Shown here piece after piece: positions 1-64,000 of a DNA stretch of 64,000 bases (its first letter is position 1; every line of letters begins with the position of its first letter). Origin of the DNA: Steroidobacter gossypii (lineage in GTDB: Bacteria; Pseudomonadota; Gammaproteobacteria; Steroidobacterales; Steroidobacteraceae); contig NZ_JAEVLS010000001.1 of assembly GCF_016801985.1 (NCBI RefSeq), forward strand, positions 992,001 to 1,056,000, read 5' to 3'. Made by a program: the position numbers and the translations under genes. The notes beneath the pieces were generated by a model. It had not been told where the DNA came from. It did not search any database and was given only the letters and a program-made list of their open reading frames with translations.

Positions 1-1188
1 ATTGATCAGTTCCTGGCTCGAGACCGGTTCGCTGGCGATACGCTGCAGCTCCACACTCAACTCGTGCATTGCGCCCTCCGTGACCGCGGTACGCACATCG
101 GTGCTGGCGACCACCACCCCTGGGAAAGTGGTTCCGGTAAACGAGCTATAGACCCCGTAGGTATAGCCCTTGTCCTCCCGAAGATTCATGAACAGTCGCG
201 ACGCTGGCCCGCCGCCGAGGATGTGATTCATGACCAGCATGGCGAAGTAATCGTCGTGATCCCGCTGGATGCCGAGCGCGCCCACCCACAGCGAGGTTTG
301 CACCGAGCCCGGCCGGTCGACCAGCAGCACGCGCGCCTTGTCCGGACCTTTGGGCGGGGGCAGCGAGATCTGATCGAGCTCCGCTTTGGGCCAGTCGCCG
401 AAGTGCCGCTCCAGTCTGGCCACCAGATCTTTCAGAGAGATGTCGCCGTGCGCGATCAGAAACCCGTTGTTGGGCGGATAGCGCGCCGCGTGGAACGCAG
501 CCAGATCGGCGCGGCTCAGTTGTTTCATCACCGCTTCGCTCGGCACCACCAGTGCGCCGGGATGCTCGCCGTAGACGGCTCGCATGAACTGCTCTTGCGC
601 CTGGAAGCTCGGATTCGCACGTCGAAGCTCCAGCTGCGCCAGGAAACGCGTGCGGAATTTTTCCAGCTCGGAGTCGGGGAAGGTGGGATTGCGAATCACA
701 TCGGCGACCAGCGCGATGGTCGGATCCACGTAATCGCTCAAGCCGGTCACCGACACGACGCTCTCGCCCGAAGCCGGGCCGGAGCTCGAGGACAGGCTGG
801 CGCCAAGCGTCGCGAGTTGCTCGGCGATCTCGCGGCTGGAACGGTTCTTGGTGCCCTCACGCAGCAGACTTGCTGTGACCATCGAGACGCCGCGTTTGTC
901 CGGCGGATCCGCCAGACCGCCGCCGTTGAACCACAGCTGCAGCGAGAACGTCGGCAGTTTGCGATCTTCCAGCAGCGACACGCGCAAGCCGTTCGACAGC
1001 ACGGCCTCTTGAGGCTTGGGCAATTGCACGCGCAACGTCTGCGGATTGACGGGGGCTTTGCCTTTCAGCTCGACGCCTTTGGTCGAGGCGCCAGCGGGAG
1101 CGTCCGCCGGCGTTTGCGCAGCGGCCGGCACGAACATCAGCGCCGACAACAGCGCCAGCAGGAAATGTTTGGATGTAAGCATGGTCAT
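1..1188 (-). CDS. M16 family peptidase-like subunit lacking the zinc motif (3' end cut by window)
   Basis: The reading frame begins with MTMLTSKHFLLALLSALM, a secretion signal, and stays open to base 1, so the C-terminus is outside the window. The protein has the two-lobed M16 (insulinase/PqqL) layout: an N-terminal lobe with NGLRVSLLEDRKLP and a C-terminal lobe with GGGPASRLFMNLREDKGYTY, which carries the Arg/Tyr pair used for substrate binding. Where an active M16 enzyme has HxxEH, this one reads GVSMVTASLLREGT, so the zinc ligands are absent. It lies 11 bp downstream of a catalytic M16 gene on the same strand. The pair probably forms a periplasmic heterodimer like other active/inactive M16 couples; that is inference from the family. 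Confidence 0.88.
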   Translation of the reverse strand, partial: MTMLTSKHFLLALLSALMFVPAAAQTPADAPAGASTKGVELKGKAPVNPQTLRVQLPKPQEAVLSNGLRVSLLEDRKLPTFSLQLWFNGGGLADPPDKRGVSMVTASLLREGTKNRSSREIAEQLATLGASLSSSSGPASGESVVSVTGLSDYVDPTIALVADVIRNPTFPDSELEKFRTRFLAQLELRRANPSFQAQEQFMRAVYGEHPGALVVPSEAVMKQLSRADLAAFHAARYPPNNGFLIAHGDISLKDLVARLERHFGDWPKAELDQISLPPPKGPDKARVLLVDRPGSVQTSLWVGALGIQRDHDDYFAMLVMNHILGGGPASRLFMNLREDKGYTYGVYSSFTGTTFPGVVVASTDVRTAVTEGAMHELSVELQRIASEPVSSQELIN

Positions 1189-1199
1189 AGCCTGCTCGC

Positions 1200-2570
1200 T
1201 TACGGTCCCGGGGTCGGGGTCGGAGCCGCCGCTGGCGCGGGCAGCGTCGTCAGCACGGTACGATTCGTGGGCTGCAAATATTTCTTGGCGACACGCTGCA
1301 CATCCGCGCGCGTCACCGCTTCGATCTTAGCCAGACGCGTGTTGATCAAGTGTGGATCGCGGAACAGGATGGTGTAAGTGCCCAGGATTCTCGCGCGGTT
1401 CTGCGCACTGCGAATGCTCTGCAAATAACCCATGCGTGTGGCATTGCGCGCCTTCTGCAATTCCCAATCGGCGATGGGGTGTTCGACGATCCTGGAGATC
1501 TCCTCGTAGATCGCGGCCTCCACTTCTTCCGGCTTGCGATCCGGCCGCACCGTGGCGGTGATATAGAAACCGCCGGTGCCGATGCGCTCCTCGACGTAGC
1601 CGCCGATTCCGGTCACCAGCTCCTTTTCCTTGCTGATGGTCTGATACAGCCGCGAGCTGTCGCCGCTTTGGAGCACCGAGGACAGGACTTGCAGCGCCGC
1701 CTGATCCGGGCCGTTGCCGACATCGCCTTTGTAGCCGATGAGCAGTTGCGCCGCGCGCGCCAGCGGATCGGTCAGCGTCTCTCTACGCTCCGCCTTCTGC
1801 GGAGGATCGATCAGATCCACCGGTGGCGGCGCCGGTTGACGGGGGATGTCTTCGAAGTACTTGCGAATCAGCGCCAGCGCGTCGTCGCGCTTGAAGTCGC
1901 CGACCACCGAGAGCACGGCATTGTTGGGCGCGTAATAGATGCGAAAGAACTCGGCCACGTCCTCCACGCTCGCGGCGTTCAAGTCTTCCATCGAGCCGAT
2001 GGTGGAGTGCTGATAACCGAAGTTGTCGTAGAACAGCTCGTCGAAGCGCTCGTACGAACGCCCGTACGGTTGATTGTCGACCCGCATGCGGCGCTCTTCC
2101 TGCACCGCCTGGCGCTGGTTGTCGAGCTTGGCCTGGGTGATTTCCAGCGAGCGCATGCGATCGGCTTCCAGGAACAGCGCGAGCTCCAGCTGATTGGCGG
2201 GCAGGGCCTCGAAGTACAGGGTGATATCGGCGCTGGTGGTGCCGTTCATGGAGCCGCCGTTGGTGAACACTTGATAGAAGTGCTCGCCGTCGCCGACGTT
2301 CTTCGAGCCCTTGAACATCATGTGCTCGAACAGGTGCGCAAACCCCGTGAGGCCGGGGCGCTCGTTGCGGGAGCCGACGTCGTAAGCGACGTTGACCGCA
2401 ATCACTGGCGTGGTGCGATCCTCGACCAGCTGTACGCGCAGGCCGTTCTTCAACGTGTGCTCAGAAAAATCTACACGGACTGCCGCGGTGGTCGCAGCAG
2501 TTGCTGCAGCGACCGGAAGTAGTGCGAATGCAAGGCACAAACCGACGCCAGAAAACCACGCGCGCTGCAT
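1200..2570 (-). CDS. M16 family zinc metallopeptidase, catalytic subunit
   Basis: This is a secreted insulinase-family peptidase. I chose the ATG at 2570 because it is preceded by GGAG at good spacing and starts a clear signal peptide (MQRAWFSGVGLCLAFALLP). The frame is open further upstream to 2675 but that extension is not protein-like. The zinc-binding HxxEH motif is visible as HLFEHMMFKGS, and the downstream acidic ligand region as QAVQEERRMRVDNQPYG. The protein is about 456 residues, the usual size of a PqqL-type half enzyme. It is followed after 11 bp by the zinc-less M16 gene, so the two are most likely cotranscribed and work as a complex on peptides in the periplasm. Confidence 0.92.
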   Translation of the reverse strand: MQRAWFSGVGLCLAFALLPVAAATAATTAAVRVDFSEHTLKNGLRVQLVEDRTTPVIAVNVAYDVGSRNERPGLTGFAHLFEHMMFKGSKNVGDGEHFYQVFTNGGSMNGTTSADITLYFEALPANQLELALFLEADRMRSLEITQAKLDNQRQAVQEERRMRVDNQPYGRSYERFDELFYDNFGYQHSTIGSMEDLNAASVEDVAEFFRIYYAPNNAVLSVVGDFKRDDALALIRKYFEDIPRQPAPPPVDLIDPPQKAERRETLTDPLARAAQLLIGYKGDVGNGPDQAALQVLSSVLQSGDSSRLYQTISKEKELVTGIGGYVEERIGTGGFYITATVRPDRKPEEVEAAIYEEISRIVEHPIADWELQKARNATRMGYLQSIRSAQNRARILGTYTILFRDPHLINTRLAKIEAVTRADVQRVAKKYLQPTNRTVLTTLPAPAAAPTPTPGP

Positions 2571-2635
2571 GGTGACCACTCCGTTACTCGCGCTGGGCGC
2601 GCGGACATCGATCGAGAATACCATCGATGGGCAAT

Positions 2636-2661
2636 GAAAAAGGCCCGCCGGAGGCGGGCCT
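2636..2661 (-). terminator. Intrinsic terminator after the 618-aa Ig-repeat lipoprotein gene
   Basis: The stem AGGCCCGCC / GGCGGGCCT with a 3-base loop (2641-2661) is followed on the minus strand by a run of five Ts. It lies about 35 bp past the stop codon of the lipoprotein gene and separates it from the M16 operon. Confidence 0.85.
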
Positions 2662-2694
2662 GGGAAGGTTTGCAAGGATTTCGCGGCTGCCCGG

Positions 2695-4551
2695 CTAAGG
2701 GATGGTCTTCATTCCCATGTTCGACACCGCGCTCTCGGCGCCCGTGCTGCTGTATGCCTTCACAGCGAAGTACCACGTGCCCGACGTCAGGTTGCTCACC
2801 GTGTAGGTCGACAGACCCGGGTTGGCGATCTGAATGGTCTGGTCGAGATTGTTGCTGTCGCGACCATACACGACCCGGTAACCGGCCAGGTTGGTCAGCG
2901 CCGAGCCATTCGTGTTCTGCGTCGGCGGCGTCCACGACAGCGTCGCACTCGTGGTGCTCGACTGGGTGACCGTGATAGCAAACGCGGGCAGCGAGCGCGT
3001 CGCGGTCCCATCGGTCACCGAGATCACGATGTTGGAGTAGGTGCCCGCATTCGAAGCGCTCGGCGTGCCCGAGAGCCGACCGGTGGTGGTGCTGAACGTA
3101 GCCCACGACGGCATGTTCTGAATACTGAACCGGAGCGTGTCGCCATTCGGATCGCTGGCGGTCGGCTGGAAGTTATAAGCAGTGCCCGCGGTCACGGTCG
3201 AAGCGGGCGTGCCGCTGATCGTGGGCGCAGTGTTGCTCGGCGCACTGACGTTGATCGAGAACGCTGGCAGCGTCGCAGACACACGACCGTCGCTCACAGT
3301 GATCGCGATGTTCGAGAACGTACCTGCCGTGGTCGGCGTGCCGCTCAACCGACCGGTCGCGGTGTCGAACGCCGCCCAGGTGGGACGATTCTGGATGGTG
3401 AAGCCCAGCGTGTCGTTGTCGGGATCGCTCGCGTTCGGCGTGAACGAGTAGCCCACACCGACGCTGCCTGTCGTCGCGGGCGAGCCGGAGATGGTCGGCG
3501 CACGATTCGCAGGCGCGCTCACGGTGATCGCGAACGCTGGCAGTGAAGTCGTGACGCGACCGTCGCTGACCGAGATGATCACATTCGAATACGTGCCCAC
3601 GTCGCCAGCGGCCGGCGTGCCGCTCAAGCGGCCGCTCGCGGTGCTGAAGTTCGCCCAGCGCGGACGATTGGTGATGCGCCAGACCAGCGTGTCGCCGTCG
3701 GGATCGCTGGCGCTCGGCACGAAAGTATAGGTTCGCGTCGCCTGCACGCTGGTGGCCGGCGAGCCGCTGATAGTCGGAGCACGGTTGTCCGGACCGCGCA
3801 CCTGGATTGCGAACGCCGGCAGGCTGCGCGTGATCGAGCCGTCGCTGACACTGATGACGATGTTCGAATAGGTCGCGATGTTCGCGGTGCCCGGTGTGCC
3901 GCTCAGCCGACCGGTCGTGGTGCTGAAGCTGGCCCACGAGGGCCGATTGGAAATCGAGAAACGCAATCGATCGCCATCGGGGTCGTTGGCCACCGGCTGG
4001 AAGCTGTACGGCTGATCCACCATCACCGACGACGCGGGCGTGCCCGAGATCGTGGGCGCGTTGTTGCCAGGTAGCGGCGTCTCGGTGCGGCCGCGCACGT
4101 GAATTCTGAAAGGACCGATGGAGCGCGTGTCACGACCGTCGGTAACAGTGATGGTGATCTCCTCGGATTCGCCAACGTGCGCATCGTCCGGCGTGCCGGT
4201 CAGCAGACCGGTCTCGTCGTTGAAGGTCGCCCACTGCGGCTGATTGGTGATGGTGTATTCGAGAAAGTCGCCGTCGGCGTCGCTGGCTACCGGCTGAAAG
4301 GTGTACATCTGACCCGCGGTCACGCTCGCATCCGGAGTGCCGTCGACTTCCGGTGGCTGGTTGGCCGGCGTCGGCAGCGGATCGCCGCCTACGGGATCGT
4401 CGCCCGAGCCGCCAGTCGCGGGCTGCTCGACCGCGTCTTGTATCGGGCCGCTATCGTCCGAGCCACTATCGAAACAGCCGCTCAACGAAGCGGCGATCAG
4501 CGCCAGCGTGGCTCGCTGTAGAAACGTGTTCCCGAAAATGGTTGGAATCAT
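2695..4551 (-). CDS. Exported lipoprotein with five Ig-like (He_PIG/cadherin-like) repeats and a fibronectin III domain
   Basis: A 618-residue protein with a lipoprotein signal ending in LSGC (lipidated Cys about residue 26) and a Gly/Asp/Pro-rich linker. Five repeats of about 90 residues follow (roughly 64-155, 160-252, 253-345, 345-432, 433-525). Each carries the He_PIG pattern: APTISGTP at the start, then [14 protein letters not shown] and VSDG. A C-terminal fibronectin III domain (about 530-616) contains [11 protein letters not shown] and [14 protein letters not shown]. Acidic DxDGD loops suggest calcium binding. Such proteins usually act in adhesion, matrix or carbohydrate binding at the cell surface; the ligand cannot be told from the sequence. 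Its leader contains two tandem c-di-GMP-I riboswitches, so expression probably follows c-di-GMP level. A shorter paralogue lies at 5430-6602. Confidence 0.9.
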
Positions 4552-4670
4552 TGTTCGTACCTTGGCTTCGCGCGCGGCAACGACGGCCTGGCGACCGGCG
4601 CTGCGAGACGCAGCTGTTTTCTGGAGATGAGGCAGCCGTCGCGGCTAAGACGCGACTATCGAAGCGCAGG

Positions 4671-4697
4671 AAAAGGTGCGCGCGCTGAAGGCGCGCT
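4671..4697 (-). terminator. Possible riboswitch expression-platform terminator
   Basis: On the minus strand a GCGCGC-CTTCA-GCGCGC hairpin (4680-4696) is followed within 5 nt by TTTT. It lies about 70 nt downstream of the proximal aptamer and about 120 nt before the lipoprotein start codon, where a ligand-controlled terminator would be expected. The T run is short and not flush with the stem, so this is tentative. Confidence 0.4.
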
Positions 4698-4763
4698 ATC
4701 GGCAGCTTGCTCAATGCACAATCGTGCGCGTGCACGCTCGCGAGGGGCTCTGCGAGCGAGACG

Positions 4764-4877
4764 TTAGCGATCGTGGCAACCCCGCTGTCGTGGGCGCGCA
4801 GCGCGTCATGCGCGGCGTGCCAGTAGACCGGAGGCTTTGCGTCCCCGCCTTTCGACGGGTTTGCCGATTTCACTCTC
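4764..4877 (-). promoter_or_regulatory. c-di-GMP-I (GEMM-I) riboswitch aptamer, proximal copy of a tandem pair
   Basis: Read on the minus strand, the segment contains the GEMM-I hallmarks in order. These are GGCAAACC, a P2 stem closed by a GAAA tetraloop (CCCGUC-GAAA-GGCGGG), GACGCAAAGCCUCCGG (the tetraloop-receptor/J region), a variable P3 helix, and AGCGGGGUUGCC. AUCG at the 5' end can pair with CGAU at the 3' end to close P1. The guanine predicted to contact the ligand (G20 of the Vibrio Vc2 numbering, my alignment) is kept, which favours c-di-GMP over cGAMP. It is the copy nearest the lipoprotein gene starting at 4551. Confidence 0.88.
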
Positions 4878-4983
4878 TGCTGCTCCCTGGTTCTCACAAT
4901 CGTTCTGACCAGGGCGCGACGCTTACGGTCACGAAGCCAACGAGCAGGGGAAAAGAAGGAAGGATGACGGTTGGCTCGGCGGA

Positions 4984-5082
4984 GCGAGCTGGCCGGCAAC
5001 CCCGCTATCCCCGGCTTGCGCCGTCAAGGACCGGAGGCTTTGCGTCGCCGTCTTTCGACGGTTATGCCCTGGTGATGTTGAG
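4984..5082 (-). promoter_or_regulatory. c-di-GMP-I (GEMM-I) riboswitch aptamer, distal copy of a tandem pair
   Basis: A second GEMM-I aptamer on the minus strand, about 107 nt upstream of the proximal one. It contains CCAGGGCAUAACC, the stem ACCGUC-GAAA-GACGGC, GACGCAAAGCCUCCGG, a P3 helix of GACGGCGCAAGCCGG type and AUAGCGGGGUUGCC. Core positions match the consensus better than in the proximal copy (AGGGCA is intact). The transcript start should lie upstream, between 5083 and about 5357. That 275-bp stretch contains no convincing gene and I could not fix a promoter in it. Confidence 0.9.
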
Positions 5083-5357
5083 TTAAACCCAGGAGATTAT
5101 GTTTTTGCAATTGTCGTTACCGGCCGACAATCCAAACAAAGCAACGGCCGTGGATGTCACATCGCGGTTACATAAGTCCGCCAGAATCCGGACGGCCCCG
5201 CTCTCGTTGAGTGCACATCGGAATATTTTCTGCGGGACAAAACCGCGGCCCGGGCACAGCGATGCCCCCCGCCGACAGAGGCGGCGGCGGAAAGAAAAAC
5301 ACGCCTTTACCCGGAGCACGGGCGCGTGACAGGAGTCCGATCGCTAGTCTTGGAACA

Positions 5358-5391
5358 AGAAAACGGCGACCGGATTGCTCCGATCGCCGTT
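5358..5391 (-). terminator. Intrinsic terminator after the 390-aa Ig-repeat protein gene
   Basis: A stem with arms AACGGCGA and TCGCCGTT, extended by CGG/CCG (5362-5391), is followed on the minus strand by TTTTC. It lies about 40 bp past the stop codon of the gene ending at 5430. Confidence 0.8.
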
Positions 5392-5429
5392 GCGCGCGCC
5401 ACTCGACCTGGCGCTTTACAAACTTGGCG

Positions 5430-6602
5430 TTACCGCACGACCTTCGAATACACGTTCGAGTTCGCGCTCTCGGTGCCGTTGTTGGTGTAAGCGCGCACCG
5501 TGAAGTAGTACGTGCCCGGCGCCAGATTGTTGATCGTGTAGTTGGTCACGCTCGGGTTCGCCACCTGGATGGTGCTCGTCATGGCGCTGGCCGAAGTGCC
5601 GTACGCGATGCGATAACCGGCCAGATTGGTCAGCGTGCTGCCGTCGGTGTTCGAAGTCGGAGCAGTCCAGCTCAGCACCGCACCGCTGCTCGACGCGTCG
5701 ACCACGCTGATCGAGAAGGCCGGCAGCGAAGTGGTGACGCGACCGTCGCTCACACGAATCGTGATGTTGCTGTACGTGCCCGCTTGCGATGCCGTCGGCG
5801 TGCCGGACAACTGACCGGTGCTGGTGTTGAAGCTCGCCCAGCTCGGACGATTCGCGATCGAGAACGTCAGCGCGTTGCCATCCGGATCGCTCGCGGTCGG
5901 ACGGAAGCTATAAGCGCTGCCCACGTTGATGGTGCGAGCCGGCGTGCCGCTGATGACCGGCGCACGATTGGCACTGCTGCCCACGGTGATCGTGAAGGCC
6001 GGCAGCGAAGTCGTCGCACGACCGTCGCTCACGCGGATGACGATGTTGCTGAAGGTGCCCGTCGCAGTCGGCGTGCCGCTCAAGCGACCCGTCGAAGTGC
6101 TGAAGCTCGCCCAACTCGGACGATTGGCGATAGTGAAGCCCAGCGTGTTGCCATCGGCGTCGGCAGCCGAAGGCTGGAAGCTGTAAGCCGTGCCCACGCT
6201 GGCCGTGGTGGCCGGCGTGCCGCTGATCGTCGGCGCACGATTCGTCTTGCTGGCAGTGCCAGTCGTGGTGGCAGTGATGCTGAAGGTCGGCAGATAGACG
6301 GTGTGCACGCCGTCGGTCACGCGCAGCCGGATGTTGCTCCAGGTGCCCGGCGACTTGGGATAACCCATCAAGCGGCCGCTGTTCGGGCTGACCGCCATCC
6401 AGCCCGGCTTGTTGACCACGCTGAACTTCAGCGGACGACCTTCCGGATCGCGGGCGGTCGGCAGGAAGTTATAGCTGGTGTTGGTCTTGATCAGAGTCGG
6501 CGGCGTGCCGCTGATCGTGGGGGGCAGATTGGTCTGAGCGGATGCGATACCGGCAAATGACGCGAGCGCCGCGACCGCGGCGAACGAAGCAGAAAAACGC
6601 AT
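5430..6602 (-). CDS. Secreted protein with three Ig-like (He_PIG) repeats and a fibronectin III domain
   Basis: A 390-residue paralogue of the 618-aa lipoprotein. It begins with a normal signal peptide (MRFSASFAAVAALASFAGIASA) instead of a lipobox, so it should be released or surface-associated without a lipid anchor. Three repeats (about 26-115, 120-210 and 210-300) carry PPTISGTP or RAPTISGTP starts, SDPDGN and TGRLSGTP or TGQLSGTP. The first repeat is the most divergent (RDPEGRPLKFSVVNKPGW). A fibronectin III domain (about 303-388) contains LAGYRIAYGTS and APGTYYFTVRAYTNN. GGAG stands 9 bases before the start codon. A single c-di-GMP-I riboswitch sits about 150 nt upstream. Likely role is extracellular matrix or adhesion; the binding target is unknown. 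Confidence 0.9.
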   Translation of the reverse strand: MRFSASFAAVAALASFAGIASAQTNLPPTISGTPPTLIKTNTSYNFLPTARDPEGRPLKFSVVNKPGWMAVSPNSGRLMGYPKSPGTWSNIRLRVTDGVHTVYLPTFSITATTTGTASKTNRAPTISGTPATTASVGTAYSFQPSAADADGNTLGFTIANRPSWASFSTSTGRLSGTPTATGTFSNIVIRVSDGRATTSLPAFTITVGSSANRAPVISGTPARTINVGSAYSFRPTASDPDGNALTFSIANRPSWASFNTSTGQLSGTPTASQAGTYSNITIRVSDGRVTTSLPAFSISVVDASSSGAVLSWTAPTSNTDGSTLTNLAGYRIAYGTSASAMTSTIQVANPSVTNYTINNLAPGTYYFTVRAYTNNGTESANSNVYSKVVR

Positions 6603-6751
6603 TGAGCGACTCCAGCAAGCACAGTGTTCCGAGCCAGCTCGCGTCGCGTGGCTACGCGGCGAGCACCTGTGTCTGGCAAGGGAAGCTGGCGTTGCTGAGC
6701 CGGCGCTGTGGGCGCGGGCCGCAGGCCCAAGGACTTCACGGTACGATCTAT

Positions 6752-6872
6752 CGATGATCAGATCGCAACGGCGACCCCGCTATCTTCGATGCGGCTGCTG
6801 GAGCGGCATCGGAGGACCGGAGGCTTTGCGTCACCGTCTTTCGAACGGCTTTGCCCTTACAGACGGGGCACA
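6752..6872 (-). promoter_or_regulatory. c-di-GMP-I (GEMM-I) riboswitch aptamer upstream of the 390-aa Ig-repeat protein
   Basis: The minus strand shows AAGGGCAAAGCC, a P2 stem GCCGUUC-GAAA-GACGGU, GACGCAAAGCCUCCGG, a P3 helix built from GAUGCCGCUCC and its partner, then AUAGCGGGGUCGCC. These are the ordered GEMM-I core elements, including AGGGCA with the ligand-contacting G. About 150 nt separate it from the start codon at 6602. I see no clear terminator in between, so control could act on translation through the GGAG site or through a terminator I cannot fold by eye. Confidence 0.9.
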
Positions 6873-6930
6873 TTGTGTCGGAGCCCGCGAACTTGACATA
6901 TCGGGCGAGCCGCCCAACGCGCTTCAGGAA

Positions 6931-6942
6931 AAGTTGCAACTT
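6931..6942. promoter_or_regulatory. 12-bp perfect palindrome upstream of the single riboswitch
   Basis: AAGTTGCAACTT is a perfect inverted repeat about 60 bp upstream of the third aptamer. The 6873-7046 stretch, between the HD-GYP gene's stop codon and that aptamer, must hold the promoter of the riboswitch transcript, so this could be an operator. Also in this stretch is an imperfect hairpin (6960-6983) that may end the HD-GYP transcript. No protein-coding gene is visible in 6603-7046. Confidence 0.35.
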
Positions 6943-7046
6943 CTCGTGAGGAAGTTTCAGCGACGCTTAATGGCGACGCTGAGGAGGTGAGGCAGCAAAG
7001 ACCTGATGCCCCTGCCAACGCGCTTTGTCTCTAACGAAAACTCAGG

Positions 7047-9680
7047 TCATTCCGGCAGCGTGAAGCCGTGCTGCCGGATCAGTCGCGTGCAGGCGGCCAC
7101 CAGATGCTCATCGTAGAGCCGGCCGGCCGCACGGTTGATTTCGTCGATGGCTGCATCCATGCCGGCTGCCGGCCGGTACGGTCGCGGCGAACACATGGCC
7201 TCGACGGTGTCGGCGATGGCCAGAATGCGGGCTTCGATCATGATCTCTTCGCCCTTCAATCCCACCGGGTAGCCGCTGCCGTCGAAGCGCTCGTGAGATT
7301 GAAAGACGATCTCGGCGACCGGCGCACCGAAATCGATCTCCGCGAGCAGCTGGCAACCCTCTTCGACGTGAGTGCGCATCAACGCGAGCTCCGTCTCCGT
7401 CAGAGGCGCCGGCTTGCTGAGAATGGACGCCGGCACGGCGATGTTGCCGATGTCATGTAACAAAGCAGCAACACGCAGGCCGTGCTGGCGCTCACCGTCG
7501 AGACCGGCTTCGCGACCGATCGCGACCGCCAGCGCCGCCAGCCGACGTGACGAGCCGGCCGTGTACGGATCGTGCCGTTCGCTCATGCGCACGAACGAAT
7601 CGATCATGCCTTGCAGGGCTACGTCGGTGCGCTGGAGCGCGCTGAGCGTCACCGCATGCGCGCGCTTCGTATGCAGCACGCGCCAGACGCCGTCAGCCAG
7701 CCCGGCGACCGTGCGCTGATCGTCCTCGTTGTAGCTGGTTTCACGATTGCCGACGCCCAGCACCGCGACCACCTCGTCACCGGAAAGCATGGGAACCGCG
7801 AGATAACGTGTCAGGTCCGGCAGGCCGTCGTTCTGGGGCTTGCGAGTCATATCGTTGCTCGACATCACATGCTTGCTGCGCACGCAGTCGGTGAACAACG
7901 CGGCCCGACCCAGAGGCTGCGGTTCGGAATCGGCCATCACCACTTGCGGCCGGCTGCCGTCGCGCCACGCGGCCAGCGTGATGGTCTTTTGCACCGGATC
8001 GACGAAATACAAATAACCGAGCGGGCTGCGCGTGATCTCCATGGCCTGTTCGATCACCCGCCGCACGATGGCGGACTCGTCGAACGTGTCGGCTTGTTTG
8101 AACAGATCGACCAGAAAATCCGACTGCCGCTGCAACATGCGCTGCGCGATCAGCTCACGGCGGCGCTGCCCCGTCTCGCGAATCAGCACGATGCTGTCGC
8201 GCGCGTTCTCCAGTAGACCGACGCTCACTTCGACATCGAACAGCGAGCCGTCCCTGCGGCGATGCTTGGTCTCATAGCGACCGCCACCGCGCACGCGACC
8301 GAGCTGCAGCCGCATGGTGGTCTCGCCGGAGCTTTGATCTTCGATGTCGGCTGCGTTCATCCGCAGCAGTTCTTCCTTGCTGTAGCCGGACATGCGGCAA
8401 TAAGCCGCATTCACATCCAGGATCTGGCCGTCGCCGCCGAGCAGCCAAGAACCGTCCGCGACGGCGTCGAGAATCGCGGCGCCGCTGTTGGCCTGCTCCT
8501 GCAGTTGGCGCTCGAGCTCCAGCCGCTGCGTGAGATCGAAGGCGGACACCAGATCGGCATTGCGACCGTCGAACTCGATCTGCCGGGTCGCGATGGATAG
8601 CGCCAGAATGCCGCCATCCTTGCGCCGGTGCTGTTTCACTTGCGGATCGACGCCCGCATCGGTCACTTCGAACGCCGATGCCTTGAGGGCGAGAAACTCG
8701 GCGCGCGAGTAGCCATACATCGCTAGCGCCGCATCGTTGACTGCGATGAAGCCGCCAGTGGCGTGATCGGCGATCCACATGGGCAGCGGATTGCTTTCGA
8801 ACACGCGGCGGAAACGCGCCTCGCCATCGGCCAGACGCCGATTGACCGCTTCGAGCTCGCTGACTTGCGACCGCAGTCGCGAGTGAGCTTGCATGGCGCG
8901 CTCCACGGCTTCGGCCTGCGCCTCCGCCTGAGCTTGCGCATGCTGAACTTTCTGCTCGGCTTCGAGCTGCGCGCGTTCAGCTCGCTGAATCGCTTCGGCC
9001 TGCTCGCGCTGAGCTTTTTCCAGCGCCTCGGCCTGGGCGGCCTGAGCCCGCTGCATGCGCTCCAACGCCTCGGCCTGCGCTGCTTGCAGCTTCTGCGCTT
9101 TTTCCAACGCTTCAGCTTGCGCCGCCTGCTGGCGTTGCGCGGCCTGCGCTTTCTCCAGCGCGTCGGCCTGGGATTTTTCGAGCACGGCGAAGCGTTGCAT
9201 CGCCGCCGTGTCGAGCATGTTCATCGGACGGGTGTTGCCGCTCGCGCCGTTGCCATGACCGTTGCCGAGGCCGCCATTGGCGTTCACGGTGGGGCGCGCG
9301 CCGTTCATATGACCTGGCGGCAATAACTCATCGAGCGCGCTCAGCAGCTTTTCCGGCGGCGTGGAGCGGGCGAGGAAACGTTCGGCGCCGAGCTCCAGCG
9401 CGAACCGTTCATATTTGGGATCGTCGTGACGTCGCGTGTAGAACACGAAAGGAATGCTCTGCAGGCGCTCGTCCTGTTTCCATTTGCGGCACAGGGCGAA
9501 GCCGTCCATGCGCGGCAGGACGATATCGGAAACGATTGCCTGCGGCGGCTCGCGACGCGCGACGTCCAGGGCTGCGAGCCCGTTCGCGGACTTCAATACA
9601 CGATGACCGCGACCCGACAGCAATGTCTCGAGCGCGATTTGCTCGGATTCGCGCTCGAATGCGATCAGGATGACACCCAT
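7047..9680 (-). CDS. REC-coiled coil-PAS-PAS-GAF-HD-GYP protein, predicted c-di-GMP phosphodiesterase
   Basis: An 877-residue cytoplasmic signalling protein. Domains in order: a receiver (1-120) with a phospho-acceptor candidate Asp52 in VSDIVLPRMDGF; a Gly/Asn linker; a long Ala/Gln/Glu-rich coiled coil (about 155-290) with 14-residue repeats of the type QAEALEKAQ; two PAS domains (about 290-400 and 405-520); a GAF domain (about 535-680); and a C-terminal HD-GYP domain. The last shows LLHDIGN, SHERFDGSGYPVGLKG, RILAIADTVEAM and SPRPYRP. HD-GYP enzymes hydrolyse c-di-GMP. The usual HDxGK motif reads HDIGN here, a substitution at a normally conserved lysine. The receiver lacks the usual paired acidic residues near its start (it reads AFERE), so phosphorylation is uncertain. 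It lies directly upstream of genes led by c-di-GMP riboswitches. Confidence 0.92.
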   Translation of the reverse strand: MGVILIAFERESEQIALETLLSGRGHRVLKSANGLAALDVARREPPQAIVSDIVLPRMDGFALCRKWKQDERLQSIPFVFYTRRHDDPKYERFALELGAERFLARSTPPEKLLSALDELLPPGHMNGARPTVNANGGLGNGHGNGASGNTRPMNMLDTAAMQRFAVLEKSQADALEKAQAAQRQQAAQAEALEKAQKLQAAQAEALERMQRAQAAQAEALEKAQREQAEAIQRAERAQLEAEQKVQHAQAQAEAQAEAVERAMQAHSRLRSQVSELEAVNRRLADGEARFRRVFESNPLPMWIADHATGGFIAVNDAALAMYGYSRAEFLALKASAFEVTDAGVDPQVKQHRRKDGGILALSIATRQIEFDGRNADLVSAFDLTQRLELERQLQEQANSGAAILDAVADGSWLLGGDGQILDVNAAYCRMSGYSKEELLRMNAADIEDQSSGETTMRLQLGRVRGGGRYETKHRRRDGSLFDVEVSVGLLENARDSIVLIRETGQRRRELIAQRMLQRQSDFLVDLFKQADTFDESAIVRRVIEQAMEITRSPLGYLYFVDPVQKTITLAAWRDGSRPQVVMADSEPQPLGRAALFTDCVRSKHVMSSNDMTRKPQNDGLPDLTRYLAVPMLSGDEVVAVLGVGNRETSYNEDDQRTVAGLADGVWRVLHTKRAHAVTLSALQRTDVALQGMIDSFVRMSERHDPYTAGSSRRLAALAVAIGREAGLDGERQHGLRVAALLHDIGNIAVPASILSKPAPLTETELALMRTHVEEGCQLLAEIDFGAPVAEIVFQSHERFDGSGYPVGLKGEEIMIEARILAIADTVEAMCSPRPYRPAAGMDAAIDEINRAAGRLYDEHLVAACTRLIRQHGFTLPE

Positions 9681-9793
9681 GCCAGCCTCTGAAAATAACG
9701 ACCCTGCGGAGCCACCGAAGTATGCCCGGCGGCGGCCTGGGAGGCACGATTAGGGGGATCCCGCAACCGCAAAGAGAGACGCAGTCGACATTC

Positions 9794-10228
9794 TCACGGT
9801 CCGGCGCGATTGATGCGCGTCCAGTATTGCCCGAGCTGCGAGACCTGGTCGGTGAACTGTTTGAAATCCACCGGCTTCACGATGTAACTATTGGCGTGCG
9901 CCTCGTAGCTGCGCGCCATGTCCGACTCCTGATCCGAGGAGCTCATGATCACCACGGGCGTGGAGCGGGTCTTCGGATCCGCCTTGATCTGCGCCAGCAC
10001 GTCCAGCCCGTCGATCTTCGGCATGTGCAGATCGAGCAGCATCAGCTTGGGATTGCCTGACAGCCGCTGTGCGTACACGCCCTGACGAAACACGTAGTGC
10101 AGCGCCGCCTCGCCATCCTGAACCCACACCACCTGCTGGGATACGCCGCCGATCTCCAGCGCGCGAATGGTGAGTTCCGCGTCGGTGGGATTATCGTCGG
10201 CGAGCAGAATGTACCCGGTGTGGCTCAT
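9794..10228 (-). CDS. Single-domain response regulator (Rcp1/CheY-like)
   Basis: I start this 144-residue protein at MSHTGYILLADDNPTDAEL (ATG at 10228), because everything upstream in the open frame overlaps the peptidase gene in another frame. It is a lone receiver domain with the acidic pair in LLADDNPTD, phospho-acceptor Asp in LMLLDLHMPKIDG, the Ser/Thr switch region VVIMSSSDQESD and the Lys-Pro in IVKPVDF. This spacing is typical of Rcp1-like regulators that pair with phytochrome or hybrid kinases. No kinase is in the window. The start codon overlaps the stop codon of the preceding oligopeptidase gene (ATGA), so the two are translationally coupled. Confidence 0.9.
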   Translation of the reverse strand: MSHTGYILLADDNPTDAELTIRALEIGGVSQQVVWVQDGEAALHYVFRQGVYAQRLSGNPKLMLLDLHMPKIDGLDVLAQIKADPKTRSTPVVIMSSSDQESDMARSYEAHANSYIVKPVDFKQFTDQVSQLGQYWTRINRAGP

Positions 10229-12318
10229 GAGGCAGCTCCGATGCGCATGCCTCGTGCCAGGGCGATGATGAATCCGTATTCCCGCGCCACTTCGCGCATG
10301 TGCTCGTATCTCCCCGACTTGCCACCGTGGCCGGCTTCCAGATTGACGTGCAGCAACAGCGGTCGGCCGCCGGTGTCGTGCTGGCGCAGCTTCGCCACCC
10401 ACTTGGCCGGCTCGTAGTACTGCACCTGGCTGTCCCACAATCCGGTGGTCACCAGCATGGCCGGATAGGGTTGGCGGCGGATATTGTCGTAAGGCGAATA
10501 GGAAAGCATATAAGCGTAGGCAGCGGCTTCGTTCGGATTGCCCCACTCGTCATACTCGAGTGTGGTCAACGGGATGCTCGTGTCGAGCATGGTGGTGACG
10601 ATGTCGACGAACGGCACGTGCGCCACCAGCGCGGCGTAACGATCTGGCGCGACGTTGGCGATGACGCCCATCAACAGCCCGCCGGCGCTGCCACCCGCGG
10701 CGAACACTTTATCGCGTGCGCAGTAGCCGCGCGCTACCAGATGATCGGTCACGTCGACAAAATCGTTGAAGGTGTTCCATTTGTGCTCGAGGCGGCCCGC
10801 GTCGTACCAGCGTCGGCCCATTTCCTGGCCGCCGCGAATATGCGCCATCGCATATACGAAGCCGCGATCGAGCAGCGACAGGCGCGACGTGCTGAAAGCC
10901 GGCTCCATGCTCAAGCCATACGAGCCATAGCCGTATTGATACAAAGGCGCGGTGCCGTTCAGCGGCGTGCCCTTGCGATACACGATCGAAACCGGGATGC
11001 GTTCGCCATCGCGCGCTGGCGCCCAGATGAACTCGCTGACGTAGTTGGCGGGATCGAACTCGCCGAGCACCGGATCGCGCTTCAATAGCACTCGCGAGCC
11101 GTTGGTGAGATCGTATTCGTAGGTGGTGCCGGGCGTGGTGAGCGACGTATAGATGTAGCGCAGCCGCGTGGTGTCCAGTTCAGGATTCGAGCCCAGCGCC
11201 ATGGTGTAGGTCGGATCGTCGGCGGTCAGATGGAACGGCGCTTCACCCCAGCGCTGCACGCGAATGTTCATCAAGCCGTGCGAACGCTCGCTCACCGCGA
11301 TGAAGCTGCGAAATATCTCGAAGTCCTGAATGAACACTTCCGGATCGTGAGACACCACGTCGCGCCAGCGGCTGCGGTCGGCGGCATGCGCGATTGGCGC
11401 TTCGACGATGCGGAAGTTCAGCGCGCCCCAGTTGGTGCGAATCAGGAAGCGATCATCGAGATGATCGAGCTGGTATTCATGATCTTCTTCGCGCGGCACG
11501 ACTACTTTGAAATCGAAGCTGGCGTCGTCGGTGCGCGCGTAACGCCACTCCGAGGAGGTCGTGCTCTCCGAGGCGATCAGCAGGTATCGTTCCGACTTGC
11601 TGCGCTCGACGCTCAGATCGAAGCTTTCATCCGGCTCTTCATAGACGATGGGATCCTCGCCGACGCTGCCGAGCTCGTGCCGGCGCACACGCCGGCCCAG
11701 CAACGTGACCGGATCCTTCTCTACATAGAGCAGTGTGCGATTGTCGTCGGCCCAGGCGATGCCGCCGTCGACGTTCTCGATCACGTCCGGCAACAGCGTG
11801 CCTGTCACGAGATCCTTGACTCTGAGCCGATACTGCCGGCGTCCCACCGTGTCTTCGGTGTAGGCGAGCAGCCGATTGTCGGGGCTGACTTCGTAGCCGC
11901 CCAATTGGAAGAACGGCAAACCGGAGGCGAGCGCGTTGCCGTCGAGCAGGATGTCGTCCTCGGTTTCGATGCGATCGACATACGCCTGGCCGCCGTGCGC
12001 GGCGTCCGCCCGACGCACCACGATGGGATATTCCTGGCCGGTGGCGTAACGAATGGAATACCAGTAGCCGCGATAGCGCACCGGCACGGTGGCGTCGTCC
12101 TGCTTCAACCTGGCGACGATTTCGTTGTACAGCTCGTCGATCAGCGGCTGCACCGGCGCCAGCATCGCGTCGGTGTATTCATTTTCGGCTTGCAGGTAGC
12201 CGAGCACTTCCGGATCGCTGCGCGTGTCGTCGCGCAGCCAGTAATAAACGTCGTCGCGGACGCCATTGGGAGAGGCGACGCGATGAGCTCGCATCGGTGC
12301 TAGAGGCGGTTTGAACAC
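10225..12318 (-). CDS. ptrB: Oligopeptidase B (S9A prolyl oligopeptidase family)
   Basis: A 697-residue serine peptidase cutting short peptides after basic residues. The N-terminal beta-propeller begins with the family motif VYYWLRDDTRSDPEVL. The C-terminal alpha/beta-hydrolase domain has the nucleophile Ser544 in GGSAGGLLMG, Asp629 in TTGLWDSQV and His664 in EAGHGGKSGRY. Length matches the family. The start is GTG; no strong ribosome site precedes it, and an ATG eight codons in is a possible alternative. No signal peptide is seen, so it is cytoplasmic. Its stop codon overlaps the start of a CheY-like gene, an unusual partner for this enzyme. Confidence 0.93.
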   Translation of the reverse strand: MFKPPLAPMRAHRVASPNGVRDDVYYWLRDDTRSDPEVLGYLQAENEYTDAMLAPVQPLIDELYNEIVARLKQDDATVPVRYRGYWYSIRYATGQEYPIVVRRADAAHGGQAYVDRIETEDDILLDGNALASGLPFFQLGGYEVSPDNRLLAYTEDTVGRRQYRLRVKDLVTGTLLPDVIENVDGGIAWADDNRTLLYVEKDPVTLLGRRVRRHELGSVGEDPIVYEEPDESFDLSVERSKSERYLLIASESTTSSEWRYARTDDASFDFKVVVPREEDHEYQLDHLDDRFLIRTNWGALNFRIVEAPIAHAADRSRWRDVVSHDPEVFIQDFEIFRSFIAVSERSHGLMNIRVQRWGEAPFHLTADDPTYTMALGSNPELDTTRLRYIYTSLTTPGTTYEYDLTNGSRVLLKRDPVLGEFDPANYVSEFIWAPARDGERIPVSIVYRKGTPLNGTAPLYQYGYGSYGLSMEPAFSTSRLSLLDRGFVYAMAHIRGGQEMGRRWYDAGRLEHKWNTFNDFVDVTDHLVARGYCARDKVFAAGGSAGGLLMGVIANVAPDRYAALVAHVPFVDIVTTMLDTSIPLTTLEYDEWGNPNEAAAYAYMLSYSPYDNIRRQPYPAMLVTTGLWDSQVQYYEPAKWVAKLRQHDTGGRPLLLHVNLEAGHGGKSGRYEHMREVAREYGFIIALARGMRIGAAS

Positions 12319-12726
12319 GATGGCGAATGCGAACGTAACTGAATGAAAAACCGGTTAGCTGAACGGATCGTGCAGCGCCGGACCCCGGCTGGCAACTGTG
12401 GTCCTCATCCAAACCCTTATTTGCGCCCCGAAACACGGTTCGTAGCCACATGCCAACAACTTTGCCGCTGGCAGGTGGCGAGCAAAGGGGTAGGATCACG
12501 CCGGCCAGCCGCCAGAAACCGATGGTAATGAACATCGTAGCGACCGTGGGTGCGTCGGTCGGCAGGCAACAACGGATTCACTACAGGGTGATTTGCTGAA
12601 CCCCGCGTGGCAATTTTGCGCGGCAGTTCACGCGAGCGAGCCGGAAAAGACAGATACAGTTCTCAGCTCTCCGATCTTGCATAAGTAGTATTACGCGACA
12701 AGCATGAAAACCCCCAGGAGGGGTCT
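12319..12726. other. 408-bp divergent intergenic region
   Basis: No gene is visible between oligopeptidase B and the TonB-receiver gene. The region should hold both promoters, but I could not assign them with confidence. At its right end ACCCC and GGGGT (12710-12714 and 12720-12724) can pair around a CAGGA loop. That would place the AGGAG ribosome site of the downstream gene in a small hairpin. Confidence 0.5.
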
Positions 12727-14796
12727 ATGGCCAACGCGCAGCACAGTCGTTCCACCGGACACGGACACACTCAGGACGAGGTCAATTTGGAGATCGACGA
12801 TTCGCAGAGCATGCGGCAGCTCGAGGAAGGGCACCAGCCGCCGATCCTGGTGCTGAGCCGCGATCCGAACCTGGTGGAAACGGTCAAAAAGGCCGCCCCG
12901 CGAGGCGTGCCCGTGGCGTTCGCGCCAGACCTGGACCACGTGGCTGAACGTCTGTCGACACTCAAGCCCGGCGTGCTGGTCGCGGACACCGCGAGCACCT
13001 CCGACGTTGCGTCGATGGCCGCACAGCTGACTCAGCATTTCCCTGAATTGGTGGTGGTGGTTGCCGGCAAGCGTGAAGAAAATGCGCAGCTGATGCAGCT
13101 GACGGCCACCGGCCGCATCTTCCGATTCCTGCTCACGCCGCTGTCGCACGGCGCGACGCGCCTGTCGCTGGAAGCAGCGGTCAAACAACACCTGGATCTC
13201 GCAGCCGCGGGTCAGCGCCTGAGCACGGGCGGCGCCACCGGCGAGGGCGGTTCCAAGAATTACGTGATGACTTACGGCGCCCTGGCAGCCGGCCTGCTGG
13301 TGGTCATCGGCGGCATCTGGTTCGGCGTCAGTCAATTCACGGCCGAGCCGGAAGTGCCGCCCGCGGTGAATCTGCCAACCGCGCCCGGTGCGCAGCAGCC
13401 CAGCGGCGTGGCGGAGCGTCCCGATCCGGTGAAAGCCGAGCTGGCGCTGGCCAAGGAAGCGTTCAATCAGAACAAGTTCCTCGAGCCGCAGGGCGAGAGC
13501 GCGCTGGATCTGTATCGAAGCGCGCTGGCGCTGGATCCGAACAGTCAGGAAGCGAAGGACGGTATTCGGTCCGTGGTCGAGAAGATTCTCGAGCGCGCCG
13601 AAGCCGCGCTGCTCGCAGAACGTTTGGAAGAAGCCATTCGCACGATCGAAACGGCGCGCGACATCGACTCGACCCATCCGCGTCTGGCGTTCCTGGATAC
13701 ACAGGTCGCGCGCGAGCGTGAACGTTTGCAACTGAACCAGGCGCAGGAAGTGGGCAACCGCGTGCGTCAGCTGGTCAGCGCCGCGAACGATCGCATGGCC
13801 AACGGCCGACTGCTCACGCCGAGAAACGGCAACGCGCAGGATGCGCTGCTGGAAGCGCGTCGCCTCGATCCGACCAATCCCGTGGTGCTGTCGACCATCC
13901 GTGAGCTGAGCAATCAGCTGACGGAAGAAGCGCGCAAGTCGCTCGCTGCCGGCAACCTGGATCAGGCCGCGACATACATCCAAGGCGCACGTGAGATGGG
14001 CTCGGCAGGCAGCGCGCTCGCCGCAGTCGAACGCGCACTGGCCGAAGCCACTCGCACCGCTTCCGCCAGCTCCGGCGGCGCGGGCGCGGGCCCGGCGGTG
14101 GCACCCAGCAGCGCTCCGCAATCCGCGGGGGCGCGCCGTCCGGCCACGAATACACCGGCCGCGCCGCAGGCGGGCTCGGGTCCGAACATCGATGGCATGG
14201 TCGCCGAAGTTCGTCAGCGTCTCGGCGAGGGCAAGCTCATCGATCCGCCGGGCGCCAGCGCTCGCGATTCGCTGGTGGCGCTGCGCACGGCTGCGCCGAA
14301 TCGTGCGGAAGTGGAAGAGCTGTCGCGCACCTTGTCGACGCGTCTGCTCGACTCGGGCCGTCAGGCCATGAACGCCAAGGCGTTCGATCGTTCTGCGCAG
14401 CTGATCGCTGCAGCCCGGGACGTTGGCGCGCGCTATAACGGCGCTGCCATCACGCAAGCCGAGAACGAGCTGGCCGCGGCTCGCGACGCGAACAGCCAGC
14501 AGACCAACATCGTCTCCGCCGCTTCGCTGAAGCGGGTGCGCATGGTGTCGCCGGTGTATCCGGACGCCGCGCGCAAGCGTGGCATCGAAGGTTGGGTGGA
14601 GCTGGCGTTTACCGTGCAGACCAACGGCACGGTCAACGATGTTGAAGTTCGCAACGCCAGCCCCGCCGACGTGTTCGAGGATGCCGCGGTTCGCGCCGTG
14701 CGTCAGTGGCGCTTCGAGCCGGTGGAAAAGAACGGCGAAGTGGTCGAGCAACGCGCCATGGTGCGACTGAAGTTCTCGCAGCAGAACGGCGGCTAA
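12727..14796 (+). CDS. TonB family protein with N-terminal degenerate receiver domain
   Basis: A 689-residue membrane protein with an unusual fusion. Residues about 38-155 resemble a response-regulator receiver (ILVLSRDPNLV, LVADTAS with Asp87, RIFRFLLTPLS), but the conserved Lys-Pro is replaced by Thr-Pro, so it is probably a pseudo-receiver. One transmembrane helix follows (about 179-201, YGALAAGLLVVIGGIWFG). The large periplasmic part has TPR-like helical repeats mentioning ARRLDP and ARDIDSTHP. The last 90 residues are a TonB C-terminal domain (SPVYPDAARKRGIEGWVEL, VRQWRFEPV). AGGAGG lies 6 bases before the ATG. TonB domains transmit energy to outer-membrane receptors. No exbB or exbD is nearby, so the partner complex is elsewhere or the protein is structural. 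Confidence 0.88.
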   Translation: MANAQHSRSTGHGHTQDEVNLEIDDSQSMRQLEEGHQPPILVLSRDPNLVETVKKAAPRGVPVAFAPDLDHVAERLSTLKPGVLVADTASTSDVASMAAQLTQHFPELVVVVAGKREENAQLMQLTATGRIFRFLLTPLSHGATRLSLEAAVKQHLDLAAAGQRLSTGGATGEGGSKNYVMTYGALAAGLLVVIGGIWFGVSQFTAEPEVPPAVNLPTAPGAQQPSGVAERPDPVKAELALAKEAFNQNKFLEPQGESALDLYRSALALDPNSQEAKDGIRSVVEKILERAEAALLAERLEEAIRTIETARDIDSTHPRLAFLDTQVARERERLQLNQAQEVGNRVRQLVSAANDRMANGRLLTPRNGNAQDALLEARRLDPTNPVVLSTIRELSNQLTEEARKSLAAGNLDQAATYIQGAREMGSAGSALAAVERALAEATRTASASSGGAGAGPAVAPSSAPQSAGARRPATNTPAAPQAGSGPNIDGMVAEVRQRLGEGKLIDPPGASARDSLVALRTAAPNRAEVEELSRTLSTRLLDSGRQAMNAKAFDRSAQLIAAARDVGARYNGAAITQAENELAAARDANSQQTNIVSAASLKRVRMVSPVYPDAARKRGIEGWVELAFTVQTNGTVNDVEVRNASPADVFEDAAVRAVRQWRFEPVEKNGEVVEQRAMVRLKFSQQNGG

Positions 14797-14820
14797 GCCA
14801 CACGGCTTGTATGTAACGAA

Positions 14821-14848
14821 GGCGGCCCGCTCGGGCCGCCTTTTTTAT
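14821..14848 (+). terminator. Intrinsic terminator after the TonB-receiver gene
   Basis: GGCGGCCC-GCTC-GGGCCGCC followed directly by TTTTTT, 24 bp past the stop codon. This is a strong textbook terminator. Confidence 0.92.
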
Positions 14849-14910
14849 TGGCGTCGTTGACGCTACCCTGCGCGTCCTTTTTCGCGGTGAATACCGCCCG
14901 CCGCCGCATC

Positions 14911-16347
14911 ATGGACGCGCCCCCGCCATCGATCGCCTCGTCTTCATCACTGCCTGCGCAACGGCTGGATGCGGCCGGGCGCGCGCGTGTGGATGTGCGA
15001 GCCATCATCGCGCTGGCCGTTCCGTTCGCGGCCAACAGCTCCATTCAAGCCATCCTGAACCTCACCGACACCTGGTTCATCGGGCGCATCTCGACCAGCG
15101 CGCTGGCGGCCATCGCCGCGATCCACTGGCCAGTGATCGCGTGCATCGCGCTGTTCGGTGGCGTCGGTCTCGCGGGCCAGACTCTGGTGGCGCAATCGTT
15201 CGGCGGGCGCCGACTCAAGCGCGCGTCGCAAGCGGGCTGGATGTCGGCGTGGGCGGCGCTGGTAGTGGTGCCGGTGTTCTGGTTCATCGCCATGAACGGC
15301 AATGCACTGCTAAACCCATTTGGCTTGGCTCCCGACGTGCAGTCGCTCGCGGTGCAGTTCTGGGAGCCGCGCATGATGGGCGCGCCGCTGGGCGTCGCGC
15401 TGTGGGGCATGGTCGGGTTCTTCAACGGCATCGGCCGGCCCAAGATTTCATTCATGGTGGAGGCGCTGGTCTGCCTCAGCAACGCCGTGTTCGCGCCGTT
15501 GTTCATTTTCAAGCTGGACCTGGGCATTGCCGGCGCGGCGTGGGCGACGAACTGCGCGCAGGGGCTCGGCTTGCTCGTGGCTGTGGGCATCTTCATCAGC
15601 CCCAGGCTCAATCGAATGTTTCATTCGCGCCTGATGTGGCGGCCGCGCGTCAGCAAACTCGGCGCGCAGCTGAAGCTGGGGCTGCCGATGGGCATGCTGA
15701 TCGCAGCCGACGTGCTCGGCTTCGCGATGTTTCAATTGATGCAGGTTCATCTCGGCACGGTCGATGGCGCCGCGACTCAGATCGTGATGATGCTGACCTC
15801 GATTTCGTTCATGCCTGCGATCGGCATCGCCATGGCGGGCACCACGCTCGTCGGTCAGTCCATCGGCATGGGCGATCGCGCCTGGGCGCGCCGCATCGGC
15901 AACAGCATCATCGTGATGTGCATGACGTACATGGGCTCGATCGGCTTGCTGCTGGGATTGACTGCACCGTGGCTGATTCCGACGTTTGTCGCCGACAACG
16001 ATCCTCAAGCATTGGCCGTCATCCAGCTGGGCGCCACGCTCATGTGGGTGGCCGCCGCTTATCAGCTGTTCGACGGACTGAACTTCGCGTGCTCTTTCAG
16101 CCTGCGCGGCGCGGGCGATGCGACGGTGCCGGCGATCTGCGTTCTGTTGCTGTCGTGGCTGATCTTCGTGCCTCTCGCGCACGCACTGTCGTTCGAGCCC
16201 GGCCGCGGGTGGGTCGATGGCCTGCCACAGTTCGGACTGGGCGCGCTCGGCGGCTGGCTCGCCGCGCTCACCTACATCATCCTGATCTCATTCGTGCTGC
16301 TGCTACGCTGGCGCTCTCGCGCATGGGAACGCATTCGCCTTCGCTGA
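14911..16347 (+). CDS. MATE family multidrug/toxin exporter
   Basis: A protein of about 478 residues with around 12 hydrophobic segments in the MATE (NorM/DinF) arrangement. The first helix region reads VPFAANSSIQAILNLTDTWFIGRIS. Two homologous halves can be seen: LFGGVGLAGQTLVAQSFGG in the first and IAMAGTTLVGQSIGMGD in the second. MATE proteins exchange sodium ions or protons for cationic drugs across the inner membrane. I start at the ATG at 14911 because the open frame further upstream runs into the terminator. No good ribosome site is present, and a GTG at 14887 is an alternative. The substrate is unknown. Confidence 0.88.
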   Translation: MDAPPPSIASSSSLPAQRLDAAGRARVDVRAIIALAVPFAANSSIQAILNLTDTWFIGRISTSALAAIAAIHWPVIACIALFGGVGLAGQTLVAQSFGGRRLKRASQAGWMSAWAALVVVPVFWFIAMNGNALLNPFGLAPDVQSLAVQFWEPRMMGAPLGVALWGMVGFFNGIGRPKISFMVEALVCLSNAVFAPLFIFKLDLGIAGAAWATNCAQGLGLLVAVGIFISPRLNRMFHSRLMWRPRVSKLGAQLKLGLPMGMLIAADVLGFAMFQLMQVHLGTVDGAATQIVMMLTSISFMPAIGIAMAGTTLVGQSIGMGDRAWARRIGNSIIVMCMTYMGSIGLLLGLTAPWLIPTFVADNDPQALAVIQLGATLMWVAAAYQLFDGLNFACSFSLRGAGDATVPAICVLLLSWLIFVPLAHALSFEPGRGWVDGLPQFGLGALGGWLAALTYIILISFVLLLRWRSRAWERIRLR

Positions 16348-16423
16348 GCCTGCGGCGTCATCAGCGTCTTCCGCCGCTGCACAGCTGACCGCCTCGTAAC
16401 CCCGCATCGCCAAATCGGATGCT

Positions 16424-17122
16424 ATGGTTGCGCACCGATCCGGGAAGGTGCACGCAGTGAACGATATTCCCTCCGATTCCAACGACGGCGCGATTCGAAT
16501 CTGGGATTGGCCGGTGCGCTTGACGCACTGGCTGTTCGTCCTCTGTATCGCAGTCTCCTGGTGGAGCGCCGAGGAGCACCAGATGGAGTGGCATCGCTAC
16601 AGCGGCTACACGCTGCTCGGGCTGCTGATCTTCCGCATCTACTGGGGCTTCACCGGCAGCTCCAGCGCCCGCTTCTCACATTTCCTGCGTGGCCCGAGCG
16701 GCGTCATCGCCTACCTTCGCGAGTCGCGCGAGGCGCATCGTGATGCCGGACACAACCCGCTCGGCGGCTGGAGCGTGGCGATCATGCTCGTTCTCATGCT
16801 GTCGCAAGTGTCGATCGGCTTGTTCGTGAGCGACGTCGACGGCATCGAGTCCGGCCCGCTGTCGCATCTGGTGAGCTTCGAGACCAGTCGCACTCTGGCC
16901 GACATCCACGAGGTCGTGTTCAACGTGATCCTCGCCTTCATCGGCCTGCACATCGCCGCGATTTTGTTTTATCTGTTGGCGAAGCGGGACAACCTGATCG
17001 TCGCCATGCTCACCGGTCAGCGCCGGGATGCACGCATCAGGCCCATGCGGCCGGTGCCGGCGTGGCGAATTCTGCCGGGCATCGTGCTCGCAACCGGCGT
17101 GGTGTGGTGGGTGGCAGCTTGA
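16424..17122 (+). CDS. Cytochrome b561-family membrane protein
   Basis: An integral membrane di-haem cytochrome b of about 232 residues. It has four transmembrane segments and the candidate haem ligands expected for the bacterial b561/Ni-hydrogenase cytochrome b fold: His in VRLTHWLFVL, His in MEWHRYSGYTLLG, His in ADIHEVVFN and His in FIGLHIAAIL. It should carry electrons across the inner membrane; no cytochrome c or dehydrogenase partner adjoins it. An in-frame GTG at 16457 preceded by GGGAAGG has a better ribosome site than the ATG at 16424 and may be the true start (NDIPSDSNDGAIRIWDWPVR). Confidence 0.88.
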   Translation: MVAHRSGKVHAVNDIPSDSNDGAIRIWDWPVRLTHWLFVLCIAVSWWSAEEHQMEWHRYSGYTLLGLLIFRIYWGFTGSSSARFSHFLRGPSGVIAYLRESREAHRDAGHNPLGGWSVAIMLVLMLSQVSIGLFVSDVDGIESGPLSHLVSFETSRTLADIHEVVFNVILAFIGLHIAAILFYLLAKRDNLIVAMLTGQRRDARIRPMRPVPAWRILPGIVLATGVVWWVAA

Positions 17123-17126
17123 ACTG

Positions 17127-17156
17127 AAAAGGGGCGATCGATGGATCGCCCCTTTT
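17127..17156. terminator. Bidirectional intrinsic terminator
   Basis: GGGGCGATC-GATG-GATCGCCCC flanked by AAAA on the left and TTTT on the right. It serves the cytochrome gene on the plus strand and the small gene at 17174-17356 on the minus strand. Confidence 0.9.
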
Positions 17157-17173
17157 CTCGGCTGGCGACAAAA

Positions 17174-17356
17174 TCACTTCACCAGGCGGAGCGGCGCGCG
17201 GTCGGCCCGCACCTGCCGCCGATCACGATGGAAGCCGAGTTCCGGCCGGTACTGGAGCGCTTCGATGCGGCGTTGCAGCTCGGCGGCGCGCTCGGGATCT
17301 GGAGTGACTCGCGGACGCATCGGCAGGGCATCGGACTGTTTCAATCTGAAAAGCAT
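17174..17356 (-). CDS. Small basic protein of unknown function (60 aa)
   Basis: I do not recognise this protein. It starts MLFRLKQSDALPMRPRVT, is rich in Arg and Pro, and has a predicted central helix (PERAAELQRRIEALQ). No membrane segment or Cys is present. I call it real because GGGAGG lies at ideal distance (6 nt) before the ATG and a strong terminator follows the stop codon by about 20 bp. It could be cotranscribed with the VOC gene upstream, 105 bp away, or have its own promoter. Confidence 0.6.
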   Translation of the reverse strand: MLFRLKQSDALPMRPRVTPDPERAAELQRRIEALQYRPELGFHRDRRQVRADRAPLRLVK

Positions 17357-17461
17357 GGTGTTCCTCCCGGTAGCCTTCCAATCGCGGCGGTGTAACGCAC
17401 GACAGCGCGCGGTGGATCCACTGACAACGCTAGAAAAACGTATGTAGTGGCCGGGATTGAT

Positions 17462-17842
17462 TTATTTCCACTGATTGGCGGTGGCGGCGAAATTATTGTT
17501 CTGTGGCCGCACTATACAGAATCGCTGGCCTGTAGGTGCTTCCATCACGATCCACGTGTGCACTTTCTCGATTCGTTTGGCGCCGAGCGCCTCGAGCCGC
17601 CGCGCCTCCGCCTCGATATCGTCAGTCTCGATGTCGAGGTGCACCCGGCTCTCGTGTTGCACGCTCTGCACCTCGATGTGCAGGCCGAGCTCCCCGCTCT
17701 CCAGGCAGCGATAGATGGGGCTGGTTTCCTGCTCCTTCGGGCGCAGCTCGTAACCCAGCGCGGCGGACCAGAACTGCGCGGCCTGTTCCAGATCGTCGGT
17801 CTTGCAATCGATGATGAAGCCAGCGAGACGACTGCGATGCAT
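17462..17842 (-). CDS. VOC (glyoxalase/bleomycin resistance) superfamily protein
   Basis: A 126-residue single VOC domain made of two beta-alpha-beta-beta-beta units. It begins MHRSRLAGFIIDCKTDDLEQA, the usual start of this group, followed by FWSAALGYEL. The second half has RVHLDIETDDIEAEARRLEALGA and ends with PTGQRFCIVRPQ. VOC proteins bind a metal for lyase, isomerase or dioxygenase chemistry or act as drug-binding proteins; the reaction here is unknown. AAGGAG precedes the ATG. The gene follows malQ by 33 bp on the same strand, so it may be read through from the glycogen operon, though no metabolic link is evident. Confidence 0.88.
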   Translation of the reverse strand: MHRSRLAGFIIDCKTDDLEQAAQFWSAALGYELRPKEQETSPIYRCLESGELGLHIEVQSVQHESRVHLDIETDDIEAEARRLEALGAKRIEKVHTWIVMEAPTGQRFCIVRPQNNNFAATANQWK

Positions 17843-17875
17843 GTTCTCTCCTTTCGAGCTCAGGCTCGAGCTCGC

Positions 17876-20068
17876 TCAGGCGTTCGGGTTGATGCCCTGA
17901 CGGGCCGTATCCATGGCCGAGAGAATATCTTTCGCCTCGTGACTGGAGAATATGTCAGCGAGTGACGCGGATACCTTGCGTTGCCAGTTGGCGTGCTCGG
18001 TGTCGGTGCCCGGCACGTTCACCGGATCGGTCATGCCGATCAGATCCTCGATCTGCAACAGCGCGATATTGGCGCTCGACAAACCGATGAACGCGTGCAC
18101 CGCGCGCGACAATGCGGCTGAATAAGGCGGCAGCGGATCGCCCTCGTTCCAATGCCACAGGCCGGCGGCGACCAACGCTCGCAACAGATTCACACGATCT
18201 CTGATGCGTGCATCGTGGGCTTGTTGGCGCAGCTCATCGGTCGGATACAAATCGAGCTGCGCACGCAATGTCACATCGCTGCCATCCCACCAGCCGCGCA
18301 GCGTCGGCAGATCGTGCGTGGTCACTACCGCCATCGAGTGCTGCACATACTCGTCCGGGCGCTTGAAAGAACCATCGGGGTGCTGTTCGAAGATCAGCAC
18401 TTTGTAGTGATACAGGCGATAGTGCTCCATCGCCTCGGTCATCGCTTCGGGCACGGTGCCCAGATCTTCGCCGATCACGATGCAATGATTGCGCTGGCTT
18501 TCCAGCGCCAGAATCGCCATCAGGTCGGCCAATGGATAGTGCACATAGGTGCCGTCCTTGGACAGCATGCCACGCGGCACCCACCACAAGCGATACAACG
18601 TCATCACGTGATCGAAGCGCAGCGCCGCCACGTAACGCATCATGTTTCGCACCAACCCGACGAATGGCTGATACTGCTGGGTCCGCAGCTCGTTCGGATC
18701 TTGCGGCGGAATGCCCCAGTCCTGTCCTTTCAATGCCAGCGCATCGGGCGGCGCGCCCACCGATGCGCCTTGCAAATACAAGTGACGATTCGACCACGTC
18801 TCCGAACCCGCGGGGTTCGCGCCGACGGCCACGTCACCATACAAACCGACAGCCATTCCCGCCTCGCGCGCGGCGCTCTGCGCATTGGCCAATTGCTCTG
18901 CTGCGAGCCATTGCAGGTATTCGAAATATTCGACGTCTTCTACACGCTCGCGCGTGAAGCGTTGCACCGTCGACGAGGTGGGATCGCGATATTCCTCGGG
19001 CCAGCTCGGCCAACCCCAATACTGCGGGCCTTGTAAACGGAAGTGTCCGTCGAGCGCATCATAGGTCGCGTGCAGACGCAACGCGTCGCCCTGGATCTCC
19101 TGGAATTGTCTGAAGGCCGCGGCGCGGGGCGTGTTGCGAGCGAGATGCCGCTCTCGAAAGCTCGCGTACAACAGCGACAGGATTTCGAACTTGGCCGCGG
19201 CCACTCGCACGTAATCGACATTCCTGGTCGCGCGCAACTCTTTCAGCAGCGCCTGGAATTGCGGTTCCGCCACGCGCTTGCGCGCCAGCTCGCACTCGGC
19301 GAAATCCGGCACTTCCTCGACCGCGATGTACAACACGTTGAGGAACTGTCGATTCGACGGACTGTACGGGCTAATGTGCGCCGGATTGGCCGGCATCAAC
19401 GCATGCAGCGGATTCAGTCCGATGATGCCGCAGCCGAGCGGCCCGGCCAGACCCACGAGCTGACGCAGATCGCGGAAATCTCCAATGCCCCAGTTGTCAT
19501 CGGCGCGCAGCGAATATAGCTGCACGGCGATGCCCCAGAGGCGTTTCCCTTGAGCAATCGCCGGCGCTTCGAAACATTGCTCGGGCGTGACCACCACGCG
19601 CACCGTGCCCTGCAAACCGGTGTCGAGCGCGAACGATGCTGTGTGATAGCCCATCGGCAACGCGGGCAGCGACACCGCCAGTCGCCGATAGGAACGATTG
19701 TCGATTTGCGCTTCTTCGAGCTTTTGCAGCTTGGACAGCTGCGCGGTGCCGGAGCGCGGTTCGCCGCTCTCCAGCTGCACATTCCAATCGACCCTCTTGG
19801 CCGCGAGATCAACCGGCACGGCGATGGAAACGGCAATCGGCTGGCCTTCGGCGGCGACCACCGCCGGCGGCACGAAGCCGGTCCAACGGCGCGTCTGGTA
19901 TTGATGAATGGCGTCTTCGGCGGCAGCGTCGTCCGCCGCTTCGATGCCCAGCGCAGACAGAATGGCGGTCTGCGATGCGACCGACACTTCCTTGGGCCGG
20001 CCGCGAAAGTCTAAATAGGAATCCGCGATTCCGTGCAACTGGGCGAGTTGGCGGATCGGGTTGTCCAT
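17876..20068 (-). CDS. malQ: 4-alpha-glucanotransferase (amylomaltase)
   Basis: A 730-residue GH77 enzyme that transfers glucan chains between maltodextrins and releases glucose. The N-terminal quarter is the extra beta-sandwich region of the long MalQ type. The catalytic barrel shows GIIGLNPLHALMPANPAHISPYSPS (quoted in part: NPLHALMP), the nucleophile Asp in LRFDHVMTLYRLWW, the acid/base Glu in VIGEDLGTVPEAM and TTHDLPTLRGWWDG. It is the fourth enzyme gene of the glycogen locus and starts 4 bp past the glgX stop. It would recycle short maltodextrins left by phosphorylase and debranching enzyme. Confidence 0.95.
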   Translation of the reverse strand: MDNPIRQLAQLHGIADSYLDFRGRPKEVSVASQTAILSALGIEAADDAAAEDAIHQYQTRRWTGFVPPAVVAAEGQPIAVSIAVPVDLAAKRVDWNVQLESGEPRSGTAQLSKLQKLEEAQIDNRSYRRLAVSLPALPMGYHTASFALDTGLQGTVRVVVTPEQCFEAPAIAQGKRLWGIAVQLYSLRADDNWGIGDFRDLRQLVGLAGPLGCGIIGLNPLHALMPANPAHISPYSPSNRQFLNVLYIAVEEVPDFAECELARKRVAEPQFQALLKELRATRNVDYVRVAAAKFEILSLLYASFRERHLARNTPRAAAFRQFQEIQGDALRLHATYDALDGHFRLQGPQYWGWPSWPEEYRDPTSSTVQRFTRERVEDVEYFEYLQWLAAEQLANAQSAAREAGMAVGLYGDVAVGANPAGSETWSNRHLYLQGASVGAPPDALALKGQDWGIPPQDPNELRTQQYQPFVGLVRNMMRYVAALRFDHVMTLYRLWWVPRGMLSKDGTYVHYPLADLMAILALESQRNHCIVIGEDLGTVPEAMTEAMEHYRLYHYKVLIFEQHPDGSFKRPDEYVQHSMAVVTTHDLPTLRGWWDGSDVTLRAQLDLYPTDELRQQAHDARIRDRVNLLRALVAAGLWHWNEGDPLPPYSAALSRAVHAFIGLSSANIALLQIEDLIGMTDPVNVPGTDTEHANWQRKVSASLADIFSSHEAKDILSAMDTARQGINPNA

Positions 20069-20072
20069 CTAT

Positions 20073-22238
20073 CTAGGTCTTCAGGGAGAACCCACTTCGG
20101 ACGCTGCTGGGGGCGTCGCCATCGGCGAGCAGCACGCACGAATGCGGCGCGACGACGCAACTTTCTCCGGCGCCCATCCGGTCGCCGAGATCGCTAACAC
20201 GCCAGCGCGCGGTGTCGAACACGATTCGCCACACCACACCGGTCGTGGGCGTGGGCAAACGAAAGTTGACGGGTTGGTCGCCGGCATTGCACAGAAACAG
20301 CAGATGTCCGTTCGGTGTTCCATACGGATCGGTGAAAGCGTGACCGATCAGCACGCCGATGGCGCGCGCGTTCGCATCATGCCAGTCGGCAGCGGTGAGC
20401 TCATGCCCTTCGGGATGTCGCCAGCTGATGTCCTTGTGCTCACGATCCACCTGGCGCGCGCCCTTGAGGAAGGTATCGCGTCTCAAGCCGGCGGCGTAGC
20501 GCCGCAGTGTGAGCAGTTGCCGTACGAACGCAGTCAGCCAGCCGCGTCGCTCGGCGTCGTGCCAATCGAGCCAACTGATTTCATTGTCCTGGCAGTAGGC
20601 ATTGTTGTTACCGCGCTGCGTGCGACCGAATTCATCGCCCGCCAGCAACATTGGCACGCCTTGCGAAAGCAGCAACGTGGCGAGCAGATTGCGGATCTGC
20701 CGTTCACGCAATTCGATCACCGCAGGATCGTCGCTGGGCCCTTCGACGCCGCAATTCCAGCTCAAGTTGTGATTGTGGCCGTCGTGATTGTCCTCGAGAT
20801 TGGCCTCGTTGTGCTTCTGTTCGTACGCAGTCGCGTCGTACGCGGTGAAGCCGTCATGACAGGCGATGTAATTGATACTCGCCGTCGGACGGCGGCCGGA
20901 GGCGCGAAACAAATCGCTGGAGCCGGCGAAGCGCTCGGCGAAATTGCCCAGGATGCCGGGATTGCCACGCCAGAAGCCGCGCACCGAATCGCGATACAGA
21001 TCGTTCCATTCCGACCAACCGGCCGGGAAGCGCCCGAGTTGATAGCCTTCGGGGCCGACATCCCACGGTTCGGCGATGAGCTTCACATAGCGCAGCGTGG
21101 GCTCGGCGGCGACCGCTTTGAAAAATGCCGCGTCGGTGCGAAACGGCGCGTTGTCACGACCCAGCACGGCGGCCAGATCGAAGCGGAAGCCGTCGACGTG
21201 CATTTCCTCGACCCAGTAGCGCAGGCAGTCGATGATCAGCTTGCGGGCGGCGGCGTTGCCGATCGCGATGGTATTGCCGGTGCCGGTGCGATCGACGTAA
21301 CGACTCAGATTGTTGCTGTCCAGCTTGTAATAAGCGGCATTGTCCAGGCCGCGCAGGCTGAGCGTCGGACCTTTCTCGTTGCCCTCGACGGTGTGATTGA
21401 ACACCACGTCCAGAATGACTTCGATGCCCGCGGCGTGCAGGGTCTTCACCATGGTGCGGAATTCGGCGACCGGATCCTCGATGCCGTACTCCGGATGCGG
21501 CGCGAACCACGCCAGCGAGCTGTAGCCCCAATAGTTGGTCAGGCCGCGCTCGGCCAGGAATTGTTCGGGAACGAACGCCTGCACAGGCAACAGCTGCACG
21601 GCGGTGACGCCGAGTTGTTTCAGATAGTTGACGACCGCCGGCTGCGCCAGGCCCAGGAATTTGCCGCGCTCACGCTCGGGCACGGCCGGGTGCAGCTTGG
21701 TGAAGCCTTTGACGTGCAACTCGTAAATGACGGTGTCACGCCACGGCACCGCCGGCGGACAGTCCTCGCTCCAGGCGAAGCCAGACTGCACCACGCGCGC
21801 TTTGTAAACGTATGGTGCACTGTCGGCGGTGTTCAGTTGCTCCGTGGGTTGATCGGGCTGGTGACCGAACACCGCCGGATTCCATTCGAACTTGCCCACC
21901 AGCGCACGCGCGTAAGGATCGAGCAGCAGCTTGTGAGGATTGTGCCGCAGACCATACGACGGATCGTACGGCCCATGGACGCGAAAGCCATAGACCACGC
22001 CTGGAATGCCATGCGGCGCGGGCAGAAAGCCGTGCCAGCAATTCTCAGTGCGTTCGGGCAGCGGCAGACGAGCCAGTTCCCGCTCGCCGTTCTCATCGAA
22101 CAGACACAATTCGACGCGCGACGCGCCGCCGGCGCATACAGCGAAATTCACGCCGTCACCGGTCCAGGTGGCGCCCAGCGGCGAGGGTGAGCCAGCTTGC
22201 AGGCTGGCGGCGGTGAAATCGGCAGGTACAGCGTTCAT
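20073..22238 (-). CDS. glgX: Glycogen debranching enzyme (GH13 isoamylase type)
   Basis: A 721-residue GlgX-like enzyme that cuts alpha-1,6 branches in limit dextrins. An N-terminal CBM48 (GATWTGDGVNFAVCAGGASR) is followed by a GH13 barrel with DVVFNHTVEGN, the nucleophile Asp in GFRFDLAAVLGRD, the general acid Glu in LIAEPWDVGPEGYQLG and the substrate loop YIACHDGFTAYD. It sits between glgB and malQ on the same strand with only 4 bp to malQ. It should work directly after glycogen phosphorylase in glycogen breakdown. Confidence 0.95.
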   Translation of the reverse strand: MNAVPADFTAASLQAGSPSPLGATWTGDGVNFAVCAGGASRVELCLFDENGERELARLPLPERTENCWHGFLPAPHGIPGVVYGFRVHGPYDPSYGLRHNPHKLLLDPYARALVGKFEWNPAVFGHQPDQPTEQLNTADSAPYVYKARVVQSGFAWSEDCPPAVPWRDTVIYELHVKGFTKLHPAVPERERGKFLGLAQPAVVNYLKQLGVTAVQLLPVQAFVPEQFLAERGLTNYWGYSSLAWFAPHPEYGIEDPVAEFRTMVKTLHAAGIEVILDVVFNHTVEGNEKGPTLSLRGLDNAAYYKLDSNNLSRYVDRTGTGNTIAIGNAAARKLIIDCLRYWVEEMHVDGFRFDLAAVLGRDNAPFRTDAAFFKAVAAEPTLRYVKLIAEPWDVGPEGYQLGRFPAGWSEWNDLYRDSVRGFWRGNPGILGNFAERFAGSSDLFRASGRRPTASINYIACHDGFTAYDATAYEQKHNEANLEDNHDGHNHNLSWNCGVEGPSDDPAVIELRERQIRNLLATLLLSQGVPMLLAGDEFGRTQRGNNNAYCQDNEISWLDWHDAERRGWLTAFVRQLLTLRRYAAGLRRDTFLKGARQVDREHKDISWRHPEGHELTAADWHDANARAIGVLIGHAFTDPYGTPNGHLLFLCNAGDQPVNFRLPTPTTGVVWRIVFDTARWRVSDLGDRMGAGESCVVAPHSCVLLADGDAPSSVRSGFSLKT

Positions 22239-22335
22239 CCGACCAATGGTGACCGATCCGGGGGCCGCATGAAAAGTAGCGAATCGCGAAAGTACCTGAT
22301 TGACATGAGCAACTCAGGTAATCCCTAACTGAATT

Positions 22336-24234
22336 TTAATCGCGCGCCCAGATCACAACGCTCAACGGCGGCAAGTTGAGCGTGATACGTGCAGGAAAAT
22401 CTCGCCAGGGCTCTGCGTGGGCCTGCGCCACCGTTTGTTGCGAATAGCCCGAGCCGCCGAATGCGACGTCGTCGCTGTCGAGCAGCTTGCGGTAGCGGCC
22501 CGCTTCCGGTGCAGCAAAAGTGTAATGATCGCGTGGCACGGGCGTTGCGTTGAAAACGATCAACAGCTGCGTGCCGCCTTCGCCCGGCAGGCGCTGGCGC
22601 ATGAAGCCGAACACGCTTTCGTTGGCGTTGTCGGCCTCCAGCCAGCGGAAACCCTCCCAACTGTTGTCGCTGCCGTGAAGCTCCGGATATTCGCGATATA
22701 AACGATTCAGGGCGCGACACCAGGCCTGCAGCTGCTGGTGGTGAGGATGTTGAAGCGCGGCCCAGGCCAGGTCCTCGTAATCGCGCCACTCGTGCCATTG
22801 GCCGAACTCGCCGCCCATGAACAGCAGCTTCTTGCCCGGATGCGCCGTCATGTAGCCCATCAGGAAACGATGATTGGCGAGCTTCTGCCATTCATCGCCG
22901 GGCATCTTGTCGAGCAGCGAGCGCTTGCCATGCACCACCTCGTCATGCGACAGCGGCAGGATGAAGTGCTCCGAGAAGGCGTAGACGAACGAGAACGTGA
23001 TCAGGCTGTGGTTGTGGCGACGATGAATCGGGTCGTGCGCCATGTAGCGCAGCGTGTCGTTCATCCAGCCCATGTTCCATTTGAAATGAAAGCCGAGTCC
23101 GCCCAGATGCACCGGCCGCGTCACGCCGGCGAACGAAGTGGATTCCTCCGCCATGGTCACGACGCCGGGGAAGTAATGGCCGATGGTCCAGTTCAGCTGT
23201 TTCAGGAATTCGATGGCTTCGAGATTTTCCCGGCCGCCGTACTGATTCGGCGTCCACTCGCCCGGTTTGCGCGCGTAGTCCAGATAGATCATGGACGCGA
23301 CCGCGTCCACGCGCAGTCCGTCGATGTGATATTGCTCGATCCAGAACAGTGCATTGGCGATCAGAAAATTGCGCACCTCGTGGCGGCCGTAATTGAAGAT
23401 CTTGGTGCCCCATTCCATGTGCTCGCCCCGATGTGGGTCGGCGTGTTCATACAGAGCGGTGCCGTCGAAGTCGGCGAGGCCGTGACCGTCGCGCGGAAAA
23501 TGCGCTGGCACCCAATCCATGAAGACGCCGATGCCCGCCTGGTGCATGCGATCCACGAAGCGCATGAAATCGTGTGGCGAGCCATGTCGCGCGGTGGGCG
23601 CGAAATGTCCCAACACCTGATAGCCCCAGGAACCGTCGAACGGATGTTCGGCGACGCCCACCAGCTCGATGTGGGTGTAGCCCATGTCGAGCACGTACGG
23701 AATGAGTTGATCGGCCAGCTCGTCCCAGGTGAGGAAGGCGGGCTTGCGATGCCACGAGCGCCGCCACGAGCCCGGATGCAATTCATAAATCGACACCGGC
23801 GCTCGCAACGGGTCCCACTGGCGGCGATGGTCCAGCCAGGCGTCGTCGCCCCAGCTATAGCCCTGGATGTCGGCGATCACTGAAGCGCTGTCGGGCCGCA
23901 ACTGCATCTGGAATGCATACGGATCGGCCTTCATCAGCTGCTGGCCGTGCGCACCGACGATTTCGAATTTGTACAGCGCGCCTGGCGCGGCGCCCGGAAC
24001 GAATGTCTCCCAAACGCCGGAGTGGCCGCGCATCTCCATGGCGTTGCGCTTGCCGTCCCATTGATTGAAATCGCCGACCACGCTGACGCGCCGCGCATTC
24101 GGGGCCCACACCGCAAAGCGAGTCCCCGCCACGCCATCGTGCACCTCGGGATGCGCGCCGAGCTTTCGATGAATGTGGTGATGATTGCCCTCACCGAACA
24201 AGTGCAGATCAAGATCAGTGAGGGCGGAGCTCAT
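22336..24234 (-). CDS. glgB: 1,4-alpha-glucan branching enzyme
   Basis: A 632-residue GH13 branching enzyme. It has a CBM48 near the N-terminus (GTRFAVWAPNARRVSVVGDF) and the catalytic barrel with DWVPAHFPRD, nucleophile Asp in DGLRVDAVASMIYLD, Glu in VVTMAEESTSFAGV and LPLSHDEVVHGKRSLL. It is shorter than the E. coli enzyme by about 100 residues, matching the form that lacks the first N-terminal module. It introduces alpha-1,6 branches during glycogen synthesis. glgA and glgC, the other synthetic genes, are not in the window. Confidence 0.96.
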   Translation of the reverse strand: MSSALTDLDLHLFGEGNHHHIHRKLGAHPEVHDGVAGTRFAVWAPNARRVSVVGDFNQWDGKRNAMEMRGHSGVWETFVPGAAPGALYKFEIVGAHGQQLMKADPYAFQMQLRPDSASVIADIQGYSWGDDAWLDHRRQWDPLRAPVSIYELHPGSWRRSWHRKPAFLTWDELADQLIPYVLDMGYTHIELVGVAEHPFDGSWGYQVLGHFAPTARHGSPHDFMRFVDRMHQAGIGVFMDWVPAHFPRDGHGLADFDGTALYEHADPHRGEHMEWGTKIFNYGRHEVRNFLIANALFWIEQYHIDGLRVDAVASMIYLDYARKPGEWTPNQYGGRENLEAIEFLKQLNWTIGHYFPGVVTMAEESTSFAGVTRPVHLGGLGFHFKWNMGWMNDTLRYMAHDPIHRRHNHSLITFSFVYAFSEHFILPLSHDEVVHGKRSLLDKMPGDEWQKLANHRFLMGYMTAHPGKKLLFMGGEFGQWHEWRDYEDLAWAALQHPHHQQLQAWCRALNRLYREYPELHGSDNSWEGFRWLEADNANESVFGFMRQRLPGEGGTQLLIVFNATPVPRDHYTFAAPEAGRYRKLLDSDDVAFGGSGYSQQTVAQAHAEPWRDFPARITLNLPPLSVVIWARD

Positions 24235-24326
24235 GGCAGTAGTGGGCCGTCGGGGGTCAGAGGCTGGTGAAGAAAAAGAACGAAGCCCAACTCAAGGTTC
24301 CACATCCAACCCCCAACGACTAACGA

Positions 24327-26798
<2,472 letters not shown>

Positions 26799-26810
26799 GT
26801 AAATCCTCGC

Positions 26811-27440
26811 TTATTTAACTTCGGCCACCTTCTCCTCGACGATGCGCCACGAGCCGCTCTCGCGAACCAGGATCAACTCCTTGCGCAACGAGTTGGTGCC
26901 GAACTTCTGGACGAACCGCACGATGCGACGGTCCTCGCCGTCCGGTTCGACGCGCAAGCCTTCGACGATGGGATCGGGCGTCGGGCCGGTGGCCACCTGC
27001 TCGCGACGCTGTTCCAACCAGGCTGAACTGCCGGCCGAGTCGGTCGGCGCGGTGAAGCCAGAAGAATAAAGTGCGACAACCGCATCCGCTTCGCGGTTTG
27101 CCCAAGCCTGGGCCCAACTCGCGACCACTTCCTCTGGCGAGCGTGCCGTCGTGCCGCTCGAGCGGAAATAGGACGGCGGCTCATCCAGGCATGCGGTCCG
27201 GCCGGAACGGTTGCCGGGCTTGGCCTCCGGAATGGTCAGCGCCTCGGAGCGGTTCGGCTGCGTCATGCCGTCAGGCACTCGCAACGCCGGGTTGTTACGG
27301 GACGCCAGGTACGGCTCGTTTCGTTCCGGGCAGACCGCCTCGGAACCGCCGCCGCAGGCGGTCAGCAGGGGCAGCAGCAGGGCACAGCACAGGGTCAGAC
27401 GCCGGGCGGAAGGCTTGTTCATACAGGCAATCGGGGTCAT
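26811..27440 (-). CDS. Lipoprotein with BamC-like segment and NTF2/SnoaL-like C-terminal domain
   Basis: A 209-residue lipoprotein with lipobox LTAC (Cys about residue 29). Residues about 42-75 (PYLASRNNPALRVPDGMTQP, then SEALTIP) resemble the start of BamC, where a Leu-x-x-Pro-x-Gly-Met-x-x-Pro stretch is typical. The last 110 residues (SPEEVVASWAQAWANREADAVVALY, quoted in part as VVASWAQAWANRE, and GSWRIVEEKV) have the helix-strand pattern of NTF2/SnoaL-like domains. AGGA lies before the first ATG; a second ATG six codons on is possible. It is placed 12 bp before glgP, an odd neighbour for a glycogen operon. Its function is unknown. Confidence 0.75.
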   Translation of the reverse strand: MTPIACMNKPSARRLTLCCALLLPLLTACGGGSEAVCPERNEPYLASRNNPALRVPDGMTQPNRSEALTIPEAKPGNRSGRTACLDEPPSYFRSSGTTARSPEEVVASWAQAWANREADAVVALYSSGFTAPTDSAGSSAWLEQRREQVATGPTPDPIVEGLRVEPDGEDRRIVRFVQKFGTNSLRKELILVRESGSWRIVEEKVAEVK

Positions 27441-27502
27441 CGAGATCCTGCGGGATGGTCGAACGGAAAAGGCAAACGGCGGATCCTACGCGGGCCGGAA
27501 GA

Positions 27503-27964
27503 TTACGCAACCGGCTCGCAACGTACGTCGGTTTTGACCGACGAGGCAATGAAACATTCCTCGTGCGAGCGGTGATGCAGCCGGTCGAGCTCCTCGGCCG
27601 TGGGGGTGCGGCCCGAGAACGCCACCTTGGGCCGCAGGGTTACGACCGTCATGGCCATCTTGCCGGCCTCGTTCTTCGCCATCACGCCGACCGCCTGGTC
27701 TTCGTAGCTGTCCACCACGAAGCCCTCCTTGGCGGCAAACGACAGGAAAAACAGCATGTGGCAGCTGGACAACGACGCCACGAAGGCTTCTTCGGGATCG
27801 ACCGCTGTGGGATCCGACAAAGGCACTCGCACCACGTGCGGCGAGCTCGATCCGGGCACCACCGTGCCGCCGTCGAAGCGCCATTCATGCGCCCGGGAAT
27901 ACTTGTTGTCGGTGAAGACGGCGCCGAGGCGCTGCCAGTAGACGGTCGCGGTGTACTCGCTCAT
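27503..27964 (-). CDS. OsmC family protein (peroxide/thiol stress)
   Basis: I start this 153-residue protein at MSEYTATVYWQRLG; the longer open frame upstream is not protein-like. OsmC/Ohr enzymes reduce organic hydroperoxides with two cysteines. Here they are Cys68 in FVASLSSCHMLFFLSFAAKEG (quoted part: SLSSCHMLFF) and Cys137 in HRSHEECFIASSV. The central helix AVDPEEAFVAS and strand region KMAMTVVTLRP also fit. No ribosome site is seen before the ATG. It is divergent from the Kef antiporter gene with 252 bp between. Confidence 0.88.
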   Translation of the reverse strand: MSEYTATVYWQRLGAVFTDNKYSRAHEWRFDGGTVVPGSSSPHVVRVPLSDPTAVDPEEAFVASLSSCHMLFFLSFAAKEGFVVDSYEDQAVGVMAKNEAGKMAMTVVTLRPKVAFSGRTPTAEELDRLHHRSHEECFIASSVKTDVRCEPVA

Positions 27965-28216
27965 CGAAGGAGGTGCGCAAGAGCCGGCGGAGCCGACGGG
28001 GAGCCATTGTCCCGCGCCCGCCGCGGGTTTGCCAACGTCATACCCGGCTTCGGGCAGGATTAGCGCCTCACCTGGGGAGCATTGAGAACGACCGCGGCAC
28101 TCGCCGTATCGCACTGATCTGACAGAGGAATGCACCGGTGCGCTGGATGTACCGGTTACTATCGAGGTCCTGCCCGAGCGTCTGCTCGTGCCGAACCCAC
28201 AGGTAATCGTTAGCGC

Positions 28217-29968
28217 ATGCCCCATCAATCCGATCTGATTGCACTCATCGCCATGGGCTTCGTGCTGGCCATGAGCTTCGGCTTTCTGGCCTCCAAGCTG
28301 CGCATGCCGCCGCTGGTGGGCTATCTGGTCGCCGGCATTGCGATCGGGCCGTTCACGCCGGGCTTCGTGGCGGATGCCGGGCTTGCCGGGCAGCTGGCCG
28401 AGATCGGAGTGATCCTGTTGATGTTCGGCGTCGGCCTGCACTTTTCCATCGATGCGCTGCTCAAGGTGCGGAACATCGCGTTGCCCGGGGCGGTCGCCCA
28501 GATCGGCGTGGCAACTTTGATCGGCGTGGGATTGGCGCGCTGGTGGGGCTGGAGCACGGCCAGTGGTGTGGTGTTCGGGCTGGCGTTGTCGGTGGCGAGC
28601 ACCGTCGTATTGTTGCGAGCCCTCGAGCAACGCAACGAACTGGATACCGAGCAGGGCCGGATCGCGGTCGGTTGGTTGATCGTCGAGGACCTGGCCATGG
28701 TGCTGGCGCTGGTGTTTCTGCCCGCACTGGCGAACACCGGCGAGGGCGCGCGCGAGAGCAGTCTGCTTGCCAGCCTGGGCGTGACGACGGTGAAGGTCGC
28801 CATGTTTGTCGCCGTCATGATGGTCGGCGGTCGGCGGGTGGTGCCCTGGGTGCTGCTGCAGGTGGCACGCACGGGCTCGCGAGAGCTATTTACGTTGGCG
28901 GTATTGGCGATCGCGTTGGGCATCGCGTACGGATCGGCGGTGCTGTTCGACGTGTCGTTCGCGCTCGGCGCATTCTTCGCGGGTGTGATGCTGGCCGAGT
29001 CGGATCTCAGTCATCAGGCGGCCGAGAATTCGTTGCCGCTGCAGGATGCGTTCGCCGTCATGTTCTTCGTATCGGTGGGCATGCTGTTCGATCCCTGGGT
29101 GATCGTGCAGCAGCCACTGCAGTTGCTGGGCGTGATGTTCATCGTTCTGATCGGCAAGTCGGTGGCGGCCTTCGCCATCGTGCTGGCGTTTGGCTATGCG
29201 GTACGCACCGCGCTGACCATTTCAGCGTCGCTGGCGCAGATCGGCGAGTTCTCGTTCATTCTCGCCGGACTCGGCGTGCTGCTTGGCTTGCTGCCACCGG
29301 AAGGGCGGGATTTGATCCTGGCCGGCGCGCTGTTGTCGATCACCTTGAATCCTCTCGCGTTCGCGACCATCGAGCCGATCGCGCGCTGGTTCAACGAGCG
29401 GCCGGACCTGCTCGCGTTCTTGCGCAGGGAGAGCAAGCGCACGACGCTCGCTGCGGAGAGCAAGGTGTCGGCCTTGCGCAATCACGCAGTGATCGTCGGC
29501 TATGGCCGCGTCGGTAGCGTGGTCGGTCACGGCCTGCAGGCGCAAGGCCTCGAGTTCGTGGTGATCGAGATGAGTCGCCGCGTCGTCGAGCAACTGCGGG
29601 AAGACAAGATCACCGCCGTGTACGGCGACGCCACCGCGCATGGCGTTTTGGAGCTGGCGCAGATCCAACACGCGCGGCTGCTCGTGATCGCTTCACCCGA
29701 TGGCTTTCATGCCCGGCGCATCCTCGAGCTTGCTCGGGCCAAGAATCCGAAGATCGCCATCGTGGTCCGCACTCACAGCTCCAGCGAGCTGAAATATCTC
29801 ATCCGCCAGGGCGTCGATCGCGCCGTGATGGGTGAGCTCGAGCTCGCCCTGGAAATGACCGACTATGCGCTGCGCAGCCTCGGCGTCTCCGAAGAACGCT
29901 GCAAGCTCCTCACACAATGGCTGCGGAACGAAGGCGTCGCCGGCAACCCGAAAGATCCGGGCGCTTGA
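28217..29968 (+). CDS. ybaL: Kef/YbaL-type monovalent cation:proton antiporter with TrkA-N domain
   Basis: A 583-residue CPA2-family transporter. About 12 transmembrane helices (1-385) include PPLVGYLVAGIAIGPFTPG, LMFGVGLHFSIDALL and LALSVASTVVLLRAL, followed by a cytoplasmic NAD-binding RCK domain with the Rossmann motif HAVIVGYGRVGSVVG and TAVYGDATAHGVLE. The architecture matches KefB/KefC/YbaL; the overall order fits YbaL best. These proteins exchange potassium or sodium for protons and are gated by nucleotides or thiol adducts. Standing opposite an OsmC gene is suggestive of electrophile or oxidative stress, which is inference. Confidence 0.92.
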   Translation: MPHQSDLIALIAMGFVLAMSFGFLASKLRMPPLVGYLVAGIAIGPFTPGFVADAGLAGQLAEIGVILLMFGVGLHFSIDALLKVRNIALPGAVAQIGVATLIGVGLARWWGWSTASGVVFGLALSVASTVVLLRALEQRNELDTEQGRIAVGWLIVEDLAMVLALVFLPALANTGEGARESSLLASLGVTTVKVAMFVAVMMVGGRRVVPWVLLQVARTGSRELFTLAVLAIALGIAYGSAVLFDVSFALGAFFAGVMLAESDLSHQAAENSLPLQDAFAVMFFVSVGMLFDPWVIVQQPLQLLGVMFIVLIGKSVAAFAIVLAFGYAVRTALTISASLAQIGEFSFILAGLGVLLGLLPPEGRDLILAGALLSITLNPLAFATIEPIARWFNERPDLLAFLRRESKRTTLAAESKVSALRNHAVIVGYGRVGSVVGHGLQAQGLEFVVIEMSRRVVEQLREDKITAVYGDATAHGVLELAQIQHARLLVIASPDGFHARRILELARAKNPKIAIVVRTHSSSELKYLIRQGVDRAVMGELELALEMTDYALRSLGVSEERCKLLTQWLRNEGVAGNPKDPGA

Positions 29969-29971
29969 GCC

Positions 29972-31381
29972 TCAGCGCAGGATGGCGTGCAGAATGATGG
30001 CGGGGAGCATGGTGAACAACCCGGAAAGGGCGATGGAGATAACCACCAGCAAGTAGATCGCGACGCTCAGTAAGCAAACGACGAGGGCGCCGACCAGCAC
30101 GATGAGCAATTGTTGCCACACAGGCGTGGCGCGAGGCGCGGCGAGAGTGACCGTTGCGCCCATCCGAGCAAGCGCCTTGAGGCGCTTGTCATAGGCGGGA
30201 TACATCGGCAGCGCCGAGCCGCTGAGCAATCCGCCGCGACCGGAGCTCCTGGCGACGAGCATGTGAGAGCACCAGGCAGGGAAGTCGCTGCCGTCGCCTA
30301 TGTAGCGGATTGCGTCGCCGAGAGCTTGAGGATCGCGGGTGAGCTGAACCGCGATCGCGTCGGCCAGATATTTGCGACGACGCCAGACCAGGGCGAGCAG
30401 GGGCTCCAGAAAGACGCTGCTGACCAGTCCGCCGAAAAACCCGCCGATCACGATAGGCCCATACAAAGGCATGCGAAGCCGTTCGCGCCAGGTGAGTTTG
30501 CCGGAATTGTGACTTCCGGAAGAACGCGATGTTTGCGCATGACCGAAGGGATTGGTCAGGTCGAGGATCAAACGAGCGTCGGCGCTCGACGCGCCCGGCT
30601 TCAACGCTTCGCGGAGCGTTTGCCACAAGCGCGTCCACGCCGGAGGATCGACGATGCCGTCGCTGAGTCGGGCGACGAAACCGAACAAGCTCAACGTCTG
30701 CGCGACGCGCATCCCTTGCACGACGTCGCCATTGGCAATGAGCCCGATGAGATGTCCCGCCACCGCCTGCATTTGCGCCCGGTTGAGCCTGTCCAACAGC
30801 CCCGTGGAAACCAGCACCGTCACGCTTTCATCATCCGGTCCGTACACGGCAGCATTGACGCCGGCGCTTTCGATGATCGCCACCTTCGGCACTTTGATGT
30901 TGGCGGCGATGGCCATCTCGGCGACTACGTTTGCGAGTCGCTGTTCCGCGAGCACGCTTTGGTTCGGTGAGCGCAACGCGAGCTCCTGTGCGCCGCTCGC
31001 TTCCGCCTCGCGCACGATTCGCTTCAGCGTCATGAGGACGAGGAACACGGCTACCAGGCCTGGCAGCGCCGCGACGAATGCGAGATACAGCCAGCTGCTG
31101 ATCGGCTGGCTCTCGATGTTTTCGCTGATGGAGTCCAGCGTCTGCAGCACCGCGCCGAGCAGATCGGGCATGGGCACGATCAGGTTCACCAGGTCGAGCA
31201 GCAGCCCGAGCAGCGCATAGAACAGCGGTGAGGTCAGCGTGGCCACGACGAAGGCGAGGATGGCGATACCGACCCCTGCGATCGCGCTCACCTGCCATGC
31301 GGCGCGGCGATGCCGAGCGATCGCCGCAAAGAAACATTCGCGCTCCTGCGCCGTCCAGACAGGCAGCTCGACGGCGACCAT
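29972..31381 (-). CDS. M48-like integral membrane protein with lost zinc motif
   Basis: A protein of about 469 residues with transmembrane segments near residues 30-80, 100-125, 305-330 and 440-468. The middle follows the HtpX/M48 peptidase pattern: PKVAIIESAGVNAAVYGPDDE, VTVLVSTGLLDRL, then QAVAGHLIGLIANGD where active enzymes have HExxH, and WRRRKYLADAIAVQLTRDP where active enzymes have a Glu before the YxADA stretch. His is kept but Glu, the second His and the third ligand are changed, so it should be inactive as a zinc peptidase. It begins just past the glpK stop codon (GGAG inside the end of glpK precedes ATG 31381). I chose this start over an in-frame upstream one that lies inside glpK. 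Confidence 0.8.
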   Translation of the reverse strand: MVAVELPVWTAQERECFFAAIARHRRAAWQVSAIAGVGIAILAFVVATLTSPLFYALLGLLLDLVNLIVPMPDLLGAVLQTLDSISENIESQPISSWLYLAFVAALPGLVAVFLVLMTLKRIVREAEASGAQELALRSPNQSVLAEQRLANVVAEMAIAANIKVPKVAIIESAGVNAAVYGPDDESVTVLVSTGLLDRLNRAQMQAVAGHLIGLIANGDVVQGMRVAQTLSLFGFVARLSDGIVDPPAWTRLWQTLREALKPGASSADARLILDLTNPFGHAQTSRSSGSHNSGKLTWRERLRMPLYGPIVIGGFFGGLVSSVFLEPLLALVWRRRKYLADAIAVQLTRDPQALGDAIRYIGDGSDFPAWCSHMLVARSSGRGGLLSGSALPMYPAYDKRLKALARMGATVTLAAPRATPVWQQLLIVLVGALVVCLLSVAIYLLVVISIALSGLFTMLPAIILHAILR

Positions 31382-31382
31382 G

Positions 31383-32882
31383 TCACTCCACCCAGTTGAA
31401 CGAGCGCGTGACTGCCTTCTGCCAGGAGGCATACAGCCGGCCGCGATCTTCCTTGGTCATGCGGGGCCGCCAGGTGTGCGACACACCCCAGTTGCCGCGC
31501 AGCTCGTCAATGCTCTTCCAATAGCCCAACGCCAGGCCGGCGGCGTAAGCCGCACCGAGCGCCGTGGTCTCTGTCACTTGGGGCCGCACCACACTCACAT
31601 CCAGAATATCTGCCTGAAACTGCATCAACAGATCGTTCACGACCATGCCGCCGTCCACTCGCAGCTCCTGCAATGGAATGCGGGAGTCTTGCTCCATCGC
31701 TGCCACCACATCCCTTGTTTGATACGCCGTGGCTTCGAGCGCCGCACGTGCGATATGCCCACGATTCGCGTAGCGCGTGAGGCCGGCGATCACGCCGCGA
31801 GCGTGATCCTTCCAGTACGGCGCATACAGGCCGCTGAACGCCGGCACGACGTAAACATCGCCGTTGTCCCGCACACTCGCAGCAAGCGCCTCGACTTCGC
31901 CGCTGCTGCGGATCAAGCCCAGGTTGTCTCGCAGCCATTGCACCAGGGCGCCGGCAATGGCTATCGATCCTTCCAACGCAAAACGCGCCGGATTCCTGCC
32001 AAATTGATAAGCGACCGTGGTCACGAGACCGGCGGCCGAGGACACCGGCTCGGTGCCGGTGTTCATCAGCAGGAAGCATCCGGTGCCGTAGGTGTTCTTC
32101 GCTTCGCCCGGCTCGAAGCAGGTCTGGCCCACCAGCGCCGCCTGCTGATCGCCCAGGATACCGGCGATGGGCACGCCTTTGAGCGGACCGCTGGACACCT
32201 CGCCATAAACCTCGCTGGACGATGCGATTCCGGGCAGCACATTGCGAGGTATCGAAAACGTGCGCAGCAGTTCGTCGTCCCACTGCAGCGAATCGAGCCG
32301 CATCAGCTGCGTACGGCTGGCGTTGGTCACATCGGTAAGGTGCAGGCCGCCGTTGACTCCGCCGGTGAGATTCCATAGCACCCACGTATCCATCGTGCCG
32401 AACAACAAATGGCCCGCTTCAGCCAATGCGCGCGCATTTGGCACATGATCGAGCAGCCATTTGAGTTTCAAGCCGCTGAAGTAGCTGGCGAGCGGCAGAC
32501 CGGTGATGGCGCGGAAGCGATCTTTGCCGCCTTGGCCGGAGAAATACGCGACCAGTGGATCGACACGCGTGTCCTGCCACACCAACGCGTTGTGCAGCGG
32601 CGCCCCGCTGCGGCGATCCCAGATCATCGTGGTCTCACGTTGATTGGTGATGCCGATGGCGACCAGGTCCTTGGCCGTGAGCTTGGCCGCCTTTAACGCC
32701 TCGGCAATCACTGCTTCGGTGTTGCGAGCGATGTCCATGGGCGAATGCTCGACCCAGCCGGGCTGCGGAAAGATCTGTGGATGTTCCTGGTTAGCGCTGG
32801 CGACGATATTGCCGGCTGCATCGAACACGATGAAGCGCGTGCTGGTGGTCCCCTGATCGATGGCGCCGACGAAGGAACTCAT
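31383..32882 (-). CDS. glpK: Glycerol kinase
   Basis: A 499-residue FGGY kinase phosphorylating glycerol to sn-glycerol 3-phosphate. Motifs are [16 protein letters not shown] at the N-terminus, [31 protein letters not shown], the [15 protein letters not shown] phosphate loop and [13 protein letters not shown] with [17 protein letters not shown]. Length and motif order are those of a normal GlpK. Neither glpF nor glpD is adjacent. It lies 12 bp downstream of an unknown 143-aa gene and directly upstream of the M48-like gene, so it is probably part of a four-gene operon headed by the ribbon-helix-helix gene. Confidence 0.96.
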
Positions 32883-32894
32883 GAGCCTCGCTCC

Positions 32895-33326
32895 TCAGAT
32901 AACAGGAAACATGAACACCCGGCGCGCCTCGGCCGATTCGAGCTGCGCCTTGCTGTAAAGGCGGGCGATCGGGCCGTTGCGATGATCCAGCAGCTCCGGA
33001 CGCCGCTGAATCATTTCATCGAAGCTCTCGCCAGGCGACGCACGCAAGCACCGTTCCTCGTTCAGCATCACCAGGTAGGCCCAGGTGATGGTCTCGTGAT
33101 ATTTGCTCGCCGCCCCGACCTTGGCAACATAGCGCTGCAGGTCCTGCCGGAATCTCACCGCGCCTTCGGGAAAGCCGTCGCGCTGCAAGTAGCTCCACGC
33201 GACGCACAGATGCAGGCGATGATCGAACTGCGCTGGATCGAGCGTGCCGCGCTCGAAGGCGAGCAGTGTCTCAGCGATAGTTTCGGCCGAATCGAGCATC
33301 GGGTGCTGGATTGCGGTGCTACCCAT
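32895..33326 (-). CDS. Conserved-looking protein of unknown function (143 aa), coupled to RHH gene
   Basis: I do not assign a function. The protein starts MGSTAIQHPMLDSAETIAE and is soluble and mostly helical. His-rich and aromatic spots look like a binding or active site: FDHRLHLCVAWSYLQRDGFP, KYHETITWAYLVMLNEE. Its ATG overlaps the stop codon of the RHH-like gene (TGATG), showing translational coupling, and glpK follows after 12 bp. The longer open frame reaching 33932 is an artefact across the RHH and RES genes. The coupling suggests the two small proteins work together. Confidence 0.75.
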   Translation of the reverse strand: MGSTAIQHPMLDSAETIAETLLAFERGTLDPAQFDHRLHLCVAWSYLQRDGFPEGAVRFRQDLQRYVAKVGAASKYHETITWAYLVMLNEERCLRASPGESFDEMIQRRPELLDHRNGPIARLYSKAQLESAEARRVFMFPVI

Positions 33327-33634
33327 CAGCGTTTCCTCCCACGTTTGGCGGTCGAGGCCGTACGCTTCGGCGTGGCGCGAGCCACGGCGCGCTCGGACTC
33401 GACCAACTGATGACTGTCGGCGGCGCTCAGCTCCAATCCATAGATCTTCTTCAGCTCGGCGATCTGAGCCAGCGTGGACGCGCTGAAAGCCTGCTGGCCA
33501 TCGAATGCATGCAGCACGATGCCTTCCAGCAAATCGCCCAGCGAGGTGTTCTTGAGCGCCGCCAGAGCCTTGAGCACGCTGAGCAGGCGGGCTTCGATAC
33601 GCACGCCGGTCTGCACGCGGGTGACGATGGTCAC
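33326..33634 (-). CDS. Ribbon-helix-helix-like small DNA-binding protein (GTG start)
   Basis: A 102-residue protein starting with GTG, preceded by AAGGGA. Residues about 10-45 (TGVRIEARLLSVLKALAALK, then NTSLGDLLEGIVLHAF) follow the strand-helix-helix plan of MetJ/Arc repressors and antitoxins. The C-terminus is basic (TPKRTASTAKRGRKR), fitting DNA binding. A perfect 24-bp palindrome lies 20 bp upstream of the start codon, the expected place for autoregulation. The RHH assignment is by pattern, not by search. Confidence 0.7.
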   Translation of the reverse strand: MTIVTRVQTGVRIEARLLSVLKALAALKNTSLGDLLEGIVLHAFDGQQAFSASTLAQIAELKKIYGLELSAADSHQLVESERAVARATPKRTASTAKRGRKR

Positions 33635-33654
33635 TTCGATGTCCCTTGATACCG

Positions 33655-33678
33655 TGGTAACTTGGTACCAAGTTACCA
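33655..33678. promoter_or_regulatory. Perfect 24-bp palindrome, probable operator
   Basis: The half-site TGGTAACTTGGT is followed immediately by its exact reverse complement. It stands 20 bp before the GTG of the RHH-like gene and 34 bp past the end of the RES toxin gene on the same strand. A symmetric site of this length next to an RHH protein suggests a repressor operator, or it could form a hairpin separating the two units. Confidence 0.7.
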
Positions 33679-33712
33679 GTGGACCCCGGGTAGGGCAAGC
33701 CGCGCCGCCGAC

Positions 33713-34429
33713 TCAAGGACCGATAGTGAGATCGACTACGCCCGGCGTGCGCTCGACCGCGACGCGCTGGGAACCGACATCGAGGGTGTAGGTGAGGTAA
33801 CAAACATGCCGCGGGTTGCTGAGCGCTTCTTTCACGAACACCGCCGCGACTTCGGCGGCAGGCAGCCGGGCCGATAGCGTGAGTACGCCGGGTAGAAACG
33901 ACGAGCGCAGTTCCGCGCCGAGCGCCTGGCAACGCGTGTAATTGATGGGATCGAGCAGCGTCGGGTCGGTTTCACAGCGCGCGCGCAGATCCACGAGCGA
34001 AGCCCCGCAGTGAACCAGATGCACGCGCCGCTCCTGCACGACGGGCTCGCTACTGACGCGAGCTGCTTCGCTCGCCAATGTATTCAAACGAAAGTGGTGA
34101 ACGGTCTCGTGGATGGTCGCGAGCAGCGAGCGCGCGCCATACCACACACCATAGGAACCGGCGGAATAGCGCGAAGCGGATGGATGATCGAACGGCCACT
34201 GAATGGCGGTCACGATGGGATCGTAAGTCGCAGCGTCGTCGAATGGCCGGGTAATGATGGGCTGCGGCTCGCGGGTCGGCTTGGTGGCCATTTCGTGCTC
34301 GATGAGCACTGGCACCGCCGCGGCATCGTCGACCAGTTCCTGAAAGATATCGATGCTGGCGCGCAGGCTCACGATATTGCGATGCCAGTCGCCGCGCGCA
34401 TCCTCGGTGACTTTATAGCTCTCGCTCAC
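33713..34429 (-). CDS. RES-domain toxin of an Xre/RES toxin-antitoxin pair
   Basis: A 238-residue protein with the RES fold. The Arg of the fold is in SASRYSAGSYGVWYGAR, the Glu in LLATIHETVHHFRLN, and the conserved Ser region is near LTLSARLPAAEVA. RES toxins characterised elsewhere degrade NAD+ or transfer ADP-ribose. The start is GTG only 3 nt past the antitoxin's stop codon, with no separate ribosome site, so toxin output is coupled to antitoxin translation. The N-terminal 60 residues (with a YKVTEDARGDWHRNIVSLR stretch) extend beyond the core domain. Confidence 0.88.
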   Translation of the reverse strand: MSESYKVTEDARGDWHRNIVSLRASIDIFQELVDDAAAVPVLIEHEMATKPTREPQPIITRPFDDAATYDPIVTAIQWPFDHPSASRYSAGSYGVWYGARSLLATIHETVHHFRLNTLASEAARVSSEPVVQERRVHLVHCGASLVDLRARCETDPTLLDPINYTRCQALGAELRSSFLPGVLTLSARLPAAEVAAVFVKEALSNPRHVCYLTYTLDVGSQRVAVERTPGVVDLTIGP

Positions 34430-34432
34430 GCG

Positions 34433-34837
34433 TCACTGGCCGCGCATCACGTCCAGGGTGCCGCGCACCAGCGCGAGCCCCGGCAATCCATATTGTTTGA
34501 CCACGTCGATGGGCGTGTGGCCGCCGAACTTGCTGTTACGGGCCGACATCCAGCCGTGCGCCAGCGCGTCGTTGCGGGGATAGAGCAGCTTGAGGGATTT
34601 GTGAATGCCGAGCAGATGCCCGGCGCGATCCATGAGATCCCGATTCGGCGCCAGCGGCTCGCCCTGTGCATAGCGCTGCAGGGCCGAGCGATTCTCGCTG
34701 GACATGCCGAGCAAGGCCAGCCGATCGGCGGTGCTCAACTGCCAGAGATCGAACAGTTTGGTCAGCGCGCCGGCCAGCACTACGCGCCGCTCTCGATTCG
34801 GTACCGCTGGAACGACCAGCTCGGGTTGCATGCCCAT
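34433..34837 (-). CDS. Xre/MbcA/ParS-type antitoxin
   Basis: A protein of about 134 residues immediately upstream of the RES toxin. The middle is a helix-turn-helix-like region (LTKLFDLWQLSTADRLALLG), and the C-terminal toxin-binding domain shows the family pattern: NRDLMDRAGHLLGIHKSLKL, ARNSKFGGHTPIDVV and GLPGLALVRGTLDVMRGQ. I start at the ATG at 34837 (MGMQPELVVPAVPNRERR), with GGAG upstream. The frame is open to 34960, but that part is not protein-like. These antitoxins neutralise the toxin and repress the operon. Confidence 0.87.
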   Translation of the reverse strand: MGMQPELVVPAVPNRERRVVLAGALTKLFDLWQLSTADRLALLGMSSENRSALQRYAQGEPLAPNRDLMDRAGHLLGIHKSLKLLYPRNDALAHGWMSARNSKFGGHTPIDVVKQYGLPGLALVRGTLDVMRGQ

Positions 34838-34984
34838 AAAGGGTGTGGCTCCGGAGGGTTGAGCCGGAAACCTGTAGCACTTCACACGTCTGTGCGTATA
34901 GCTATCACATGTCGTTCTCGAAGTCGATGACCAGGCTCGTGGGAAGCGCCCGACGTGCAACCGCCGGGCGCGTTTGAACAGGGC

Positions 34985-36892
34985 TTACCAGGCGATGCCG
35001 TAGTCCTCGCCGTGATACGCGGCCGCGCCCCAGAAGGTGCCGTGCCTGGCGTCGATCTGGATGGCGGTGATCGGGCCGGAATTGTTGGCTGTGAACTCCA
35101 GCTTATAACCCTTGCGGATCAGCTCGTTGCGCACCCACTCCGGCACCGAGCTGGTGAGCGTCATCCGGCCGGGAATGGACTCGTGCGAGCCGAACGAATC
35201 GCGCAGCTGATAGCTGGTGAAGTTCGCGCCTTCGGCCGCTTCCTGGGGCGTCATGCCGAACTCCACTACGTTCAAAAAGAACTGCAGCAGGTTCTGCTCC
35301 TGGGTGTCGCCACCCTGTACGGCGAACGCGAGGTACGGCTTGCCATCCTTGAGCGCCATCGACGGCGTCAGCGTCGCGCGCGGACGCTTGCCGGGCGCGA
35401 CCACGTTGAACGGATTGTCGGCCGGATCGAGCACGAAGCTCTGCATGCGCTGGCTCATGCCAATGCCGGTCTTGCCCGCAATGGTAGCCGGCAGCCAGCC
35501 GCCGCTGGGCGTGACCGACACCACCCAACCTTCTTTGTCGACGGCCTCGACCGTGGTCGTGCCGAGCCGAAAGGTGCGATCGAATTCGGCCAGCGCGGTC
35601 GGACTCCACTGATTCGGATTTGTTTTGTCTTTGCCGGGCTTGACAGTGCGCCACGCCTCCAGCTGCGCCTTGAAAGGATTGCTGTCGCCCTGGAACGGAT
35701 ACGGATCCCCGGGTCGCATGTCGGGATCGTTGCGATCTTCTTTGATCAGCTTGGCGCGTTCGCGCGCGTACTCCTTGGACAACAATCCTTTGATGGGCTC
35801 TTCGGGCGGGAAGCGTGAATCGCCATAGTAGAAGTCACGATCGGCGAAGGCGAGATTCATCGCCTGATACACCGTGTGGATGTAACGCGCGCTGTTGTAA
35901 CCCATGGCGCGCAGATCGAAGTTCTCCAGGATGTTCAGGGCCTGCAGCATCGACGGGCCCTGCACCCAGTGGGTGAGCTTGTAGACCTCGATGCCTTTGT
36001 AGTTGGTGCTCACCGGCTCTTCCAGATACACCTTCCAATTGGCCAGATCTTCCGGTGTATGCAGTCCGCCGAGCTCCTGCGAGCCGCGCGCGAACTCTTT
36101 GGCGATGTCGCCTTTATAAAAACGATCGTAGGCGGCCATGATGGCCTGCTTGCGATTCTTGCCGGCCTTGCGAGCCTTGGCCTCGGCCTCGACCAGCTTG
36201 CGCAAGGTGGCGGCCAGTTCGGGTTGACGGAATATCTCGCCCGGTTCCGGACCGACGCGCGAATAGCCCGGCAGCGGCTTGCCGTCCTTGCCTTCGTGAA
36301 CCAGGAACGTGCGGCGCGACTCGGGCCACTTGCGCAGTTCGTCCTGCCATTTCTCGATCAAGTCGGCGGTCTGCGCTTCGATGGGATAACCGTCGGCCAG
36401 TTCGATCGCGGGCGCCAGCACGTCGGCGAGGCTGAGCTTTCCGTACTCCGCCAGCATCACCATGATGCCGCCCGGCGTGCCTGGCGTGACCGCCGCGAGC
36501 GGGCCGAACTCCGGTGGATATTCCATGCCTTTGGAACGATAGAACTCGGGTGTCGCCCCGGTCGGCGCCACGCCCAGCGCATTCACGCCGATGACTTTGC
36601 GAGTGTGCGGGTTATAGATGAGCGCTTGCGTTTCGCCACCCCAGCTCAACACATCCCACATCGTCGAGGTCGCGGCGATCATGGCGCACGCAGCGTCGAC
36701 GGCGTTGCCTCCCTGCATGAAGATCCGCGCGCCGGCAGTGGCAGCCAGCGGCTTGCCGGTGACAGCGACCCAGTGCTGGCCGTGCAAAGGCGGCTTGACG
36801 GTTTTAGCCTGCGACGGCGAGGCCGTCACTGCGATGCAGGCCACCAGCACGGCGGCCAGCCGGGAACGGGCCAGGAGAAAACGAGAAGGCAT
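34985..36892 (-). CDS. ggt: Gamma-glutamyltransferase (Ntn hydrolase)
   Basis: A periplasmic enzyme of about 635 residues that moves or hydrolyses gamma-glutamyl groups, as in glutathione salvage. The ATG at 36892 starts a clear signal peptide (MPSRFLLARSRLAAVLVACI); the frame is open to 36922. N-terminal motifs: ARIFMQGGNAVDAACAMIAA and FGPLAAVTPGTPGGIMVML. The self-cleavage site is in LGTTTVEAVDKEGWVVSVTP: the catalytic Thr pair is kept, while the His normally following (TTH) is Thr. Late motifs ARATLTPSMALKDGKP and AVQGGDTQEQNLLQF are present. It lies downstream of the TonB receptor with 87 bp between. Confidence 0.9.
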   Translation of the reverse strand: MPSRFLLARSRLAAVLVACIAVTASPSQAKTVKPPLHGQHWVAVTGKPLAATAGARIFMQGGNAVDAACAMIAATSTMWDVLSWGGETQALIYNPHTRKVIGVNALGVAPTGATPEFYRSKGMEYPPEFGPLAAVTPGTPGGIMVMLAEYGKLSLADVLAPAIELADGYPIEAQTADLIEKWQDELRKWPESRRTFLVHEGKDGKPLPGYSRVGPEPGEIFRQPELAATLRKLVEAEAKARKAGKNRKQAIMAAYDRFYKGDIAKEFARGSQELGGLHTPEDLANWKVYLEEPVSTNYKGIEVYKLTHWVQGPSMLQALNILENFDLRAMGYNSARYIHTVYQAMNLAFADRDFYYGDSRFPPEEPIKGLLSKEYARERAKLIKEDRNDPDMRPGDPYPFQGDSNPFKAQLEAWRTVKPGKDKTNPNQWSPTALAEFDRTFRLGTTTVEAVDKEGWVVSVTPSGGWLPATIAGKTGIGMSQRMQSFVLDPADNPFNVVAPGKRPRATLTPSMALKDGKPYLAFAVQGGDTQEQNLLQFFLNVVEFGMTPQEAAEGANFTSYQLRDSFGSHESIPGRMTLTSSVPEWVRNELIRKGYKLEFTANNSGPITAIQIDARHGTFWGAAAYHGEDYGIAW

Positions 36893-36932
36893 CGTGACCG
36901 TACCTGTCGACTGACGGGGCACGGATCTTAGC

Positions 36933-36966
36933 GCGAGCGGCGGCGGACTCGCGCGCCGCCGCTCGC
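36933..36966 (-). terminator. Strong 13-bp stem-loop between TonB receptor and ggt
   Basis: Arms GCGAGCGGCGGCG and CGCCGCCGCTCGC enclose an 8-base loop, right after the receptor stop codon. There is no T run on either strand, so it may be an RNA-stability or attenuating hairpin more than a classic terminator. Confidence 0.55.
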
Positions 36967-36979
36967 TGATCGAATCGCC

Positions 36980-39847
36980 TTACAGGCGCCAGCGCACGCC
37001 GAGGGCGAACGAGCGGCTCAGCAAGGTGTTGCCGAAGTTATGCGTCGTCGGTCCGCCGGCATCGCCGAACTTGTAGTACGACTGCTGCATCTCTTCGGTG
37101 AGATTCACCGCGTCGAACGACACCGCCAGCTTATCGGTGATGTTGTACGACACCTGCAGGTCCAGGCTTTCCTCGGGCGAGCGCCAGATGCCGATGGGGT
37201 TGGCGAACTGACGCTGCTCGTTGTTGTTGAGGAAGTCGTCGCGCCACACGTAGGACAAGCGCACGCCCACACCGGCCCGGTCGTACGCCAGGGTGAGGTT
37301 ATAGGACATATCGGAGACGCCGAAGAATTCCGAAGTCTCCTCGCCGATGATGTTGCCCTCGCTGTCGGTCATCGGAATGTTCTGCTCGGAGTTCAGCTTG
37401 GTGAAGCTGCCCGTGGCGCCCAGGCCGCGCAGGAAGCCGGGCAGGTACTCGGGGAAGTACACGAAGCCCAGCTCGATGCCTTCCAGCAAGCCGTCCGAGG
37501 CATTGACCGGCTGGGTGACGACGAACAGATCGGTGTTCAGGCCCGAGTTCTCGATGGTGATGAAGCGGGTGAGCGGCACCACCAACCCATCGATCTCACG
37601 ACGGAACAACGTCGCGTACAGCGCGCTGTCGGGCGCGAAGTACCACTCGGCAGTCAGGTCGTAGTTCTTGGCGGTCGCCGGCTTCAGATCCGGATTGCCG
37701 CCGTTGCCCCGGCCGTAGCCCAAGCCCGTCAGATCGCCCACCAGGCTGTAGTTCGAGTTCAGATCGAAGAACGCCGGCCGGCGCAGCGTTTCGCCGTAGT
37801 TGAAGCGCACCATCAGGTCGTCGGTAAGCGCATAGCGCAAAGTCAAAGATGGCAGCACGTCGCTGACGCTTTGCTTGGCCGTCGAGCTTCGATCGGTGAT
37901 CAGGTCGGTGAACTGCATCGGCGTGTCGACGGACACGTAACGCAAGCCGAACTGGCCCTGCAGTTTGCCGATCTCCATGTCGGTCTGCACATACGCCGAA
38001 GCGGTCCGCTCCTTGACTTCGAATGTGCGGATCAGCGCCGGATCGCCCAACGGCATCCCGTACAACGCGCGGAACTCATCCTTGTGGTCAGCCGCGTAGT
38101 AACCGTTGACCGACATCCAGGAGCTCGGCACGTTGGCCTCGCCATCGAAAAAGCCGCTGTTCACATAGGTGGCGGCACTCGGCAGGATGGTCATGCTGCG
38201 CTGGAGGTTGATCTCGAGCTGCGCTTTCGGCGCGTAGGCTTCCGCCTGGCGATCGTCGTAGCGCACGCCGAAGCTGAGCTGGCGGAACAAACCGTCGCCG
38301 AGCTGATAATCGCCGTCGATCTGCAGGGTCTGGGCAGCGCCTTCCTGGCGGCCCTTGTTCTGGTAAAGCTGCGCGAGATTCCAGGAAGATGCCTGGTTCA
38401 ACAGCGAATTGTCGTTGAACTGCCAGGACGGCAGCCCGTTGCCAGCATTGAAATCCACCGTCGCCGACGCGGCCACGCGGTCGGTGCGCACCGCGAAGAA
38501 ATTGGTGTCGAACTGGCTGTCTTGCAGCGACAGGTCGGCGTTCAACGAGAGTCGCTCGCCGATCTGCCATTTACCGTTCAGGGCATACACGAACGTATCG
38601 GTTTCCTGCTCCGTGACATCGCCGCTCTGGAATCCATAGATGTCGCCCACGGTGCGGCTCTTGATGATGTTCGTGCCGGGAAACAGCTCATATGTCGAGC
38701 CCGGATCGGGACCCAGCGCGCCCCAGAAATCCACGAAGGTGAAGTGCAGATTGTTGAACCACTCTTCGCGGTAGCCTTGATAGAACGCCTCGAACGTATA
38801 TTCGGAGCTGTCGTTCGGCGCCCACTGCAGAGCCAGCGTTCCGGCGGGGCGCTCACGATCGCCTTCCAGATCGACGGCGAACAGCGCGTCTCGAGCCAAC
38901 AGATATTCGTAGGGCACGCCGTTCATGGTGATGGTCGAGCCCGGTGTGGTGGACAGACCCCGGTCGGTGCCGGGTTGCCAGAATTGCGGCGCGTCTTCGC
39001 CAGGCCGTTGCAGCCGGCAATCGCCGTTGAAAATGCGCTCGAGCGGCACCCAGTTCGGGTTATAGGGATTGCCTGCCGGCGGGTCCAGGCAGCTGTCGTT
39101 GTCGACCCCGAGGCCGTTCGGTTGAGCGTCCTCGTGCAGGAATGGCAACAGCGCGCCGGCGGTGATGCTCTGATCGCGATAGCGCACGCGGGAATAGCTG
39201 CCGTTCAACATCACCCCGAAGCGGCCGCCGCCCACATCCCAGGTGTTGGCCAGCAGCACGCTGGCGTTCGGATCGATATCGTCGCGCTGCTCCTGTGTGG
39301 TCGCGCGCGCGTTCAGCGACATCTCGAAACCAGGGAAATCGAACGGCCGACGCGTGGTCACGTCGATCTGGCCAGCAAGCCCGGTCTCCAGTTGATCGGC
39401 CGCGCGGGTCTTGTAGACATCGACCCGGCTGATCAGATTCGCGGGAATGTCCTGCAACGCCAGTTGCCGGCCCGATTCCGGCGGCGGAGACGCCGTGAAC
39501 ACGTTCCGACCGTTCCAGGTGGTCTGCACGTCGTCGAGACCGCGGATCACGATGCCGTCGGCTTCGCCGCCGCCGCGATCGGTGATCTGAATGCCGGCGA
39601 TACGCTGCAGGGCTTCGACCACGTTGTTGTCGGGCAGTTTGCCGATATCTTCGGCGACGATCGACTCGACGACCTGCGTTGCCTCCCGTTTGTTTTCCAG
39701 ACCTTGCACCAGACTCTGGCGCACGCCGGTGACCACGACCTCCTCCAGCTCCACCGATTGTGTCGAGGTTTGCTGAGCGACCGCGCTCACCGATAAGGAC
39801 AGCGCCGCGAGCGCGGACGCCGAATGAACACCAATTCTCTTGGCCAC
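36980..39847 (-). CDS. TonB-dependent receptor, Caulobacter-type
   Basis: A protein of about 955 residues forming an outer-membrane barrel with N-terminal plug. I start at the GTG at 39847 (AKRIGVHSASALAALSLSV follows, a signal peptide) because GGGGG lies 8 bases before it; the frame is open to 39862. The TonB box region is VELEEVVVTGVRQSLVQGL, and the plug carries AEDIGKLPDNNVVEALQRI, QITDRGGGEADGIVIRGLDD and TTRRPFDFPG. The C-terminus ends in the barrel signal FALGVRWRL. This subfamily usually imports oligosaccharides or related nutrients. The divergent FadR-type gene probably controls it. Confidence 0.93.
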   Translation of the reverse strand: MAKRIGVHSASALAALSLSVSAVAQQTSTQSVELEEVVVTGVRQSLVQGLENKREATQVVESIVAEDIGKLPDNNVVEALQRIAGIQITDRGGGEADGIVIRGLDDVQTTWNGRNVFTASPPPESGRQLALQDIPANLISRVDVYKTRAADQLETGLAGQIDVTTRRPFDFPGFEMSLNARATTQEQRDDIDPNASVLLANTWDVGGGRFGVMLNGSYSRVRYRDQSITAGALLPFLHEDAQPNGLGVDNDSCLDPPAGNPYNPNWVPLERIFNGDCRLQRPGEDAPQFWQPGTDRGLSTTPGSTITMNGVPYEYLLARDALFAVDLEGDRERPAGTLALQWAPNDSSEYTFEAFYQGYREEWFNNLHFTFVDFWGALGPDPGSTYELFPGTNIIKSRTVGDIYGFQSGDVTEQETDTFVYALNGKWQIGERLSLNADLSLQDSQFDTNFFAVRTDRVAASATVDFNAGNGLPSWQFNDNSLLNQASSWNLAQLYQNKGRQEGAAQTLQIDGDYQLGDGLFRQLSFGVRYDDRQAEAYAPKAQLEINLQRSMTILPSAATYVNSGFFDGEANVPSSWMSVNGYYAADHKDEFRALYGMPLGDPALIRTFEVKERTASAYVQTDMEIGKLQGQFGLRYVSVDTPMQFTDLITDRSSTAKQSVSDVLPSLTLRYALTDDLMVRFNYGETLRRPAFFDLNSNYSLVGDLTGLGYGRGNGGNPDLKPATAKNYDLTAEWYFAPDSALYATLFRREIDGLVVPLTRFITIENSGLNTDLFVVTQPVNASDGLLEGIELGFVYFPEYLPGFLRGLGATGSFTKLNSEQNIPMTDSEGNIIGEETSEFFGVSDMSYNLTLAYDRAGVGVRLSYVWRDDFLNNNEQRQFANPIGIWRSPEESLDLQVSYNITDKLAVSFDAVNLTEEMQQSYYKFGDAGGPTTHNFGNTLLSRSFALGVRWRL

Positions 39848-39906
39848 GATCAATCCCCCCAAGCTGCCATGACGGCCATTAATTTCTCAGACAAATGCTA
39901 TCTGCA

Positions 39907-39921
39907 AAATGTCCGACAAAT
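39907..39921. promoter_or_regulatory. Candidate operator for the FadR-type regulator
   Basis: TGTCCGACA, an inverted repeat with a single central base, lies at 39910-39918 in AAATGTCCGACAAAT, and a second GACAAAT half-site is at 39890. It sits between the divergent receptor and regulator genes. FCD-type GntR regulators often bind short sites of this shape. Confidence 0.45.
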
Positions 39922-40028
39922 CAAGATGCCGATATCGGGCACGGTATTGGGGCTGGGGGCATCCCTTGTGATCGGGCCACGCTGCCAGGAGAATCCGGGA
40001 GGTCGCATACGACGCCCAGACCCGGCCG

Positions 40029-40817
40029 ATGCCCATACTCAAGTCGAATCAAGCCGCTGACGGTGAACGGCACAGCCGCAAGCAACTGCGCCTGCACAGC
40101 TCCATCGCGCGGGATCTGGGCATGCGGATCGTATCCGGCGGCTACCGCCCGGGACATGTCCTGGCCGGCGAAATCGAAGCCAGCGGTCAGCTCAAAGTGT
40201 CGCGCTCCGCTTATCGCGAGGCCGTGCGCATGCTGGCCGCCAAAGGATTGGTACAAAGTCGAACGCGCACCGGCACACGCGTGAGCGCCGTCGAGCAATG
40301 GCACCTGCTGGATCCCGACGTGCTGACGTGGGTGTTCGCCGGCGAACCCGAACTGGAAGTGCTGCAAGGCTTGTTCGAGTTGCGCACCATCATCGAACCG
40401 GAAGCGGCCGCGCTGGCTGCGGCGCGCCGCAGCGATAAAAACCTGCAGATCATGCGTGGCGCGCTCGAGCGCATGAGCCAGCATACGTTGAACGTCGAGG
40501 CAGGCCGCATCGCCGACAAGGAATTTCATTCCGAGCTGCTGCGCGCGACGCGCAACCCCTTCATCATTTCTTTGACCAACGGCGTGGCGTCGGCGGTGCA
40601 TGCGTTGACGGAATTCAAACAACGCGCTCAGGCACTGAAGCGCGATCCGCTACCCGAGCATTGGCACGTGTTCGAAGCAATCGCGCATCAAGATGCGCAG
40701 GCGGCGCGCGCGGCGATGGCGGAGCTGATTCAACTGGCCATCCATGACATGCCGGTGAAGCGCTGGCCCGAGAACTGGACCGATAGCCGGCTGGTGCGGG
40801 ATTCAGAGTCGATCTGA
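40029..40817 (+). CDS. FadR/GntR-family transcription regulator with FCD domain
   Basis: A 262-residue regulator. The N-terminal winged helix shows LHSSIARDLGMRIVSGGYRPG, then VSRSAYREAVRMLAAKGLV and TRTGTRV, the GntR pattern. The C-terminal FCD effector domain begins LLDPDVLTWVFAGEP and includes LFELRTIIEPEAAALAA and DKEFHSELLRATRNP with conserved metal-ligand His/Asp positions. Members with the WHLLDPDVLxW stretch often respond to sugar acids such as galactonate or gluconate. It is divergent from the TonB-dependent receptor, its likely target, and no strong ribosome site precedes the ATG. Confidence 0.9.
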   Translation: MPILKSNQAADGERHSRKQLRLHSSIARDLGMRIVSGGYRPGHVLAGEIEASGQLKVSRSAYREAVRMLAAKGLVQSRTRTGTRVSAVEQWHLLDPDVLTWVFAGEPELEVLQGLFELRTIIEPEAAALAAARRSDKNLQIMRGALERMSQHTLNVEAGRIADKEFHSELLRATRNPFIISLTNGVASAVHALTEFKQRAQALKRDPLPEHWHVFEAIAHQDAQAARAAMAELIQLAIHDMPVKRWPENWTDSRLVRDSESI

Positions 40818-40821
40818 AGGA

Positions 40822-40857
40822 CCGGAGCTCATCGAAGACGCTCTCGATGAGCCCCGG
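40822..40857. terminator. Stem-loop between convergent genes
   Basis: CCGG-A-GCTCATCGA pairs with TCGATGAGC-C-CCGG across an 8-base loop, with one mismatch. It lies between the FadR-type gene (plus) and the M28 peptidase gene (minus). No T run is present; it may still act as a bidirectional terminator. Confidence 0.5.
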
Positions 40858-40880
40858 CCGCAAACGTCACAAACGTCGGC

Positions 40881-42620
40881 TCACTGCGCCTGGGTCGTGA
40901 GTTCGGCTTGCGCAGCTTTACGCGCCGCTTCGAACTCGTCGCCCGGGAGCCACTTCGGCGCTTCCGCCGGTGAAGCATTGGCGATGTTGTTGCCGACGTA
41001 GAAGCACAGCTGCGCATCTTCGATCATGCCGTCGAAGTTCCAGTCCGGCTGGATCTCATCCGACTGCTGGTGATAGTGCTGCGCCTCGTACTGCGCGTGC
41101 TGCTCCTTGCCCCACTCCGCCGGCTTGCCGATGAACTCGGTGCCGGTGTCGAGGTACAGCGCGGGCACGCCGATCTTGGCGAAGTTGAACTGATCGGAAC
41201 GATAGAAGAAGCCGCGATCCGGATACTGATCGGCGGTCACCACGCGATCCTGCATCTTGGCGACGGCCTCGACGTAGTCGTCGATGGTCGACTTGCCCTT
41301 GCCGACGAACACGATGTCCTTGGCGCGGCCCCAGATGTTGCCGCCGTCGATATTGATGTTCGCGGCGATCTTGCCGGGCGCCACCGTCGGATGCTCGGCG
41401 TAGAACTTCGAGCCCAGCAGGCCCTGCTCTTCGGCCGCCACGAACAGCAGCATGATGGAACGTTTGGGCGGCTGCGGCAGCGCCTTGAACGCCTTGCCGA
41501 TGGCGAGCAGCTGGGCCACGCCGGCGGCATTGTCCATGGCGCCGTTGAAGATCCTGTCGCCTTCCGCATTGGGCTCGCCCACGCCGAGATGATCGTGATG
41601 CGCGGTGTAGATCACATACTCTTCGCTGAGCTGCGGATCGCTTCCCTTCAACACGCCGTACACGTTGCCGGTACTGGAGCGATTGATCTTGTTCTTGAAC
41701 TCCAGCGAGGTGGTCACGCCGAGCGGCACCGGCTGGAAGTCCTTGGATTTCGCCGCTTCGAGCAGCTTGTCCAGATCCTGGCCGGCAAGCTTCACCAGCT
41801 CGCGCGAGGCATCTTCGGTAAGCCAGCCTTTGACTTGAATGCGCGGCTCGCCCGCGGCCGGCAGCTCGACCTGCTCGCCCGTCCAGGACGATTGCACCAC
41901 CTGGAACGGATAACCCGCCGACGGCGTGGTGTGGATGATGATCGCACCCGCGGCGCCCTGGCGCGCGGCGCTTTCATACTTGTAGCTCCAGCGACCGTAG
42001 TAGAGGCGCGTGTCGCCGTTGAACAGTTTCGGATCCCAATCCGGATCGTTGTTCAACATCAGCAGGACCTTGCCCTTCAGATCCTGGCCCTTGAAATCGT
42101 CCCAGCCGAACTCGGGCGCCTGGATGCCGTAGCCGACGAACACCACTTCGGCGTTCTTGATCGAGCCTTTCTCATCCTGCACGCCGCTGCCGGCGATATA
42201 TTGATCCCACCATTTGAACGACGCGGTCTGGCCGCCCTTCTTGAAGGACCACTGTTTCGGCATCTGCGCGGTGACGCCGACGACATCGAACGCCTGCTGA
42301 TAGCTGCCATCGGCGCCGCCGGGCGCGAAGCCGATCTGTTGCAGCTGATCTGCAAGGTACTGGCGAGCCTTCTCGTCTCCCGGCGTCGCGGGGCCGCGCC
42401 CCTCGAATTCATCGGACGAGAACCTGGTGATCTGATCGCGCAGATAATCTGCGGAAATCTGGCCGGCGGCAGTGGTAGCTTCGGCGCTGACCGGGCTGGC
42501 CGCTTCGGGCGCGGGCACCGGCTTGGGCTCTTTGGGTTTGCATCCGGCCACGGCCGTGAGCAGTGCGGCTGAAATCAGCAGCGCTGACAGCGACCGCCGG
42601 GGTCGCAACACTGTATACAT
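40881..42620 (-). CDS. M28 family aminopeptidase lipoprotein with PA domain
   Basis: A lipoprotein of about 579 residues with lipobox VAGC. I start at MYTVLRPRRSLSALLISAA (ATG at 42620, GGAG 7 bases before); the frame runs open to 42743. A protease-associated domain occupies the first half (RQGAAGAIIIHTTPSAGYPF). The M28 zinc site is visible: His in YTAHHDHLGVG, Asp in NGAMDNAAGVAQ, the Glu pair in FVAAEEQGLLGS, Asp in ANINIDGGN, and His in AQHYHQQSDEI. Enzymes of this group remove N-terminal amino acids from peptides in the periplasm. It is divergent from the flavodoxin-like gene, with 45 bp between start codons. Confidence 0.92.
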   Translation of the reverse strand: MYTVLRPRRSLSALLISAALLTAVAGCKPKEPKPVPAPEAASPVSAEATTAAGQISADYLRDQITRFSSDEFEGRGPATPGDEKARQYLADQLQQIGFAPGGADGSYQQAFDVVGVTAQMPKQWSFKKGGQTASFKWWDQYIAGSGVQDEKGSIKNAEVVFVGYGIQAPEFGWDDFKGQDLKGKVLLMLNNDPDWDPKLFNGDTRLYYGRWSYKYESAARQGAAGAIIIHTTPSAGYPFQVVQSSWTGEQVELPAAGEPRIQVKGWLTEDASRELVKLAGQDLDKLLEAAKSKDFQPVPLGVTTSLEFKNKINRSSTGNVYGVLKGSDPQLSEEYVIYTAHHDHLGVGEPNAEGDRIFNGAMDNAAGVAQLLAIGKAFKALPQPPKRSIMLLFVAAEEQGLLGSKFYAEHPTVAPGKIAANINIDGGNIWGRAKDIVFVGKGKSTIDDYVEAVAKMQDRVVTADQYPDRGFFYRSDQFNFAKIGVPALYLDTGTEFIGKPAEWGKEQHAQYEAQHYHQQSDEIQPDWNFDGMIEDAQLCFYVGNNIANASPAEAPKWLPGDEFEAARKAAQAELTTQAQ

Positions 42621-42665
42621 TGAAAACTCCGTGCAACGGCTGACGGTGACCGGGAACTGTAACAG

Positions 42666-43154
42666 ATGTCCTTCGTAAAGCAGTCCTCCAGTCGACCTCA
42701 CCTCCTGCTGATTTACGCCGGCCATGCAGGTGGCCGCACGCACGAAATGGTTGCAGCGGTGAAGCGAGGCGTGGCGGACGCGGGCGAGGATCTCGAGCTA
42801 AGAGCATTGCCTGCTTTGCAGGCAGGCGTGGACGACCTGTTGTGGGCGAACGGCTTGCTGATCGGCACGCCCGAGCACTTCGGCTACATGGCCGGCGCCA
42901 TCAAGGATTTTTTCGATCGCACGTTTTATCCGGCGCAGGGCCGCGTCGAGGGGCTGCCTTATGCAATGTTCGTCAGCGCCGGTAACGACGGCACTGGCGC
43001 GGTCGCTGCCATCGAGCGCATCGCCCTCGGCTATCGCTGGAAACAATGCGCCGAGCCGCTGATCGTCAAAGGCGAGCTGTCCGCCGCCGATCTGCAACGC
43101 TGCGCCGAACTGGGCCAGACGTTCGCTGCGGGGCTCGCGCTCGGCGTGCTCTGA
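42666..43154 (+). CDS. Flavodoxin-fold NAD(P)H-dependent FMN reductase-like protein
   Basis: A 162-residue flavodoxin-like protein. The FMN phosphate loop is IYAGHAGGRTHEMVAAVKRG, the second FMN loop GTPEHFGYMAGAIKDFFDR, and the third AMFVSAGNDGTGAVAAIERI. It likely binds FMN and reduces quinones or other acceptors. The length is short for NQO-type enzymes and close to simple flavodoxin reductases. It is divergent from the M28 peptidase. The 206 bp that follow (43155-43360) contain no gene I can support. Confidence 0.85.
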   Translation: MSFVKQSSSRPHLLLIYAGHAGGRTHEMVAAVKRGVADAGEDLELRALPALQAGVDDLLWANGLLIGTPEHFGYMAGAIKDFFDRTFYPAQGRVEGLPYAMFVSAGNDGTGAVAAIERIALGYRWKQCAEPLIVKGELSAADLQRCAELGQTFAAGLALGVL

Positions 43155-43360
43155 GATCGCGACACTCACAAGGTTAATAGCGCTTTGCGAAGTGCGAAGG
43201 CCGCGAATCGTGTGACGTAGTTGCTCGCTTTCCGCCAAATCCCTGAGGACACTCGCGGCATTCCGAGTCGCCAGGAACTCCAAATCGGTCACATCAGTTT
43301 GGCCAGCGACTTCCGATAACCAAGGACAAGGACGCTCCTTCAAGCGCTCGACGATGTGGA

Positions 43361-43927
43361 ATGGAAGACGTGTTGCAACAGTTATGGCTCGCGGTCGGCC
43401 TGATGGCCGCCTTCATCGCCGGTGCGGTTTACTGGCGACGCCATCACCTGCCCGCGACCGCCGCTCGCACCTCGTCGCGCCCCGCTACTCTGGTGTATCG
43501 CGATTCGCCCACGGTTCGGGTTGCCGATTCCCAGCGAGTCGACCGCGCACGTAAGGTGATTCGGCTGAAGGTCGGCGAGTCGCTGGACCTGCTGCCCACG
43601 CCTGCCGCCATGCCGCCGCGCTTCCGCGTCCATTGCAAGAGCATCGTGGACGGAAGCGACCTGGAGGCCGCGCACATCGGCATCGAATTCGGCGGTGCGC
43701 AGTTGAGCTGCGGCCCGCTGGTCGACGAAACCGCGTTCAACGAGTACGTCATTCCCCGCGCCAGCCGTGATGAGCACCGCAGCTCGGTGTTCTACTATCA
43801 CGAGCGCGGCGACTCGATCGAGTTCATGCGCGCCAAGCTCAAGTCGGCCGATCCGAAGACCGGCCAGATCGAGCTGGACGTCATGCAGATGCACGCGAAT
43901 TGGCCGAATCGCTTCGGCGAGGAATGA
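43361..43927 (+). CDS. Membrane-anchored protein of unknown function (188 aa)
   Basis: I do not recognise this protein. It has one N-terminal transmembrane helix (VLQQLWLAVGLMAAFIAGAV), a basic RRHH patch, then a soluble domain with HCKSIVDGSDLEAAHIGIEF and SSVFYYHERGDSIEFMRAK. Coding potential is supported by normal amino-acid use across its full length and by convergent packing, with its stop codon 4 bp from that of the ArsR gene. No partner is suggested by the context. Confidence 0.7.
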   Translation: MEDVLQQLWLAVGLMAAFIAGAVYWRRHHLPATAARTSSRPATLVYRDSPTVRVADSQRVDRARKVIRLKVGESLDLLPTPAAMPPRFRVHCKSIVDGSDLEAAHIGIEFGGAQLSCGPLVDETAFNEYVIPRASRDEHRSSVFYYHERGDSIEFMRAKLKSADPKTGQIELDVMQMHANWPNRFGEE

Positions 43928-43931
43928 CGGC

Positions 43932-44273
43932 TTACTTCTCTTCCACCATGACGCGCAGGCGCTCGATGGCCTGATCCCAGCGCGAGGTGATCAATTCGAT
44001 GCAGCGTTGCGCCTCCGCCAGTTGCGAAGGCTCGATCTGCCACACGCTGTCGCGCCCCTGATAGACACTGCTCACCAGGCCGGCCTCCTTCATGACTCGC
44101 AAATGTTTGGCGACGGCCTGACGCGTCACGTCCACGTTTGCGGTCAACGTGGCGGTCGAGGAAGGGCCGGCCGCGGACAGGTAGATCACCAGCCGCAGCC
44201 GTGTTTCATCGCCCAGCGCCGCGAACACCGGCGCCGAAGCTTTGAGCCTGAGCTCAGGTCGCTTGAGTGACAT
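43932..44273 (-). CDS. ArsR-family winged-helix regulator
   Basis: A 113-residue repressor of the group paired with SRPBCC proteins. The DNA-binding domain shows APVFAALGDETRLRLVIYLS, VTRQAVAKHLRVMKEAGLV and YQGRDSVWQIEP. There are no metal-binding Cys residues, so it is not a heavy-metal sensor. It overlaps the end of the SRPBCC gene by 20 bp on the same strand and is read second in the operon. It probably represses its own operon through the two inverted repeats at 44752-44806. Confidence 0.92.
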   Translation of the reverse strand: MSLKRPELRLKASAPVFAALGDETRLRLVIYLSAAGPSSTATLTANVDVTRQAVAKHLRVMKEAGLVSSVYQGRDSVWQIEPSQLAEAQRCIELITSRWDQAIERLRVMVEEK

Positions 44274-44730
44274 AGCGTTCCAGATTCCTGAGCTGCGCGT
44301 CCCAGCCCTCGCAGTTGTCGCCGAACACTTTCGCGCGCCGCGCGAGAGAGATGCTGTCGAAGCCCGACTCGGTGATGGTCAGTAGCGTGCCGATTTTGCC
44401 GTCGACCTGCGCGTCGCTGAGCTTGAACTCCACCAGCGTGGTGGGTTCTTTCGCGTAATCGACGCCGGCATCTCTCGCGCCCGGATGCCAGCGCCAGGAG
44501 AATAGATGTTCGGGCTGCATCCGCTCTACGGTCATGTCGAAGTCGCCGCCATACTCTTCCGGCGCCCGCATGCGGACTTTCGCTCCTGGCCTGAACTCGC
44601 CATCCACGGTGGCGACGCCGAACCACTCGCAGAATTTCTTGATGTTCGTGACCGCCTCCCAGACCCGGCTGCGTGGCGCGCGCAACAAGGCCTGCCGCTC
44701 GATAGTGTTTGTGACCTTTGACTCGTTCAT
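44254..44730 (-). CDS. SRPBCC/AHSA1-family protein
   Basis: A 158-residue START-like protein beginning MNESKVTNTIERQALLRAPR with RVWEAVTNIKKFCEWFGV, the typical AHSA1-domain opening. The end is GWDAQLRNLERYV. These proteins form a hydrophobic pocket; the ligand is unknown. GGAGG lies 6 bases before the ATG at 44730. The open frame to 45144 runs into the glycosylase gene and is not used. The gene forms a two-gene operon with the ArsR regulator, a common arrangement. Confidence 0.9.
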   Translation of the reverse strand: MNESKVTNTIERQALLRAPRSRVWEAVTNIKKFCEWFGVATVDGEFRPGAKVRMRAPEEYGGDFDMTVERMQPEHLFSWRWHPGARDAGVDYAKEPTTLVEFKLSDAQVDGKIGTLLTITESGFDSISLARRAKVFGDNCEGWDAQLRNLERYVTQAT

Positions 44731-44751
44731 TGCGCACCTCCGCGCTACTGA

Positions 44752-44806
44752 CAACCGAACGGTTGCAATATAACTCGTGCCCACCCCATGTGCAACCATT
44801 CGGTTG
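44752..44806 (-). promoter_or_regulatory. Promoter flanked by twin inverted repeats (SRPBCC-ArsR operon)
   Basis: On the minus strand TTGCAC (44790-44795) and TATATT (44767-44772) are 17 bp apart, a good sigma-70 promoter. CAACCGAACGGTTG (44752-44765) lies just past the -10 box, and the related CAACCATTCGGTTG (44793-44806) overlaps the -35 box. Start-to-start distance is 41 bp, about four helical turns, fitting cooperative repression by the ArsR protein. Confidence 0.72.
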
Positions 44807-44844
44807 TCGATCAAAGCGAGCGTGGGTCCGACGCGCTTCCTATA

Positions 44845-45480
44845 ATGAAGCGCATGCCTGCCACCAAATTGAGCCGCGAGTTCTACGCCCGAGAGACGTT
44901 GCTGGTCGCCCGCGATCTGCTGGGCATGCATTTGATTCACGATGGGCCGGAGGGCGAACAGGTCGGCCGCATCGTCGAGACCGAGGCATACAAGGGCCCT
45001 CACGATCTGGCGGCTCACTCTTCGCGCGGGCGGACTCGCCGCACCGAGGTGATGTTCGGGCCGCCGGGGCATGCGTATGTGTACTTGATCTATGGGTTCT
45101 GGAACTGCCTCAACATCGTGACCGCAGCCGATGGGACGCCTCATGCAGTGCTATTGCGCGGGCTGGAGCCGGTGAAGGGAATCTCCAGTACCACCCACGG
45201 GCCGGGGCTTTTATGTCGTGCGCTACATATAGATCGCAGCCTGAATGGCGCGGATCTGCTCGGTAGCACCTTGTGGCTGGAAAAGCCGGCCCGATATCGG
45301 CCACCCGAGGTGGCCCGAGCGACCCGCATCGGCGTGGACTACGCTGGGGATTGGGCCAAGAAGCCTTGGCGTTTCTACGATGGGGATTCGCCCTACGTGT
45401 CCACAGTCAGTGCAGCCGCCCGCCGGCGTGCACTGACACCGGATGTGGGGCCCGGCCGGGCGCGGCTGGCGCGCAAATAG
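44845..45480 (+). CDS. mpg: 3-methyladenine DNA glycosylase (Aag/Mpg type)
   Basis: A base-excision repair enzyme of about 211 residues that removes alkylated purines. Family motifs: LSREFYARETLLVARDLLGM, RIVETEAYKGPHDLAAHSSR with the catalytic Glu, GPPGHAYVYLIYGFWNCLNI, and THGPGLLCRALHIDRSLNG. The ATG at 44845 overlaps a TATAAT sequence (44841-44846); if that is the promoter -10 box, the start must be the ATG at 44854 (MPATKLSRE). The gene is divergent from the SRPBCC operon. Confidence 0.93.
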   Translation: MKRMPATKLSREFYARETLLVARDLLGMHLIHDGPEGEQVGRIVETEAYKGPHDLAAHSSRGRTRRTEVMFGPPGHAYVYLIYGFWNCLNIVTAADGTPHAVLLRGLEPVKGISSTTHGPGLLCRALHIDRSLNGADLLGSTLWLEKPARYRPPEVARATRIGVDYAGDWAKKPWRFYDGDSPYVSTVSAAARRRALTPDVGPGRARLARK

Positions 45481-45531
45481 CGTAGTATTCCCGCCTTTTC
45501 ACCTGAACGGGATTCAGCTCCACTGTCCGTC

Positions 45532-47973
45532 ATGCAGCCTGCTCCGCGCGAATTGTTCTCCTATCGCAAGTACTGGGCGTCCCGCTTCGGCGCTGCTCCG
45601 TTCCTGCCCATGACCAAGGAGGAGATGGACGCGCTCGGTTGGGACAGTTGCGACATCATCGTGGTCACTGGCGACGCCTATGTGGATCACCCCAGTTTCG
45701 GCATGGCCATCATCGGTCGCGTGCTCGAAGCGCAGGGATTCCGCGTCGGCATCATCGCGCAGCCCGATTGGCGTTCCACCGAGGACTTCGCGCGTCTCGG
45801 CAAGCCGAACCTGTTCTTCGGCATCACTGCCGGGAATATGGATTCGATGGTGAATCGCTACACGTCGGATCGTCGCATTCGAAGCGATGATGCGTACACG
45901 CCGGCTGGCGAAGGCGGCAAGCGGCCGGATCGGTCGGTGATCGTTTATTCGCAGCGGGTGCGCGAGGCCTTCAACGACGCGCCCATCGTGATCGGCGGCA
46001 TCGAGGCCAGCCTGCGACGAATCGCTCATTTCGACTACTGGTCGGAGAAGGTGCGGCGCTCGATTCTGCTCGACGCCAAAGCGGACCTGCTGGTGTATGG
46101 CAATGGCGAACGACAGATCGTCGAGATCGCGCATCGCCTGGCCAAAGGCGAGCCCATCGGGCAAATCACGGATCTGCGTGGCACGGCGTTCGTCCGGCAT
46201 GCAACGCCAGATGGCTGGACGGAGATCGATTCGACCACCATCGATGAGCCTGGGCCGCTGAATCCGCCCATCGATCCGTACGCGGCGAACGATGCGAGAT
46301 CGAAGGCGGCGATGGCCGCATCCCATAACGCGACCACTGCAAGTAATGCGACTGGCGCCGCGCCCGGAAATAACCCTTCGAGCGGCGCGCCGGCAGGCAA
46401 CATGGCGGCGACGAGCAACAGCCCTGTGCTCGAGGGCGGGAGTGCTGCTGGACCTGCGTCGGGGCCGGCGTGCGCCAGCACGGCGACGCAGCCGGTCGCG
46501 AAGGTGGTGAAGTTTCTTCGGCACGTGAAGTCCGCCGATCGGGCGCAGTCCGTCATTCGGATGCCTTCGTTCGAAGCGGTGCGTGACGATGCCGTTTTGT
46601 ATGCACACGCGTCCCGCATCCTGCATCTCGAATCCAATCCCGGTAATGCACGCGCGTTGGTGCAACGGCACGGCAATATCGATGTGTGGCTGAATCCGCC
46701 GCCACTGCCGCTCAGCATGAAAGAAATGGACGCGATCTACGAGCTGCCCTATCAGCGCGTGCCGCATCCGTTCTATGGCGAGCAGAAGGGCGCGAACAAG
46801 ATTCCGGCGTACGAGATGATCCGTTTCTCCATCGCCATTCAGCGTGGCTGCTTCGGCGGCTGCACCTTCTGCTCCATAACGGAACACGAAGGGCGGATCA
46901 TTCAGAACCGGTCCGAGAACTCCATCATCAAGGAGATCGAGACCATCCGCGACACGGTGCCCGGTTTCACCGGCGTGATCTCGGATCTGGGCGGGCCCAC
47001 GGCGAACATGTATCGCCTGGCGTGCAAATCGCGCGAGATCGAAACGGCGTGTCGCCGGCCGTCGTGCGTGTTCCCGGGCATCTGCCCCAACCTGAACACC
47101 GATCACACGCCGCTGATCAATCTGTATCGGCGGGCGCGAGCCCTGCCGGGCGTGAAGAAAATTCTGATCGGCTCGGGCGTGCGTTACGACCTGGCGGTCG
47201 AATCGCCGGAGTACGTCAAGGAGCTGGTTCAGCATCACGTCGGCGGCTATCTCAAGATCGCGCCCGAAGCGATCGGCGAGGGTCCGCTGTCGAAAATGAT
47301 GAAGCCGGGCGTGGGGACGTATTATCGCTTCAAGGAGCTGTTCGAGAAATATTCCAAGGAAGCCGGCAAGGAGCAGTACCTGATCCCGTACTTCATCGCC
47401 GCGCATCCGGGCACGACCGATGAAGACATGCTCGAGCTTGCGCTATGGCTGAAACAGAATGGTTATCGCGCCGATCAGGTGCAGGCGTTCCTGCCCTCGC
47501 CGATGGCCACGGCCACGGCGATGTGGCACTCGGGCAAGAACCCGCTGCGCAAGGTCACTCACTCCAGTGAAGACGTGCACATTCCAAAGGGCTTGAAGGT
47601 GCGTCGTCTGCACAAGGCGTTCCTGCGCTGGCACGACGCCAACAACTGGCCCATCCTTCGCGACGCGCTACGTCGCATGGGTCGCGCCGATCTGATCGGT
47701 CCCGGCAAGCATCATCTGATTCCTGCCTGGCAGCCACTCGGCACGGGCGACGCTCATGAAGGCCGCCGCTTCAAACATGGGGCGCGTCCACAGTCGCACG
47801 AACGCAAAGCTTCGAACGATCAGCGTCGTCATGCCGTGCCGGCGTCCGCATCCCGTCCGAAGCTCGCCGGCGCGCCGCAGGCAGCGCCAGGCAAAGGCGC
47901 TTCGGCGAAACCGATGAAATTCCGCACCCAGCACACCGGCCTGAAAGGCGTGCGCCTGCCGCGCTCGAAGTAA
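45532..47973 (+). CDS. ygiQ: YgiQ-type radical SAM protein with a low-complexity insert
   Basis: An 813-residue protein of the UPF0313/YgiQ family, whose substrate is unknown. The iron-sulphur ligands are in [20 protein letters not shown] (Cx3Cx2C). Other family marks are [32 protein letters not shown] and [19 protein letters not shown]. An Ala/Ser/Asn/Gly-rich segment of about 65 residues (roughly 252-318, for example [19 protein letters not shown]) interrupts the region before the radical SAM core. The C-terminal tail is basic and Lys/Arg/Pro-rich. Confidence 0.93.
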
Positions 47974-48016
47974 CAAAGCAGCTTCGATCTCTGACCGGCG
48001 GTGTTGTGCGCCGGGC

Positions 48017-48042
48017 AAAAAAAAGGCCCACCGAAGTGGGCC
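48017..48042 (-). terminator. Intrinsic terminator for the LpxR-like gene
   Basis: GGCCCACTTCGGTGGGCC followed on the minus strand by eight Ts. It lies about 95 bp past the stop codon of the LpxR-like gene and between convergent genes. Confidence 0.92.
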
Positions 48043-48136
48043 GACGCAGGGACGGGGGGTCGAGGAAACAAAAGCGGCTTATCGAACCATGGTGGTCAGT
48101 GGCTAACTGCAATCTTCAGACAAAAACAAACCTTTC

Positions 48137-49336
48137 TCAGAACGAGTGAGTCAGCTGAACTGCGCCCCAGAGGGTGTCGCGTGACGCAGGGCCGTCGCGC
48201 AGCTCGGCCGTCTGATAGTGCAGGGCATAGCTGAGCTGCGTCTGGTCCAAGATCTGCGTGACCACGCCGATCCACGCTTCGGCGAGCAGCGGCTCCACCT
48301 CATCCGAGGTGTAGCGGACCTCGCTATCGCGAAACTGACCTTGCAGGAACGCGTTGTAAGCACGAGCTTTGACGCGAGCGCCGAGGAAGACGTACAGCTC
48401 ACGACCGCCGCGATAGCTCTCGGTCGGCACCGGCGCAGACATGTAATCGGTCAGCTCGGGCGCGAATCCCCACCAAGGCGAGTTGAAGCGACCCGCACGC
48501 ATCGAGATCGACGCGCTGGCTTCGGTAAGAAAACCGACACTGCCCTGCACGGTCGTCTTCACATCGACGTGACCATTGGGATCCGCGATCCACAACTCCT
48601 GTCTCGCGAGGGTGTAGCGCGCAGTGGGCTCGCCGCCTGCGGAGATCTGATGATCATACCCACGCGGCGATTCCGACCCGACCAGTTCATGCACGGCGCT
48701 GTGCAAACGCTCCGACACCGACAGACCAAGCACACCGACAGTGAGGCTGCTGGTCCAGGCGCCGAGCTCGTCCGCATCCACGTTCACCCGGCCGTTCGAA
48801 ACAAACAGCAGGCTGGCATACGGTCGATCGTCCGGCTGCACCTCGTCGATCAAGGTGTTGCTGGGCGTGAAGGCCATCAGGCCGATCTGTCGCGCGTAAT
48901 GCACTTCGCTCTGCTCATCCTGGTCATACATCAGACCATCGACACGGCTCAGCAGTGGCTCGAGCGACAGCAGTCCGTCGCGAGCGCGCTCGCCAGAGAT
49001 GGTGATGCTCATGCCGCCGGTGTAGTCGCGGTCCTGGTTGTCGCCGGCGAACAGATCGTTGTCGATCTGCACTCGCACCGCGTCAACGCCATCGAACCAG
49101 CCGAGACGCTGATCGGACACGACCACCTCGGCAATGGCTTCTTCGACCGCTGTCGGTGTTTCGACAGTAACGGCCGGCGCAACCATCACCGGCGTGAATT
49201 CATCGAAGGAATCAGCGGGCGACACACTCTGCGCGCGCGCTTCATTTCCAGTAACTGCCAATGCAGCGGTGCCTAACGCCGCCAGCACCGCCCAGCGCAG
49301 CTGCGCCGCCCATTCGCTCTTGTTGGTTGTAGACAT
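48137..49336 (-). CDS. LpxR-family outer-membrane protein (lipid A 3'-O-deacylase-like)
   Basis: A protein of about 399 residues with a signal peptide (LRWAVLAALGTAALAVTG) and an extended acidic linker. The barrel has LpxR marks: VQIDNDLFAGDNQDRDYTGG near its start, DDRPYASLLFVSNGR, and the C-terminal TLWGAVQLTHSF ending in Phe. LpxR removes the 3'-acyloxyacyl chain of lipid A at the cell surface. I prefer the ATG at 49336 to that at 49342 because AAGGG is then 7 bases upstream. Enzymatic activity is not certain for every family member. Confidence 0.82.
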   Translation of the reverse strand: MSTTNKSEWAAQLRWAVLAALGTAALAVTGNEARAQSVSPADSFDEFTPVMVAPAVTVETPTAVEEAIAEVVVSDQRLGWFDGVDAVRVQIDNDLFAGDNQDRDYTGGMSITISGERARDGLLSLEPLLSRVDGLMYDQDEQSEVHYARQIGLMAFTPSNTLIDEVQPDDRPYASLLFVSNGRVNVDADELGAWTSSLTVGVLGLSVSERLHSAVHELVGSESPRGYDHQISAGGEPTARYTLARQELWIADPNGHVDVKTTVQGSVGFLTEASASISMRAGRFNSPWWGFAPELTDYMSAPVPTESYRGGRELYVFLGARVKARAYNAFLQGQFRDSEVRYTSDEVEPLLAEAWIGVVTQILDQTQLSYALHYQTAELRDGPASRDTLWGAVQLTHSF

Positions 49337-49743
49337 ATACATACCCTTGCCATTCGTGCCGCGCCGTTTGCCACGCTCGCTGTGATGTTTTTCCGTGGCG
49401 CTACTGTCTCCAAAGTGGCGGCCTCGATAAACGCGACGAACGGAATGACATTCATGAATCGCCAGTCATGAATCGCCCCGATTCGAGTAAGACCGCCTCC
49501 ATCTCACTACTGGTGCGGCAACCACACCGTCGCATCGTTATTGCAATCGCACTGCTGCAGATGCACTAATCCACTTGTGATGCGCAGAAATTAGCGGGAG
49601 AGCGTGATCGGACTGTTGGCCCAGCCGTGAGCACGCCGTGAAAAAAGCCATCCCTCTGATTGGCGCGGGGTGCGAAGCGGATTTCGCCGCGATCAGGGCG
49701 ATGCCTGACAGGCAATGGAATCTTTCCTGGGGGGAAAGAAAAG
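49337..49743. other. 407-bp divergent intergenic region
   Basis: This lies between the LpxR-like gene and a LysR gene. It must hold both promoters. I see no supported gene, RNA or clear repeat in it; the open frame from 49660 to the LysR ATG is not protein-like. Confidence 0.5.
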
Positions 49744-50688
49744 ATGGACAAGTTCACCTGCATGCTGGCGTTGACGAAGGTGGTCGAATTGGGGAGCTTC
49801 GCGGAAGCGGCGCGCCACATGAAAGTGTCCGCGCCGATGGTGACCAAGTACATCATTCATCTCGAGGAGATACTGGGCTCGAGGCTGTTGAATCGCTCCA
49901 CCCATTCACTGAGCCTCACCGATGTCGGCCAGCTTTATCACCAGCGTTGTGTCCAGATCCTCGAGGACATCGGAGAGGCGGAAGCAGTTGCCGGCGCGAA
50001 CAGCGCCGTGCCGCGCGGCGCATTGAAGATCTGTGTTTCCGGCGCCTTCGATCTGTCGCATGTCGGCCCGGTGCTGCTCGAATATTTCGAGCGCCACACC
50101 GACGTGCGGCTCGAGGTCACCGAGAGCAATCATCTGTTGGACCTGGTGGAGGAAGGCTTCGACGTGGCGGTGTGCGCCTGTCGCGAGCACCGCACCGGCA
50201 ACCATGCGCGGAACAACAACCTCGCCAGAAAGAGGCTCGCCATCTCGCGCATCGTGGCCTGCGCCGCGCCGGCCTATCTGGAAAAGAATCCGCAGCCGAC
50301 CATTCCGGACGACCTGCTTCATCACAACTGCCTGGTGTTCGGCGATTCGGCGCCCACCTCTCAGAAGAAATGGCGCTTCGCGCGCGACGGCGGCGATTTC
50401 CCGGTGCAAGCGTTGGGAACGTTGCGCGCGACCAGCAATGAATTGCTGAAGCAGGCGGCGCTACGTGGCCAGGGCATCATTCTTCAACCCACGTTCAACG
50501 TGCACCAGGAGCTGAAGAGCGGCGCCTTGCGACAGGTGCTGGCCGACTACGACGCCGGCTCGCTCGGGATTTACTTGATCCATCCCGAGCGGCGGCATCT
50601 GGCGACCAAGGTGCGGGCTTTCATGGAGTTGGTTGAAGGGCGCTGGGGTACGAACCCAGACGTAGATTCCTTTTGGCCTGACGGCTGA
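49744..50688 (+). CDS. LysR-family transcription regulator (CrgA/AaeR-like)
   Basis: A 314-residue regulator. The N-terminal winged helix reads MDKFTCMLALTKVVELGSFA and MKVSAPMVTKYIIHLEEILG with RLLNRSTHSLSLTDVGQLY, the CrgA/AaeR subgroup pattern. The effector domain follows (LKICVSGAFDLSHVGPVLL). GGGGGGAAAG lies before the ATG at 49744. Its target is probably a neighbouring or unlinked redox gene; the LpxR-like gene is divergent but with no established link. Confidence 0.9.
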   Translation: MDKFTCMLALTKVVELGSFAEAARHMKVSAPMVTKYIIHLEEILGSRLLNRSTHSLSLTDVGQLYHQRCVQILEDIGEAEAVAGANSAVPRGALKICVSGAFDLSHVGPVLLEYFERHTDVRLEVTESNHLLDLVEEGFDVAVCACREHRTGNHARNNNLARKRLAISRIVACAAPAYLEKNPQPTIPDDLLHHNCLVFGDSAPTSQKKWRFARDGGDFPVQALGTLRATSNELLKQAALRGQGIILQPTFNVHQELKSGALRQVLADYDAGSLGIYLIHPERRHLATKVRAFMELVEGRWGTNPDVDSFWPDG

Positions 50689-50735
50689 CGGACGGTGCGC
50701 GTGGGCACGGACGCCAGTGTTATCAAGCAGCCTGC

Positions 50736-51332
50736 TCATCCATCCCGCACACTGCGCTCCAGTTCCCACTGGCCCCACGGCACGCCACGGCGCACATGAA
50801 TGCCAAAGCCGGCGTGCTCGAAGTGTCGTGACAGGCGCGAGCGATACCAGGCAGCGTCGCGCAGGTTGATGTCGCCGTCGCTGGTGGAACGATCGGCGTT
50901 GTCACGCCAGTCCTCGCGGGTCGGCGCATGGAAGTACAAGGCGCCACGCGACAGCCGGCCTAGATTCGCCAATGCCTGCACCGTCTCACGATCAGACAGG
51001 TACTGCATTACGTCGTAACAAATGATGAGATCGAAACGGCCGCGCGGCCGATACGAAGCGAGCGATTCATGCACCCAGCCGTGTTCGCGGCACAAGTGCT
51101 CGCTGACCTCCAGGCCGACATACCTCGCCCCGGGAAAAGCTTGCAACAACGGCGCACGTAGCCAGCCGAGCCCGCAGCCGGCATCCAGAATTCTCTTGAC
51201 CGGCAACTCCAGCTGTTTCACCAGCGCCGCCACCATGCCGGCGCGACGGGCCATCTCCGTGCGGGTTGTAACCCGCGTGCGCGGATTCATATAGAAGCGG
51301 CGATAGAAGCTGGCGTCGAAGCGTTTGGACAT
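50736..51332 (-). CDS. Class I SAM-dependent methyltransferase
   Basis: A 198-residue methyltransferase. SAM-binding motif I is RILDAGCGLGWLRAPLL, motif II GARYVGLEVSEHLCREHGW, and the motif IV region FDLIICYDVMQYLSD. The N-terminus SKRFDASFYRRFYMNPRTRV is rich in Arg and Tyr. It resembles small methyltransferases acting on small molecules; the substrate cannot be told. It is convergent with the LysR gene and divergent from hsp20. Confidence 0.88.
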   Translation of the reverse strand: MSKRFDASFYRRFYMNPRTRVTTRTEMARRAGMVAALVKQLELPVKRILDAGCGLGWLRAPLLQAFPGARYVGLEVSEHLCREHGWVHESLASYRPRGRFDLIICYDVMQYLSDRETVQALANLGRLSRGALYFHAPTREDWRDNADRSTSDGDINLRDAAWYRSRLSRHFEHAGFGIHVRRGVPWGQWELERSVRDG

Positions 51333-51444
51333 CGCACGAGGGATCTGACCGGGGGTCGGGTGAGTTTACTTCTCCTACGGCCCGTTCTTGATACTCCCAC
51401 ACCCGTCCCCACCTAGTTCGTCATGACCAACCTGGAAACCAACC

Positions 51445-51849
51445 ATGGGCATTCGTAACCCGCCCTCGTGGATGTGGGCCGAGGCCTGCGAAATGCTGGA
51501 GCGGGCTCAACAGCTGCAGCGCCAGTTTTTCCGCTTTGGTCACTCGGTCGCCGCCGAGCCTCGCTGGGAACCGCCGGTCGACATCCTGGCTTATGCCGAC
51601 GAGGTTCATGTCGCGGTGGCGCTGCCCGGCGTGGCCGCCGAACACATCGAAGTCCGCACCGACAGCGGGCTGCTGATCGTGAGCGCGAAGCGCGCATTGC
51701 CGGTCACCAGTCGCGCCACCGCGGTTCATCGGCTGGAAATTCCTTATGGCCGCTTCGAGCGACGCATCGCGCTGCCCGAGGGTCGTTATCAATTGTTGGA
51801 ACAGGTGTACGCCAACGGCTGCCTGGTCCTGCGCCTGGCACAACGCTAA
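51445..51849 (+). CDS. Hsp20/alpha-crystallin small heat-shock protein
   Basis: A 134-residue chaperone. The alpha-crystallin domain spans about 35-130: PPVDILAYADEVHVAVALPG, VAAEHIEVRTDSGLLIVSAKR, and IPYGRFERRIALPEGRY. The C-terminal IxI-type tail is very short. It holds unfolding proteins for refolding or degradation. It precedes lon by 39 bp and is probably cotranscribed with it, which fits joint protein quality control. Confidence 0.92.
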   Translation: MGIRNPPSWMWAEACEMLERAQQLQRQFFRFGHSVAAEPRWEPPVDILAYADEVHVAVALPGVAAEHIEVRTDSGLLIVSAKRALPVTSRATAVHRLEIPYGRFERRIALPEGRYQLLEQVYANGCLVLRLAQR

Positions 51850-51888
51850 CTGGCCTGGCCAACGCTAACAGCGGGAGCCTCATTCATC

Positions 51889-54285
<2,397 letters not shown>

Positions 54286-54850
54286 AGCCGATGCAAGACG
54301 CCGTGGGTGGTGCTCCCGCCACCCACGGCTGTGAACCCGCCCTGAACCGTGCCAGCCGCGCTGGCACGCGGCGTGCACCCAATCAGCATGAATCGCATTG
54401 CAAGATTGGCGCGAAGGGAGTAATCAGTGAGTCATGTTCCGCACTCAATCGCGTGAGATGCGCAACTCAAGCGCGTACCAGCAGCGCCCCCCCGCGAGCC
54501 GCGCGGGTCTTCATTATTCCTCGTTGCTTACCGACGCCTGTCTGCACAGATCGGGCACGCTCGGCTCACGTCATGGAACGCACCTGCTTGGCGCACATCG
54601 TCACGGAACATGTTCGGCCATGGATCAGTCTTTGAGTGTAGGGTGTCGGCAATCCCCCGGACGAACGTGCGATGGCCGGTGCATCCTCGAGCCACTCGCA
54701 CCAACGCGTGGGAGTATGCTGATTACGAATTCCGACGGCGTGCACTTGAGGACAGTGTGAACTGCGACCAAGAGCGTGTTGTCGTAACGGGTATATAGAA
54801 CTCGCGAACCTGGGATGAACTTGCCGGTTCGCTGATTGGAGGGCGGTTCG
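54286..54850. other. 565-bp intergenic region with hairpins and a sigma-54-like site
   Basis: No gene is supported here. GCCGTGGGTGG and CCACCCACGGC (54300-54329) form a strong stem-loop after lon, without a T run. A second hairpin GTGCCAG-CCGCG-CTGGCAC follows at 54349-54367. The rest up to prkA shows no repeat or RNA that I can identify and would be a long leader if the sigma-54 site is used. Confidence 0.6.
54362..54377 (+). promoter_or_regulatory. Candidate sigma-54 promoter upstream of prkA
   Basis: TGGCACGCGGCGTGCA matches the sigma-54 pattern TGGCAC-N5-TTGC with GG and GC exactly ten bases apart; the only core departure is G for the first T of TTGC. In E. coli the yeaGH (prkA-yeaH) operon is sigma-54 dependent, which supports the call. 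The distance to the prkA start (about 470 nt) and overlap with a hairpin weaken it. Confidence 0.45.
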
Positions 54851-56863
54851 ATGCAGTCAGACAGCCCCAGAGGAAGCTCGCAACGCGGCGAGAGCTTCGT
54901 CGAGGCCTTGAGCGCCTACAGCCGATTCCACCGTGCGCAGCACTGGTCGGGTACTTTCGGCGAATTCCTTCGTACCGTTGTTCCCGGCAATACCCGGCAG
55001 CTGGCGCGCACCAGCCACGAGTATCTGTGGGACATGCTTTGCTGGTTCGGTAAGAACAGCTCGAATGTGAGCTCCGCCAGCAACGGCAACGGCGCCGCTG
55101 CCAACGGCAATGGCAACGGCGTCAATGGCGAAGGCGCCGGGCCCAAGGAATTGTTCAAACGCGAGCTGTTCGGCATCGACGAACCGCTCGGCCGAATCGT
55201 CGATTACTTCAAGGCGGCCGCGGCCGGTTCCGATGTCGGCAGGCGCTTGTTGCTGCTGCTAGGCCCGCCGTCCGGTGGCAAATCCACGATGGCCATCCTG
55301 CTGAAGCGCGGCCTCGAGGAATACAGCCATACCGACGAAGGCGCCATGTATGCCTTGCAGGGCTCGCCGATGCACGAGTCGCCACTGAATCTCATTCCCG
55401 CAAGTCTGCGCGCTGATTTCCGTGACACGTACGGCGTAGAAATCAAAGGTGAGTTGAGTCCGTGGGCGCGCGATCGATTGGAGCGCGAGTTCGAAGGCGA
55501 CTTTCTGCGCATGCCGGTCGAGCGCATCTTCCTTTCAGAAGCTGCACGCGTCGGCGTGGGCACTTATGCGCCTCACGATCCGACGACTGCCGATCTCGCC
55601 GATCTGGTCGGCTCCGTTGACCTGTCCAAAGTGGCGCAGTACGGAGACGAGGGCGACCCGCGCGCCTGGTCGTGGTCGGGCGCCGTGTACGCCGCGAGCC
55701 GCGGCGTGCTGGAGATGATCGAGATCCTGAAGGTCAAACGCGAATTCCTGTACCTGTTGCTGACCCTGACACAGGAAAAGAACGTAAAGGTGTCGCGCTT
55801 CCCGCTGATCTATCTGGACGAGACCATTCTGGCGCACACCAACCTTGCCGAGTTCCACAAGTTCCTGCAGGAAAAGGAAAACGAGGCGCTGCTGGACCGC
55901 ATGGTCATCGTCAAGGTGCCTTACACGCTGTCGTATGTGGAGGAATCGCGGATCTACAACAAGCTGGTGTCCGCGGCGCCAGCGTTTCGCGATGTGCATC
56001 TCGATCCACATGCCCTGAAGCTGGCAGCGGTGTTCGCCGTGCTCACTCGGTTGTACAAGCCCGAGCGCGAAGGCCTCGACATGTCGAAGAAGCTTCGGCT
56101 GTACGCGGGCGAGAGCGTGGAAGGCTTCCCCGAGACCGAGATCACGCGTCTGCGCGCGGAAGCGCCGGAAGAAGGACTGACCGGTGTCAGTCCCCGATTC
56201 ATCGTGAATTCGATCTCCAACGCCATTACGCGCACCGACAAGAAGAGCCTCACCAGCATGGAAGTCCTGCTGGCGCTGAAGGACTCGATCGAAACCGATG
56301 CACGTATGGATGCGAAGGCCAAGAAGCTGTGGATCGATTATCTGGTACTGGCGCGCAAGGACTTCTACAACCGCTGGGTGAAGGAAGACGTGCATCGCGC
56401 CCTGTTCGCTTCGTTCGAAGACGAAGCGCAGCAACTGCTGGATAAGTATCTGGACGAAGTGGAGGCCTCGCTCGATCACCGCGAAGTCACCGACCCGATC
56501 ACCGGCGAGTCCCGTCCTGCCGACGAGCGTTTCCTGCGCTCGGTGGAGGAGAAGATCAAGGTGTCGGAGTCGGGCAAGCTGACATTCCGTCAGGAAGTGG
56601 TGCGCAAGGCCATGGTGGCGTACAAGGCCGGTGAGAAATTCACTCTCAACAGCCATTCGCGCATGCGCGAGGCCATCGAACAGTATCTGTTCGAAGAGCG
56701 TCGCGACGTGTTGCGGCTGGTCACCTCGGCGGCGCGGCCGGACGACGAAGCCCGTAAGAAGATTTCCGCGGTTCAGGACCGCCTGACCTCGGAGTATGGT
56801 TATGACGATCACAGCGCCAAGGAAGCGCTGAGCTACGTGACGACATTGCTGGCACAGGAGTAG
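54851..56863 (+). CDS. prkA: PrkA/YeaG serine protein kinase
   Basis: A protein of about 670 residues. The AAA-like N-terminal domain has Walker A LLGPPSGGKSTMAILLKRGL. Family stretches are LFKRELFGIDEPLGRIVDYF, GSPMHESPLNLIP, and PLIYLDETILAHTNLAEFHK; the C-terminal kinase domain follows. A Gly/Asn-rich linker sits near residues 75-100 (NGNGAAANGNGNGVNGEG). The ATG at 54851, after GGAGGG, is preferred to an in-frame TTG at 54836. The gene heads the conserved prkA-yeaH-spoVR set linked to stationary phase and starvation in other bacteria. Confidence 0.94.
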   Translation: MQSDSPRGSSQRGESFVEALSAYSRFHRAQHWSGTFGEFLRTVVPGNTRQLARTSHEYLWDMLCWFGKNSSNVSSASNGNGAAANGNGNGVNGEGAGPKELFKRELFGIDEPLGRIVDYFKAAAAGSDVGRRLLLLLGPPSGGKSTMAILLKRGLEEYSHTDEGAMYALQGSPMHESPLNLIPASLRADFRDTYGVEIKGELSPWARDRLEREFEGDFLRMPVERIFLSEAARVGVGTYAPHDPTTADLADLVGSVDLSKVAQYGDEGDPRAWSWSGAVYAASRGVLEMIEILKVKREFLYLLLTLTQEKNVKVSRFPLIYLDETILAHTNLAEFHKFLQEKENEALLDRMVIVKVPYTLSYVEESRIYNKLVSAAPAFRDVHLDPHALKLAAVFAVLTRLYKPEREGLDMSKKLRLYAGESVEGFPETEITRLRAEAPEEGLTGVSPRFIVNSISNAITRTDKKSLTSMEVLLALKDSIETDARMDAKAKKLWIDYLVLARKDFYNRWVKEDVHRALFASFEDEAQQLLDKYLDEVEASLDHREVTDPITGESRPADERFLRSVEEKIKVSESGKLTFRQEVVRKAMVAYKAGEKFTLNSHSRMREAIEQYLFEERRDVLRLVTSAARPDDEARKKISAVQDRLTSEYGYDDHSAKEALSYVTTLLAQE

Positions 56864-57007
56864 CCCCGGAGTGATCCAGGAGTCCCTGAAGTGAACCGAA
56901 GGGCGCCCACAAGAGTAATGTCTAGGAGTCTTGTTATTTAGAGACTCTGCCACCGACCTCTCTTGGGAGTACCTGGCCAGAGTCTTGAGACGGGGGTTGC
57001 GAGCGAC

Positions 57008-58192
57008 ATGAGCGACAACGCATCGGGCGCCGGTTCTGGCGACAGTCGCAGCCCGGGCGAGGCCGGTTGGTACGACCTCTTCTCGCGCGGCGCGAGAGAC
57101 TGGCTGCGACACAATGACAAGGTGCGCGAGGCCGTTCGCCAGCACCTTCCGCAAATCGTCGCCGGCGCGGACGTGCTCACCGGCGGCGCCAGCACCGTGC
57201 GCGTGCCGGTGAAGATGCTGGAGCACTATCGTTTCCGGTTGCGCAATTCCAACGAGCAACAGGGCGTCGGCCAGGGCCAGGCCAAGCCGGGCGATCGCAT
57301 CGGTCGCCCCCAGCAGGACAGCGACAATCAACGCGGCCAGGGCGGCAACGAAGACGGCGGCGTGCAATACACCCTGGAGTTTCGCATCGACGACATCGTC
57401 GACTGGCTCTGGGAAGAAATGAAGTTGCCGAACCTGGAGGCCAAGGCCGGTCGCGCCAAGGAAGACGACTGGACGCGCGAAGGCTGGGACCGGCGCGGCG
57501 CGCGCTCACGACTCGATCGTCGCCGCTCCATGAAGGAGTCGATCAAGCGGCGCGGCGTGCAGACGTTGACTGGCGGCGATTCGCCGTCGTTCACCGATGA
57601 CGATCTGCGCTATCGCCAGCTCGCCAAGCGCGAGCAACCCGCCATGCAAGCCGTGGTCATGTTGTTGCTGGACGTCTCGGGCAGCATGGGCGAGCGCGAG
57701 CGGCAGATTTCCAAGACTTTCTTCTTCTGGGCCATTCAGGGCCTGCGTCGGCAATACCGGCATCTGGAGCTGGTGTTCGTCGCCCACACCTCCGAGGCCT
57801 GGGAATTCGAAGAAGACGAGTTTTTCAAGGTGACCGGCACCGGCGGCACGGTGGCTTCGGCGGGCTTGAGGAAAGTGCGCCAGATCATCGACGAGCGCTA
57901 CAGCCCCAGCCAGTACAACATTTATTTGTTCTACGCCTCCGACGGCGAGAATTTCCCTTCCGATCAACCGCAGGCGCAGGCCGCGTTGGAAGACGTGTGC
58001 GCCGATTGCAACTACAGCGGCTTCCTGGAAGTGGCGCCGCTCGCGGGCGCCGCGCCGGACAGCGAGATCGGCAGGCTGTTCGTCGATCTGTCGCGGGATG
58101 ACGATAGCGTCGGCGCGTATCGCGTCAGCGGTACCGATGACATCTGGAATGCCGTTAGGCATTTCTTCACTCACGCCTCGCAGAGTGCCTGA
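57008..58192 (+). CDS. yeaH: YeaH/YhbH family protein (DUF444)
   Basis: A protein of about 394 residues. The family core shows YRQLAKREQPAMQAVVMLLL leading into the von Willebrand-like metal site LDVSGSMGERERQISKTFF, then GGTVASAGLRKVRQIIDERY and FYASDGENFPSD. The biochemical role is unresolved, but the gene nearly always accompanies prkA and spoVR. I start at MSDNASGAGSGDSRSPGEAG (57008) because the upstream open part is not protein-like. It follows prkA by 144 bp and precedes spoVR by 5 bp. Confidence 0.92.
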   Translation: MSDNASGAGSGDSRSPGEAGWYDLFSRGARDWLRHNDKVREAVRQHLPQIVAGADVLTGGASTVRVPVKMLEHYRFRLRNSNEQQGVGQGQAKPGDRIGRPQQDSDNQRGQGGNEDGGVQYTLEFRIDDIVDWLWEEMKLPNLEAKAGRAKEDDWTREGWDRRGARSRLDRRRSMKESIKRRGVQTLTGGDSPSFTDDDLRYRQLAKREQPAMQAVVMLLLDVSGSMGERERQISKTFFFWAIQGLRRQYRHLELVFVAHTSEAWEFEEDEFFKVTGTGGTVASAGLRKVRQIIDERYSPSQYNIYLFYASDGENFPSDQPQAQAALEDVCADCNYSGFLEVAPLAGAAPDSEIGRLFVDLSRDDDSVGAYRVSGTDDIWNAVRHFFTHASQSA

Positions 58193-58197
58193 GACCG

Positions 58198-59601
58198 ATG
58201 CCTACGATGCAGACTGAAGACTGGCAATCCCATATCTCGCGCATCGAACAGCTGGCTCGTGCGCAGGGATTGAAATATCACCCCGTCGAGTTCGAGGTGG
58301 TGCCGGAAAGCTTCATGACCGAGATCGCCATCTACGGTCTGCCCGTGCGCATGCCGCACTGGTCGTTCGGCGTGCGTTACATCTATCAGCTGATCCAGCA
58401 TCGCATGGGCCTGTCGCGCCTGTTCGAGGTGGTGTTCCCCGGCAATCCGGGCCGTGCTTATCTCGCGAAGAGCAACAGCGCGGCGGAGAACGTGCTGGTG
58501 ACCGCGCACGTGTTGGGCCATGCGGACTTCTCCGCCAACAACATGTTGTTCCGTCGCAGTCAGGACCAGGTCGGCGAGCACATCGTCGAACAGGCGGCCG
58601 CGCATGCGCGTCAGATCGCCATGGCCATTGAAGAGCATGGCCTGGAGCGAGTGGAGACGGTGCTCGATGCGGCGCTATCCCTCGAACAGCACGTCGATAT
58701 TCATCAGGGCCTGCGTCGTCCGCGCTATCCAGAAACACTGCCGGACAAGACGCCGCCGGCGAACGACGAGTTCGCCAAGCGGTTCGCGGCGCTGGGCCCC
58801 GATACTGCGCGTCCGTCGCACACCGGTCCCGCAAAGAAGGCGCCGATTCCTCCGCATCCGGAAGCCGACCTGCTGTGGTTCATCGCGCAGTACGCGCCGG
58901 AGATGGAGCCGTGGGAACGGGACATCTTCCTGGCCGTGCGCGAAGAGTCGTTTTATTTCTATCCGGTGTTCGCCTGCCAGATCATGAACGAAGGCTGGGC
59001 TTCGTACTGGCATGCACGGTTGCTGCGTGAGGCGGACTTCCTGCCTGCCGCCGCGTATGTGGACGCCATCAAATGTCACTCGGATGTGGTGCGTCCGACC
59101 GCCAGCGGCGAGAACGTGGCGCTGGCGACCAATCCGTACCACCTCGGCTTTTCAATCTGGGAAAAGATCGTGGAGGCGCAAGGCCTGGAGGCCGCGCGCC
59201 GGATCATGGCTGAAGACGACGACTTCTCGTTCGTGCGCAACCACCTCACTCAGGAGTTGGCGAGCGAATTGAAGCTGTTCCGCTTCAAGGGCCCAGCGAC
59301 GGGCACGCTCACCGTGCAGGAGATGGATTTGCCGGCGCTACACGAAGCGTTGCTGGCGCCGAAGTACGGATTCGGTGCGCCCAAGGTGAGCGCGGCTCGG
59401 GTGCACGTGGATGGCAAGCTCGAGCTGGTGCACGACCATCTCAACGACGGCCGCGGCCTGGATCCAGAACGAGGCAGGAAAGTGCTCGAATACGTCGCCA
59501 AAGTGTGGCGACGTCCGGTGACTCTGGTCACCGTCGACAACGATCATCGCAGCGTGGAGATATCTGTCTCGCCCGGCCTGACGCCGAGCTTCAACCGCTG
59601 A
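58198..59601 (+). CDS. spoVR: SpoVR/YcgB family protein
   Basis: A 467-residue member of the SpoVR family, needed for spore cortex formation in Bacillus and of unknown role in non-sporing bacteria. Marks are KYHPVEFEVVPESFMTEIAI, MPHWSFGVRYIYQLIQHRMG, LVTAHVLGHADFSANNMLF, and NEGWASYWHARLLREADFL. It lies 5 bp after yeaH and should be cotranscribed. The SPFN conservation around HADF and GWAS suggests an enzyme-like active centre, which is inference. Confidence 0.93.
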   Translation: MPTMQTEDWQSHISRIEQLARAQGLKYHPVEFEVVPESFMTEIAIYGLPVRMPHWSFGVRYIYQLIQHRMGLSRLFEVVFPGNPGRAYLAKSNSAAENVLVTAHVLGHADFSANNMLFRRSQDQVGEHIVEQAAAHARQIAMAIEEHGLERVETVLDAALSLEQHVDIHQGLRRPRYPETLPDKTPPANDEFAKRFAALGPDTARPSHTGPAKKAPIPPHPEADLLWFIAQYAPEMEPWERDIFLAVREESFYFYPVFACQIMNEGWASYWHARLLREADFLPAAAYVDAIKCHSDVVRPTASGENVALATNPYHLGFSIWEKIVEAQGLEAARRIMAEDDDFSFVRNHLTQELASELKLFRFKGPATGTLTVQEMDLPALHEALLAPKYGFGAPKVSAARVHVDGKLELVHDHLNDGRGLDPERGRKVLEYVAKVWRRPVTLVTVDNDHRSVEISVSPGLTPSFNR

Positions 59602-59626
59602 ATTTCATCGCTCGTCGCAGCGGCTG

Positions 59627-60502
59627 TCAGGCCGCGGATGCCGACAGGAAGCGCGCTTTGTAGTCCTGCACGAACTCTTCGAGCGAGCGCGGTGGCCGAC
59701 CGGTCACATCCTGCACCACCGAGTTGGGCTGGACGTTGATCATGTTGGATGCACACGCATCCCAGAACTCGAGCTTGGCCTCGATCATCACTGGCGACAG
59801 ACCCTTGCCCTGCAGCCAGCCGCGGGCTTCGTTCGCGGTGATGTCGTGGTAGCGAACCGGCTTGCCGAGAATATGACTGAGCCTGTCAGCGATTTGCGGA
59901 AAGCTAAGCGACTCCGAGCCAGTCACCGTGTAAATGCGCCCCGCATGCGAGGGATCTTTCAAACAAGTCACTGCCACTGCCGCTACGTCACGCGCGTCGA
60001 CCCAGCTCCAGGGCGTCGAGCGGAACGGGCCAGCGATCAGGCCCTGCTGGGCGATGGTCGGCGCAAATTCGAACAACAGCTGGAGCATGTAGGTGGGCCG
60101 GAGTCGGGTGACGGCCACATCGGGGCAGGCGGCCACGCCGCTTTCGGCCTGGCCCAGCCAGCGGAGCATTCGGGCGCAGCACATCTGCGGGTTGGCGCCC
60201 ACGCCCGACAACTGAACGAAGCGTTTGACGCCGGCCGCCTTGGCCGCATTGGCGATCTTGAGATGGGTTTCGGCGATGTGTGGGGAATAGCCCGAGGCCA
60301 GGAACGCCGCCTCGACACCCTCGAAAGCGCGCTGCAAACTGGACGGATCCTCGGGATCGGGGCGGACCGCCTCGATGTTCGCCGCCTTGATGGGCAGATC
60401 GACGGGCTCCTGCAATAGCGCACGAACGCCGACGGGTTGATTGGCCAGCTCGGCGAGCACCGCTCGGCCTACATGCCCCGTTACGTCCGTCACCAAAAAC
60501 AT
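59627..60502 (-). CDS. NmrA-like NAD(P)-binding protein
   Basis: A 291-residue short-chain-type Rossmann protein starting MFLVTDVTGHVGRAVLAELA, with the TGHVG nucleotide loop, then VRALLQEPVDLPI and KRFVQLSGVGANPQ. The Tyr-x-x-x-Lys catalytic pair of classical dehydrogenases is absent, as expected for NmrA/HSCARG-type proteins that sense NAD(P) or reduce quinones. It is divergent from a LysR gene with 182 bp between, so that regulator probably controls it. Confidence 0.88.
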   Translation of the reverse strand: MFLVTDVTGHVGRAVLAELANQPVGVRALLQEPVDLPIKAANIEAVRPDPEDPSSLQRAFEGVEAAFLASGYSPHIAETHLKIANAAKAAGVKRFVQLSGVGANPQMCCARMLRWLGQAESGVAACPDVAVTRLRPTYMLQLLFEFAPTIAQQGLIAGPFRSTPWSWVDARDVAAVAVTCLKDPSHAGRIYTVTGSESLSFPQIADRLSHILGKPVRYHDITANEARGWLQGKGLSPVMIEAKLEFWDACASNMINVQPNSVVQDVTGRPPRSLEEFVQDYKARFLSASAA

Positions 60503-60610
60503 CGTTCAATCCCCCGGTAGAGAGTCTTGATCAAGGGTTGCGAAATTGGGCGATACATTAAGCAAGCTTCGGATTGCGGTAAACCACCGTGGCAGCAAAA
60601 ACTTCGTGCA

Positions 60611-60663
60611 TTGTGGTCATCAATGGAGCGCCTACAATGAGCCCACGTCACGCTTTACGTGAC
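60611..60663 (+). promoter_or_regulatory. Possible promoter and inverted repeat before the second LysR gene
   Basis: TTGTGG (60611-60616) and TACAAT (60633-60638) are 16 bp apart. GTCACG-CTTTA-CGTGAC (60647-60663) forms an inverted repeat 21 bp before the LysR start codon, where self-repression would act. Confidence 0.45.
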
Positions 60664-60684
60664 CGCAGGGAAACAATTCGTTGA

Positions 60685-61680
60685 ATGAATAATTTCAGTG
60701 ACATCGTAGCCTTCGTGCGAGTCGTTGAAGCCCATAGCTTCGTGGCTGCCGCACAGACACTAGGTATGTCCCCTTCCGCGATAAGCAAGGCGGTGTCCCG
60801 CCTGGAGGAACGCCTGGGGGCGCGCCTGCTCAACCGTACCACGCGCTCGCTAAGTTTGACCGACTTGGGCACCGGCTTCTACGAACGATGCCGCGAGGCC
60901 CTCAGTCAGCTGGATCAAGCTGAGAACGAGGTCTCAGAATCGCGTGGTGTTCCGCGTGGCAAATTGCGGGTGGACGTGCCCATTTCGCTGGGCCGTAAGA
61001 TCATCGTGCCCGCGTTGCCCCGGTTCATCGAACAGAACCCCGAGCTCACGGTGCAGATGAGCATGAACGATCGGGTGATCGATCTGGTGCAGGAGGGCAT
61101 CGACGCGGCGCTGCGCGTGGGAAATCTGAGCGATTCCAGCCTGATCGCCCGTCGTGTCGGCAATTTGCGCGGCGTGACTTGCGCCTCGCCCGAATACATC
61201 GAGCGCATGGGCGGCCCGCCGAAGACGCCCGAGGACCTCAAGCCCGAGCAATGCATCGCCATGTTTCGACCGGGCAGCAACCAGATTCGTGACTGGATGT
61301 TCCGGAAGGGCGGCGTGGAACACACCATCATTCCGGCCGCGCCGCTCTCGTTCAGCGACCCGGAATCTGCCGTAGCGGCGGCCATCAGCGGCGCAGGTTT
61401 CGTGCGCACGCTGGATTTCACCGCCGAAGCGCAGATCGCCTCGGGACTGCTGCAACCGGTGCTCGAAGACTGGAATGAAGGCGCGTATTGGCCGGTGTCC
61501 GTGGTTTATCCGCAGCACCGGCAGCCCACCGCGAAAATCCGCGCGTTCATCGAATTCGTCACCGGCCTGTTCCCTCAGATCCCTTCGGAGCGCATTCCTT
61601 CGCTGGGCGCGACCGGTACCGATGGCGTCGCGCCGCCGCGGTCCACGCGCATGACCGCTTCCGTCCCGCCTCCGGTGTAA
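60685..61680 (+). CDS. LysR-family transcription regulator (CrgA/AaeR-like)
   Basis: A 331-residue regulator starting MNNFSDIVAFVRVVEAHSFV. The helix-turn-helix is AQTLGMSPSAISKAVSRLEE with RLLNRTTRSLSLTDLGTGFY. The effector domain follows from GKLRVDVPISLGRKIIVPAL, with VIDLVQEGIDAALRVG. It ends in a Pro/Arg/Thr-rich tail beyond the usual length. Its stop codon abuts that of the convergent GST gene. The divergent NmrA-like gene is its likely target. Confidence 0.92.
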   Translation: MNNFSDIVAFVRVVEAHSFVAAAQTLGMSPSAISKAVSRLEERLGARLLNRTTRSLSLTDLGTGFYERCREALSQLDQAENEVSESRGVPRGKLRVDVPISLGRKIIVPALPRFIEQNPELTVQMSMNDRVIDLVQEGIDAALRVGNLSDSSLIARRVGNLRGVTCASPEYIERMGGPPKTPEDLKPEQCIAMFRPGSNQIRDWMFRKGGVEHTIIPAAPLSFSDPESAVAAAISGAGFVRTLDFTAEAQIASGLLQPVLEDWNEGAYWPVSVVYPQHRQPTAKIRAFIEFVTGLFPQIPSERIPSLGATGTDGVAPPRSTRMTASVPPPV

Positions 61681-62355
61681 TCAGCCAGGCGCAAAGTCAT
61701 ATCGACCGCCACGTTCCAGCGCGCGGCGGTATGCGGGCCTGGCATGAATCCTCTGTAAAAAATCGTGCAGGCGTGGCCGGCTCGCATCGAGACCGCCGCG
61801 CATGGCAGCGGCTTCCAGCGGGAAGCTCAATTGGATGTCAGCGGCGCTGAATCGGTCGCCGACGAACCAGTCGCTGTGCGCCAGCTGCCCTTCTAGATAA
61901 TCCAGATGAAGGTTTATTTGCGGCGAGATGAACGTTTGTTTCACTTGCCGGGCGATGGCCCTGGCCACCGGTTTGACGAAAAAGGGCATCGGTCCGCTCT
62001 CGATGCGATCGAACACTAACTTTAGTAAGAGCGGCGGCATGGCCGAACCCTCGGCATAGTGCAGCCAATATTTATAACGCAGGTGTTCTTCGGTGCCTGC
62101 CGCGGGCGCCAATTTCCCGGCACCGTGCACATCCACGAGGTATTCCACGATCAGCCCGGACTCGGCAATCGTGCGCTTGCCGTCGGTGATCACAGGCGAT
62201 TTGCCCAGCGGATGCACCTTCTTCAATTCCGGCGGCGCCAACATGGTGCGCGCATCGCGCTGATAGCGCTCTATCTGATAAGGAATGCCCAGCTCTTCGA
62301 GCAACCACAGCACCCGCTGCGAGCGCGAATTATTCAAGTGATGGACCACGATCAC
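61681..62355 (-). CDS. Glutathione S-transferase family protein
   Basis: A GST of about 224 residues. I start at the GTG at 62355, because AGGAG lies 8 bases before it and GST proteins normally begin right at VIVVHHLNNSRSQRVLWLLE. An ATG at 62415 would add 20 residues without a ribosome site. The glutathione site includes the SRSQRVLWL Ser and KVHPLGKSPVITDG with ESGLIVEYL. The helical domain has LAHSDWFVGDRFSAADIQLS and the end RPRLHDFLQRIHARPAYRRA. It should conjugate glutathione to electrophiles; the substrate is unknown. Confidence 0.88.
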   Translation of the reverse strand: MIVVHHLNNSRSQRVLWLLEELGIPYQIERYQRDARTMLAPPELKKVHPLGKSPVITDGKRTIAESGLIVEYLVDVHGAGKLAPAAGTEEHLRYKYWLHYAEGSAMPPLLLKLVFDRIESGPMPFFVKPVARAIARQVKQTFISPQINLHLDYLEGQLAHSDWFVGDRFSAADIQLSFPLEAAAMRGGLDASRPRLHDFLQRIHARPAYRRALERGGRYDFAPG

Positions 62356-62674
62356 GTGCTTTTCTCCTGGAGCGGCCTCGAGAACCGTTACCTGTGACGT
62401 AATTGTCACGGTCATGGGATTGTCGCAATTCTTCAGCTCATGGATGCACGCGACCCCAGCCAAATCACGTGTATCGACCACGGCATATGCAAACAACCGA
62501 CGCAGATTCACCTCGATGGAGCTTCGATTCCTGATTCGACTTCACCAATGTCGTGCGCTCAACCCAATTTCTCCTGTTGCGTCCCCTGCCTAAAGTGGCG
62601 CCCCAGTCAGGCAGTGCCCGCGTCATACCGATGGCTCTGCCGATTTTGTTTTTGAGGATGCAGGGAGTCTTGGA
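62356..62674. other. Intergenic region between GST and RND adaptor
   Basis: About 320 bp of divergent spacing. It holds the promoters of the GST and efflux genes. I see no supported small gene or clear repeat in it. Confidence 0.4.
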
Positions 62675-63901
62675 ATGAACAATGTAACTCGTGACAGTCA
62701 GCCCGCCGGCCGCCTCGTGACCGTTGTGTTGCCGGCGCTCGCCGCCGCTGTGCTCACACTGCTGCTGCAAGGATGCAAGAGCGAAGCGAACACGGAAGTC
62801 GCCGCGCCGCTGCCGCAGGTTTCGGTTGCTGCCGCGCTGGAGCGTGAGGTTCAGGAATGGGATGAATTCACCGGTCGCCTCGAAGCGGTGGAATCGGTCG
62901 AAATCCGCCCGCGCGTCACTGGCTATATCGAAAGCGTCAACTTCGACCAAGGCAGCGTGGTCAAGAAAGGCGACCTGTTGTTCGTCATCGACCCGCGTCC
63001 GTATCGCGCCGCTCTGGACCAGGCTGAAGCCGAGCTGGCGCGCGCCATCGCCCGCGCCGAACTCGCCACGAACGATGTCGAGCGCAGCGAAAAGCTGCTC
63101 GATGCGAAGGCTGTGTCGCGCGAAGAGTATGACCAGCGCATCAACGCACAGCGTGAATCGCAGGCGAACGTCGAAGCGGCTCGCGCTGCCGTGACGGCCG
63201 CGAAACTGAACCTGGAGTTCACGCGCGTGGTGTCGCCGATCAACGGTCGTGTCAGCCGTGCAGAGGTGACCGCGGGCAATCTGGTGACCGGTGGCTCGAC
63301 TCAGGCGACGCTGCTGACCACGGTTGTTTCCATCGATCCGATCTATGTGACATTCGAAGGCGACGAGCAGGTGTATCTGAAGTACACCGAGCTGGCGCGC
63401 CGGGGCGATCGGCCAAGCTCGCGCGACGCCGCCAACCCGGTGTTGATGGCGCTGGCGAACGAGCAAGGCTTCCCGCACGAGGGCAGGATGAGCTTCGTGG
63501 ACAACCAGGTCGATCCGCGCACCGGCACGATTCGCGCCCGCGCTTCGTTCGACAACAAGGACGGCTATCTCACGCCGGGCCTGTTCGCTCGAGTGAAGCT
63601 GCTCGGTCACAGCTCGCACAAGGTCGTGCTCGTCGACGATCGCGCCGTCGGCACGGACCAGAGCGAGAAGTTCGTCTACGTGGTCGATAACGACAACAAA
63701 GTCTCCTATCGCCAGGTAAAAGTCGGCCGACTCACCGATGGCCTGCGCATCGTGGAAGAAGGCCTGCAACCGGGTGAGAACGTGATCGTCAACGGCCTGC
63801 AGCGAGTGCATCCCGGCGTGGTCGTCGCCCCCGAGAAGGTGGCGATGGATGCGCGTCTGAACCGCGACTCGATGCTCGCCTCGAGCGATGTGAAGCCTTG
63901 A
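62675..63901 (+). CDS. RND efflux periplasmic adaptor (AcrA/MexE family) lipoprotein
   Basis: A 408-residue membrane-fusion protein with a lipobox LQGC near residue 34. The N-terminal barrel-sandwich half-motif is VEIRPRVTGYIESVNFDQGS, VVKKGDLLFVIDPRPYRAAL leads into a coiled-coil hairpin (AEAELARAIARAELATNDVE), then TRVVSPINGRVSRAEVTAGN closes the lipoyl domain. The beta-barrel and membrane-proximal parts follow (VDPRTGTIRARASFDNKDGY). GGGAG lies 9 bases before the ATG. It links an inner-membrane RND pump with an outer-membrane channel; the pump gene should follow beyond 64000. Confidence 0.95.
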   Translation: MNNVTRDSQPAGRLVTVVLPALAAAVLTLLLQGCKSEANTEVAAPLPQVSVAAALEREVQEWDEFTGRLEAVESVEIRPRVTGYIESVNFDQGSVVKKGDLLFVIDPRPYRAALDQAEAELARAIARAELATNDVERSEKLLDAKAVSREEYDQRINAQRESQANVEAARAAVTAAKLNLEFTRVVSPINGRVSRAEVTAGNLVTGGSTQATLLTTVVSIDPIYVTFEGDEQVYLKYTELARRGDRPSSRDAANPVLMALANEQGFPHEGRMSFVDNQVDPRTGTIRARASFDNKDGYLTPGLFARVKLLGHSSHKVVLVDDRAVGTDQSEKFVYVVDNDNKVSYRQVKVGRLTDGLRIVEEGLQPGENVIVNGLQRVHPGVVVAPEKVAMDARLNRDSMLASSDVKP

Positions 63902-63973
63902 TGCCTTAACCGATCGGCGCGCTCGTCCGAGCAGGCGGGCGCGCCCCAGCCGAGTCATTGGAATTTGCCTGGT

Positions 63974-63997
63974 AGCCGCGGCCTTGGAGCCGCGGCT
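63974..63997 (+). terminator. Stem-loop at the window end
   Basis: AGCCGCGGC and GCCGCGGCT pair around a 6-base loop, 75 bp past the adaptor stop codon. Any T run would be beyond the window, so whether this is a terminator or an intercistronic hairpin is undecided. Confidence 0.35.
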
Positions 63998-64000
63998 GTG

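Follow-up and report, generated by a model that had tools for sequence, protein, structure and literature searches.

A group of soil bacteria shares a conserved locus in which two c-di-GMP-I aptamers in tandem, accompanied by a distinctive promoter, stand ahead of a gene for a lipoprotein with Ig-like repeats (gene B). We think it likely that the two aptamers, B1 and B2, are c-di-GMP riboswitches placed in series on one mRNA, working independently of each other behind a regulated promoter. Judged from the portion of PMC9481103 consulted, the pair is a further case of the tandem c-di-GMP-I arrangement published there. The window, i.e. the whole stretch analyzed, comprises 64,000 nt of Steroidobacter gossypii DNA, and the locus is found on its minus strand.

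Two aptamers and their genetic context

Scanned in full with Rfam, the window contains three c-di-GMP-I aptamers, each on its minus strand. B1 (5078-4992) matches RF01051 with 60.3 bits (E 2.7e-9, cut-off 35), and B2 (4874-4771) matches RF03167, a family of the same clan, with 66.5 bits (E 1.6e-13, cut-off 59); these values rule out a chance match for either copy. In the whole-genome search, where the genome yielded eight RF01051 matches, B2 reaches 71.9 bits with the RF01051 model. The sequence-only reading, which had proposed two complete aptamers in a row and a scan with RF01051, is thus borne out, as both copies clearly exceed the gathering cut-off of 35 bits. Both also retain GACGCAAAGCCUCCGG and AGCGGGGUUGCC, and each has P2 and P3 helices of its own in the Rfam alignment, as had been claimed for P3.

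On the minus strand, the locus reads in the order HD-GYP gene, aptamer A, gene A, hairpin, palindrome and promoter, B1, linker, B2, leader, gene B and M16 peptidase gene (2675-1200, Pfam). Gene B (4551-2695) encodes 618 amino acids with five He_PIG stretches and a single, C-terminal fn3 domain according to Pfam, in agreement with the Ig-repeat lipoprotein described before; its LIAASLSGC stretch is, by eye, presumably the lipobox. The third aptamer, A (6767-6865, minus, RF01051 56.3 bits), had escaped the sequence-only reading and lies upstream of a second, related He_PIG/fn3 gene, gene A (5430-6602, minus), whose predicted product is a secreted protein of 390 amino acids. A terminator-like hairpin of 13 pairs (5362-5391, minus) separates gene A from the gene B promoter, in a region with 4 terminator-like sites against 2.5 expected in shuffled sequences. 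The conserved neighbor at 7047-9680 (minus) is a response regulator with PAS, GAF and HD-GYP-type domains (Pfam, HD and GYP motifs). Its activity is uncertain from the sequence: LHD(I/V)GN is present in 11/11 relatives retrieved, at a motif where K is usual in place of the N, and the window copy has SHE in place of HHE.

Aptamer A has its own upstream block (6866-6975, minus), where CCGATA(T/G)GT differs from the gene B promoter element; this motif precedes the A aptamer in nine genus loci with gene A and was not found in three other A-type rows compared. The same genome also carries a single A-type c-di-GMP-I aptamer before a second gene-A-like He_PIG protein (L007, G000:C26:388197-388297).

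A palindrome and a predicted promoter ahead of B1

Immediately upstream of B1, an operator-like palindrome TGTC-N10-GACA (5112-5129, minus) adjoins a predicted promoter (5082-5110, minus) with a -35 TTGCAA (5110-5105), a 17-nt spacer and a -10 TTTAAC (5087-5082), which would place the transcription start at about 5075, on the 5' boundary of B1. A general sigma-70 consensus scan of the region found no promoter, so that it is conservation in the comparative alignment that argues for this one. Indeed, TGTC-N10-GACA-N-TTGC is found ahead of B1 at all 13 assembled genus loci (12 aligned, plus G005), directly adjoining B1 at ten of them and separated from it by ∼110 extra bases in G001, G011 and G003. 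A -10-like T(T/C)TA(A/C)(C/T) follows 19 bases after TTGC in 10/12 aligned loci; G003 and G013 do not match this pattern, the latter matching a looser one. No promoter-like block shared ahead of B2 was seen by eye in the leaders compared. With a conserved promoter ahead of B1 and none seen ahead of B2, both aptamers are probably carried on one transcript.

The S. gossypii genome (7.1 Mb) has exactly one site of the palindrome followed by TTGC. Across 40 genomes (G000-G039), there are 30 such sites, where the reversed pattern has 6; an aptamer core follows 60-250 nt downstream of 17 sites and not of the other 13. When the -10 is included and the search covers 296 genomes of the order, seven sites in six genomes are obtained against none for the reversed pattern. 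Six of them stand ahead of an Rfam-found aptamer, and the seventh (G221) shares 23 identical bases with the site before the aptamer of locus L120. The palindrome beside the -35 is probably bound by a putative regulator; no obvious DNA-binding candidate was seen among the ORF starts near three aptamer-less palindrome sites (L106-L108). In G017, three palindrome copies stand ahead of aptamers, one of them with a single aptamer before a DUF1800 protein (L104, G017:C300, 3126-5157), so the association of palindrome and aptamer is not confined to Ig-repeat proteins.

B1 is constant and B2 is variable

RF01051 matches occur in 14/14 genus genomes searched. Defining a doublet as two aptamers of this list that share a strand and lie <300 nt apart, ten of the 14 genomes (G000, G001, G011, G003, G012, G010, G013, G008, G002 and G004) have one doublet each, always before gene B, and no other pair within that distance was found in the same list. 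B1 is present at 13/13 assembled loci, while B2 is missing in G009, G006 and G005 and is therefore not essential there; no assembled leader was found in G007, a genome that is 75% complete. B2 presence must have changed twice on the HD-GYP protein tree (11 rows) and three times on the gene B tree (13 rows). Since the deeper forks are weak, loss rather than gain of B2 has fair support only for G009, which branches inside a B2-bearing clade with support of 95/93 (HD-GYP tree) and 93/90 (gene B tree). Outside the genus, two lake genomes with the same gene order and an HD-GYP protein 44% and 42% identical carry one operator-linked aptamer, and the single aptamer may thus predate the tandem. Two other families of the order have a doublet as well, in G034 ahead of a lipoprotein-like product with a single He_PIG stretch and in G039 ahead of a protein without Pfam match.

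The two copies differ in how closely they follow the family model. B2 scores higher than B1 with RF01051 in 10/10 genus doublets, where it reaches 70-85 bits; outside the genus, this holds in G039 and not in G034 (88.3 versus 87.8 bits). Seven B1 copies (G000, G001, G011, G003, G009, G012 and G013) show GGGCAUAACC in place of GGCAAAccc. Such an asymmetry could mean that one aptamer alone is functional in the cell, either because B1 is the promoter-side switch and B2 a remnant, or because B1 has decayed and B2 does the work. The absence of B2 from three genomes that all keep B1, the position of G009 within the B2-bearing clade and the lower B1 score in every genus doublet would fit such a scheme. 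We nevertheless regard it as doubtful, because both copies keep the conserved core in 10/10 doublets and because the bit scores held by B2 are unlike neutral decay.

A long and variable linker

B1 and B2 are separated by a linker of 117 nt (4875-4991, minus), slightly more than the "about 100 nt" first given for it. In the ten genus doublets, linkers measure 117, 120, 122, 121, 145, 135, 136, 180, 154 and 135 nt. Variation over this range (117-180 nt) disfavors a fixed contact between the aptamers and makes their independent folding plausible, as the sequence-only reading had suggested. The same variation bears on the idea that B1 and B2 form one cooperative binding unit that shares a platform, in the manner of the tandem glycine riboswitch. 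In the text of PMC12452182 that was consulted, contiguous riboswitches of Pseudomonadota as a rule have adjacent aptamers sharing one platform, but a long linker of variable length and three genomes that manage with B1 alone speak against it, and we hold such a unit to be improbable here.

Under the favored model of two independent switches in series, transcription would start from the dedicated promoter, only a few bases separating its -10 from B1, and a putative regulator may act on the palindrome next to the -35. B1 and B2 would then fold and bind c-di-GMP separately, each acting on gene B via Rho-dependent termination or translation initiation. The promoter would first decide independently, and c-di-GMP would then control gene B at two points, with B1 as the constant part and B2 as an added, more canonical and dispensable second switch.

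Both aptamers have the bases of the c-di-GMP type

GGCA, GACGCAA and GCC are found in B1 as well as in B2, matching G20, A47 and C92, which we take to be the ligand-contact bases of the Vc2 aptamer. GGCA and GACGCAA, presumably corresponding to G20 and A47 in Vc2 numbering and to the c-di-GMP type, occur in 36/36 aptamers compared, including B1 and B2 of the window. The c-AMP-GMP (cGAMP) type of c-di-GMP-I has A, not G, at position 20. This G20A change is seen in none of the 36 aptamers, B1 and B2 both having GGCA, and none of the 36 has the A47G of the RF03167 consensus.

B2 resembles the c-di-GMP-I-GGC aptamers of RF03167 in matching their model above the cut-off (66.5 of 59 bits) and differs from them at position 47, where they have G and B2 has A; in the Rfam alignment, GACGCAAA is found in B2 at the site where the consensus is GACGCGAA. 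Its label thus results from clan competition in Rfam. We considered B2 as a ligand variant of this family and dropped the idea, A47 being present and the RF01051 score being the higher one (71.9 versus 66.5 bits). A two-input device, which the sequence-only reading had entertained and in which B1 and B2 would sense different cyclic dinucleotides, is accordingly very hard to sustain: it draws on the RF03167 label of B2, and against it stand the A where that consensus has G, the better RF01051 score and the presence of G20 and A47 (Vc2 numbering) in both copies.

Candidate expression platforms

For B1, a switching strand of its own is probable, as judged from the sequence that follows it. A GUCAUCC motif (4962-4968, minus) may serve as anti-aptamer strand, being complementary with one mismatch to the aptamer P3 strand GGAUAGCGG and paired with it by RNAalifold in four close genomes. 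In 12/13 genus loci, B1 is followed by GTCRT (GUCRU) at +14 to +34, and GUCAUCC is exact in eight of the 12 aligned. The aptamer tail UGCCGGC has an alternative pairing with GCCGUCA. Of the pairs given by RNAalifold on the four genomes, 3/65 and 5/40 show compensatory change, the covariation terms being 0.25 and -0.19; within the genus, the aptamer side of the anti-P3 helix is invariant in B1.

The platform tests (tail energy, tail stem, anti-P3 and RNAalifold) are mutually discordant. The best tail-anchored stem is enriched after B1 (Fisher 5.3e-6, n=15, or 1.9e-4 with one locus per lineage, n=10) and not after B2 (Fisher 0.85, n=12). It is not special to B1, since the A aptamers reach 0.011 (n=11); other operator-linked aptamers give 0.026 (n=5). 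This test excluded G005_x beforehand and dropped G119_A, which lacked a tail match. The ensemble free energy of tail pairing paints the opposite picture, with Stouffer values of -1.0 for B1 (n=12) and -3.8 for B2 (n=10). For antisense to the P3 3' strand, the values are -2.5 for B1 (n=15), 0.6 for A (n=9) and 0.5 for B2 (n=12).

Rho-dependent or translational control is more likely than intrinsic termination, because no intrinsic terminator was found on the minus strand between B1 and B2 and the leader has only a weak hairpin with UUUU (4696-4678). This fits the figure of 10% of Pseudomonadota riboswitches with terminators reported in the portion of PMC12452182 consulted. A possible rut-like, pyrimidine-rich stretch follows B1, with 59-69% C+T in 12/12 loci, a range given without a control. 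Between B2 and the start codon, the leader spans 219 nt (4552-4770, minus) and, in the sequence and the alignment of four genomes, has a possible Shine-Dalgarno AAGG. We lean weakly toward c-di-GMP switching gene B ON, since the product is an adhesin-like surface protein.

The leader also contains an open frame (4466-4999, minus) with a GTG start, preceded by GGGAG, at the 5' edge of B2. It runs over the gene B start in another frame and is open in 4/4 close genomes, with three indels, each a multiple of three. We rejected it as a gene, since substitutions from B2 to gene B show no third-position excess (for example 19, 20 and 19, G000 versus G001).

More tentatively, and with less confidence than in the serial arrangement itself, the locus could be a two-layer c-di-GMP module. 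A putative regulator would act on TGTC-N10-GACA at a promoter found almost only before c-di-GMP-I aptamers, followed by a constant B1 with GUCAUCC as its own anti-aptamer strand and by a removable B2. If this were true and the regulator answered to c-di-GMP, a single gene would have three readouts of that one signal, and the conserved HD-GYP protein alongside may degrade c-di-GMP.

Relation to known tandem riboswitches

The part of PMC9481103 consulted counts 347 doublets and 12 triplets for c-di-GMP-I, more than for any other class, and predicts a sharper response for them. The tandem pseudo-cooperative riboswitches described there have two aptamers in one leader before one gene, as B1 and B2 probably do. 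They differ in having a complete platform after each aptamer, whereas B1 has no terminator after it and both platforms of the present locus are putative. The same part makes no mention of the host gene, the promoter palindrome or the repeated loss of B2. Contiguous c-di-GMP riboswitches are enriched in Thermodesulfobacteriota and Deinococcota, according to the portion of PMC12452182 consulted. The Bacillota triple leader likewise lines up complete c-di-GMP-I aptamers within a single 5' leader, with three copies versus two here, in a gammaproteobacterium and before an Ig-repeat lipoprotein gene.

In the open-licence literature, supplements aside, we found neither a paper on the B1/B2 locus nor a description of the linked palindrome or of the repeated absence of the second aptamer. 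Gene B, with two aptamers in ten relatives, one in three and the same palindrome throughout, offers a natural experiment on the contribution of a second aptamer, a question that the tandem-riboswitch literature answers mostly by prediction. Besides, the palindrome provides a handle on a putative regulator tied to c-di-GMP riboswitches in this bacterial group. As a separate observation, two c-di-GMP-I aptamers lie directly 3' of a 5S rRNA gene in G034 (L105, G034:C23, 2897-2984 and 3548-3634).
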